A DNA stretch of 43,622 nucleotides, taken from positions 1 through 43,622 of the forward strand of contig JAJZTU010000003.1 in assembly GCA_021848765.1 (NCBI GenBank), given 5' to 3'. The DNA comes from Bacillota bacterium (GTDB taxonomy: Bacteria > Bacillota > GCA-003054495 > Carboxydocellales > JAJZTU01). Shown here in pieces: positions 1 through 43,622 of the stretch (positions are counted from its first letter, which is position 1; the number at the start of each line of letters is the position of its first letter). A program made the translations under genes and the position numbers. The notes beneath the pieces were generated by a model. The model was not told the DNA's origin. It ran no database searches and was given only the letters and a program-made list of their open reading frames with translations.

Positions 1-625
1 GAATGCGCACAGCATCTGCCTGGTCCTGACCATACATGCCGGCCAAGACTTGACGGATAAAGCCGATAACCTGCTGGGCATCTTCCTTGGAAGCGGTCTT
101 CCCGGTCCCGATGGCCCAGACGGGTTCGTAGGCTACAACGAGTTGCTTGACCTGCCCGGGAGTGAGCCCGGCCAAGCTGTTTTCGGTCTGTGCCTTAACG
201 ACACTTTCAGTTTGCCCAGCTTCACGCTCTTCTAGTAATTCCCCGACACAAACAATGGGTAAGAGGCCATATTGATAGGCGGCCTTTACTTTGCGGTTAA
301 CTGTCCCGTTAGTTTCACCAAAAAACTGGCGGCGTTCGGAGTGGCCGAGGATTACATATTTACAGCCCACTTCCTTCAGCATGGTAGGCGAAACCTCGCC
401 GGTGAAGGCCCCTTTTTCCTCCCAGTACATGTCCTGGGCGCCAACGGCAATACTGCTGCCGCTCGCTGCTTCCACAGCCTTGGCTAAGGCGGTAAAAGGC
501 GGGCATACCACTACTTCGACCTCAGTAACCCCGGCTGCCGCTGCTTTAAGCTGGCTGACCAGTTCAGCGGTTTCAGCCACTGTTTTGTGCATCTTCCAGT
601 TCCCGGCAATAATCGGTTTACGCAT
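1..625 (-). CDS. tpiA: Triosephosphate isomerase (partial, C-terminus outside window)
   Basis: Minus-strand translation begins MRKPIIAGNWKMHKTVAETAELV and contains VILGHSERR and AYEPVWAIGTGKTA, diagnostic TIM motifs; start codon at 623-625 preceded by AGGAGGTG. Confidence 0.97.
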   Translation of the reverse strand, partial: MRKPIIAGNWKMHKTVAETAELVSQLKAAAAGVTEVEVVVCPPFTALAKAVEAASGSSIAVGAQDMYWEEKGAFTGEVSPTMLKEVGCKYVILGHSERRQFFGETNGTVNRKVKAAYQYGLLPIVCVGELLEEREAGQTESVVKAQTENSLAGLTPGQVKQLVVAYEPVWAIGTGKTASKEDAQQVIGFIRQVLAGMYGQDQADAVRI

Positions 626-718
626 GGAACACCTCCTATTTAAAACTCGTGGTCACGGGGCTGAAAGCCCCGAAACTACGGTATTTTATCGTCGACTACA
701 TGTAGTCGACGTACTCTT

Positions 719-1087
719 TTATCCATATAGCAACCCTCGAAGTTGTTCCAGTTCTATGCGAAGCTTCCGGTTTTCTGCTTCCAGTTTTGCTATGCGTTTA
801 TCTTTTGTTTCAATAATCACGTCCTTTGAACGTGATGTTTTGTCATATTTAGCACGTTTGTTCATTTCATTATTCACATCACATGCCCGTTGTTCTTCAA
901 TTCTTGTGCGGATTTCCTTATCCTCATACAAGAAGCTTTTTGAAATCCCACTATGCCTATAGACACTGTTAAAATTCACTTTCTTCCCAGATACAATCAA
1001 CTGGTTGATTGCCTCCAGTGCCTTTGCTTTTGCTTCTTCCGTTCTTTTTCTATCGCTTTCTACCAATCCTTTCATTTTGTCAGCCAT
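719..1087 (-). CDS. tnpC: Tn554 TnpC-like / DUF6262-type transposition auxiliary protein
   Basis: Small coiled-coil protein (MADKMKGLVESDRKRTEEAKAKALEAINQL...SGISKSFLYEDKEIR...) immediately downstream of the TnpB-like recombinase; likely ATG at 1087 overlapping the tnpB stop. Confidence 0.75.
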   Translation of the reverse strand: MADKMKGLVESDRKRTEEAKAKALEAINQLIVSGKKVNFNSVYRHSGISKSFLYEDKEIRTRIEEQRACDVNNEMNKRAKYDKTSRSKDVIIETKDKRIAKLEAENRKLRIELEQLRGLLYG

Positions 1088-3026
1088 CGCATTCCTCCCG
1101 GTGGCTTCCATTCTTATGGATCAGCCCTTCCTTCTGGATTCGTGCCAGCATCTTTTCAAGGATTTCAAGATAATTTCGGTTCTTTTCTTCCCATTCGCCC
1201 CTCCCAAGCATTTTGCTGATTTTCAGCTGTTCTCTAACCCTTTCAATCTCTTTCTCATACTCCGGGATATTGTCCCTGCTGGTACAGAAGTTAGCACAGT
1301 CAAGGCACTGGCTTATCTGCTGGCGGCAGGGCAGCTTTGAGGGTTTAAAGCACACCCCGAAAGGCACTCTTACAGCATCCAGATTCTTGCGGATAAATTC
1401 ATACCGGATTTCCTCCCGCTTTTCCTTGTGTGCATTGGGCGGCGTGCTTTCAAGGTGCAGGAGGTTCAGTTTTTCCGTCTCTTTCCATTTCCTGTACAGC
1501 ATGTTTTCAGTGACCTTCGCATAGTGCAACGTCATCTGAAGGCTGCAATGTCCCAGAATCTGCTGAATGATTCCAATCGGCATTCCCTGCTCCGTATATT
1601 CCAATGCCCTCGTATGTCTTAGGGCATGAGCCTTGAAACGGTACCTTTTTCCGTCTCCATCAAGGATACCCTTCCTGTCTATTAACTCCTGCATAGCAGC
1701 TGAAAAAGCCGGTTTGCTTAATGGAAGCCCTTTACAGCGTCCCTCATACGTATTGAACAGGTATTTATCCGGATTATTGTCATCCGTGCTGCGCTCTGCC
1801 GCGTCATCCACAAGCTTTTTTACCATATCCGCAACTTCTTTACGGATTGGAATCTTTAAAAGCGGTATCCCTGTCTTCGTGATCTCTCCGCACAGATAGG
1901 GAATGTACTCCTTTTCATGGCTATTCCACAGATGCTCCAGACAGCTGTCATATCTGAGGTTCAGCACATCTGTCCCACGCCACCCAGTCTCCCGGAGCAG
2001 GACATATACCGGCATCATTTCCACAGGTTTAATCTCGCCAATGCAGGCATCCAGCTGCCCTCTGACCGGTTCCGGCACATATTTTACCTTTCTCATGGTG
2101 TCTGCCGGCCGCTCACGCTTTGGTATGTCATCTTCATAAATCAGGCGGTTTACATCCTTCTGCGGTGCCTGCGGGTACTCTGCAAGCTGGACATAGTCAA
2201 TATACTGCCGGATAAACGAAACTGCCTTGCTGCGGAAGGTGGCATTCCTGCCTTCATAGTCGCCGGCAACCCATCCCAGATATTTTTCAATATCCGGCCT
2301 CGCAAGTTTCTCAAGGAAGCCGTCCGTATATCCATGATCATAAAAAGCCTCAAAAAAGTACCGAATATATACCATCATCTCCGTGCAGTATGACCAGCTC
2401 CGTTTGATGACAAGACGGCTCATAAAGCGTTTCACCATTTCACGGTAATAGGGAGGAACCTTTACAAAGCTTATGCTGGCTTTTTGACGTTTGGCTGCCG
2501 CAGAAATCTTTACACCCGGAATACGGACACCATGCCATACATCCTTTTCCGTCTCGCCTCGGTCATCATAATAATCCCTGATGAATCTTATCACGTCCCG
2601 CTTCAGTATCTGATAAAGCCTTTCCTTTTCCGATACCTTACCAGCACGCACCGCTTTTTCCTCTCCCGTATTGAGGACCGCAAAGCTGTCTGCCGGATGT
2701 CTGCCTCCCGGCAGGATCCCCATCTGCCGGACAGCCTCCCTATAGTGTTCATAGAGGTTCGACACGGACAGAAGCCCATTCTTCATGGAATAGAGCAGGA
2801 AATATTTCATTTCGTTTTTTAGCTGTTCCGACTGGTATCCGCTGAAATCTGCCAGTTTTCCGGCCTTCCTTTTATCTGTATTGATACCAGCCTGCCGGAA
2901 GCTGTCCGCCTCCAGATACCATTGGTCATTGTCAATCCAGTACCTCCCTTCCGATGACAGGTATTCCATCATCCGGCTGTATTTATCATCAAATGCCACG
3001 TATTGGGTGAGGGCTGCTGTTCCCAT
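1080..3026 (-). CDS. tnpB: Tn554 TnpB-like tyrosine recombinase
   Basis: 648 aa; C-terminal tyrosine recombinase motifs (RETGWRGTDVLNLRYD, HALRHTRALEYTEQGMPIGIIQQILGHCSLQMTLHYAKVTE). Confidence 0.85.
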   Translation of the reverse strand: MGTAALTQYVAFDDKYSRMMEYLSSEGRYWIDNDQWYLEADSFRQAGINTDKRKAGKLADFSGYQSEQLKNEMKYFLLYSMKNGLLSVSNLYEHYREAVRQMGILPGGRHPADSFAVLNTGEEKAVRAGKVSEKERLYQILKRDVIRFIRDYYDDRGETEKDVWHGVRIPGVKISAAAKRQKASISFVKVPPYYREMVKRFMSRLVIKRSWSYCTEMMVYIRYFFEAFYDHGYTDGFLEKLARPDIEKYLGWVAGDYEGRNATFRSKAVSFIRQYIDYVQLAEYPQAPQKDVNRLIYEDDIPKRERPADTMRKVKYVPEPVRGQLDACIGEIKPVEMMPVYVLLRETGWRGTDVLNLRYDSCLEHLWNSHEKEYIPYLCGEITKTGIPLLKIPIRKEVADMVKKLVDDAAERSTDDNNPDKYLFNTYEGRCKGLPLSKPAFSAAMQELIDRKGILDGDGKRYRFKAHALRHTRALEYTEQGMPIGIIQQILGHCSLQMTLHYAKVTENMLYRKWKETEKLNLLHLESTPPNAHKEKREEIRYEFIRKNLDAVRVPFGVCFKPSKLPCRQQISQCLDCANFCTSRDNIPEYEKEIERVREQLKISKMLGRGEWEEKNRNYLEILEKMLARIQKEGLIHKNGSHREECDG

Positions 3027-4150
3027 TACTGACCAGCCTCCCTTCCCATGGAAGGCATTTTCAGGCTTTCTGATGCTTTCCTGAATGCCTCCGCCACTTC
3101 CTCTTTTGATGGATGGACATAGGTATTCAGCGTCGTATAAATGTTTTTATGGCCTGCACGCTGCCTCAGCATCTCCGGCTCCCATCCCGCAGAATAAAGC
3201 AGGCTGAGCGATGTATGGCGGAACATATGCGGCGTCACTCTGATGCCGGTCTTTTTGCGTAGGGTTCGAAAGAGATTATCCACGTCTCTGTAATCCATTG
3301 CGTTTCCTTCCATGCCTCCCTTAAGTTTCAGGAATACATGATTGGTATGGATTTCAGCGGTATGGTGCTCACAGATATACCCTGTAAACAGATCCATCAA
3401 TTCCTGCGTACAATCCAGTCTGCGGGGGCTGGATACTGTCTTGATCTCCGCCAGGTTCTCCATTTCTCCCCTGTCATGCAGAGTGATGGTCAGTCCTGCC
3501 ATATCGAAATCTTCAAGCCAGAGGGAAAGGGCTTCCCCAATCCGCATTCCAGTCTCGAACAGGAGATAAAGCAGGAGGTAATCCCTTAAGTTCGTGCAGG
3601 AATCAAGAAGCCTCGCGGCATCTTCTCTGCTTATGGTGCGGAGCTGCATCCTTGGTACCGGCAGCTTCAGAATATGGCTCTTTATCATTCTGTTCTCTGC
3701 AATCCCATGCAGGAAGCTCCTGTAATTCCTTCCCGGATCCCTGACAAACCTCACCAACTTTTCTGACAGATGGTTTTCCATGCCTTCATGCCGGAGAAGA
3801 TAGTCGTAAAACATGACCACCGTGTCTACCATGGCATTGATTGTCTGGGACTGATGCTCCGGCTCAAATCGAAGCGGTACTACCTTTTTCAGGATGTCGG
3901 GGTTCTTCAGCCACGCCAGAAATCCCGCAATGTCATCAATGTTTACCCGCTCATAATCCTTTCCGGCTTCTCCAAGGTAGGTGAAGAAGTGTTTCAGATG
4001 GATGCAGTGCATTCTGAGCGTGTTTCTGGCATATCCTGCATTGTCCTTGAACTTCAGGTACTTCAGCACTGGCCGCACCGGTGCTCCTGTGTCATCAGCC
4101 AGATAGTACCTGACCTTCCCATCTACTGTCTTTAGTTCAACTACTTTCAT
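3026..4150 (-). CDS. tnpA: Tn554 TnpA-like tyrosine recombinase
   Basis: 374 aa with LLFETGMRIGEALSL and HMFRHTSLSLLYSAGWEPEMLRQRAGHKNIYTTLNTYVH catalytic motifs; overlaps tnpB (TAATG). Confidence 0.87.
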   Translation of the reverse strand: MKVVELKTVDGKVRYYLADDTGAPVRPVLKYLKFKDNAGYARNTLRMHCIHLKHFFTYLGEAGKDYERVNIDDIAGFLAWLKNPDILKKVVPLRFEPEHQSQTINAMVDTVVMFYDYLLRHEGMENHLSEKLVRFVRDPGRNYRSFLHGIAENRMIKSHILKLPVPRMQLRTISREDAARLLDSCTNLRDYLLLYLLFETGMRIGEALSLWLEDFDMAGLTITLHDRGEMENLAEIKTVSSPRRLDCTQELMDLFTGYICEHHTAEIHTNHVFLKLKGGMEGNAMDYRDVDNLFRTLRKKTGIRVTPHMFRHTSLSLLYSAGWEPEMLRQRAGHKNIYTTLNTYVHPSKEEVAEAFRKASESLKMPSMGREAGQ

Positions 4151-4331
4151 TGTTCATGCTCCTTTCTTTAGATGCATGAACAACAATAACATTTCTTATT
4201 AACGTTGACTACGTTAACTACTACGACTACACATCACGAGTTTCGAGTGTAGTCCACGTTAAATATACCTACGTCGACTACGTTAACTACTATGATTTAT
4301 GATCACGAGTTATCTAGAATCTCTAACGCAT

Positions 4332-5516
4332 CTACTTGTCGGCCAGAGCCTCCACGCCTGGCAGGGCCTTGCCTTCCAGGAATTCCAGGGAGGCTCCGCC
4401 GCCTGTGGAGATGTGGGTCATTTTGCCGGCTACACCCACTTTTTCAACTGCAGCTACGGAGTCGCCGCCACCTACGATAGTGATAGCGCCGGACTCAGCC
4501 AGGGCTTTGGCGACTGCTTCCGTACCCTTAGCAAAAGCCTCCAGCTCAAAAACGCCCATGGGGCCGTTCCAGACTATGGTTTTAGCTGCCTTGACCGTCC
4601 CGGCATACTGTTCAGAAGTCTTAGGGCCGATATCCAGGGCCATCCATTCTGCAGGAATAGCGTTAACATCCACTACTTTGTGCGCTGCATCGGCGCTAAA
4701 GGCTTCAGCGGCAATAACATCTACAGGCAACAGGAGCCGGACTCCCCGCTCCTTGGCCTGGTTGATCAGGCTGCCGGCCAGTTCCACTTTTTCTGCTTCA
4801 ATCAGGGATTTGCCCACCTCATAACCTTGGGCCTTCAGGAAGGTATTGGCCATACCTCCTCCAATAATCAGCGAGTTTACCTTGCCCAGCAGGTTTTCGA
4901 TGACTCCGATTTTGTCGGATACTTTTGCTCCCCCGATAATGGCCACAAAGGGGCGCTCGGGGTCTTTAAGCGCTTTACCCATGATTTCGATTTCCTTCTG
5001 CATCAGGAAACCGGCCACAGCGGGGAGGAATTTGGCTACACCGGCAGTGGAAGCATGGGCCCGGTGGGCGGCGCCGAAGGCATCGTTTACATAGAGGTCT
5101 GCCAGGGAAGCCAAATCCTTGGCCAGCCCTTCGTCATTCTTCTCCTCTCCGGGGTAGAAGCGGACATTTTCCAGCAGGAGGACATCGCCAGGCTGCAGCT
5201 TGCCAACAGCATCCTGAACCTCCGGACCGATGCAGTCACCGGTCTTGGCCACAGGCTGGCCCAAAAGCTCGGAAAGCCGCCCAACCACGGGGTCCAGGCG
5301 GTACTTATCATTGACTTGGCCCTTAGGACGGCCGAAGTGGGAAACCAGAATAACTTTTGCTCCTTTGCCGGTAAGATATTTGATAGTTGGTAGAGCTGCT
5401 CTAATTCTGGTATCATCGGTGACCTTGCGATTTTCATCCACGGGGACGTTAAAGTCCACCCGGACCAGGACCCGTTTGCCCTGGACATCCACATCCTGGA
5501 TGGATTTTTTGTTCAC
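4332..5516 (-). CDS. pgk: Phosphoglycerate kinase
   Basis: [38 protein letters not shown]... full-length PGK of 394 aa with the [11 protein letters not shown] motif. Confidence 0.98.
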
Positions 5517-5542
5517 CTTAATAGCACCTCCATTAGTGAAGC

Positions 5543-5565
5543 GCTCCCACCTGCAGGGTGGGAGC
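5543..5565. other. Intergenic hairpin between gapA and pgk (possible mRNA processing/stability element)
   Basis: GCTCCCAC-CTGCAGG-GTGGGAGC perfect 8-bp stem without a T-tract, inside the gapA-pgk spacer. Confidence 0.5.
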
Positions 5566-5630
5566 TTGCTGTTTCACCAAAATGCTTACAGAGCCTTGTG
5601 ATAAATCCTTACGGACCCTTGTTCTAAAAT

Positions 5631-6659
<1,029 letters not shown>

Positions 6660-6716
6660 TTAATAATTTATGTAGTGAAATGGGACAACCTGGCGGTAAC
6701 CCATTACCTGCTAAAT

Positions 6717-7739
6717 TTAGGTCAGGGCTTGGATAGCCCTGGCTGCACCTTCATCAGTTATCAGGACCTGCTGCGGCTGGTTGGAGACTACCGACTTGAT
6801 AGCCTCTGCTTTCCTGCTGCCACCGGCAACCGCCATCACCGTGCTGACCAGTTTCAAATCATGGACCGGTAAACCCAGGCTGCCCGCAGCCTCCACCTCT
6901 TGACCCCTGCTGTCAAAATAGGAACCCATCGCTTCACTCACAGCGCCCTTGCCCAGCAATTCCGCTGCCTGCTCCGGGCTTGCCCCCCTGCGTTTGGCCA
7001 TTTCTCCGGCACAGCCGATGCCGTGGATCACAATATTGGCTTGATGAATTTGTCTTAAAACATCCTGGATTCCCGGGTCAGTGCTTAATACCTCCAAAGC
7101 CTCCCTGCTGAGGTTATCCGGCACATGGAGCATACGGTAGGTACCACCCAGCTTTTGGGCCAGTTTGGCGGCGATGACATTGGCCTGAATTTCTACTTCT
7201 CCCCCTAAGCCGCCGCGGGCCGGAACTACCAAAAGCTCCTCCTGGCCGGGGTTTTGCGGCATGGCCTCGGCGATCTCCAGGGTGGAAGTTCCCCCGGTAA
7301 TGGCAATTACCATCCTGGGCTTAAGAATTTGTCTGAGATAGCGGGCTGCTGCCTGGCCCATTTCCTTTTTGACTGTTTCATCTTCGCCGGAATCCCCGGG
7401 GACAATGATTACCCGGCTGATATTCAGCTTGTGGGCCAGTTCCTTTTCCAGGGCACTTAGGCCTTTGGCCAAGTGCATAAACTCTTCCAGGCCCCAGAGG
7501 ATGCTTTCGCCTTCCGGGGTAACCCACATGCCTGCCGGGTCGGTGGTGAGAATGCCCTGCTCCTTGAGTAACTCAATATCGCTGCGGGTTAACCGTTCCC
7601 CCAGCCCGAGCTTGAAAGCCAGGACCCTGCGGCCAATGGGCTGGGAAAAATAAATATTTCGCAGAATATTATACCTTCTCTCCATCACTTGTATAAGCTC
7701 CGGTACAATTTTTTCTTGAAGTGTTACCATGTTCTGCAT
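6717..7739 (-). CDS. cggR: Central glycolytic genes regulator CggR (SorC family)
   Basis: MQNMVTLQEKIVPELIQVMERRYNILRNIYFSQPIGRRVLAFKLGLGERLTRSDIELLKEQGIL...; directly upstream of gapA; start trimmed from 7832 to 7739 because the operator lies between. Confidence 0.92.
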   Translation of the reverse strand: MQNMVTLQEKIVPELIQVMERRYNILRNIYFSQPIGRRVLAFKLGLGERLTRSDIELLKEQGILTTDPAGMWVTPEGESILWGLEEFMHLAKGLSALEKELAHKLNISRVIIVPGDSGEDETVKKEMGQAAARYLRQILKPRMVIAITGGTSTLEIAEAMPQNPGQEELLVVPARGGLGGEVEIQANVIAAKLAQKLGGTYRMLHVPDNLSREALEVLSTDPGIQDVLRQIHQANIVIHGIGCAGEMAKRRGASPEQAAELLGKGAVSEAMGSYFDSRGQEVEAAGSLGLPVHDLKLVSTVMAVAGGSRKAEAIKSVVSNQPQQVLITDEGAARAIQALT

Positions 7740-7773
7740 TGCACAGCTCCCTTTCCAGGGGGGTGGTCTAATT

Positions 7774-7800
7774 ATGTCCCATGGGTAAAATAAATGTCCC
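7774..7800 (-). promoter_or_regulatory. Candidate CggR operator (two direct repeats with a 20-bp period)
   Basis: Minus strand GGGACATTTATTTTACCCATGGGACAT: GGGACAT repeated exactly 20 bp apart, the period of the B. subtilis CggR operator (CGGGACN6TGTCN4 x2), just upstream of cggR. Confidence 0.7.
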
Positions 7801-7913
7801 GCTATAATCAGAAGCAGGGGTAATTTTTCCAATTATCACCCCTATATATTCGTTACCCCCAGCCAAATTCCTGCTTTAGTTTATGCAAAAACTTATTTTT
7901 TACCCTGCTTGAG

Positions 7914-7947
7914 GTAAAAAACTTCCCGGGTTCAACCCCGGGAAGTA
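7914..7947 (-). terminator. Rho-independent terminator after rpoN
   Basis: Minus strand ACTTCCCGGGGTTGAACCCGGGAAGT followed by TTTTT. Confidence 0.85.
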
Positions 7948-7977
7948 TAACTTAATTTCTTTGCCCCTGCTTGGGGC

Positions 7978-9381
7978 TCAATACCTGCGCCGCTTGCCGG
8001 CGGCTTGGATGCCTATTTCATCCCTGTATTTGGCCACCGTGCGGCGGGAAATATTAAGACCTTTGCTTACCAGGATATCGCCAATACGCTGGTCACTCAG
8101 AGGTTTTTTGGGATCTTCGGCTTCTACCAGGTCTCTGATCATCCGTTTGATGCTCTGGGAGGAGATCATGGTCCCCGTAACATCGTCTACACCGCTGGAA
8201 AAGAAGTATTTCATTTCGAAAACACCCTTCGGGGTCTGGATATACTTATTAGAGGTAGCCCTGCTGATAGTGGATTCATGCATTCCCACAATTTCAGCAA
8301 CCTGCTTCAGGTTTAAGGGCTTTAGATAACGGATTCCGTGTTCCAGAAAATCCTTCTGGAGTTCCACCAGGCAGTTGGCGACCTTGTACAAAGTAAGCCT
8401 CCGCTGTTCGATGCTTTTAATTAACCAGGAAGCAGAGTTAAGCTTGCTTTCCACGAATTTTTTAGCTTCCTCATCAGCCTGTGCTCCGGACAGAACGCTA
8501 CGATAGGTAGAATTAATTCCCAGCCGGGGAGCGGATGTGTCATTTACCAGGACAATATACTGGCCCTCTACCCTTTCCACAACTACGTCAGGGATTACAT
8601 AGCGGACATCGTGAGGACTGCCGAATTTCCGGCCGGGCTTGGGGTCCAGGGTTTTGAGGATGTCAGCGGCCTCCTGAATATCCTGGACGGTGGCGTCCAG
8701 ATCCTTGGCAATCTTCTGCACCCTGCCTTCGGCTAAATCCGGGAGGTAATGCTTGATTAGTGTCCTTAAAAACTTGTTCTCGATGTTAAGGCTGTCCACT
8801 TGCAGGAGCAGGCATTCTACCAGGTTCCTTGCTCCTACTCCCGGGGGGTCAAAAGTTTGAATAACATTCAGCACCTTTTCTGCCTGTTCGGGTTGGATAT
8901 CCAGCCCGGTAGTGCTTTCCTCCAGCGTACAGGTCAGGTAACCATGTTCATCAATATTACCGATAATGTATTCACCAATTTTACGCTCTGCCTTGGATAA
9001 ATTAGTGAGACTGAGTTGGGTTAAGAGGGTCTCCTGAAGGGAAGGCGCCTGGGAGAGGAAATTCTCAAAACCAAACTGTTCCGGTTCGCCACCGCGCTCC
9101 CGTTGGGTATAACCCAGGTCACTGCGGTCCTGGAAATACTCCTGCCAATCAATGTCAAACTTGTCCTCCCGTTCGCGGTTCTCGTCAGCAGTTGCCTCCT
9201 CCTGCTCACCCTTTTCTGCCTCTTCTTTTTTTTCCAGAACAGGGTTCTCCAGCAGTTCCTGTTCAATGTATTCGGCAAGTTCCATAGCGGATAACTGCAA
9301 AATTGTAATGGCTTGTCGAAGTTCCGGGGTCATTATTAATTTTTGGGTTTGCTCTAAGGATAGTCCAAAACCAAGACGCAT
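7978..9381 (-). CDS. rpoN: RNA polymerase sigma-54 factor
   Basis: MRLGFGLSLEQTQKLIMTPELRQAITILQLSAMEL ... RRTVAKYRDEIGI (RpoN box). Confidence 0.97.
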   Translation of the reverse strand: MRLGFGLSLEQTQKLIMTPELRQAITILQLSAMELAEYIEQELLENPVLEKKEEAEKGEQEEATADENREREDKFDIDWQEYFQDRSDLGYTQRERGGEPEQFGFENFLSQAPSLQETLLTQLSLTNLSKAERKIGEYIIGNIDEHGYLTCTLEESTTGLDIQPEQAEKVLNVIQTFDPPGVGARNLVECLLLQVDSLNIENKFLRTLIKHYLPDLAEGRVQKIAKDLDATVQDIQEAADILKTLDPKPGRKFGSPHDVRYVIPDVVVERVEGQYIVLVNDTSAPRLGINSTYRSVLSGAQADEEAKKFVESKLNSASWLIKSIEQRRLTLYKVANCLVELQKDFLEHGIRYLKPLNLKQVAEIVGMHESTISRATSNKYIQTPKGVFEMKYFFSSGVDDVTGTMISSQSIKRMIRDLVEAEDPKKPLSDQRIGDILVSKGLNISRRTVAKYRDEIGIQAAGKRRRY

Positions 9382-9545
9382 AATATCTCTCCTTCGTACA
9401 TAAACCCATTCGACCCAGACTCTTCACCGGCACCTCAAGTTTAATGAAAGTTCTGACTTGTCCGGGGTTAAATTTCTGTTAAACCTGAAAGTACCTAAGT
9501 ATTCTATCCCCCTTGGTTATTCTCCTGCTTACTAATGAGTTTATT

Positions 9546-10070
9546 CTAATTATGCCTGGTTGATACTTCTGGGTAGGATGTAATATTTTGGTTAGGGCTT
9601 AACACCCTGATCGGTACCCCGCCCACCGTGGTATTGGCCGGGACGTCGCAGTTTACCAGGGAACAGGCGGCTACCACGGAGTTATCACCAATGGTAACTC
9701 CGGGCAACAGGGTACTGTTAGCTCCGATGAGCACATTTTTGCCAATTACCACCGGACCGATATGGTAGGACCGGTGCAGGTACTCATGGGTGAGTACGGT
9801 GCAGTTATAGCCAATTGTGGTATCCTCACCTATGGAGATTTTTTCCGGAAAGAAAATATCCACCATGACCATGAGGCCAATGGAGACACGGGGTGCAATT
9901 TTCATTCCCAAGCCCAGGCGGTACAGCCAACTTTTTACGGTAAGCGACGGGCAGTAACGGCCAATTTGAATTACCGCAAAATTTTTTACCACCTTTAACG
10001 GGCTTACAATGCGGTGCCAGTGCTGCATGGCATTCTTGTCCCGCACCTCAAAGCGCTGGTAATTACGCAT
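9546..10070 (-). CDS. Left-handed beta-helix acyltransferase (maltose/galactoside O-acetyltransferase-like)
   Basis: Hexapeptide repeats: IGEDTTIGYNCTVLTHEYLH...VVIGKNVLIGANSTLLPGVTIGDNSVVAACSLV. Confidence 0.85.
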   Translation of the reverse strand: MRNYQRFEVRDKNAMQHWHRIVSPLKVVKNFAVIQIGRYCPSLTVKSWLYRLGLGMKIAPRVSIGLMVMVDIFFPEKISIGEDTTIGYNCTVLTHEYLHRSYHIGPVVIGKNVLIGANSTLLPGVTIGDNSVVAACSLVNCDVPANTTVGGVPIRVLSPNQNITSYPEVSTRHN

Positions 10071-10079
10071 TATCCAATC

Positions 10080-11072
10080 TCAACCCTTTTTCAGATAAGG
10101 AGTCAGGTCAAGGTAGCCCATATCCTGGGCCACCCCGGTCGGGATGCCGGTCATCCCTTCCACATACTCCGCCATCTTGAATCTAATATCCTCAGGCTCT
10201 ACACAACAGTAATTAAAGTGGGACATATAACAAAGCTTGACCTGGGAATCCCTCAGCAGATGGGCCAGCCCGATGGTAGTTATATGCCGGTGGACCCAGG
10301 CATTGTGACTGGTAACATTGGCGATAAGGACATCTACCCGGGAAAAGGCTTCCCTGATATCCTCCCTGAAGCGCTCGACTTTCCGGAAGTCCATTATCGG
10401 CCCAAAACGCTTTACTTCCTGGATGCCGTCCGGGGTGGAGTAAGCGAGGATATAGTTGGTATCCCCGGTATAGCCAAGGCGGAGGCCCTCCGCCTCCAGA
10501 ATAAATCCGTAGTTTTCCGTCCCGTGATAGGCTTGGACGGGAGTAAGCTTTACTCCTTTGACAGTCAAACTGCTGCCTGCCTCCAGGTAAACCACCTGGG
10601 GTCCTCCCAGATAGCCGTATTTTTCGGTTTCTCCCTGGTGAAACTTGCTGATACTTCTTTCGTCCTCAAAGACCTTTTTCGGCCCCATGAGGAGTCCACG
10701 GCGGGTGGACATCGCCCAACACATGCCTTCAATAATGCTCTCCGCCCCGGCGTAATGGTCCACATGTCCGTGGGAGATGTACACGGCATCCAAGGCGCCC
10801 AAATCGACCCGGGCCTCCAGGACCCCTTGCAGGGCCCCCGGACCGGGATCCACATACATAAACAGGTCGCCGAACTCCACCAGAAAGCCGGCTGTCCGGG
10901 GCCTCTGGGCAAGCACTGCCTCAGGGTTCCCCCCTGTCCCTAAAAAGGTTACTCCCCACTTGGGTTTTCTCTGTAGGCGACCCTTGCGGTCTTTCCATTT
11001 TTCTTTGGAATTTAAGATAGCTGCCTTAGTTTTGTCCCGCAGCCATAAATCCAGGTCTTGCATCTTAACCAT
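10080..11072 (-). CDS. Metallo-beta-lactamase-fold hydrolase
   Basis: VDAVYISHGHVDHYAGAE-type HxHxDH motif and downstream histidines (YTGDTNYI). Confidence 0.85.
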   Translation of the reverse strand: MVKMQDLDLWLRDKTKAAILNSKEKWKDRKGRLQRKPKWGVTFLGTGGNPEAVLAQRPRTAGFLVEFGDLFMYVDPGPGALQGVLEARVDLGALDAVYISHGHVDHYAGAESIIEGMCWAMSTRRGLLMGPKKVFEDERSISKFHQGETEKYGYLGGPQVVYLEAGSSLTVKGVKLTPVQAYHGTENYGFILEAEGLRLGYTGDTNYILAYSTPDGIQEVKRFGPIMDFRKVERFREDIREAFSRVDVLIANVTSHNAWVHRHITTIGLAHLLRDSQVKLCYMSHFNYCCVEPEDIRFKMAEYVEGMTGIPTGVAQDMGYLDLTPYLKKG

Positions 11073-11128
11073 GATTGGCTCCCCATTTAAAAAACTCTAT
11101 ATTTAACTGACTCTGTATTTAACTGACG

Positions 11129-12079
11129 CTAGATTGAATTGACTCTTTCCCGCAGCTTCTCAGCCAGCTTTTCCAGCTTGCGGATCCGGTGGTTTACCCC
11201 TGACTTGCCTACTGGGGGGTCCATGAGTTCTCCCAATTCCTTAAGGCTTACCTCAGGATACCGGAGGCGGGCCTCAGCCACCTCCCGCAATCCGGCCGGA
11301 AGTTTGTCCATGCCCAAGGTATTGGCCACAAACCGGATACTTTCCAGCTGGCGCACGGCGGCATTGACGGTCTTGTTTAAATTGGCAGTCTCACAATTGA
11401 CCAGACGGTTCACCTGGTTGCGCATATCTTTGACAATGCGCACATTCTCAAAATTCAGCAGGGCGCTGTGTGCTCCAATTATGTTCAGTAAGGCCACAAT
11501 AGCCTCACTCCCCTTGAGATAGACCACCTGCCAGTTTTTGCGGGAACCTACCTTGGCAGGCAGCTTATAGCGTCTGATTAGGCGGCAGATGGCCTCGGCA
11601 TGCTTGGCGTCATTGGTGATAATCTCCAGATGGTAATCCCCTTCGGGATCGCTGACTGAGCCCCCGCCGAGAAACACCCCCCTCAGGTAAGCACGGCGGC
11701 AGCACTCTTTAGCAAGGAACTCATCATAAATTCCTTCAGCCAAGTCCCCCTCCAGGTCCAATACCCCGATGGCTTTTAAAATGGTCTGGACCTTTCCCGG
11801 CCCGGCAACCCGGACCAGATAGGAATTATGCTTTTTCAACCTGATGCCTTTGCGCATCAGGACCTCGGTATGTATGTTAAACAAATTCTTCAGCATGGTA
11901 AATATCTTGCGGGCCACGGCTGCGTTTTCCGTGTTGATGTTAAGGGTAACCCTGTTGCCGGTACTGATTTGGATGACCCCGTCCATGCGAATCAAAGCAG
12001 CCAGCTCGGCCTTCTGGCAGCAGCGTTTTTCCGGTATAATCCGGGCCAGTTCATTCTTTGTGGTAGCTGAGAAAGACAA
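11129..12079 (-). CDS. whiA: WhiA-family DNA-binding protein
   Basis: MSFSATTKNELARIIPEKRCCQKAELAALIRMDG ... LRYPEVSLKELGELMDPPVGKSGVNHRIRKL. Confidence 0.96.
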   Translation of the reverse strand: MSFSATTKNELARIIPEKRCCQKAELAALIRMDGVIQISTGNRVTLNINTENAAVARKIFTMLKNLFNIHTEVLMRKGIRLKKHNSYLVRVAGPGKVQTILKAIGVLDLEGDLAEGIYDEFLAKECCRRAYLRGVFLGGGSVSDPEGDYHLEIITNDAKHAEAICRLIRRYKLPAKVGSRKNWQVVYLKGSEAIVALLNIIGAHSALLNFENVRIVKDMRNQVNRLVNCETANLNKTVNAAVRQLESIRFVANTLGMDKLPAGLREVAEARLRYPEVSLKELGELMDPPVGKSGVNHRIRKLEKLAEKLRERVNSI

Positions 12080-12126
12080 TCCCTACACCCCCTTAAGGGC
12101 TCTTGAACTTTAGTATACCACAATTA

Positions 12127-13575
12127 TTATGCCAGGAAAACATTTGGCAGCCACACTGTAAAGGCGCTCCCCACTCCGGGGGAGCTTTCCACCTCAAGCT
12201 CTCCCCCGTGCTGCTCCACTATCCGGTTGGCAATAGCCAGGCCCAGGCCGGTCCCGCTGCCTACCCTGGCCCGGTCTGCCCGGTAGAAACGCCGGAAAAT
12301 CTTAGGGATATCCTCAGGAGCAATCCCTGTCCCTGTATCATGGACAGTAATGCCGATAAAACCCGGCTTTTGCCGGGTGTCCAGCCAGACCCTGCCTCCC
12401 GCAGGGGTGTATTTAAAAGCATTATCAATAATAATCAGGAATAACTGCTTCAGGTAGTCCGGGTTGGCTGTAACCTGAATTCCTTTGACCTCTGCGGGAT
12501 CCATCCCCCGGAAGGTTGCCTGTCCAGGAATCAGGCGCACCTGGCGGTACAAATCTGCAAGGAACTCCTGCAGGGAAAGAGTTGCTTTGGTTATCTTAAA
12601 GCCGGCGTCTGCCCGGGCCAGGGCCAGGAGGTCGTTAACCAGCCGGGTCATCCGTTCCGTCTCCCCGGCGATATCTGCCAAAACTTCCCGGCGGGCTTCA
12701 GGGTCAATGTCCCCCATCTTTTGCAAGAGTTCAATATTGCCCCTGATGGTGGTCAAGGGGGTGCGCAGCTCATGGGAAGCATCGGAAACAAAGCGCTTCT
12801 GGGTAGCGATGCCCTCCTCCAGGCTTTGGTAGGCGCCGTGCAGCCTGGCCAGCATGTCATTGATGGTAGCGGTAAGTTCCCCAATCTCATCGGCAGGCCC
12901 TTCATAGTGAATACGGCTCTGGAGGTCCCGCGCCTCCTGAATATCCGCCGCAGCCTGGATTAAGCGGTCAATCGGCCGTAAAGCCATTCCGGCCAAAAAC
13001 CAGCCCAGCATCCCCGTCAACAGTACCGTCACCAGCCCCCCTGTAAACAGCACAAAGCTGAGGCGGCCAAGAGCCCTGTCCACCGGGACCAGCGAACGCC
13101 CTACCTGAAGAATGCCGATAATTTGGTCACGATAGGTCAAAGGCAGGTTAAAAGTGCGCAGCCTCTGGTCACCTGCCTCAATGGTCTCGTAAAAGCCCTT
13201 GCCTTTTACTGCATAGAGCAAGGTCTGCCTGCTTAAGGGCAGTACCTGATTACCCAGGTTATTAGACCTGGCCAAAATTTCCCCGTGATCATTTACCACC
13301 TGAAGATAGGTATCCGGCGAGGCAAAAACGTCAACATTAGGCAGAATAACCTGGCTTAAAGGAAAGGGAAATTCTCCCACGACCGTAATGGAGCGCACCA
13401 CTTGGTTTGCCTGGTTGGCAACTGACTGGTCGATCTCCTGGTGAAGATTGTGGCTTAAAAAAAGGTAGAGAAACACCCCTAAAGCCAGTAAGGTTAAGCT
13501 CAGGACCGTGCTATACCAAACAGTAAGCCGCATCCTGACAGACAGTTTCCGCCAGGGATTCTCTATAATGTTCAT
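12127..13575 (-). CDS. HAMP-domain sensor histidine kinase
   Basis: KRFVSDASHELRTPLTTIRGNIELL H-box, HATPase motifs (DNAFKYTPAGG, DTGTGIAPED, GTGLGLAI). Confidence 0.95.
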   Translation of the reverse strand: MNIIENPWRKLSVRMRLTVWYSTVLSLTLLALGVFLYLFLSHNLHQEIDQSVANQANQVVRSITVVGEFPFPLSQVILPNVDVFASPDTYLQVVNDHGEILARSNNLGNQVLPLSRQTLLYAVKGKGFYETIEAGDQRLRTFNLPLTYRDQIIGILQVGRSLVPVDRALGRLSFVLFTGGLVTVLLTGMLGWFLAGMALRPIDRLIQAAADIQEARDLQSRIHYEGPADEIGELTATINDMLARLHGAYQSLEEGIATQKRFVSDASHELRTPLTTIRGNIELLQKMGDIDPEARREVLADIAGETERMTRLVNDLLALARADAGFKITKATLSLQEFLADLYRQVRLIPGQATFRGMDPAEVKGIQVTANPDYLKQLFLIIIDNAFKYTPAGGRVWLDTRQKPGFIGITVHDTGTGIAPEDIPKIFRRFYRADRARVGSGTGLGLAIANRIVEQHGGELEVESSPGVGSAFTVWLPNVFLA

Positions 13576-13581
13576 CTTAGC

Positions 13582-14295
13582 TCACTCCCTAAGCACATAT
13601 CCGGCTCCCCGTACTGTATGGATCAGACGTTTTTCCCCCGCTTCCTCCAGCTTCTGACGCAGTATACCCACATAGACTTCCAGGACATTGGACTCCCCAC
13701 TGTAGTCAAAACCCCAAATCCTATCCATAATCAGTTCCCTGGTCAAGACCTGGCGGGGGTGCTCCAGGAACAGGGACAAAAGCTCGAATTCCTTGGTGGT
13801 AAGCTGGATAACCCGGCCTCCCCGGCAGGCTTCCCGGGTGCCGGTGTCCAGGCGCAGATCTGCAAACCGGTAGACAGTTGACTGGACTGCCGGGCGCGCC
13901 TTGTTCCCGGAAGGGTTTTCCGGGTTCCCGCCCTTGCCTCTCCGCAGCAGCGCCCTCACCCTGGCCAAAAGTTCCTCCAAAGCAAAGGGTTTTATCAGGT
14001 AATCATCTGCCCCTGCATCCAAGCCCTGGACCCGGTCATTGACCTCATCCCTGGCTGTAAGCATGAGGATGGGCAGGTTGCTTTCGGCCCGCAGGCGGCG
14101 GCATACTTCCATTCCGTCCAGAGCAGGCATCATCAGGTCCAGGATCACCAGGTCAGGAGGATTGGACCAGGCCAGTTTCAGGCCCTCCAAACCATCATTG
14201 GCCACCTGCACCGCATATCCTTCAAAGGTCAGCGCCCGGCGAAGCAGAGCGGTTATTTTGGGGTCATCATCAACTACGAGAATAGTTGCACCCAT
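13582..14295 (-). CDS. OmpR/PhoB-type response regulator
   Basis: [18 protein letters not shown] ... [14 protein letters not shown] ... winged-helix Trans_reg_C end. Confidence 0.95.
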
Positions 14296-14346
14296 AGGCG
14301 CCCTCCTCTCTGCTGTTATTTTACAACAAACTCAACTAAAATAAAA

Positions 14347-14389
14347 ACACCTGCTCCCATAGGAGCGGGTGAGGCAAAGGAGCAGGTGT
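14347..14389 (-). terminator. Terminator after htrA-like gene
   Basis: Minus strand ACACCTGCTCC...GGAGCAGGTGT (11-bp stem) followed by TTTTATTTT. Confidence 0.75.
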
Positions 14390-14415
14390 ATATTTGAAAG
14401 GCGAGTTGACAGTGC

Positions 14416-15618
14416 CTACTTGTGGCGGTCCTGCTTGGCTTCTATAGTGACCTCCGCGTAGTTGGTATTGCCGTCCCGGAAGACTACCAGGACTACTTTG
14501 TCACCCACCTTTGTTTTCTGAACCAATTCTACCAGTTCATCCTGAGTCTTAACCGGCTTTTTATTAAACTCCAAAATGATGTCACCCCTCTGAAGGCCAG
14601 CTTTCTCAGCAGGACCACCGGGAGCTACCGAGGCCACAATAACCCCTTCGGCCTTATTGAAGCCAAAATATTCGGCCAGCTCTTTGGTTACCGGCTGGAG
14701 GTATACTCCTAACCAGGGGCGCGTTACCTTGCCGTTTTTCAGCAAGTCCTGAAGGATAGCCTGGACAGTACTGGTGGGAATGGCGAAACCGATTCCCTGA
14801 GCCTGAGCGTTTACCGCCGTGTTAATCCCTACAACCTCACCGTTCAGGTTTAACAGGGGACCGCCGCTGTTGCCGGGGTTAATGGAAGCATCAGTCTGCA
14901 GAAGGTTTTCGTACCGCCGGTCCTCGATGTTTACCGGGCGGCCCTTAGCGCTGATGACGCCTACTGTGACGGTGTGGTCCAGGCCATAGGGGTTCCCGAT
15001 GGCGATTACCCAATCCCCCACCAGGATGTTCTCCGATTTGCCCAGGGGAAGGGTGGGCAGTTCCTTGTCTGCCTTGATTTTTAATACTGCCAGGTCTTTA
15101 TCATAATCAGAGCCTGCTAATTCAGCTGTAAAGGGTGTGGCATAGCCGTTTACCGTTACTGTAATTTTGTTCGCCCCGTCGATAACGTGTTCATTGGTTA
15201 GGATATAGCCGTCCTTGGAGATGATAAAGCCGGAGCCCATTCCCTTTTGAATTGACTGCTGCCGGGGCGCTAACTGCTGGTCACCGAAGAATTCCCGGAA
15301 AAAAGGATCGTTAAAAAATGGGTTTAGCCTCTGCATATCTGTGACCCTGACCTGGGTTTCAATCTTAACCACAGCCGGTCCGGTTTTGGCTACAATATCC
15401 CTGATCGTAGTAGGCCCCAGTAAGGTTACCGGACTTGTTACCTGAAAATCGGCCAACCGGCCGGTTTCCGCAGTCTTGGCGGTTTCCGCCCGGGCGGCTT
15501 TGTCCAAGATTCCGGGATTCAGAGCCAGCATCAGCCCACCTAAAGCCAAAATACCGGCTAAAAAGGAGCCAATTACTATGCCTAAAATGGGGCGTTTGGC
15601 CTGATTAGTTTCCTGCAT
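14416..15618 (-). CDS. HtrA/DegP-like trypsin-type serine protease with PDZ domain
   Basis: GSGFIISKDGYILTNEHVI...YDKDLAVLKI...TDASINPGNSGGPLLN; C-terminal PDZ. Confidence 0.96.
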   Translation of the reverse strand: MQETNQAKRPILGIVIGSFLAGILALGGLMLALNPGILDKAARAETAKTAETGRLADFQVTSPVTLLGPTTIRDIVAKTGPAVVKIETQVRVTDMQRLNPFFNDPFFREFFGDQQLAPRQQSIQKGMGSGFIISKDGYILTNEHVIDGANKITVTVNGYATPFTAELAGSDYDKDLAVLKIKADKELPTLPLGKSENILVGDWVIAIGNPYGLDHTVTVGVISAKGRPVNIEDRRYENLLQTDASINPGNSGGPLLNLNGEVVGINTAVNAQAQGIGFAIPTSTVQAILQDLLKNGKVTRPWLGVYLQPVTKELAEYFGFNKAEGVIVASVAPGGPAEKAGLQRGDIILEFNKKPVKTQDELVELVQKTKVGDKVVLVVFRDGNTNYAEVTIEAKQDRHK

Positions 15619-15724
15619 GAGTTCTCCCTCCAGAATTCTTTTAGTTTAATTTTGGAGGAGAAAGCTGAATATAACCTGAAAATAAGGTAAAGCTTTGTTA
15701 AAAGTTTTTTCCTTACTATCGTTT

Positions 15725-16825
15725 TCACAGGTTTTTTACTGCTGCCAGGGCATTAACCAGGCCTGCCCCTTGCTGATCGGAGTTAAGCCCTGGCAGCAGC
15801 TCAGCCTGTTTTTTCAGGTGAGTTATCATCTGGGTAGGATTCAGGGATTTTCTGGCCAGGACCAGGGCACAGGTGCCGGTGACATGAGGGGTAGCCATGG
15901 AAGTACCGCTCATATAGGCATAAGAATTGCCCTTATAGGTAGAGTAGATATTAACTCCGGGCGCTGTCAAATCAACCGAAGGGCCACAGGAGCTAAAGTA
16001 GGCAAAGGAATCATTCTGAGCGATTGCTGTTACTGCTATAACTTGAGGGTATTTGGCCGGATAAATGACCGTATCCCCACTGCAACCGCTGTTGCCGGCG
16101 GCAGCCACCATGGTAATTCCGGCCTGGGCTACTTTGACTATAGCTGCATAAAAAGAGGGGTAATCAAAAGGTGTGCCCAGACTCATGTTAATAACCCTCA
16201 TCTTGTGGTTAATACACCACTGAAGGCCCTCAATCACATCTGACAGGTAACCGCTCCCATATTTATTTAATACCTTTACACCGTACAGTAAAGCTTTGGG
16301 AGCAACCCCAACAACGCCCAGGGAATTATTCAGGGCGGCAACTATTCCGGCTACATGGGTCCCGTGGCCGTTATCATCATGAAAGGTTTTTCCATGATTA
16401 ACAGTATTCACTCCTCCGACAACCTTTAAATCCTTATGTTTCCGGTCAATCCCGGTATCAACTATGGCCACCTTGACTTTTGCCCCGGCGCTGAGCGGCC
16501 ACGCCAAATTAGCTTTTATCCGTTTTATTCCCCATGGCAGCGCCTGAGCCTGAGGATTGAGCTCAGATTCCCGTTCTGCCGCTGGTTCACCCTCAGAAAC
16601 CGCAGTAATCCTGCAGTCATCATCAACTCTCTGCACCCATGGTTCATTGGCAAGGGCAGTTAAGGCAGCTTTCTTGCGTACCTTTACTACCAAAGCGTTA
16701 ATTATGGGCAGGGATTTAATTATTACTCCCCAAGGAAGTACCTGACTCAAGGTTAATTGGTCAAGATTATAATCCGGATTTAAAACAATAATTTTTCTCA
16801 CCACAGCCGCCCCCTTTAAAGCCAT
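15725..16825 (-). CDS. S8 family subtilisin-like serine peptidase
   Basis: VKVAIVDTGIDRKHKDL, NGHGTHVAGIVAALNN, MSGTSMATPHVTGTCAL catalytic triad motifs. Confidence 0.96.
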   Translation of the reverse strand: MALKGAAVVRKIIVLNPDYNLDQLTLSQVLPWGVIIKSLPIINALVVKVRKKAALTALANEPWVQRVDDDCRITAVSEGEPAAERESELNPQAQALPWGIKRIKANLAWPLSAGAKVKVAIVDTGIDRKHKDLKVVGGVNTVNHGKTFHDDNGHGTHVAGIVAALNNSLGVVGVAPKALLYGVKVLNKYGSGYLSDVIEGLQWCINHKMRVINMSLGTPFDYPSFYAAIVKVAQAGITMVAAAGNSGCSGDTVIYPAKYPQVIAVTAIAQNDSFAYFSSCGPSVDLTAPGVNIYSTYKGNSYAYMSGTSMATPHVTGTCALVLARKSLNPTQMITHLKKQAELLPGLNSDQQGAGLVNALAAVKNL

Positions 16826-16910
16826 TCCGGTTAGGGATCACGTGATTTAACTTCCTAGGTGTGACAGGTATAATATACAATATGAATTTTTTGCAGCTGT
16901 GGTTACAACA

Positions 16911-16938
16911 AAACAACCCAGGTTGCCCTGGGTTGTTT
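16911..16938. terminator. Terminator after YhcN/YlaJ-like lipoprotein gene
   Basis: AAACAACCCAGG-TTGC-CCTGGGTTGTTT 12-bp stem with T-rich flank on the minus strand. Confidence 0.65.
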
Positions 16939-16946
16939 AAGTAAAG

Positions 16947-17483
16947 TTAAGTGGTTGGTTTGGCTCTGTTAAAAAATTCGCCGATTTCTTTGAAGAAATC
17001 AGATATAGGCCTGCCTTCGGCTATACCCCTGGCCATACCCTGGATTCGTCCCACCGCGTCCGGGTCGGTCTCCACCACAGCATTGACAATGCGGGGGTCT
17101 TCCTTGGCCCGGCTGGCGGCCAGTTCCCTGATTCTTTCCACCTTAGCCCCTTCGATGTTCTTTTTGAGGTCCACGCCAATGAGGGCAACATTCCCTACTA
17201 CGACAACATAGGCTCTGTTCACCCCATCAATAGCCGCTGCCTTTCTGGCAATATCATCAGCTGCATCAGCCGCACGGGCCTGGGTTCCGGGTGCAGGAAC
17301 CACCGGGGCCGGAGTAACCGCGCCAGGAGCCGGCGTTGTGGCCGGAGGAGGAGCCGGTGCTGTGGGCGGCGCCGGAGGAGCCGGTATGGGTTTTCTGGGA
17401 GCACAGCCACCTAGAGTTAAGACGGCTGCTACCAGGATTGCTACTAAAGCCAGGCTTAAAAAATATCCAATTCCCTTGTTCAT
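16947..17483 (-). CDS. YhcN/YlaJ-family sporulation-type lipoprotein with proline-rich linker
   Basis: Signal/lipobox MNKGIGYFLSLALVAILVAAVLTLGGC, Pro-Ala linker, conserved domain AYVVVVGNVALIGVDL. Start trimmed to 17483. Confidence 0.8.
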   Translation of the reverse strand: MNKGIGYFLSLALVAILVAAVLTLGGCAPRKPIPAPPAPPTAPAPPPATTPAPGAVTPAPVVPAPGTQARAADAADDIARKAAAIDGVNRAYVVVVGNVALIGVDLKKNIEGAKVERIRELAASRAKEDPRIVNAVVETDPDAVGRIQGMARGIAEGRPISDFFKEIGEFFNRAKPTT

Positions 17484-17617
17484 AGAATTCACCTCCTCTC
17501 CGGTAGATAGCAAAACTTGCCCAGAGGTAAGTTTTTCCCACCGGAGAGAAAATATGCAGCAGTATCCAATGCAACACGGTGTCACCTCAATTTTTTTAAG
17601 TAAATATAAGTAAATAT

Positions 17618-18037
17618 CTAACTTCTGACCACAAAAATGCTCCCAATTAGTATTAAAATACTCCCTAAAAGCAATTGTGTGCTCACCTTTTCCCGCAAGA
17701 ATAGAACTGCTATAACGAGAGTAACTACCACGCTGAGTTTGTCCAAAGGCGCCACCTTACTGGCCGGCGCTAACTTCAACGCCGCGAAAAACGCTAACCA
17801 GGATGCGGCTCCGGATAACCCGGATAAAAAAATAAAGACAAGAGAATGTCTATCTATACTTCTTATTTGTGAAAAAGTGCCGTTAAAAAGTATCAACATA
17901 ATCAAAGACCCGGCCATTATTGTAGCCCTGACCGCTGTTGCCACCGTTGAGTCTATATTTCGTATACCGACTTTTCCAAAAATGCCAACCAAACCGGCAA
18001 AAAAAGCAGAAAGTAGAGAATAAGTAATCCATCCCAT
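17618..18037 (-). CDS. Small EamA/EmrE-type membrane transporter (single EamA domain)
   Basis: 139 aa, several TM segments, GLSGAASWLAFFAALKLAPASKVAPLDKLSVVVT. Confidence 0.85.
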   Translation of the reverse strand: MGWITYSLLSAFFAGLVGIFGKVGIRNIDSTVATAVRATIMAGSLIMLILFNGTFSQIRSIDRHSLVFIFLSGLSGAASWLAFFAALKLAPASKVAPLDKLSVVVTLVIAVLFLREKVSTQLLLGSILILIGSIFVVRS

Positions 18038-18079
18038 TTATGATTCCTCACTTTTGGCTCCCCTTCAGAGAGCCCGTCG

Positions 18080-18424
18080 CTATTTTACTTTCTTTTTAGC
18101 ACCATACTGTATAACATTTACATCAACCAGCATAATTAACCCCCGAGGAACCATTTCTTGAACAGCAGGTAAAATTCTCATAATATTTTCCTCAGAATCT
18201 ACTGCTTCGATAACCATCGGTAAATCTGCAGAAAGGTCAAGTATTTTGGCAGAGTGAAGCTGTTTATCTGCACCATAGCCCAGAATCCCCCTATAGACCG
18301 TAGCTCCGGCTATTCCTGCTTCCCTTAACTTCATTACGATTTGATTGTATAGTGTTTTACCGCGCCACTTTTCAGCTTCCCCAACATAAATCTTCAACAG
18401 CTTAGCTTTACCTGTAATGTCCAT
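18080..18424 (-). CDS. DUF190 family protein
   Basis: MDITGKAKLLKIYVGEAEKWRGKTLYNQIVMKLREAGIAGATVYRGILGYG..., typical DUF190. Confidence 0.88.
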   Translation of the reverse strand: MDITGKAKLLKIYVGEAEKWRGKTLYNQIVMKLREAGIAGATVYRGILGYGADKQLHSAKILDLSADLPMVIEAVDSEENIMRILPAVQEMVPRGLIMLVDVNVIQYGAKKKVK

Positions 18425-18436
18425 AATCACACCTCC

Positions 18437-18808
18437 CTATAACTGTCCCGCTAAAACAATACCGGCGTATGCTGAGACCAAACCAACGATAATACTGGTT
18501 AAGAAATATTTAACTGCTGTGCTTTTTTCCCCGTCTTCAATTAAACCGATTATTTCGTAACTAAAAGTAGAATAAGTGGTATAAGCACCCAGGAATCCCG
18601 TTGTTGTCAGGTGCTTTAAAAAAACCAATTCGGCACTGGCCCTGGAAAACAAAACATACAGTAAACCCATTACAAATGATCCGGTAATATTTATCAAAAA
18701 GGTGGCCAGCGGAAAATCCCCCCGCCACCTTTGGCCTACCCATTTACTTAGACCATACCTGGATAAGGCGCCAAAGACACCCCCTAAACCAACAAAAACG
18801 TACTCCAT
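18437..18808 (-). CDS. crcB: Fluoride channel CrcB/Fluc, copy 2
   Basis: GGVFGALSRYGLSKW...TFLINITGSFVMGLLY...TTGFLGAYTTYSTFSYE. Confidence 0.95.
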   Translation of the reverse strand: MEYVFVGLGGVFGALSRYGLSKWVGQRWRGDFPLATFLINITGSFVMGLLYVLFSRASAELVFLKHLTTTGFLGAYTTYSTFSYEIIGLIEDGEKSTAVKYFLTSIIVGLVSAYAGIVLAGQL

Positions 18809-18831
18809 ATTTTTTCGCCTCCCCGCAGGTG

Positions 18832-19242
18832 CTATTCAGCGGATTCCCTTACAGGCCGCGCGGTCATGACCCTGCTCAAAACAACGCCGAACCAGGCAAA
18901 CAATACACAACCAAGTGACGTGGACAGGATATAGGCCAGAGAAAGCCCAGTCAGGTTGCTCCTTAGTAAATTAATTGATTCCAGGGCAAAGGTGGAAAAA
19001 GTGGTATAGGCCCCCAAAAACCCGGTTCCAACAGCCAAGCGCAACTTTGGATTTATTGCCAGCCGGTCTACGGTAAGGGTCAGGAAAAAACTTAAAACAA
19101 AGCAGCCGGTCAAGTTTATGATCAGCGTATTTAGCGGGAACGCGGAAGTGAATCCGGCCTTGATCAGTTTGCCAAGGGCTGCCCTGGTAACTGCACCAAG
19201 AAACCCGGCAATTGCAACTGCCAGATAGTCCAATTTAGTCAC
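18832..19242 (-). CDS. crcB: Fluoride channel CrcB/Fluc, copy 1
   Basis: AGFLGAVTRAALGKL...TLIINLTGCFVLSFFL...GTGFLGAYTTFSTFALE. Confidence 0.95.
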   Translation of the reverse strand: MTKLDYLAVAIAGFLGAVTRAALGKLIKAGFTSAFPLNTLIINLTGCFVLSFFLTLTVDRLAINPKLRLAVGTGFLGAYTTFSTFALESINLLRSNLTGLSLAYILSTSLGCVLFAWFGVVLSRVMTARPVRESAE

Positions 19243-19252
19243 CTGCCTATCA

Positions 19253-20260
19253 CTATTTTAAGGCTTCTGCTATTTTCACAGCTAAGGCCACCGTTGCCCC
19301 GACCATCGGGTTATTGCCCATACCGATAAAACCCATCATATCTACGTGGGAAGGGACAGAACTTGAACCTGCAAATTGAGCATCACTGTGCATACGTCCC
19401 ATTGTATCGGTCATCCCGTACGAGGCCGGTCCTGCTGCAAGGTTATCGGGGTGCAAGGTTCTTCCTGTGCCACCACCGGAAGCTACAGAAAAGAAAGATT
19501 TACCGTTTTCAATACACCATTTCTTGTATGTCGCCACCACAGGATGCTGAAACCTGGTTGGGTTTGTTGAATTCCCGGTAATTGATAGATCTACCTGTTC
19601 AAGTTGCATAATTGCTATGCCTTCATCAATTGATTCAGCACCATAAATCCTTACATTTGCCCGTTTATCATTGGTAAACTTTTTTTCGTTAACAATATGT
19701 ACTTTCCCGGTTTTAAAGTCAAACTTGGTCTCTACAAAAGTAAAACCGGTCATTCTCCCTATAATATTGGCTGCATCCTTTCCCAAGCCGTTAAGAATGA
19801 CTTTTAACGGCTGCTTCCGCACTTGATCCGCATATTTTGTGATTCCTAATGCCCCCTCAGCGGCAGCAAAGGATTCGTGCCCGGCAACAAAGGCAAAAGT
19901 ACGGGTTTTTTCATCTAACAACATGCTGGCCAATCGCCCGTGTCCAAGTCCAACTTCTCTTTGTTCGGCCACTGATCCGGGAACGGTAAAAGCCTGAAGT
20001 CCTTCCCCAATTGATAGAGCGATCTCTTGAACATTGGCGGATGCTTTTTGTATTGCTATGGCTGCCCCCAATAGGTAAGCCCAGACGGCGTTATCGAAGG
20101 CAATTGGTTGTACACCCCTGACTAATTCTTCGATGTTAATACCCTTGCTAAGCAACAGTTCTCCGGCCTTTTGCAAATCATCCATTTGGTATTGTGCTAA
20201 GACAGCTTTGATTTTATCAATCCTACGTTCAATTCCTTCAAAATGAACCACTGTATTCAC
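19253..20260 (-). CDS. GGGtGRT-family protein
   Basis: Contains the signature SGGGTGRTLHPDN; C-terminal GFIGMGNNPMVGATVALAVKIAEA. Confidence 0.9.
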   Translation of the reverse strand: MNTVVHFEGIERRIDKIKAVLAQYQMDDLQKAGELLLSKGINIEELVRGVQPIAFDNAVWAYLLGAAIAIQKASANVQEIALSIGEGLQAFTVPGSVAEQREVGLGHGRLASMLLDEKTRTFAFVAGHESFAAAEGALGITKYADQVRKQPLKVILNGLGKDAANIIGRMTGFTFVETKFDFKTGKVHIVNEKKFTNDKRANVRIYGAESIDEGIAIMQLEQVDLSITGNSTNPTRFQHPVVATYKKWCIENGKSFFSVASGGGTGRTLHPDNLAAGPASYGMTDTMGRMHSDAQFAGSSSVPSHVDMMGFIGMGNNPMVGATVALAVKIAEALK

Positions 20261-20263
20261 CTC

Positions 20264-20947
20264 CTACTCGTTTCTAGGGTCTATAGTCCGAACAGCTTCC
20301 GAAAACCTGCCGTAAGTCCCCACTGTACTGTTGTATGCTTCGTCCGGGGAAACACCTTCACGGATTAAGTTCATCATTCTACCCAAATTAACAAATTTAT
20401 AGCCGATTATTTCATTTTGATTATCAAGTCCTAGTTTCAAAACATATCCTTCAGCGATTTCTAAATATCGTGGACCACCCTCCAGAGAACTATAAACAGT
20501 TCCAATATGGGAACGCTGATTTTTGCCTAGTTCTTCAACCCCTGCCCCGACAGGAAGTCCACCTTCGGAAAAAGCAGTCTGAGAGCGCCCGTAAACAATC
20601 TGTAGGAATAGCTCGCGCATTGCAACGTTAATAGCATCGCAAACAAGGTCTGTATTGAGAGCTTCCAAAATGGTCTTACCGGGCAGAATCTCACCGGCCA
20701 TTGCCGCAGATTGAGTCATTCCCGAGCAACCAATGGTTTCTACCAGGGCTTCCTGAATGATACCGGCCTTAATATTCAGAGTTAACTTACATGCCCCTTG
20801 CTGAGGAGCACAAGCTCCAACACCGTGGGTTAATCCATTAATTTCTTTAATTTCCTTAACCTTATCCCATTTTCCCTCTTGTGGTATAGGTGCCGGCCCG
20901 CGATTTGCACAGCTATGCACACAATACATCTTGCCTTGATTAGTCAT
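20264..20947 (-). CDS. NifU/IscU-N-like iron-sulfur cluster scaffold-type protein
   Basis: LTLNIKAGIIQEALVETIGCSGMTQSAAMAGEILPGKTILEAL; immediately upstream of and paired with the GGGtGRT gene. Confidence 0.8.
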   Translation of the reverse strand: MTNQGKMYCVHSCANRGPAPIPQEGKWDKVKEIKEINGLTHGVGACAPQQGACKLTLNIKAGIIQEALVETIGCSGMTQSAAMAGEILPGKTILEALNTDLVCDAINVAMRELFLQIVYGRSQTAFSEGGLPVGAGVEELGKNQRSHIGTVYSSLEGGPRYLEIAEGYVLKLGLDNQNEIIGYKFVNLGRMMNLIREGVSPDEAYNSTVGTYGRFSEAVRTIDPRNE

Positions 20948-20970
20948 TATAACCCCTCTCTTTCGGAAAA

Positions 20971-21047
20971 AATAAAAAAACTCCTACCAGTGATCCGGTA
21001 GGAGCTATCAGCTGTGAAAACAGCGGTTAAGGCGAGCCCCATCGCCT
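20971..21047 (-). ncRNA. Fluoride (crcB) riboswitch with overlapping intrinsic terminator
   Basis: Minus strand GGCGATGGGGCTCGCCTTAACCGCTGTTTTCACAGCTGATAGCTCCTACC matches the crcB-motif aptamer. CTCCTACCGGATCACTGGTAGGAG followed by a T-tract is the expression platform. Confidence 0.94.
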
Positions 21048-21136
21048 TTGTCTTTATTTGTTTTATATTTATTCTCTCTTTTTCCGTAATTTCCTTCTAT
21101 TCTTCTTGATTATTGAGAGCCTTTGGCAAAAAAAAT

Positions 21137-21538
21137 TCACGGTAACACTAACATCTGACTGGCTTCGGGTTTAACCATTTTAAACTTGCTGGTAGCTACT
21201 TTTTCCAACGTCTCTAGCTTCAAGGCCTTATGTACAGTTAGAGCCATACGCTCGTTTTCCATGCGTAGAGCGGCTTCTGTTTCCCTAAGCCCGGCCAGTT
21301 GTTCGCTGGCTAAGCTAATCCGCAGGTTAAGGGCAATATGGCCGGCGCCGAAAAGTAAGAGCATAGCAGCAGTAATTAGTAATATTCCAAATCTGTTTAT
21401 CTCCCTCGGAACATCCTCGTTAAGTAGGGCTGTAGTGGAGTAAACCGTTTTGCCATCCCATTTGTGGTCCAGATACCCTCTTGCAGTAATCATCCCCATT
21501 CCTCCTCGTAAGCTAGTGGTTTCCCTGGTCCGGTGCAA
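21137..21538 (-). CDS. FtsL/DivIC-like small single-pass membrane protein
   Basis: One TM segment then coiled coil and FtsL-like tail LETLEKVATSKFKMVKPEASQMLVLP. Start may be internal (~21494). Confidence 0.6.
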   Translation of the reverse strand: MHRTRETTSLRGGMGMITARGYLDHKWDGKTVYSTTALLNEDVPREINRFGILLITAAMLLLFGAGHIALNLRISLASEQLAGLRETEAALRMENERMALTVHKALKLETLEKVATSKFKMVKPEASQMLVLP

Positions 21539-21845
21539 AATAGGCGCTAAGTTCTTTGAGCATATCCTGATTAACCCAGCACCGGACCCAGGGGCCGGTT
21601 TTTTTTACATTAATTAGCCCTGCCCGCCGTAATTCCTTAAGATGCTCCGAAACAGTGGACGGAGATAATTCAAAAATTCTTGCCAGTTCGGTGACCCCCT
21701 GTCCCTCTTCCGGCCTGGCTGAATTTCCCCGGGACTCCGGAGTCTCGGAAGCACTGCCCTCATGACGGAGGTGCTGAAATATTTCCAGGCGGTTTTTATT
21801 GGCCAGAGCCTTAAGCACCTCTACCCAATTAACCAATTTACCCAC
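21513..21845 (-). CDS. ArsR/SmtB-family transcriptional regulator
   Basis: VEVLKALANKNRLEIFQHL ... LARIFELSPSTVSEHLKELRRAGLINVKKTGPWVRCWVN. Confidence 0.9.
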   Translation of the reverse strand: MGKLVNWVEVLKALANKNRLEIFQHLRHEGSASETPESRGNSARPEEGQGVTELARIFELSPSTVSEHLKELRRAGLINVKKTGPWVRCWVNQDMLKELSAYFAPDQGNH

Positions 21846-22056
21846 TCCATTCGGTAATTCGTGAAATAACGAAATAACTAATTACATCATACTATTTTTT
21901 GATTTATCCGGCAATAGGTTAGCCAATATTTTACCCTTCTTACTTTTGTTATTTACTTTTTCAGCTAATTGTATTATTATAATTACATAATATTTTCGCT
22001 TCTAATATATTTTGCGAAAAGCACGTGACGATCTAAGCTTGAAAGGGTGGGGAGAC

Positions 22057-22719
22057 ATGCGCCAGAATGTTACTTTTAAGGATTATGCCATTGTTGCTTG
22101 TGGAACTATGATTCCAGAGTTAAATTATCTTAAGGCCAACGGCTTTTTAGATGCCAAAATAATTTTATATACCACACCTGGTTTACATCAAGTGCCTTCT
22201 GAATTAGAAAAACAACTGCTTAAGCAGTTAAGTGCGGCGAAAGAACATACTAAAAAGATAATCATTGTATACGGGGGTACCTATTGTTATATCAACATGA
22301 AAGATCCTTATAGAACAATCGATACAGTGATAGACGAAATGAAAGCAGACGGCTTCTACATTTCAAGAACAATGGTGCATAATTGTATAGATATGGTTGC
22401 TTCAGCAGAGGAAAGGGACCAAATTGCCAATGGTAATAAAATTTGGTTCTGCACCCCGGGATGGCTTAAATACCGTGACCTTGAATTTAAGGGATGGGAT
22501 AAGGCCACTGCCAACGAAAATTTTCCACAGTACTCCGGAGGAGCAACTATGTTAGACCCTATTGGTTTTTTCGACCAGTACATGGAAGAAAATCCGGAAG
22601 ATATCTTGGAGTTCTCGGATTGGATGGGGATACCGCTGGAGGCTTACAATGTTTCTTTAGACCGCATAAAAAATATTCTCATCGCTGCAATGGACGAAGG
22701 GGACAGACCCAAACTATAG
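22057..22719 (+). CDS. DUF1638-like protein
   Basis: The only intact plus-strand gene in the window; MRQNVTFKDYAIVACGTMIPELNYLKANGFLDAKIILYTTPGLHQVPSELEKQL...VYGGTYCYINM resembles DUF1638. Confidence 0.65.
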   Translation: MRQNVTFKDYAIVACGTMIPELNYLKANGFLDAKIILYTTPGLHQVPSELEKQLLKQLSAAKEHTKKIIIVYGGTYCYINMKDPYRTIDTVIDEMKADGFYISRTMVHNCIDMVASAEERDQIANGNKIWFCTPGWLKYRDLEFKGWDKATANENFPQYSGGATMLDPIGFFDQYMEENPEDILEFSDWMGIPLEAYNVSLDRIKNILIAAMDEGDRPKL

Positions 22720-22741
22720 AAATGTTGTCAATAAAAGGAAA

Positions 22742-22770
22742 AGACCTACTGCCAACTGCAGTAGGTCTTA
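22742..22770. terminator. Hairpin downstream of DUF1638-like gene
   Basis: AAGACCTACT-GCCAACTGC-AGTAGGTCTT stem; weak T-tract. Confidence 0.55.
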
Positions 22771-22874
22771 TGTATTCCACCCAACTTTCATCAATCGGAT
22801 AGGGTAAGGTACTATAGGTTTAAGAGTTAATTAGCGAGCCGTAAACCTTGAATCCGAGCAAACCTAGCTCCCGG

Positions 22875-23369
22875 CTATTTTACCGGGTAGACGGCAACCG
22901 GCTCGGGCCACTCGAAGTCAGGAGGCGGGTTATATATCTCAGCAATTAACCCCAGGGCCTGCTGGGTACTAAGGTACGTGGCAGTAAAACCGTTCCAGAT
23001 ACCACCCTGGAGGATGCTGTGCCCCTTCCCGCGGAAGAAAGCCATTGCTTGGTCGTAGTTTTCAGTCCCAAAGGCAACGTGGTGCAGCCCCTCACCGTGC
23101 TGCTTCAGAAACTCTGCATAGATGCTCTTGTCGTCCTTCGGCTCAATTAACTCCAACTGTACTCCTCCGATGTCGGCCAGGGCTGCCCGCATGGACCATT
23201 CTTGGGGCTTATCGTGGAGAATCATGTTGTCCAAAGTGTCAGGGTTGAAATCGTAGATGGCCCACGGTCCAATGCCGTATTCATCGGCATATCTTTTGAC
23301 CGAGGCATCCATATCCCTGACCACGACCGCCACCTGCAGTATGCTTGTAAATATTGGCTTTTCAGGCAT
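22875..23369 (-). CDS. VOC/glyoxalase-superfamily protein (methylmalonyl-CoA epimerase-like)
   Basis: FTSILQVAVVVRDMDASVKRYADEYGIGPW ... GEGLHHVAFGTENYDQAMAFF. Confidence 0.85.
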   Translation of the reverse strand: MPEKPIFTSILQVAVVVRDMDASVKRYADEYGIGPWAIYDFNPDTLDNMILHDKPQEWSMRAALADIGGVQLELIEPKDDKSIYAEFLKQHGEGLHHVAFGTENYDQAMAFFRGKGHSILQGGIWNGFTATYLSTQQALGLIAEIYNPPPDFEWPEPVAVYPVK

Positions 23370-23389
23370 TTTATTACCCCCTTCGATCT

Positions 23390-24202
23390 TTAATAAGCTA
23401 TGGAACTCCTAACCAATGGCCCGGACCATACCTTTTGAAAACCCAGGTCTAAGGCTGACAGACGGTACTTTTCAAACATTTCCGGGGTCAAGTATTCCGC
23501 AACAGGAAGGTGGGCAATCGTTGGCTGAAGATACTGGCCAAGGGTCAGCATGTTACACCCTGCCTGGAGCAGATCTTTCATGGCAGCCAGAACCTCGCTT
23601 TCCTGTTCACCCAGGCCCAGCATTATCCCTGCTTTGATTCGTAGATTAGCTGAAAACCCAGCTGCCTTTTCTATAACTCTGAGTGACCTTTGATAACAGG
23701 CTCCGGGGCGAACCGAAGGGTATAACCGGGGCACTGTTTCCAGGTTATGGGCGAAAATATCCGGCCTTGCCTCCAATACCACAGCCAGACTTGGCTCCGA
23801 TCCTTGAAAATCCGGGATCAGAACTTCTACCGCTTCGATGCCCCCGGCCTTTAACAACCTCACGGTCTGGGCAAAATAACCTGCCCCACCGTCTTCCAGG
23901 TCATCCCTGGTTACTGAAGTAATAACCACTCTTTTCAGACCCAACTTCCGGGCGGCACCGGTAACCCGGAATGGTTCCGCCGGGTCGGGCGGTAACGGTT
24001 TTCCCTTATCCACCGCGCAAAAAGCACAGCTTCTGGTACAGACCGTCCCCAGAATTAAAAACGTAGCCGTCCCGCGGGAAAAACAGCCTCCGACATTGGG
24101 ACAATTGCTCTCCAGGCAAATGGTGTTCACTTTGGCCCGGGCCAGACTTTCCACTGTCGCCTGGTGTTGCGGCAGGGAGGTAACAATTTTTAGTCTGCTC
24201 AT
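23390..24202 (-). CDS. lipA: Lipoyl synthase
   Basis: CLESNCPNVGGCF (Cx4Cx5C), radical-SAM CTRSCAFC, C-terminal RSS motif. Confidence 0.95.
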   Translation of the reverse strand: MSRLKIVTSLPQHQATVESLARAKVNTICLESNCPNVGGCFSRGTATFLILGTVCTRSCAFCAVDKGKPLPPDPAEPFRVTGAARKLGLKRVVITSVTRDDLEDGGAGYFAQTVRLLKAGGIEAVEVLIPDFQGSEPSLAVVLEARPDIFAHNLETVPRLYPSVRPGACYQRSLRVIEKAAGFSANLRIKAGIMLGLGEQESEVLAAMKDLLQAGCNMLTLGQYLQPTIAHLPVAEYLTPEMFEKYRLSALDLGFQKVWSGPLVRSSIAY

Positions 24203-24540
24203 TGCAGGTTCATTGCCTTTTCCATGAACCGGTCCACTTCATTCATGAAGAAAAAGCCACCATCCAGCTTGAATGCTGCCCCGGTAATAAACCCGCTGGC
24301 AGGGGAAGCCAGTAAACCTGCTACCCGGGCAATTTCCCCTGGCTCCCCCACTCTGCCTACCGGTGTCTGAGCAGCAAAGTCCTGCTCACCCATCTCCAGG
24401 AAAGGCCTGGTCAGGTCGGTGCGGATGAGGCCGGGCTGCAGGGCATTGGCCGTAATCCCGAATTGTCCCAACTCCTTGGCAACGGTATAGGTGATTCCTA
24501 AAATAGCGGCCTTGGCAGCGGCATAGTGAATGTGTCCCGA
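24199..24540 (-). pseudogene. Truncated short-chain dehydrogenase/reductase (C-terminal half only)
   Basis: HIHYAAAKAAILGITYTVAKELGQFGITANALQPGLIRTDLT...GFITGAAFKLDGGF is the YxxxK-to-end portion; no Rossmann TGxxxGxG N-terminus upstream. Confidence 0.75.
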
Positions 24541-24763
24541 AAGACCCCTCCTTTTCATTCTTGCATCCTTGCGCTCCATGAAAATTCGAGGTCTTCCGAA
24601 TTAAGTTCCGCTCCATTGCCGCCTTTTTTATATAATGCTCTTCCCGCTTCTTTTGCCCAGATACTGTACCCGAAGACCCTTACAAAGACCAGGATAGCCG
24701 CTTTGGCCACCTTCTGAAAATCAGGTGTGTATGCTAATTCTTTCTCCATGGGTACTCTCAGGC

Positions 24764-25950
24764 TCATTCTAACAACTCCCTCACAAAACGTGCTACTTCC
24801 TGGTTAAACCGGTCTGCCTGCTCGATGTGGGGACAATGACCACAACCTTCATAAGCTGTCAAACTGCCCTTTGGCAGCAACCCGGCTACTTTAACCCCCT
24901 GGCTTAACGGTGTAATCCGGTCCTCCGCCCCCCAGATCACTAAAGTCGGCAAGCTGATTTGCGCCAATTCCTTGCTGACGTCGATTTTCTGGCCTTCATC
25001 ACCAAGCTGGTTTTCAACAGCCGATTTGAGGGCTTCATATGCCCCCGGGCGCTGGCGATACCGGTAAAGTTCCTCGATGGTCCCCGGAAAAACAAATTTG
25101 GGGTCATGAAAGAGCAGTCCAAGCAGCTTGCTGATACCTTCCCTGCTAACAGAGTCAAGTACTGCCGGCCTCAGTTCGGGTGTGACCTCTTGACCCAGTC
25201 CGGCACAGTCTTCCAAAACCAGACCACTCACTTTTCCCGGAAAATGCCGGGCAAAAGCTACCGCAATCGCCCCGCCTAAAGAGTTGCCCACAATGACACA
25301 GCGGTCGATACCCAGATAATCCAGGAAATCCCCCAAAAACCCGGTGTAAAATTCCAGGGTATACCCGGTCGCCAGGCTGTCGCTTAGTCCCGCCCCCGGT
25401 AAATCCGGGGCCAGTACGCGAAAATAGTTTGCTAAATAGTGGAGATTAGGCTGCCAGGCCGAACCGGATGCTCCCAGACCATGCAGGAGAACAAGCGGAA
25501 AACCTTGACCTAAATCCAGGTAATGAGTCAGGCAATCGCCTACAGGGATAAACCGGCTTCCCGGCCAGCCGGTTTGCAGGGCCAGGTAGTCGAATAAATC
25601 TTCCAGGACGATTCTGCCTCCGGTTCCGGACCCGGAAATTTGGGTGAGGTCAATCCCCCGCTTTTTGGCCAAACTCCTGGCGGCAGGCGTGACTGCTTTA
25701 TTACCGGAAACCCCTGCGGATTGCTCCCGGGTTTCACTACTCCCCGGGGGTCCCTGACGCCCTAAACCCGGCGCTCCTGAGGTTTGGCTGCTTTCCGGGG
25801 CGGCGCCCAGTTTACCGTCCCATTTCTCGTCCACTGCAGTGATTACTGCAATGGGCGCACTCACCGGGGCTGCTTCCCCTTCCGGTACCAGAACCTTCCT
25901 GACAATTCCGGATACCGGAGCTTCAACCAGAGGTGTTGGTTTTAGTGCTA
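24764..25950 (-). pseudogene. Acetoin/2-oxoacid dehydrogenase E2-type alpha/beta hydrolase fusion, N-terminally truncated in the lipoyl domain
   Basis: C-terminal alpha/beta hydrolase (VIVGNSLGGAIAVAFA), E3-binding domain (AVTPAARSLAKKRGIDLTQISGSGTGGRIVLEDL), partial lipoyl domain (KPTPLVEAPVSGIVRKVLVPEGEAAPVSAPIAVI) read upstream of the ORF start. The start of the lipoyl domain and its lysine region are absent. May still express a shortened product. Confidence 0.65.
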
Positions 25951-26112
25951 AAAGGCTGCACCAATCAAGAAATCGCCAATGACTTGTTCATCACTACCCA
26001 CACTGTAAAAACCCATTTGCAAAATATCTTTAAAAAAATGGGGGTCAGCAACAGAACCGGGCTTTGTCATAAGGTGGATTTGATAAAAAGACACAACCGG
26101 GAGCAGCTATGA
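25945..26112 (+). pseudogene. C-terminal fragment of a LuxR-type HTH regulator
   Basis: Plus-strand frame reads VLKGCTNQEIANDLFITTHTVKTHLQNIFKKMGVSNRTGLCHKVDLIKRHNREQL*, a LuxR HTH with no upstream receiver or sensor domain. Confidence 0.8.
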
Positions 26113-26166
26113 TACCACATGCCCACAAGAATGGTAAGCAGAGAAAGCAAGACAAGATAAAGCAAA

Positions 26167-26189
26167 AACGCCCGAAATTATCGGACGTT
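26167..26189 (-). terminator. Terminator after toxin-antitoxin pair
   Basis: Minus strand AACGTCCGATAATTTCGGGCGTTTTTGCTTT. Confidence 0.65.
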
Positions 26190-26203
26190 TAATTAACCAT
26201 CAA

Positions 26204-26521
26204 CTATTTATCTGTTCTTTTCTGCGCAATGAGGTAAACCTCGTCATCTGCTCTTGCGGATATTACAACAACCTTCATTACATCATTTTCCCTTACCAGC
26301 TTGTATACCACTCTCAAGCCAAGTTTTTTTAGCTTTATTTTAAGATATCCAGCCAGTTTTGTGTTGTTTCTGTTGCCGAGAGGTTTACCGTATCCGCCTT
26401 CTGTCTGCGGCAAAGGGTTGCTTGATACCTTATCAATCGCTTTAAGCACCTGTAAACGCTGGCTGTAATCAAGCCGTTTTAAATCCTCCACTGCTTCTTT
26501 TAAATATTCCACCTGCCACAT
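26204..26521 (-). CDS. RelE/ParE-family toxin
   Basis: MWQVEYLKEAVEDLKRLDYSQRLQVLKAIDKVSSNP...KLGLRVVYKLVRENDVMKVVVISARADDEVY. Confidence 0.9.
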   Translation of the reverse strand: MWQVEYLKEAVEDLKRLDYSQRLQVLKAIDKVSSNPLPQTEGGYGKPLGNRNNTKLAGYLKIKLKKLGLRVVYKLVRENDVMKVVVISARADDEVYLIAQKRTDK

Positions 26522-26524
26522 TTG

Positions 26525-26854
26525 TTATTCAAGCTCCACATCTGCATTATCAAAGTCTGCTTTGTTTATACCCAGCTCAGACAATAGTTTATCTTGCGGG
26601 ATGAAGTCCTCCGGTTTTGCGTTTTCCATACGTTTTTCGGCTTCCAGAAGCAAACGGTATTCCTCTATGATTTCAAGCATTTGTTCATACACCTCGGGCG
26701 TTAAGAGCACGCACGTTGGCGTGTTGTTTTTCAACACAACCTTAAACCCAGCTTCCTTAACTTCGTCGAATATTTTATTAGCCTCACCTTTGTTAAATCG
26801 GGATATTGGTACCAGAGAATTCATAATGCTACTTACAGAAATGTTTTCCAGCAT
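26525..26854 (-). CDS. Phd/YefM-family antitoxin
   Basis: VPISRFNKGEANKIFDEVKEAGFKVVLKNNTPTCVLLTPEVYEQMLEI. Confidence 0.9.
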   Translation of the reverse strand: MLENISVSSIMNSLVPISRFNKGEANKIFDEVKEAGFKVVLKNNTPTCVLLTPEVYEQMLEIIEEYRLLLEAEKRMENAKPEDFIPQDKLLSELGINKADFDNADVELE

Positions 26855-27195
26855 ATTATCAGACCCTTTCTTTCACGATTAACTGTGCAAAACACTCGTC
26901 TGATAATATTATATGCCGCATCTATAAATTTATCAATATATTTATTAATGGTTTTATTTTTTCTATAATATAGCGGGCCATCGCCCTGAATCTCGATTGC
27001 TTCATTCACGATGTCATCTACTGCTGTCTCAAGACTGTGCGAAAATAATACCAAAGCCCTCATACCTTTGCTTTGAAGCAGTCACATCGGCATATAGGGC
27101 AATAACCACCTCCCTACCCCAGTTGTAGATTCTTAAGAAAAGCCAGAAACTTTCCCCGGAATAACCGTGACATAACTTTGACCGGAAAACAGAAA

Positions 27196-27219
27196 GAGGT
27201 AGTCAGAATGAACTACCTC
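27196..27219 (-). terminator. Terminator after fdhA
   Basis: GAGGTAGT-CAGAATGA-ACTACCTC stem; minus-strand flank TTTCTGTTTT. Confidence 0.7.
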
Positions 27220-27279
27220 CTTCTATTTGTCAACAGCCCCCTTTATAACAGATATATTTTCCGGTACCCTAAACCTTGG

Positions 27280-30021
27280 CTAAACCTTGCTTACCCGCAC
27301 GGCACAGGCCTTCAATTCCGGGATTTTACAAATGGGATCAACGGCTGCGTTTGTCAATAAGTTAGTAGCCGTCTCCTTAAAATGAAAGGTCATAAACAGC
27401 ACTCCCGGGGGTACATGGTCGGTAACCTGGACCTTGGTCTTGACTTTACCCCGGCGGGATTCCACCTGCACGGTATCCCCGTCACAAATGCCGTAATGGC
27501 TGGCATCATCAGGGTTTAACATGGCCAGTTCGTGGTCATGAATTGCCTCCAAGCGCTTGGAACGCCGGCTCATGGTGCCGGTATGGAAATGGTAGAGCAT
27601 CCGCCCGGTAGTCAGCAACAGCGGGTACTCCCGGTCAGGCTCTTCTGCCGGAGGCAGGTGTTCAACCCTGTGGAAACGGCCCTTGCCCCGGGTAAATTTC
27701 TCAGCATGCAGCCAGGGTGTCCCCGGGTGGTCCGGTGTGGGGCAGGGCCACTGGATACCGGTCTCCTCCAGGCGGGCATAACTGATTCCGCCGTAGAGCG
27801 GGGTTACCCGGGCGATTTCTTCCATAATCTCCTCAGGTCCCCGCGGGTAGTGCCAGGGCCGGCCCAGATGATTGGCCAGTTCTACAAGTATCAGCCAGTC
27901 CGGTTTCGCCTCCCCCGGCGGCTCCAGGGCTTTACGCACTCTTTGAATCCGGCGTTCGGTATTGGTAAACGTACCCTCCTTTTCAGCAAAGCTGGCCGCC
28001 GGAAGCACCACATCCGCCAGTTCTGCAGTTTCCGTGAGGAAAATATCCTGGACCACCAGAAAGTCCAGCTTCTTCAAGGCCTCAATGACATGATTGGCAT
28101 CCGGGTCAGACAGCACGGGGTTTTCACCCATGATGTACATGGCCTTGATTTCACCCCGGTCAGCAGCCTTCATCATCTCGGTAACGGTGAGACCAGGCTC
28201 AACAGGCAGGCCGGCTGGCCCTTGCCCATTAGGCTGACCCGGAGCCCCTGCTTCAGGGCTAACCCCCCAGGCCTTTTCCAGGTCCTGCCTGGCTGCGGAA
28301 TCGTCCACAAACCTGTACGAGGGGTAGTAATTGGGCAGAGCCCCCATGTCGCAGGAGCCCTGCACATTGTTTTGGCCCCTTAGTGGCGCTACGCCGGCGC
28401 CTTCCCTGCCAACCTGCCCGGTAACCATCGCCAGATTGGCTATGGCAAACACGTTATTGGTTCCCGAGGTGTGCTGGGTAATGCCCATGGCATATACCGT
28501 GGTGGCTTTTTCCGCCTGGGCATAGAGGTGGGCCGCTTCCTCAATTAACTCCGGCTTGATTCCACAGATATTGGCCACATATTCCGGGGTATACTGCTCC
28601 AAGCCTTGCCGCCATTCTTCAAAACCTTCGCTGCGTTCAGCCACAAACTGCTTGTCCCAAAGGTCGTCCCTCATAATCACATGGGCCAGCCCGTTCAAAA
28701 GGGCCACATTGGTCCCCGGCCTGATGCGCAGCCAGAGATCCGCATAACGGACCAGTTCAATTTTCCGGGGGTCCACCACGATGAGCCTGGACCCGTCTTT
28801 TACCGCCTGCTTGATGCGGTATCCGGTTACGGGGTGGGCTTCGGTGGTGTTAGCCCCTACCAGCAGGATTACATTGGTCTGCAGCAGTTGATTTATAGAA
28901 TTGGTCATAGCCCCACTGCCAAATGCTGTGGCCAGACCGGCCACGGTGGAACTGTGTCAGAGCCGGGCACAGTGGTCCACATTATTGGTATGGATCAGTG
29001 TACGCATGAACTTCTGGAAAAGATAGTTTTCCTCATTGGTACATTTAGCTGAACTAAGCCCGGCCAGAGCCTGGCCCCCGTACTGGTCCCTGATGGAGCT
29101 TAAGCGCCGGGCAATATGGTTGTAGGCATCTTCCCAGGAAACCGGCTCCAGTTTGCCGTTTTTACGCAGCAAAGGCCTGGTCAGGCGGTCAGGAGAATGG
29201 ACATATTCCCAACCGAACTGGCCTTTGACACAGAGATGGCCCAGGTTGGAGCCCGACTTATCCTTGGCCACCCCGATAATGCGCCCGTCCTTCACTTTAA
29301 GTTTAAGCTGGCAGCCCACCCCACAGTAGGGGCAGGTAGTTTTGACTTTCTGCATTTCCCACGGCCGCCCTGCCCACATTACGGATTTTTCCACCAGGGC
29401 TGCCACCGGGCAAACCTGGACACACATCCCGCAAAAAGTACAGGCAGTCTCCTGGTTAGGGTCATCAAAGGCAGAGGTTACCTTGGAATCAAAGCCTTTT
29501 TCCATGAAGTCATAGACATAGGCACCGTTGATTTCCGCACAGACCCGGACACATTTGCCGCACATGATGCATTTGCTGTAATCCCTGAAGAAAAAAGGGT
29601 TTGAGATATCCACCGGATATTTCTTTTGCTCTCCCCGGTAGGGAGTATCCTCCACCTTGTAGCGGTAACAGTAATCCTGAAGCCGGCAGTCCCCGTTGCG
29701 CTCACAGGTCAGGCAGCGCAGGTCATGGCTGGCCAAATAAAGGCGCAGGATGTCCTTCCTGGCCTCCACCACCCGGTCGGATTCAGTCTGGATTTCCATT
29801 CCTTCCGTGACCGGGGTAGTACAGGCAGCCAGGAGCTTTCTGGCCCCTTTGACCTCGACTACACACATCCGGCAGCATCCGGGTATGGATAATCCCTCCT
29901 CATAACACATGGTGGGGATATGAATATTATTGGCTTCTGCAGCCTTTAAAATGGTGCTGCCTTTAAGCGCCTGATACTGGTTTCCGTTGATGGTTACGGT
30001 TATGCGCTCCACTTGTCTCAC
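27280..30021 (-). CDS. fdhA: NAD-linked formate dehydrogenase catalytic subunit, selenocysteine-containing (UGA at 28957-28959)
   Basis: Two ORF-track entries are one reading frame. NNVDHCARL-(TGA=Sec)-HSSTVAGLATAFGSGAMTNSI matches the FDH active site xxVDxCARVUHGPSVAGL. N-terminal NuoG-like 2Fe-2S and ferredoxin domains; C-terminal molybdopterin-binding domain. Confidence 0.95.
28928..28959 (-). promoter_or_regulatory. bSECIS element directing selenocysteine insertion
   Basis: Stem GTGGCC-GGTCT-GGCCAC beginning 12 nt after the UGA; apical GGTCT is identical to the E. coli fdhF SECIS loop core. Confidence 0.85.
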
Positions 30022-30036
30022 CTCCTCTTTAAGGGT

Positions 30037-31821
30037 TTATCCGTGAACAATTGCCTCAAAGGGGCATTTTTTGACACATTCACCACATTTGGCGCATTTC
30101 GCCGGATCAATGACATGGGGCGCCTTCTTCTCCCCGGTTATTGCGCCCACCGGGCATTCCTGCTTACATAACCCGCAGGCCTTGCACTTTTCCGGAATTA
30201 CCCTGTAGTGTTTCAGAGCCTTGCAGACCCCTGCCGGGCAGACTTTTTGCTCAATATGCAGCTCATATTCGGAACGGAAATAACGCAGGGTACTTAAAAT
30301 TGGGTTAGGGGCAGACTGGCCCAAACCGCAAAGGGAGGAATCGATAATATTCCGCCCCAGCCTTTCCAGGGTTTCCAGGTCACGCTTTTCCCCTTTGCCT
30401 TCCACGATACGCTCCAGGATTTCCAGCAGGCGCTTGGTACCTTCCCTGCAGGGGGTACACTTTCCGCAAGACTCAGTCCTGGTAAAAGTCAGGAAGAACC
30501 GGGCCACATCGACCATACAGGTCTCCTCATCCATTACTACCAGGCCCCCTGAGCCCATCATGGCCCCCAGGGAAATCAGGGAATCATAGTCAATGGCCAC
30601 ATCCAGGTGTTCTGCCGGTATACAACCTCCCGAGGGCCCCCCGATTTGCACTGCTTTGAATTTCTTGCCATCCTTGATTCCACCGCCGATATCATAAATA
30701 ATTTCCCGGAGGGTAATTCCCATCGGCACTTCCGCCAAACCAGTGTTGTTGATTTTCCCGGTGAGGGCAAAGATTTTGGTGCCTTTGCTCTGCTGGGTCC
30801 CGATTTTGGCATATTCCCCTGCTCCCATGCCCAGGATAACCGGGATATTGGCCAGTGTCTCTACGTTATTCACATTGGTGGGCATGTCCCAAACGCCCTT
30901 GATAGCTGGAAAAGGCGGCCTGGGTCTGGGCATCCCCCTGTTGCCCTGTATGGATTCAATCAGGGCTGTCTCCTCCCCACAGACAAAAGCCCCGGCCCCT
31001 TGTTTGACCCGGATCCGGAAACCGAAGCCGGAACCCAGGATTTTATCGCCGATAAAGCCTTTCTCCTCCGCCTGCCGGATGGCTGCCAGGAGCCGGCGTA
31101 CAGCCAGCGGATACTCAGCCCGGATATAAATATAACCCTCCTGGGCGCCGATGGCGAATCCGGCAATCAACATCCCTTCCAGCACCGCATGGGGGTCACC
31201 CTCCATGATGCTCCGGTCCATAAATGCCCCGGGGTCTCCTTCATCAGCATTGCAGACCACGTATTTATGTTTACCTGCGGCATTCCTGGCAGTCTCCCAC
31301 TTGATTCCGGCAGGGAACCCACCTCCGCCTCTACCCCGCAGCCCGGACTTCTTGATCATTTCAATAATCTGCAGGGGATCTGCTGCCAGAGCTTTTTCCA
31401 GGGCCTTGTAACCCCCCCTCGCAATGTATTCGTCAATATTTTCCGGGTCGATCAGACCGCAATTATGTAAAACCAGGCGTTTCTGCTTCTGAAAAAAAAC
31501 CACCTCATCCCTGGTCCGGGCCGTAATCCCGGTATCAGGATTGGTATAAAGCAGCTCTTCCACCGGCCGGCCTGCTTTCAGGTGGTCCTGCACAATGGCC
31601 GGAACCTGGTCCGGGTCCACCCGGCAGTAAAAAGTACTGTCCTTCTCCACGATGATGATTGGGCCCTGTTCACAAAAGCCCTGGCAGCCGGTAAAGATTA
31701 TTTGGTACTCTTGATCGAGGTTGGCCTGCTGCAGTTCCTTTTCGAGCCGGTCCATAACCGGCCGGGAATGGGAGGAGATGCACCCTGTCCCACCGCAGAT
31801 AAGAATCCGGTTGGGCATCAT
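30037..31821 (-). CDS. NuoF/HydB-like NADH- and FMN-binding subunit of formate dehydrogenase
   Basis: SGLRGRGGGGFPAGIKWE, ESCGKCTPCREGTKR, N-terminal thioredoxin-like 2Fe-2S and C-terminal 2x[4Fe-4S] (CKACGLCKQECP, CAKCGECVKKCP). Confidence 0.95.
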   Translation of the reverse strand: MMPNRILICGGTGCISSHSRPVMDRLEKELQQANLDQEYQIIFTGCQGFCEQGPIIIVEKDSTFYCRVDPDQVPAIVQDHLKAGRPVEELLYTNPDTGITARTRDEVVFFQKQKRLVLHNCGLIDPENIDEYIARGGYKALEKALAADPLQIIEMIKKSGLRGRGGGGFPAGIKWETARNAAGKHKYVVCNADEGDPGAFMDRSIMEGDPHAVLEGMLIAGFAIGAQEGYIYIRAEYPLAVRRLLAAIRQAEEKGFIGDKILGSGFGFRIRVKQGAGAFVCGEETALIESIQGNRGMPRPRPPFPAIKGVWDMPTNVNNVETLANIPVILGMGAGEYAKIGTQQSKGTKIFALTGKINNTGLAEVPMGITLREIIYDIGGGIKDGKKFKAVQIGGPSGGCIPAEHLDVAIDYDSLISLGAMMGSGGLVVMDEETCMVDVARFFLTFTRTESCGKCTPCREGTKRLLEILERIVEGKGEKRDLETLERLGRNIIDSSLCGLGQSAPNPILSTLRYFRSEYELHIEQKVCPAGVCKALKHYRVIPEKCKACGLCKQECPVGAITGEKKAPHVIDPAKCAKCGECVKKCPFEAIVHG

Positions 31822-32327
31822 TGTTTCCCTCCCCGCTCCTGATATTGTTCCAGGATGCCCGGGATTTTGTCCGGGGTCAGCCGGCCATGGGTATCGTCAT
31901 TGACTGTGATTACCGGCGCCAGGCCGCAGGCACCGATGCAGGCCACAGATTCCAGGGTGAAGTTGAGGTCCGGGGTAGTTTCCCCGGAGCCTACTCCCAG
32001 TTCCTTTTCAAAGCGGGCCATGATCTCCGTTCCGCCCCGGACATGGCAGGCAGTGCCCTGACAGACCCGAATGATGTTTTTGCCTCTGGGCTTCAGATGA
32101 AATTGAGAATAGAAAGTGGCTACTCCGTAAACTTTAGCTAGTGAGGTATGCATTCCCCCGGCAATCTGTTCCAGGACCTCTCTGGGTAAATACCCTTTAA
32201 GGTCTTGGGCTTCCTGCAGGAGCGGTACCAACCCACCCTCATAACCCCGGTACTTATCAATCAGGGCTGCCACCTTCGGGTCCACTGTCTGCTGATCCTT
32301 TTTCCGGTCCTGACAGACGATACTCAT
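31818..32327 (-). CDS. NuoE/HydC-like 2Fe-2S subunit
   Basis: GVATFYSQFHLKPRGKNIIRVCQGTACHVRGG...CIGACGLAPV. Confidence 0.93.
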   Translation of the reverse strand: MSIVCQDRKKDQQTVDPKVAALIDKYRGYEGGLVPLLQEAQDLKGYLPREVLEQIAGGMHTSLAKVYGVATFYSQFHLKPRGKNIIRVCQGTACHVRGGTEIMARFEKELGVGSGETTPDLNFTLESVACIGACGLAPVITVNDDTHGRLTPDKIPGILEQYQERGGKQ

Positions 32328-33261
32328 ACTTGATTTCCTCCTTTTTGGCAGGCTTCGGCCATAGGCCGAGAACAGGACCCGGTATCCTCTGGCTTTCTCC
32401 GGACTCAGATTTATACCGGTGCAGGTAAACAAACCAGTAGGCCAGTCCGACAAATACCGAGCCCCCAATAATATTTCCAATAGTTACAGGAATCAGGTTA
32501 TTGACCAGGAAGTTGCCCAGGGTCAGCGGGGCCAGGTCAACTCCGGGAAATGCCTTAGCAAAAGCAGCCAGGGCCTCAGGTTGAGTTTTCAAAAGCAAAG
32601 CAAAGGGGACAAAATACATGTTGGCAATACTGTGCTCAAAACCTGAGGCCACAAAGGCTGTTACCGGAAAGATAATAGCCAGCACTTTGTCCGTAACCGT
32701 ACGGCCGCTATAGCTGAGCCAGACCGCCAGGACCACCAGGCTGTTGGCCAGGATACCCCTAATCAGGGCAGTCATAAAGTCATACTTAACCTTGCCCAGG
32801 CCGATATTCAGCGACTGCGCGGCAAAGGCAAATTTCCCCAGATGCCACTGCTGACCGTAATAAACCAGGAAGACTACCCCGAGTGCACCGATTAAATTGC
32901 CAATGTAGACCAGGCCCCAGTTGCGCAAAAGTTTGCGCTGGGTGATTTTCCCGGTCATATAGGCAATTACCAGCAGGGTATTGCCGGTAAATAGCTCTGC
33001 CCCGGCAATTACTACCAGAATCAGGCCCAGGGAAAAGGCTATTCCCCCCAGAAGCTTGGCTATGCTGGAACCAACCCGGGCATCAAAAGTAACCATGGTG
33101 TAGAACTCCCCGGCAAAGGCAATAAAGACACCGGCCAGGATTCCCAGCATCACCGTAGTTCTGAGATTATAGTTAGCCTTTTTAACCCCGATACTCTCCG
33201 CCTTGGCGGTTACCGCTTTGGGTGACAGGAGATCAATATTGATCTTAGTGTTTTGGTCCAC
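32257..33261 (-). CDS. focA: Formate/nitrite transporter (FNT/FocA family)
   Basis: VDQNTKINIDLLSPKAVTAKAESIGVKKANYN...ELFTGNTLLV...GFEHSIANMYFVP. GTG start at 33261 with an upstream RBS. Confidence 0.9.
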   Translation of the reverse strand: MDQNTKINIDLLSPKAVTAKAESIGVKKANYNLRTTVMLGILAGVFIAFAGEFYTMVTFDARVGSSIAKLLGGIAFSLGLILVVIAGAELFTGNTLLVIAYMTGKITQRKLLRNWGLVYIGNLIGALGVVFLVYYGQQWHLGKFAFAAQSLNIGLGKVKYDFMTALIRGILANSLVVLAVWLSYSGRTVTDKVLAIIFPVTAFVASGFEHSIANMYFVPFALLLKTQPEALAAFAKAFPGVDLAPLTLGNFLVNNLIPVTIGNIIGGSVFVGLAYWFVYLHRYKSESGESQRIPGPVLGLWPKPAKKEEIKYEYRLSGPEKGSADSGPEGGSPD

Positions 33262-33423
33262 AGGCTTCACCTCTTGCTCAGATTGGACTCTAGTAGTTTT
33301 CCCGCAGTGGGGCAGGCTATTCGGATAAAGAAAACTTGGCTTGCGCCAAGCGCCAGCGCAGGCGGAAGCCTTAGTTGCACTTATACTTGTTTCCATTAAA
33401 GGTTTTATAAGTTCCTACAAGTA

Positions 33424-33456
33424 TAAAAAAAACCTCCGTGCACATACACAGAGGTT
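33424..33456 (-). terminator. Terminator after yvcK
   Basis: Minus strand AACCTCTGTG-TATGTG-CACGGAGGTT followed by TTTTTT. Confidence 0.8.
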
Positions 33457-33483
33457 TATCTCGTCTTGTGGTTTGCTAGCAAA

Positions 33484-34872
33484 TTACTTACCCTGTCCCC
33501 TATCCTTAAACCACTCACCTAACAGGTAAAAATCCAGGACACCTGCTGCCTCCTGCTGGGCCTTGGTCCGGAACAGCAAGCCAATAATGGCCCGGGAAAG
33601 TTTATCCGGATGGTGGCGCACCAGGTCTGACTCATAAACCAGTTTTTCCGGCACAACCTGCAGCCCCATTTTCTCCAGTTTCTTGCGTTCAGAACGCACC
33701 GGGCGGGCGCCGCGTTCCAGGTATTTCTTAACTAAACGTTTGGGCACTTCTTCTATGTTGACGATAACATGTTCCACTACCCCTGGCCCCACATGGTCCA
33801 GGATAGCCTGAACGTGGTCTGCCGCACCGTACCCTTCAGTTTCTCCGGGTTGGGTCATAATATTGCAAACATAAACTTTAGCCCCTTTGGCGGCCTTGAG
33901 TTCTGCGGCAATTTCGCTGATCAGCAGGTTAGGAAGCACACTGGTGTATAAACTCCCCGGCCCGAGGACAACCAGGTCTGCCTCTTTGATTGCCTGAAGC
34001 GCCTCCGGCAAGGGCTTACAATCCTCCGGCTCCAAAGCTACCCTCTTGATGGCCTGGCCACAAGCTGAAATAGCGGATTCCCCCACTACTACTTTCCCAT
34101 CACCGGTTTCCGCCCTTAAGGTGATATTTTCGAGGGTAGAGGGCAGTACCTGACCCCGAATAGCCAGAACTTTGCTCATAGCTTTGATAGCCCGGTCGAA
34201 ACTGCCGGTCAGATTCGTCATGGCCGCCAGTAAAAGGTTTCCCATACTGTGCCCTTCTAAAGTTTTTCCGTCCGGAAAACGATACTGGAACAGCTCATCC
34301 ATTAGGGCTTCCGGTTCAGCCAGGGCCACCATGCAGTTCCGGATATCCCCCGGGGGTAAAATACCCAACTCCCCCCTGAGCCGCCCTGAACTTCCTCCGT
34401 CATCAGCCACAGTTACAATAGCCGTAATGTTCGAGGTATACTTTTTTAATCCCTTGAGGAGTACCGAGAGTCCGGTTCCTCCACCTACCACAACTATCCT
34501 GGGGCCTCGCTGAAGGTGCCGCTTCTGAAAAACTGCTTCAGCAAACCCAAAATCCCGCTCGGGAAATACGGCATCCATTATGGAACCCAGGGATTTCCTG
34601 ATTCCCAACAACATAATTGCAATCCCCAGGGCAATAGTAAGCAGTCCGGCCCAGAAGGCAAAGGACCCGAATGACCAGATACTGGCCTGGAGAATTTTGT
34701 TTTCCAGGAAACTTAAAATCTTTTCCTGAGTGGTGATTATCACCCCCAACCCGCTGAGCAGTGCACCCAGGACGGCCAAAAACAGCCATCGCTTAACCCG
34801 CATTCCGGGATAGAGCCACTTGGCCTTGTACAACCAATAATCAAGCCATCGCTTTGCCAAGCTACCGCTCAT
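33484..34872 (-). CDS. yvcK: YvcK/CofD-like gluconeogenesis/cell-shape factor
   Basis: [60 protein letters not shown]. Confidence 0.95.
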
Positions 34873-35771
34873 TTTTTGTCAACTCCCCCGGATTTCTTGT
34901 CAATATCGCGATGTTTGATAACCACCCGGAAGCCCCTGTCCTGCTCCTGTTTCTGTAACATAACCCCCAGCCGGTTGGCCAGGGTAACGGAGCGGTGCTG
35001 ACCACCGGTACAACCTACGGCAATGGTCAGGCTGGTTTTACCCTCTTGAATATAATGGGGAATCAGGAATTTCACCAGGCTGTAGAATTTCCGCAGAAAT
35101 TCACGGGTTACAGGAGATTTATTTACATAATCCTGCACCTGAGCATCATTACCTGTAAAGGCCCTGAGTTCAGGAATATAATAGGGGTTGGGCAGGAACC
35201 GCACATCAATGACCAGGTCGGCATCCAGGGGAATGCCGTACTTGAATCCAAAGGAAACCACCGTCATCCGCAGTTTGGCATTATCCTGTCCCGTGCCGGC
35301 AAACATGGAGTGAATCTCTGCCTTCAACTCCTGAGTCGAAAGATTCGAAGTATCAATAACCTTGTGGGCCCGGCCTCTGAGTTCCTCCATCCGTTTACGT
35401 TCTTCTTTAATTCCTTCCAATACCTGGCCTTGGGGACTCAGGGGGTGCCTGCGCCTGGTTTCCTTAAAGCGCCTTACCAGAGTCTCATCAGCTGCCTCCA
35501 GAAAGAGAATTTCGTAGTCTGAATCCTCCTTGTCCAGGTAGTCAAACATTTCATTAATACTATCGAAAAACTCTCCTCCCCGTATATCGATAACCAGGGC
35601 TATCTTGTCAATACTCCCCTGGTATTGGCCGCACAGTTCAGCGAATTTCGGCAGCAGGGAAGGAGGCAGATTATCCACACAAAAAAAACCCAAATCCTCC
35701 AGGCTCCGCATGGCCTGGGTCTTCCCGGCTCCCGAAAGACCGCTGACGATTACTAATTTAACCTTCTGCAT
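34869..35771 (-). CDS. rapZ: RNase adapter / nucleotide-binding protein RapZ (YvcJ)
   Basis: [31 protein letters not shown] ... [13 protein letters not shown]. Confidence 0.96.
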
Positions 35772-35848
35772 TGCTTATCACCTCAACGAAAACATTCGCT
35801 GTCCCGGGGGATTTTCCTGCCTGTGTGCTGCCTATACTGCCTGGAGTT

Positions 35849-36589
35849 TTACTGTTCCGCTTTAAGGTTGAGGGTTTGTTCAGGGCTAACCCCCGCCCGC
35901 TCCAGGAGTTCTATCCCTATGTCAAGGCGCCCGATGCTCTCGGGGAAGTGAGCGTCACTATTTACTACGAAGGTGACTCCTTCTTTAGCTGCGGTCAGTA
36001 CGTCCTCAATTGTTTGAAAGTTGTGTCCGGTGTTGATTTCATAGGCGCTGCCATATTTATGACAGGCCCGGGCGACTTCCCTAATCTCTACCGGCATTTC
36101 CAGATTGGGGTGGGAGACTATATCTACCGGATACCTGGCCATGGCTTCTACCAAAGCCTTGGTGTTGCGGCAGCGTACCTTTTCCTCCATGCTGCGGGTT
36201 ACCCGCAGGGTCTGGTTACTCAGGACAAAGTCCCACCCATCCTTCCAGGTCTTAGGCCAAACATAGGGATGCAGGCCCACAATCAAAAGCTCCAGGGCCT
36301 CGATGGTCTCCCGGGAGAGGTCAATATCTCCTTCCAGACTGATGATATCCGCCTCAGCTCCCACCAGAACCTGCAGGTCAGGAAAGTTTTCCCTGAGTCC
36401 CCGGACTTCTTCTTTAATCACAAGGTATTTATTTTCATCACCAACACCGACACCAATGTTCTGTGGTCCATGATCGGTGATAGCGTATCTCTCTAAACCA
36501 ATGGCGGCAGCTGCCCGGATATTCTCAGTCACCGTCCCCCGGCCGTCACTGTATGTGGAATGGCTATGCAGATCAGCTATGGCTTTCAA
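35849..36589 (-). CDS. PHP-domain phosphoesterase
   Basis: MKAIADLHSHSTYSDGRGTVTENIRAAAAIGLERYAITDHGP. Confidence 0.92.
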   Translation of the reverse strand: MKAIADLHSHSTYSDGRGTVTENIRAAAAIGLERYAITDHGPQNIGVGVGDENKYLVIKEEVRGLRENFPDLQVLVGAEADIISLEGDIDLSRETIEALELLIVGLHPYVWPKTWKDGWDFVLSNQTLRVTRSMEEKVRCRNTKALVEAMARYPVDIVSHPNLEMPVEIREVARACHKYGSAYEINTGHNFQTIEDVLTAAKEGVTFVVNSDAHFPESIGRLDIGIELLERAGVSPEQTLNLKAEQ

Positions 36590-36662
36590 ACCGACACCTC
36601 CTATAACGGTTCAAGGGTTATTATGACCAGAAAACCGGCCCCCATTCCAGCTCATGAAAAAG

Positions 36663-36701
36663 AAAAAGTCGAAAGTTAGTACTTGCGCACTAATCTTCGA
36701 C
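36663..36701 (-). terminator. Terminator overlapping the end of the Spo0E-like gene
   Basis: Minus strand GTCGAAGATTAGTGCGCAAGTACTAACTTTCGAC followed by TTTTTCTTTTT. Confidence 0.75.
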
Positions 36702-36950
36702 CGTGTTTCCGCTTTGATGATGGAGTTGAAGTCTCATGTACTGTACAATTAGTTGATCCAGCTCACGGCTTTTACCGTAGACATCATCATTTCTAAGCCG
36801 CTCCCTTTGATTGGCCACCATTTTAACCAGTTGTTCCTGGTGAAAGCGAATTGTTGAAAGCAGTGCGAGTTTTTTCTCGGTCACTGTTGATTTCCCTTCT
36901 TGCCCATTAGCAAACCTCCAGATTAGAAGTATTTTTGGCCGCTGACTCAA
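36690..36950 (-). CDS. Spo0E-like aspartyl-phosphate phosphatase
   Basis: C-terminal motif VYGKSRELDQLIVQYMRLQ matches the Spo0E-family SxELDxLIxxYxR signature; start may be internal. Confidence 0.75.
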   Translation of the reverse strand: MSQRPKILLIWRFANGQEGKSTVTEKKLALLSTIRFHQEQLVKMVANQRERLRNDDVYGKSRELDQLIVQYMRLQLHHQSGNTVED

Positions 36951-37013
36951 CTATCTTCAATATATAACAAACTGCCCAAAATGTCAACTATTTCCTTATA
37001 TTAATGTCGAAAT

Positions 37014-38006
37014 TTACAATATTTTCCTGCTATGAAGTACCAAAGCTGCTGCCCCGTAGGAACCGGCATCATTACCCAACCGGGCCCTCACAACCTGCAC
37101 TGAGGAGGCCGGTACTTCCAAGGCCAGTTCCTTTATTTTTTCCCGAATGGGTTCCAGTAAGAGCGACCCGGCCTTAGACACACCTCCACCGATTACAATC
37201 AATTCGGGATTCAGGATATTCACCAGGTTAGCCAGACCCATCCCCAGGTATTTGGCGGTTTCGGCTACCATCTTTTGGGCCAGGGCATCCCCTTCCCCGG
37301 CAGCCTTGAAGATATCCTTGGCCTCGATGTTGACAACATTGGTTAAAGAGCTCTCCTGCCCCTGAGCCAGGGCTTCCCTGACCCGCTTGACCATCCAGGG
37401 CGCCGAGGTCAGAGCTTCCAGATGCCCTTGAATCCCGCAGTTACAGCGCGGTCCCCCTTCCACCAGGATGGTGTGCCCGATTTCACCGGCGCTGCCTGTG
37501 GCCCCGCGGTAGAGGCGGCCGCCCAGGATAAGGCCGCCGCCCACCCCGGTACCCACGGTAATCATCACCATATGCTGAGCCCCCTGACCGGCGCCTTGCC
37601 ACAGTTCCCCCAAAGCGGCAGCATTGGCGTCATTGTCCAGGTAAACCTCTACGGGTAACTTGCTTTCCAACATGGTTTTCACAGGGACATGGCGCCAATC
37701 CAGGTTAGGCGAAAACAGCACCGTACCGGTCGTAAAATCATGATTTCCCGGAACCCCAATACCGATGCCCAGCAGGTCTCCGGTAGTCAGATTCGCCTTT
37801 TGCAGCAAACTCGTGCCGGCCAGGGCCATCCGGTCCACTACTGTCCCGGGACCGGCTTCAGCTTGAGTGGGAAGCTTAGTTTTTTCCAGGAGGGCGCCCT
37901 GAAGATCAAACAGGGCTGCCTTAATAAAAGTACCCCCCAGATCGATTCCAATTACGTATTTTTGCTCAGCTTTAGTCACCCATATCACCTCACACAGCGG
38001 GAACAC
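37014..38006 (-). CDS. ROK-family glucokinase/sugar kinase
   Basis: VIGIDLGGTFIKAALFDLQG, zinc motif GPRCNCGIQGHLEALTS. Confidence 0.94.
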   Translation of the reverse strand: MFPLCEVIWVTKAEQKYVIGIDLGGTFIKAALFDLQGALLEKTKLPTQAEAGPGTVVDRMALAGTSLLQKANLTTGDLLGIGIGVPGNHDFTTGTVLFSPNLDWRHVPVKTMLESKLPVEVYLDNDANAAALGELWQGAGQGAQHMVMITVGTGVGGGLILGGRLYRGATGSAGEIGHTILVEGGPRCNCGIQGHLEALTSAPWMVKRVREALAQGQESSLTNVVNIEAKDIFKAAGEGDALAQKMVAETAKYLGMGLANLVNILNPELIVIGGGVSKAGSLLLEPIREKIKELALEVPASSVQVVRARLGNDAGSYGAAALVLHSRKIL

Positions 38007-38733
38007 CCTCAGGAGGATGCTTCTCGCGCCTTAATTCTAAATAGCGGTTAACTTTTTCCACCGAGGTATTAATAACCTGCTCCTCCCTGACCCCAGCCTC
38101 CCGGCAGAGTTTAATAGCTTCCGCGAAACGGCCTACATGATAGGCAAAATGGGAATCGCTTCCGATAACCAGGGGGCAGCCCTTTTCCGCTGCCAGCCTG
38201 GCGATGGTCAAACAATGAGGAGCGCTTCCCTTGCGGGCAGTCCCCAGGGAACTGTTGTTGATTTCAATGGCTATCCCCAAACGGAGACTGGCTGAAACAA
38301 CGGTCTCCGGGTCTACCGGATATTCAGGGTTTCCCGGATGGACAATAATATCCACAAACGGATTCTCCATGGCCCGCAGCAGGGCTTGGGTATTTTGCTC
38401 AATGGTCCCCACAGGAGAGCAAATTGAATGCAGCCCGGCCAGGACGATGTCCATTCTGCGCAGGTAACATTCCGGGAGATCCAGCCCGCCCCGGTTATCA
38501 ATAATGTTAGCTTCCACTCCGGCCAGCACTCTCACTCCGGAGATTTCGGGGGGCAGGACATGGAGATTGCCAAAATGATACAGGTCAGGTCCGCCAGGCA
38601 TGGTAGGCCCATGGTCGGTAATAGCCACCATGGCCAAGCCCCTGCTCTCCGCAGCCCGGGCAATCTCGAGGATAGTGGAGTAAGCATGGCCACTGGCAAT
38701 AGAATGAACGTGTAAGTCAGCCACCAGATGCAT
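37990..38733 (-). CDS. PHP-domain phosphatase (YcdX-like)
   Basis: MHLVADLHVHSIASGHAYSTILEIARAAESRGLAMVAITDHGP. Confidence 0.93.
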   Translation of the reverse strand: MHLVADLHVHSIASGHAYSTILEIARAAESRGLAMVAITDHGPTMPGGPDLYHFGNLHVLPPEISGVRVLAGVEANIIDNRGGLDLPECYLRRMDIVLAGLHSICSPVGTIEQNTQALLRAMENPFVDIIVHPGNPEYPVDPETVVSASLRLGIAIEINNSSLGTARKGSAPHCLTIARLAAEKGCPLVIGSDSHFAYHVGRFAEAIKLCREAGVREEQVINTSVEKVNRYLELRREKHPPEGVPAV

Positions 38734-38763
38734 GGAAAACCTCCTTTTTATAGTGTTTATAGG

Positions 38764-39831
38764 CTACTCTTCTACCAGCTTGCGTTTCAGCAAATCAATC
38801 ATGTTTACAGGAGTAGGGTCAATCCCGTACAGGGTAGCCAGGTAAACACTGACATAATCCCCTATGTATGTCAGGGAAAAGGTGCGGGCCAGGGTAGTGT
38901 TGCCTCTGGAATGAACCTCAGTGATACCGGAGACTGCTTTTCCCATGATAGTTTTACTGATTTCCATGCGCTTCTGGACCCGGGGATGGTCAGCTTGATC
39001 CCGCAGGATGATAATTTCCAGATTATTAAGCAGTTGGCCGGGGGCCTCAAAACCCACGATTTCGTTGTGGTTCATTTCCGGCAGGACATTCCAGTAAGCT
39101 GCGGCCTTGGCATTTTCGTTAATCTGGCCCTTCCAGCGGGTGGCCACAACCTCTGTGGTTCCTGATGCGCCGTAGATGACCGGAATTTTATTATACACCT
39201 TCAGGGCGATTGTTTTGGCCTGGTTATTTTCCACCGGGCTTTCCGGCTTGAGAACTTCCCGCAGCTCTTTCAGGTTGCTAATGGCATCCTCGATTTCTGC
39301 GCTAGCATCAGGAATCAGGCCCAGGCGTTGCAGCACCACCACAGTGGGAATAAACAGGTAGCCGGTAGCGGCCCGGGGAGAAATTCCTCCCGGGATGGTT
39401 ATCACGGGCACCCCGTCATTGCCGGCGAGTTCTTTCAGCTTTCCACCGGTGGTAATTACCACGATTTTTGCCCCTTTGGCAATAGCCTGCTGATAAGCGC
39501 TTAAGGTCTCCTCGGTATTGCCGGAAAAGCTGGTAGCAAACAGCAGGGTCTGCGGACCCACAAAATTAGGCAGGGTATAATCACGGTTGACAATCACCGG
39601 GATTCCCGCTTTATCCCCCACATATACCCTGAGCAGGTCACCACCAATAGCCGAGCCTCCCAGGCCGGTGACCATAATCTGGGTAAAGCCCTGATAGCCC
39701 TGGGGAAGCCCGGCTTCCTTGGCAATGGCCAGGGCCTCAGCACACTGTTCAGGCAGCCTCCAGACGGCCTCCAGCATTTTCCCCGGGTCATTGCCGAGAA
39801 TGGTTTGGACGCTGTTAAGTTTTGAATGCAT
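38764..39831 (-). CDS. Bifunctional phosphoglucose/phosphomannose isomerase
   Basis: SIS domain: VTGLGGSAIGGDLLR...ATSFSGNTEETLSAYQQA; C-terminal bact-PGI domain. Confidence 0.92.
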   Translation of the reverse strand: MHSKLNSVQTILGNDPGKMLEAVWRLPEQCAEALAIAKEAGLPQGYQGFTQIMVTGLGGSAIGGDLLRVYVGDKAGIPVIVNRDYTLPNFVGPQTLLFATSFSGNTEETLSAYQQAIAKGAKIVVITTGGKLKELAGNDGVPVITIPGGISPRAATGYLFIPTVVVLQRLGLIPDASAEIEDAISNLKELREVLKPESPVENNQAKTIALKVYNKIPVIYGASGTTEVVATRWKGQINENAKAAAYWNVLPEMNHNEIVGFEAPGQLLNNLEIIILRDQADHPRVQKRMEISKTIMGKAVSGITEVHSRGNTTLARTFSLTYIGDYVSVYLATLYGIDPTPVNMIDLLKRKLVEE

Positions 39832-39897
39832 AGTAAGTACCTCCTTATAAACTTTTGTTTTTATAAATAATGTGGCCCGGATAATTACGACCGGTCG

Positions 39898-40105
39898 GAT
39901 ACCTGTCCCGGTTCGGTGCTCTTAGTTCCGTACCTAGCAGCTCTAAGCTTGGTGTGCTAATAAAATCGACCAACCTTGCTGATGGGGCATCCGTGCCCCC
40001 AGCAAGGTTGCCGGCGTCCATGCCGGCAAGGTCGATTTTATTGCACACCCGCGCTAAGAGCTGCTACGGTACTCCACCATGAGCACCTAAACCGGGACAG
40101 GTATC
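39898..40105 (+). repeat. Structured unit, copy 1 (three-way junction)
   Basis: Basal stem GATACCTGTCCCGGTT..GGTGCTC (39898-39921) / GAGCACCTAAACCGGGACAGGTATC (40081-40105). Central stem GGTGTGCTAATAAAATCGACC (39951-39971) / GGTCGATTTTATTGCACACC (40030-40049). Two apical hairpins at 39972-40009 and 40010-40027. Confidence 0.9.
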
Positions 40106-40265
40106 CTCCCTGACCAAAGTTTCTGCGTGGTTGCCGCACACTCTCACCGGGAAACGGATAGCAAAACGGGGTAACTCTGCCTGATAAGGGACTGGACCGG
40201 GGCACCGTTCGGGATAACTGTTTTATCAGGCCGGGGCTACCGGTCCCTGGTAACTTATTCGCCCA

Positions 40266-40483
40266 GGCCGGGGCTACCTGCCGGTGAAGGAGCGACTCGC
40301 GGAGTACGGTAGCAGTTCTTAGCGAAGGTGCGCAACAGAATCGACCTTGCCGGCATGGACGCCGGCAACCTCGGCGGGGGCACGGACGCCCCATCGCCGA
40401 GGTCGGTCGATTCTGTTAGCGCACCAAGCTTAGAACTGCTCTGTGCGGAGCGTGGAGCTCCAAACCGGCAGGTAGTCCCGGCC
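40266..40483 (-). repeat. Structured unit, copy 2 (inverted relative to copy 1)
   Basis: Basal stem GGCCGGGGCTACCTGCCGGT (40266-40285) / ACCGGCAGGTAGTCCCGGCC (40464-40483). The reverse complement aligns with copy 1 across the whole core, with compensatory stem changes. Confidence 0.9.
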
Positions 40484-40569
40484 GGAGACAAAAACGAGTC
40501 CGGCCAGAGCAAAACAGGTATCGACCCGACGAATTAGCTTAACAGGCAGTAAAGCGTGCAACATTTCCC

Positions 40570-42534
40570 TCACGGCCTGATCTCCAAAACCTCCTCCGCA
40601 TAGGCCCGCAAAACCTCAGCCACTCCCCAGGCCTGAGCATAACACCCCCTGGGCTCATGGGGATGGTCCCCGTCGAAGATTTCGGATATGCTGCCTACAC
40701 CGTGGTCAAAGAGCTGGCCTTTGAAGGGCTCAATCAGCTTTTCCGCTACCACCTGGCTTTCCTGAGAATAGTCATTGACCTTGCGGTAGGCGCTGATAAA
40801 GGGGCCAATCAGCCAACTCCAGGCTGTCCCCTGGTGATAGGCCCCATCCCTTTGTAAGCGGTCTCCCCTGTAATGGCCTTTGTACTGGGGGTCCTCCGGG
40901 GAGAGGCTGCGCAGCCCATAAGGAGTGTATAGATGCTGCCAAACCTTACGGACGATTTTGACCTCTTTGGAGTGGTCCAGCATGGAAAAGGGGAGCGCAA
41001 CAGCGATAATCTGGTTGGGGCGGATGGAACCATCCTTGCGTTCCCCAATGACGTCATAAAGGCACCCGGTAGAATCATTCCAGAATTCCTGAATAAAGCT
41101 CTTCCTCACTTTTTGGGCCAGTTGATTGTAGGCCTTGGGATTATCGTCAAACTTCTGGGCCAGCTTCTCCATTACCCGCAGGGCATTATACCACAGGGCA
41201 TTTATCTCCACAGGCTTACCATGCCTGGGTGTCACTACCCAATCATCTACCTTGGCGTCCATCCAGGTGAGTTGAAGCCCGTGACTGCCTGCGGAAACCA
41301 GACCGTCTTTATCTACGTGGATATTGAAATGGGTCCCTTTCAGGTGGTATTCCACAATTTGCTTTAACACAGGGTAGATGATATCCCGGATAAAGTCGTA
41401 GTTGCCGGTGTAGCGCAAGTATTTATGCACAGCATGAAAAAACCACAGGGAGGCGTCCACAGTATTGTAATCAGGATTTAACCCTTCGTCGGGGAACCGG
41501 TTAGGTATGAGTCCGTCCTTACAATAGCGGGCAAAGGTGGTAAGTATCTCCTTGGCAGCATCAAAGCGTTTGGTAACCAGGGTCAGGCCGGGCAGGGCGA
41601 TCATAGTATCCCGGCCCCAGTCGGTAAACCACGGGTAACCGGCAATGACTGTCTTAGTCCCGGTTGATTCCCGCCGGACGATGAAATTGTCTGCCGCCAC
41701 CACCAGACGGTTGATAAATTCATGGCCATAGCCGGCCTTTTCCACCAGTTGGGAAAGGCGCTTTTCTTCCTGAACCTGCCAGAGTTGGCTGTTGACAGGC
41801 TTAACCGGCTCAGTTGAAGCCACAATCGCAAAACTGCCGCCGCCGGTTAGTTTTACTTCAAACTCACCGGGCATAAAGTGGTCTTCCCATTTGTCCTCCC
41901 CCCGGCTTTCCTCAACGATATAATGGAGTCCCTCAAACCAATAGCCCGGGCCCTGGCTATACCGGGCGCCCTCTCCTGCCAGATAGAGCTTGGGAGCGCC
42001 TGGAAAGGCTTCAATTACCACTCCGTTTCCTTCCGGCTGCTGGTAAAAGGGCCACTGGTTACGGCGGGTGAGCCAGTGGTAATCCCGGCAGTTAATTAAG
42101 GGAGTAATTTTCAGATCTATTGCTTTATCAGGACTGGTATAGACGTTGTACCGGATTACAGTGGTATTCCGGCCGTGGACCATGAACACGATTTTTTCAA
42201 TTAAAACATCTTGGATGCTGTACAGGTAAGTAGGCAGGGGGTGGGTACTAAATTGCTGCAAATAGCGGTGGCCCTGAGGATACAGCCCATTGGCCGTATC
42301 ATTTACTCCCAGAGCGAATTCCCGGTTTTCTATGCATACCCGTTCCTCCAGTTTGGCCAGCAGGAGTGTGCGGTCTGTAGGAGGGCGTAAAGCAGCGAAG
42401 AGCAGACCGTGGTACCGGCGGGTATTGGCTCCCAGGATGGTGGAAGAAGCAAATCCGCCCAAGCCGTTGGTAACCAACCATTCCTTTTCAATTGCGCGTC
42501 CGAAATCTTTCAACTCCGCCTTACCAAAAGTCAT
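40570..42534 (-). CDS. Amylo-alpha-1,6-glucosidase (glycogen debranching enzyme)
   Basis: EKEWLVTNGLGGFASSTILGANTRRYHGLLFAAL ... GYPWFTDWGRDTMIALPGL. Confidence 0.95.
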   Translation of the reverse strand: MTFGKAELKDFGRAIEKEWLVTNGLGGFASSTILGANTRRYHGLLFAALRPPTDRTLLLAKLEERVCIENREFALGVNDTANGLYPQGHRYLQQFSTHPLPTYLYSIQDVLIEKIVFMVHGRNTTVIRYNVYTSPDKAIDLKITPLINCRDYHWLTRRNQWPFYQQPEGNGVVIEAFPGAPKLYLAGEGARYSQGPGYWFEGLHYIVEESRGEDKWEDHFMPGEFEVKLTGGGSFAIVASTEPVKPVNSQLWQVQEEKRLSQLVEKAGYGHEFINRLVVAADNFIVRRESTGTKTVIAGYPWFTDWGRDTMIALPGLTLVTKRFDAAKEILTTFARYCKDGLIPNRFPDEGLNPDYNTVDASLWFFHAVHKYLRYTGNYDFIRDIIYPVLKQIVEYHLKGTHFNIHVDKDGLVSAGSHGLQLTWMDAKVDDWVVTPRHGKPVEINALWYNALRVMEKLAQKFDDNPKAYNQLAQKVRKSFIQEFWNDSTGCLYDVIGERKDGSIRPNQIIAVALPFSMLDHSKEVKIVRKVWQHLYTPYGLRSLSPEDPQYKGHYRGDRLQRDGAYHQGTAWSWLIGPFISAYRKVNDYSQESQVVAEKLIEPFKGQLFDHGVGSISEIFDGDHPHEPRGCYAQAWGVAEVLRAYAEEVLEIRP

Positions 42535-42711
42535 GGCTTTTCCTCCTTAAGCAATTCTCCTTCTATTTTCCCACCGGGAGAAAATACTATGAGTAACCGG
42601 CTAACCAATCTAATGCGCCAAACAGTTTACCTGATAGCTTTCGCTGGGTTGGCTGTCTTTTCCTGCTTAAAATGCAAAATTACCCTCCAGAGGGCAATCT
42701 TGCAAAGCAAT

Positions 42712-43622
42712 TTAAGAATCCGTTCTATTGCCATGGCACGCACTGCAGAAGTTCTGCTGCTTGTGGCAGGTTGTACAGCTATTGGCTTTTACCTTTGCTG
42801 CTTGCTCATGTGTAGCCACCCAATTACCGGGATGCGGATTATTTTTGGTGTGACAATCAGTGCAAAAGTTTTTTGCCGCATATTTGGCATATGGGTTGAC
42901 CGGATTTTGACCGGAATGACAATACAGGCACTTATTTGAATCCGCCTTGGCCAATTCGCCGTGGCCCTTGGCAAAACCTCCGGGATGCGGGATAGGCAGT
43001 TTGTGGCAATCCGAGCAGTTGTTAGCCCGCTGTCCCGCTACCGGCTTGGCTCCTTGTTTATGACACTTATTGCAGACCTCCGGGTTAGCCTGATATTCTT
43101 CGGCATGGACCTGCAGGAAGTTTTGCTGGTGTGGGATTACGGTCTTATGACAATCAAAGCAGAAGTTTTGATTGGATTTGGCATTGGCCGCAACATTTAA
43201 TGCGGCATTTGCTTCTCCATCCGGTAGTTTTGTGCCACCTTGGGCTAAGTTAAGCTGATGACAATGGTTGCATTCCTTAATGTTTTTCAGAGCGTACGTC
43301 CCGTGTGCCAAAGCCCATTTTCCCTTGGGCTGGTGACTTTTGGGGACAATATCTTTAATTTGGAGATGACAAGAGGTACACTCATTAGACTTTGGCACCT
43401 TAGCCTGCTTATTCTCAAGCAGTTTGTTGGTATGACAGCTTTGGCAGGCCGCCATAACCTGTTTGGCATCAACCTTATCACTATGGCCTACACCCACATG
43501 ACACAAGGTGCATTTGGTTTCAATCTTGTCATGCTTGGGGTGGTCAAAGCCGATATGTACCCGGTTTTTATACCGCTCATCCCTGGTTTTCGCCAATTCA
43601 GCGGCTAGTTCCTGGTTACCCA
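42712..43622 (-). CDS. Multiheme c-type cytochrome (partial; N-terminus beyond window)
   Basis: 11 CxxCH motifs (CTLCH, CQSCH, CTSCH, CNHCH, CFDCH, CNKCH, CSDCH, CLYCH, CTDCH, CTTCH, CSACH). The frame stays open to the window edge and the ORF-track start is a TTG. Confidence 0.93.
   Translation of the reverse strand, partial: GNQELAAELAKTRDERYKNRVHIGFDHPKHDKIETKCTLCHVGVGHSDKVDAKQVMAACQSCHTNKLLENKQAKVPKSNECTSCHLQIKDIVPKSHQPKGKWALAHGTYALKNIKECNHCHQLNLAQGGTKLPDGEANAALNVAANAKSNQNFCFDCHKTVIPHQQNFLQVHAEEYQANPEVCNKCHKQGAKPVAGQRANNCSDCHKLPIPHPGGFAKGHGELAKADSNKCLYCHSGQNPVNPYAKYAAKNFCTDCHTKNNPHPGNWVATHEQAAKVKANSCTTCHKQQNFCSACHGNRTDS

Follow-up and report, generated by a model that had tools for sequence, protein, structure and literature searches.

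We found that two copies of TwoAYGGAY, a structured RNA motif filed in Rfam as RF01731, lie between the genes for glycogen debranching enzyme and phosphoglucose/phosphomannose isomerase (pgi) in the window, by which we mean the whole 43,622-nt stretch of DNA that was analysed. Taken together, our results make it very probable that TwoAYGGAY is a family of non-coding MITEs that are moved in trans by way of their terminal inverted repeats (TIRs), in Thermoanaerobacter most likely by an enzyme of the IS1182 family. The novelty is that MITEs make up a family which already bears a name as an RNA, and that in Thermoanaerobacter these MITEs insert at terminators, with duplications of hairpin length and with ends in common with an IS1182-family insertion sequence. 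The literature passages on the motif that we covered give no description of TwoAYGGAY as mobile; an earlier description elsewhere is possible.

In the window, 738 non-coding bases separate the debranching-enzyme gene from pgi (Table 1). An earlier note on this DNA had seen two inverted structured halves there and had proposed that outer inverted repeats bound them as one MITE- or REPIN-like element of ~655 bp. The two halves are indeed present as inverted arms of 188 nt each (39908-40095 and 40281-40468), which are 81% complementary and lie 185 nt apart, and the observation that no plausible protein is encoded within 39882-40536 also holds, the longest ORF being an overlapping 118-aa frame. 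What had been missed is that each half is a member of a described Rfam family. Both halves matched RF01731 over the full model length and above its gathering score of 43 bits in cmscan, and a relaxed Rfam scan returned no other credible family for the region. The AYGGAY-type loops are ATGGAC and ACGGAT in unit A, and ATGGAC and ACGGAC in unit B. Neither this region nor a copy from Thermoanaerobacter matched any plasmid or phage record in blastn.

The imperfect inverted match of 39882-39906 to 40514-40536 was also confirmed, with identity in 21 of the 25 columns of the alignment, and none of 5000 random 23-mers from the window scored as high. However, the two members of this outer pair are homologous, each being the right terminus of one of the inverted copies, so that they bound the pair without defining a larger element. 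The proposed ~655-bp unit therefore gives way to two elements, since each half is a separate element of ~240-280 bp with better TIRs of its own and the spacer between them is unique. The unit boundaries in Table 1 are approximate and were set by comparison with other copies.

Table 1. Features of the two TwoAYGGAY units and their flanking genes (positions in the window)
Feature	Position	Strand	Basis or remark
pgi, bifunctional phosphoglucose/phosphomannose isomerase	38764..39831	-	downstream of insertion; NCBIfam NF006426, 551.6 bits
Unit A, complete TwoAYGGAY element	39882..40119	- (RNA strand)	homology to other copies, end alignment
TIR of unit A, right end (GGATACCTGTCCCGGTT)	39897..39913		perfect 17-bp inverted match to 40090-40106
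RF01731 core of unit A, 54.5 bits	39923..40079	-	cmscan
TIR of unit A, left end	40090..40106		perfect 17-bp inverted match to 39897-39913
Spacer between units	40120..40259		folds into hairpin; second copy of left-end fragment at 40227-40241
Unit B, TwoAYGGAY element with extra right-end module	40260..40536	+ (RNA strand)	homology to other copies
TIR of unit B, left end	40266..40285		19/20 bp inverted match to 40464-40483
RF01731 core of unit B, 53.5 bits	40297..40453	+	cmscan
TIR of unit B, right end	40464..40483		19/20 bp inverted match to 40266-40285
Extra right-end module of unit B	40484..40536	+	ends in the outer repeat at 40514-40536; same module after most copies
Glycogen debranching enzyme gene	40570..42534	-	upstream of insertion; Pfam GDE_C 4.8e-144, GDE_N 1.7e-76; NCBIfam TIGR01561

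The earlier note had named multiple copies in the host genome as a mark of a mobile element, and these were readily found. The window's genome (3.33 Mb in 374 contigs, 83% complete) carries 16 RF01731 matches, and blastn with the whole pair gave 75 pieces on dozens of contigs, a figure that includes double-counted places, as the two halves match each other. Full or partial copies number in dozens, with element ends of the form TTACGACCGGTCGGATACCTG, and they are accompanied by end-only derivatives such as GGATACCTGTCCCGG-CACCGAA-CCGGGACAGGTATCC on contig C115, with similar ones on C353, C188 and C150. None of the 75 pieces covers the spacer, of which this blastn search found no copy elsewhere in the genome. 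Most copies are single. Three further divergent pairs were identified on C363, C68 and C258, and their spacers are unrelated to one another and to that of the window, indicating that the inverted pair is not the mobile unit.

Some further features of these copies were observed. All four two-copy clusters (C20, C363, C68 and C258) are divergent, the minus-strand copy preceding the plus-strand copy. A right-end module of ~45-57 bp (GGTATCCGACCGGAGACAAAAAGAGTCCGGCCA) is tandemly iterated at some copies (L020, L003 and others). Some TwoAYGGAY units seem to have been invaded by a different repeat, bounded by sequences like AGGGACCCCACCCCC and the reverse complement, as at ~1253-1601 of L115 (C209) and in L046 (C244).

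An empty site for the window's insertion was identified in G013, a genome of another family, in which the operon order debranching enzyme - pgi - PHP - ROK kinase is kept (amino-acid identities to the window's operon of 64.5, 66, 59 and 51%, respectively). There, the gap from debranching enzyme to pgi measures ~30 bp, against 738 in the window, so that the empty orthologous site proposed as a check by the earlier note does exist; G013 carries RF01731 copies at other places. G013 is the closest comparison at this locus because pgi matches were very weak in the three genomes of the same order. As judged from the two gaps, the ~30 bp in G013 speak for insertion in the window's lineage; loss in G013 at this single locus is possible, G013 being of another family. 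Copy number and empty site together support mobility in the window's own genome.

At a larger scale, RF01731 is present in 9 of 61 relatives and, in a patchy manner, in 51 of 399 Bacillota genomes drawn from the phylum, with one to 29 copies per positive genome. The copies are dispersed and share no conserved gene neighbour. Across the lineages examined, the core sits within inverted terminal sequences, and these terminal sequences differ between lineages, with TIRs of another kind in G013, G030, G047 and G059. The cis-regulatory label in Rfam is unsupported in view of the dispersed copies, the lack of a common gene neighbour, the patchy occurrence and the empty site found here.

We then analysed the mode of insertion in Thermoanaerobacter (genus g65 in our set). 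Among the first 18 copies aligned, the common ends are of the form TCAGACTGTAGACAAAC...TTTGTCAACAAACTGA, and almost every copy has one and the same locus-specific hairpin on either side. A pattern built on the TIRs occurred 33 to 195 times per genome of this genus, as compared with 0-3 times for the reversed-pattern control, indicating that the Rfam model detects only part of the family. The pattern was found in T. wiegelii Rt8.B1, T. thermocopriae, strains A7A and Bu09, and one Clostridia MAG. Among 101 distinct TIR-bounded elements from the Thermoanaerobacter genomes and the G033 lineage, 69 are abutted by a direct repeat of 14-30 bp (0.3% of mismatched flank pairs). These repeats are palindromic, that is, hairpins, in 62 of the 69 cases (9% when shuffled), and a T or A run lies beside the repeat in 68, as at Rho-independent terminators. 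In addition, orthologous sites that lack the element carry a single hairpin: the L145 site in seven genomes (G083, G070, G086, G079, G075, G077 and G081), the L150 site in G086 and the L158 site in G075. Together, the orthologous single-hairpin sites and the duplicated hairpins demonstrate that the element DNA inserts. Target-site duplications, which the earlier note had listed among the things to look for, thus exist in Thermoanaerobacter and the G033 lineage, but were recognisable in none of 15 copies of the window's genome.

Two minor observations concern the Thermoanaerobacter copies. In an element version of 326-333 bp (L195-L199; T. wiegelii, G079), the stem next to the core is enlarged by an extra insert of ~65 bp. 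On the right, three elements of Thermoanaerobacter Bu09 without matching flanks (L320, L324 and L334) are all followed by GAGAGTAT...ATACTCTCTTTT, which may be a repeat next to them.

A partner transposase could be identified in Thermoanaerobacter. A stretch of 1562 bp at 237000-238561 of contig C1 in G075 (L194) is bounded by two TIR copies and contains the gene for a 491-aa DDE transposase, which matches the NCBIfam IS1182-family model NF033551 with 492.6 bits (cut-off 270) and Pfam PF13751. This 1.56-kb insertion sequence and the Thermoanaerobacter copies have ~16-bp TIRs in common, and the insertion sequence itself lies between duplicated hairpins, GCGCCCGTTAGGGCGC. As L194 and the Thermoanaerobacter MITEs have both the TIR and this unusual choice of target in common, an IS1182-family enzyme most likely moves these MITEs. 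No likeness between L194 and the MITE was evident by eye outside the TIRs, so the MITE probably did not arise from the insertion sequence by simple deletion. The transposase family and the targeting of terminator hairpins are shared with IS1272/TnSha1 of the IS1182 family (NCBIfam equivalog; PMC4923244). However, IS1272 is reported to make a blunt cut with part of the hairpin deleted and no duplication (PMC4923244), whereas the hairpin is duplicated around L194 and the Thermoanaerobacter MITEs.

An IS1182-type enzyme is not the partner everywhere, as PF13751 is no commoner than expected among the RF01731-positive relatives (6 of 9, against 25 of 52 negatives). In the window's genome, pattern and family searches of the incomplete assembly found no matching ends at its IS1182-type gene and no element ends at its three Y1 transposase loci. 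The co-occurring transposase suggested by the earlier note was found in Thermoanaerobacter (L194), but not in the window's incomplete genome. The window's copies may be old, or may have been moved by an enzyme absent from that assembly. Two other leads were rejected: of two inverted end-like sites that span 1.67 kb on C164, one is a real end and the other a chance match within a gene, and the G006 copies near IS605-type tnpA/tnpB are separated from these genes by another ORF.

Based on these results, we propose that a transposase acting in trans would recognise the TIRs of this protein-less element and mobilise it. In Thermoanaerobacter, the IS1182-family DDE transposase would act at the hairpin of a Rho-independent terminator, and insertion would leave the element between two whole copies of the hairpin (14-30 bp), so that neither neighbouring gene would lose its terminator. 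As for the window's lineage, two elements would have settled in a carbohydrate operon, in the gap from the debranching-enzyme gene to pgi, and we infer that a transposase moved them in like manner and that the conserved core with its GGA loops acts at the RNA level. The non-autonomous, MITE-like class named by the earlier note is borne out by the copies, the empty site and the TIRs, with duplications and a partner added by the relatives. TwoAYGGAY resembles bacterial MITEs in being short and non-coding, in its TIRs and in its many dispersed copies, and, in Thermoanaerobacter, also in the presence of an insertion sequence with identical TIRs and of target duplications. It differs from them in a structured core with near-invariant loops, which persists across lineages with different TIRs, and in a target duplication that comprises a whole terminator hairpin of variable length. 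As for RF01731 itself (Weinberg 2010, PMC2864571), the full-length matches above the gathering score and the two AYGGAY-type loops are the same, but the family is filed as a cis-regulatory structured RNA, whereas here it is a mobile unit of ~240-280 bp with TIRs and empty sites.

We further considered whether the conserved core points to a different explanation, namely that TwoAYGGAY is a structured regulatory RNA, either cis-regulatory or a CsrA-sequestering sRNA, whose copies are numerous for regulation and whose DNA is immobile. In 33 aligned cores that span many families, column identity averages 50%, yet the GGA of both loops is almost invariant, and double changes that keep the pairing were found at 15 of 17 consensus pairs, as would suit such an RNA. 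Moreover, the variants of Watson-Crick consensus pairs in the window's genome comprise 17-18 G-U against 2-3 A-C (p about 0.0004 to 0.003 in two alignment versions). Such a G-U excess would not arise from selection on a DNA palindrome and suggests an RNA-level role in the window's genome. In G062 the bias is weak (20 G-U against 8 A-C, p 0.036), and it is absent in four of six lineages, so RNA-level selection, although plausible, is not general on this evidence. In the passages on the motif, its discoverers considered it probably an RNA and scored it as not cis-regulatory (Weinberg 2010, PMC2864571), and a motif analysis of 2014 predicted CsrA sites in it (PMC4333381); the core loops are perhaps putative CsrA-binding sites. 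However, the empty sites and target duplications show DNA insertion, a conserved gene neighbour is absent, core-less end-only derivatives persist, and the pair variants are without strand bias in those four lineages, and we consider it improbable that the family is an immobile regulatory RNA. An RNA role and mobility could be compatible. In a bolder form, which we regard as unlikely but worth stating, the MITEs would carry a selected RNA whose core, with its two CsrA-like GGA loops, has been retained throughout the phylum, and the TIRs would have changed to suit different transposases; such a transposon family would bind or titrate a global RNA-binding regulator, and insertion at terminators would give it read-through transcription without harm to genes.

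The REPIN likeness drawn by the earlier note, in which the inverted pair would be the mobile unit and a RAYT/Y1 transposase its mover, gains from the three additional divergent pairs and from the occurrence of Y1_Tnp genes in all nine RF01731-positive relatives, as compared with 26 of 52 negatives. REP elements and REPINs with RAYT are likewise extragenic palindromes, sometimes in inverted pairs and with solo-hairpin derivatives. However, the mobile unit of TwoAYGGAY is one element, as the pair spacers are unrelated and unrepeated and single copies are the majority, the Y1 loci of the window's genome lack element ends, which led us to reject the Y1 transposase hinted at by co-occurrence, and the partner found in Thermoanaerobacter is an IS1182-family DDE transposase, not a RAYT. 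These results largely refute the REPIN-like explanation, which we consider very improbable. By contrast, it is quite possible, if somewhat short of probable, that the copies in the window's genome are old, immobile MITE remnants that persist only through drift or for the sake of their RNA or DNA structure. Similarity among the copies is mostly 75-91%, their ends are ragged and bear extra modules, and this genome yielded neither target duplications nor a partner, all in line with such remnants. On the other hand, 97% of the stem cells in these copies still pair, and a copy on C68 is 91% like unit A. As to origin, immobile remnants are compatible with our main explanation that TwoAYGGAY is a MITE family moved in trans.

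With TwoAYGGAY as a MITE family, a motif known since 2010 as a structured RNA without a function is a mobile-element family spread through Bacillota. RF01731 matches accordingly need a different annotation, and other orphan RNA motifs may also be MITEs. The Thermoanaerobacter elements offer a clear case of duplication of a whole terminator hairpin, in which the element enters between genes and each gene keeps its terminator. Given how deeply the two GGA loops are conserved, it becomes a testable question whether functional regulatory RNAs can be carried by transposons. Elsewhere in the window, we identified a fluoride riboswitch (RF01734) at 20992-21055 on the minus strand, with 57.3 bits.

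Follow-up and report, generated by a model that had tools for sequence, protein, structure and literature searches.

TwoAYGGAY RNA units between a debranching-enzyme gene and an isomerase gene in a Bacillota genome, and their probable relation to mobile elements of the IS1182 type

Two inverted TwoAYGGAY units in one intergenic region

The analyzed stretch, called the window in the following, comprises 43,622 nucleotides of a single contig of a Bacillota genome. Near its end, the genes of a glycogen debranching enzyme and a phosphoglucose isomerase are separated by an intergenic region that contains two inverted palindromic units (Table 1). Elsewhere in the window, a fluoride riboswitch and a gene for a multihaem c-type cytochrome-like protein were observed.

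Table 1. Features of the window. Positions refer to its forward strand; a dot denotes a feature without strand.
Feature	Position	Strand	Evidence
Copy 1, TwoAYGGAY RNA core, RF01731 model positions 1-168	39923..40079	-	54.5 bits
Copy 1 with extended basal palindrome (arm ...CAGGTATCCGACCGG), which exceeds the length of the Rfam model	39891..40112	-	arm pattern dispersed in genome
Copy 1, first hairpin loop AUGGAC	40016..40021	-	sequence
Copy 1, second hairpin loop ACGGAU	39989..39994	-	sequence
Copy 2, TwoAYGGAY RNA core, RF01731 model positions 1-168	40297..40453	+	53.5 bits
Copy 2 with extended basal palindrome	40263..40486	+	
Copy 2, first hairpin loop AUGGAC	40355..40360	+	sequence
Copy 2, second hairpin loop ACGGAC	40382..40387	+	sequence
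738-nt intergenic region with both copies, between debranching-enzyme and isomerase genes	39832..40569	.	
Phosphoglucose isomerase with SIS domains (flanking gene)	38764..39831	-	Pfam PF10432, PF01380
Amylo-alpha-1,6-glucosidase, glycogen debranching enzyme (flanking gene)	40570..42534	-	Pfam PF06202, PF12439
Fluoride riboswitch (RF01734)	20992..21055	-	57.3 bits
Multihaem c-type cytochrome-like protein	42712..43596	-	Cytochrome_C7, Cytochrom_c3_2

An earlier note, made from the letters of this DNA alone, had described two inverted units which share a fold of one long stem and two apical hairpins, and both points were borne out. The two arms of the inverted pair, 39908-40095 and 40281-40468, align without gaps at 81% complementarity. 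Between the copies, 172 of 233 aligned bases are identical, and the predicted folds, with energies of -161 and -176 kcal/mol, each consist of a long stem carrying two apical hairpins. The same note had counted seven compensatory double substitutions. All of them are found among the 19 double changes with preserved pairing that we identified in the 84 pairs which the two predicted folds share, compared on a common strand, where only one single-sided change occurs. Random placement of the same differences in 20,000 trials yielded a mean of 4.4 and a maximum of 11 such double changes. Eight of the 19 lie in the basal arm, beyond the seven reported before, where the alignment is less sure.

The note had not recognised the units as a named family, which the Rfam search corrects: Both copies match the covariance model of TwoAYGGAY (RF01731) over its full length and score above its gathering threshold of 43 bits, and both carry the two terminal hairpins with AYGGAY loops. 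A hit of this kind had been named in the note itself as one that would refute the novelty of the structure. The window units can be taken, with certainty for practical purposes, as members of the TwoAYGGAY family. The Rfam strand of copy 1 is the minus strand, the plus strand assigned to it earlier being the complement, and the two copies are thus oriented divergently. It is on the Rfam strand that the conserved loops read A-Y-G-G-A-Y. While the window copies resemble the Rfam family in matching the model end to end and in having a long stem that bears two apical AYGGAY hairpins, they differ from it in a palindrome that is about 30 bp longer per side and in the presence of about 22 dispersed copies within one genome.

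TwoAYGGAY was described in 2010 by Weinberg as a probable RNA (PMC2864571), and its structure was refined in Rfam 15 (PMC11701678). Gardner and Eldai proposed binding of CsrA on the basis of its two GGA hairpins (PMC4333381). The passages on TwoAYGGAY that were compared, those in these three articles among them, mention no mobile elements. The family is already known, with its function unexplained; its mobile-element context is new.

The position of copy 1 raises the question of a cis-regulatory leader that controls the downstream isomerase gene on the same strand. The core ends 92 nt ahead of the isomerase start codon, and Rfam assigns the type label Cis-reg to RF01731. However, Weinberg's description, as far as its passage on the motif goes, scored it as neither cis-regulatory nor a riboswitch (PMC2864571), and only 16 of 56 loci are co-directional with the downstream gene, such that a consistent upstream placement is missing. 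In the other 40 of the 56 loci the element and the next gene have their 3' ends directed toward each other (p = 0.002), with the direction of the upstream gene being random. This bias is unfavorable to a leader and agrees with insertion at the ends of genes. Together with a related junction that is devoid of the element (see below), these observations make a leader function very improbable.

Dispersal in the genome of the window

Searching the genome of the window with RF01731 gave 16 matches. A model built from the genome's own copies added two, and the arm sequence of the element revealed four more as well as two that are cut by contig ends, which brings the total to about 22 full-length copies. 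At three further loci (L222, L227, and L232) only the arms are present and the core is missing; by analogy, these loci resemble deletion derivatives of transposons. Four divergent pairs with facing 5' ends were found, one in the window and one each on contigs C363, C68, and C258. TwoAYGGAY is a dispersed repeat in this genome.

Several individual loci deserve mention. Copies L224 and L229 are full-length and keep the fold, although their first hairpin loop no longer contains the GGA. L010, located at a contig end (C35:1-90), equals L012 in its 5' half and flank and differs in its 3' half, and is possibly a chimera of the assembly. Apart from the TwoAYGGAY palindrome, a long palindrome of another kind (GGGTCGGGAGGAGGTGGGGTATTCCTCC...GGAGGAACACCCCACCCCC) lies about 340 nt upstream of the core at L003, L004, L006, and L014, and appears to interrupt copy L230. 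Many copies are followed on their 3' side by a short hairpin, ACCGGAGACAAAAGAGTCCGGCC, which is sometimes arranged in tandem, and others by a different 3' tail (ACCGGYAGCAAGCAATGAATCCC).

The junction itself could be compared with a syntenic one in a distant relative (G059), in which the same two genes are adjacent in the same order, separated by an element-free gap of 77 nt from stop to start, as opposed to 738 nt in the window. The two encoded proteins share 63% and 69% identity with those of the window. Because this relative is distant, a loss there is possible instead of an insertion in the window; a short gap of this kind is what insertion predicts. Relatives retrieved from GenBank via the isomerase protein reached at best 57-58% identity, and the debranching-enzyme gene was not found alongside in the stretches compared.

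The window copies hence combine the marks of a MITE-like dispersed repeat: many copies, arm-only derivatives, and an orthologous site free of the element. We consider it fairly probable that they are paralogous TwoAYGGAY copies residing on a dispersed MITE-like palindrome which entered the debranching-enzyme/isomerase junction. REP/BIME, SPRITE, and QMITE repeats (PMC10969869) and the Coxiella MITE sRNAs Cbsr3, 13, and 16 are similar in being dispersed intergenic palindromes that are sometimes transcribed and often clustered. TwoAYGGAY differs from them by a longer core with a three-way junction, by covariation, and by conserved GGA loops.

TwoAYGGAY elements with IS1182-type ends in related genomes

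Moving from the window to its phylum, TwoAYGGAY matches were found in 52 of 399 genomes, with a widely varying copy number. In G120, the element (L047) is a repeat with sharp boundaries that measures about 253 bp and occurs about 40 times, most copies being 89-95% identical. All 38 copies examined are flanked on both sides by a terminator-like hairpin, which is repeated directly and is specific for the locus. The scores range from 12 to 31 (median 19.5) for matched flanks, as compared to a mean of 7.1 and a maximum of 14 for mismatched ones. Being direct and different from locus to locus, these hairpins have the look of a target-site duplication. In the congener G151, the junction orthologous to one G120 site contains just one hairpin and lacks the element. 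In the same way, six of seven copies in G033 exceed the threshold for a hairpin duplication, which was also found around copies from G253, G384, and G111. It was not detected in most other TwoAYGGAY genomes sampled, and its interpretation as a general trait of the family was accordingly rejected. Flank repeats in G360 were likewise dismissed as target duplications, since they resemble another shared repeat.

The ends of the elements lead to a known transposon family. The end pattern CAGASTGTMGACAAA occurs 137 times in G120, compared to a single occurrence of the reversed control pattern, and is found in 45 of the 399 genomes. In some cases, two such ends lie at a distance of 1.6-1.7 kb and delimit an autonomous element with a single gene, whose product scores 383-469 bits against the NCBI cut-off of 270 for the IS1182 family and contains DUF772 and DDE_Tnp_1 domains. 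Most of these autonomous copies, too, have duplicated hairpins on their flanks. The IS1202 family, known for long target duplications (PMC10132070), was rejected as the mobiliser, as the autonomous element that shares its ends with the TwoAYGGAY elements belongs to the IS1182 family.

IS1182-type ends, hairpin duplication, and a TwoAYGGAY-type core coincide in elements of 216-266 bp from five genomes of three related families. In G120, G033, G253, G384, and G111, IS1182-type MITEs thus carry TwoAYGGAY as cargo and duplicate their target hairpin. The shared ends and targets suggest that an IS1182 transposase would act on these MITEs in trans. Targeting of hairpins and terminators is known for members of the IS1182 family and derivatives such as IS1272 and TnSha1, and is shared, together with the ends, by the elements of the five genomes. 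The difference is that IS1272 replaces or deletes the hairpin without duplicating it (PMC5678879, PMC4923244), while the TwoAYGGAY elements of these genomes duplicate it.

Two additional observations concern flanks and remnants. At three G120 sites (C8:234072-234182, C14:42327-42441, and C13:64099-64155) element ends are only 42-116 bp apart, probably representing core-less MITE deletion derivatives. The flanking repeat of copy L051 in G126, at least 22 bp long, is inverted rather than direct.

The window copies differ from the IS1182 family in having neither such ends nor a duplication. The exact end CAGASTGTMGACAAA does not occur in the genome of the window, where the copies have other arms (CAGGTATCCGACCGG). 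None of 18 copies in this genome reached a hairpin-duplication score of at least 13, and repeats from flank to flank around 15 copies did not rise above background. A search for an IS1182-type transposase returned only one, borderline DUF772 match (23.4 bits against a cut-off of 23.1) in an assembly that is 83% complete. The missing duplication is not decisive, because a replacement in the style of IS1272 would leave none. Based on the dispersal, the arm-only remnants, the element-free junction in G059, and the homology to IS1182-ended elements, we infer that the window copies are mobile and IS1182-MITE-like. They would have moved in the same general way as the elements of their relatives, that is, by a transposase supplied in trans and with hairpins chosen as targets.

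Conservation of the fold and the CsrA hypothesis

Among 15 copies from the genome of the window, compensatory changes affect 28 of 61 consensus pairs. A separate count among the copies of this genome gave 128 double changes. Across genera, conservation is highest in the two A(N)GGA loops: In 38 copies from many genera A59, G62, A86, and G88 are invariant, and the neighboring GGA positions are nearly so. Location of A(N)GGA within hairpin loops is a property of CsrA-sequestering sRNAs, and CsrA is present in 49 of 52 TwoAYGGAY genomes compared to 244 of 347 others, or 38 of 40 versus 162 of 227 when counted by genera (p = 7e-4). The genome of the window itself encodes CsrA (two PF02599 matches, best E-value 7e-26). 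The co-occurrence is correlative and may follow only lineage or flagella. For the CsrA role, a published hypothesis, these sequence comparisons add weak new support.

Along this line, the units could be genes of trans-acting sRNAs which sequester CsrA like CsrB or RsmZ, multiplied by duplication instead of transposition and with each copy being useful. This has a published proposal on its side (Gardner and Eldai, PMC4333381, in its passage on the motif), and invariant loops, CsrA co-occurrence, and the strong compensation just described agree with it. TwoAYGGAY shares with CsrB/RsmZ-type sRNAs the GGA motifs in hairpin loops and the presence of a CsrA gene in the genome, but differs in offering two sites per unit on many dispersed units, and is known here from its sequence. 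Arguments against such genes come from the sharply delimited elements, the duplicated hairpins, and the empty sites in related genomes, as well as from the core-less remnants in the genome of the window. Moreover, stem mutations in the young copies of G120 are even on both strands (G-U versus A-C, 42:41), such that single copies there show no RNA-strand constraint, and a search in the vicinity of the window copies revealed no sigma-70 promoter-like site. We regard this explanation as possible, though rather unlikely.

Conversely, the palindrome may be selfish at the level of DNA and have no RNA role, the paired changes arising from arm-to-arm correction by template switching in quasi-palindromes. 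The mobility of the elements in relatives and the 19 double changes versus one single change between the window copies, with G-U intermediates almost absent, would suit such a process. Against it, the loops are the most conserved part, more so than pairing requires, and most stem changes in the G120 copies, which spread recently, are single and uncorrected (166 single, 8 double). Arm-to-arm correction is therefore unlikely as the sole cause. On the Rfam strand, G-U exceeds A-C mismatches by 24 to 1 in the genome of the window, an excess that is not significant when loop positions serve as control (30:4 versus 69:18, p = 0.30), and strand-specific RNA selection, which the ratio had suggested, was dropped as an argument. 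All in all, a purely DNA-level origin appears improbable, and more so than the sRNA genes considered above.

The earlier note had concluded that the fold itself is under selection. Conservation of the fold is well supported. Selection on it is likely, yet there are other readings: Copies of a mobile-like palindrome offer one, and the strand test for selection as RNA did not reach significance.

Returning to paralogous copies on a mobile palindrome, a transcript of the element would exert its effect through both invariant hairpin loops with A(N)GGA, for which CsrA is the most plausible binding partner. Taken further, TwoAYGGAY would be the RNA domain of hairpin-hunting miniature transposons and not a conventional sRNA gene family. 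By hairpin duplication these would invade terminators, the captured terminator would end the transcript of the element itself, and genomes would acquire CsrA-binding RNAs by the dozen, so that a CsrA sponge would be built through mobility. In this full extent the scenario is speculative and, in our estimation, unlikely.

When the copies compared belong to a mobile palindrome, compensatory changes speak less strongly for an RNA function than covariation in vertically inherited genes does, which calls for caution with elements of this kind. Since 2010, TwoAYGGAY has had the status of an orphan candidate RNA. The IS1182-ended elements, their hairpin target duplications, and the empty site link one Rfam family to one transposon family, and suggest a cause of the multicopy and patchy occurrence of TwoAYGGAY. 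Its function thereby becomes testable, in terms of CsrA binding, transcription up to the captured terminator, and mobilisation in trans by IS1182.
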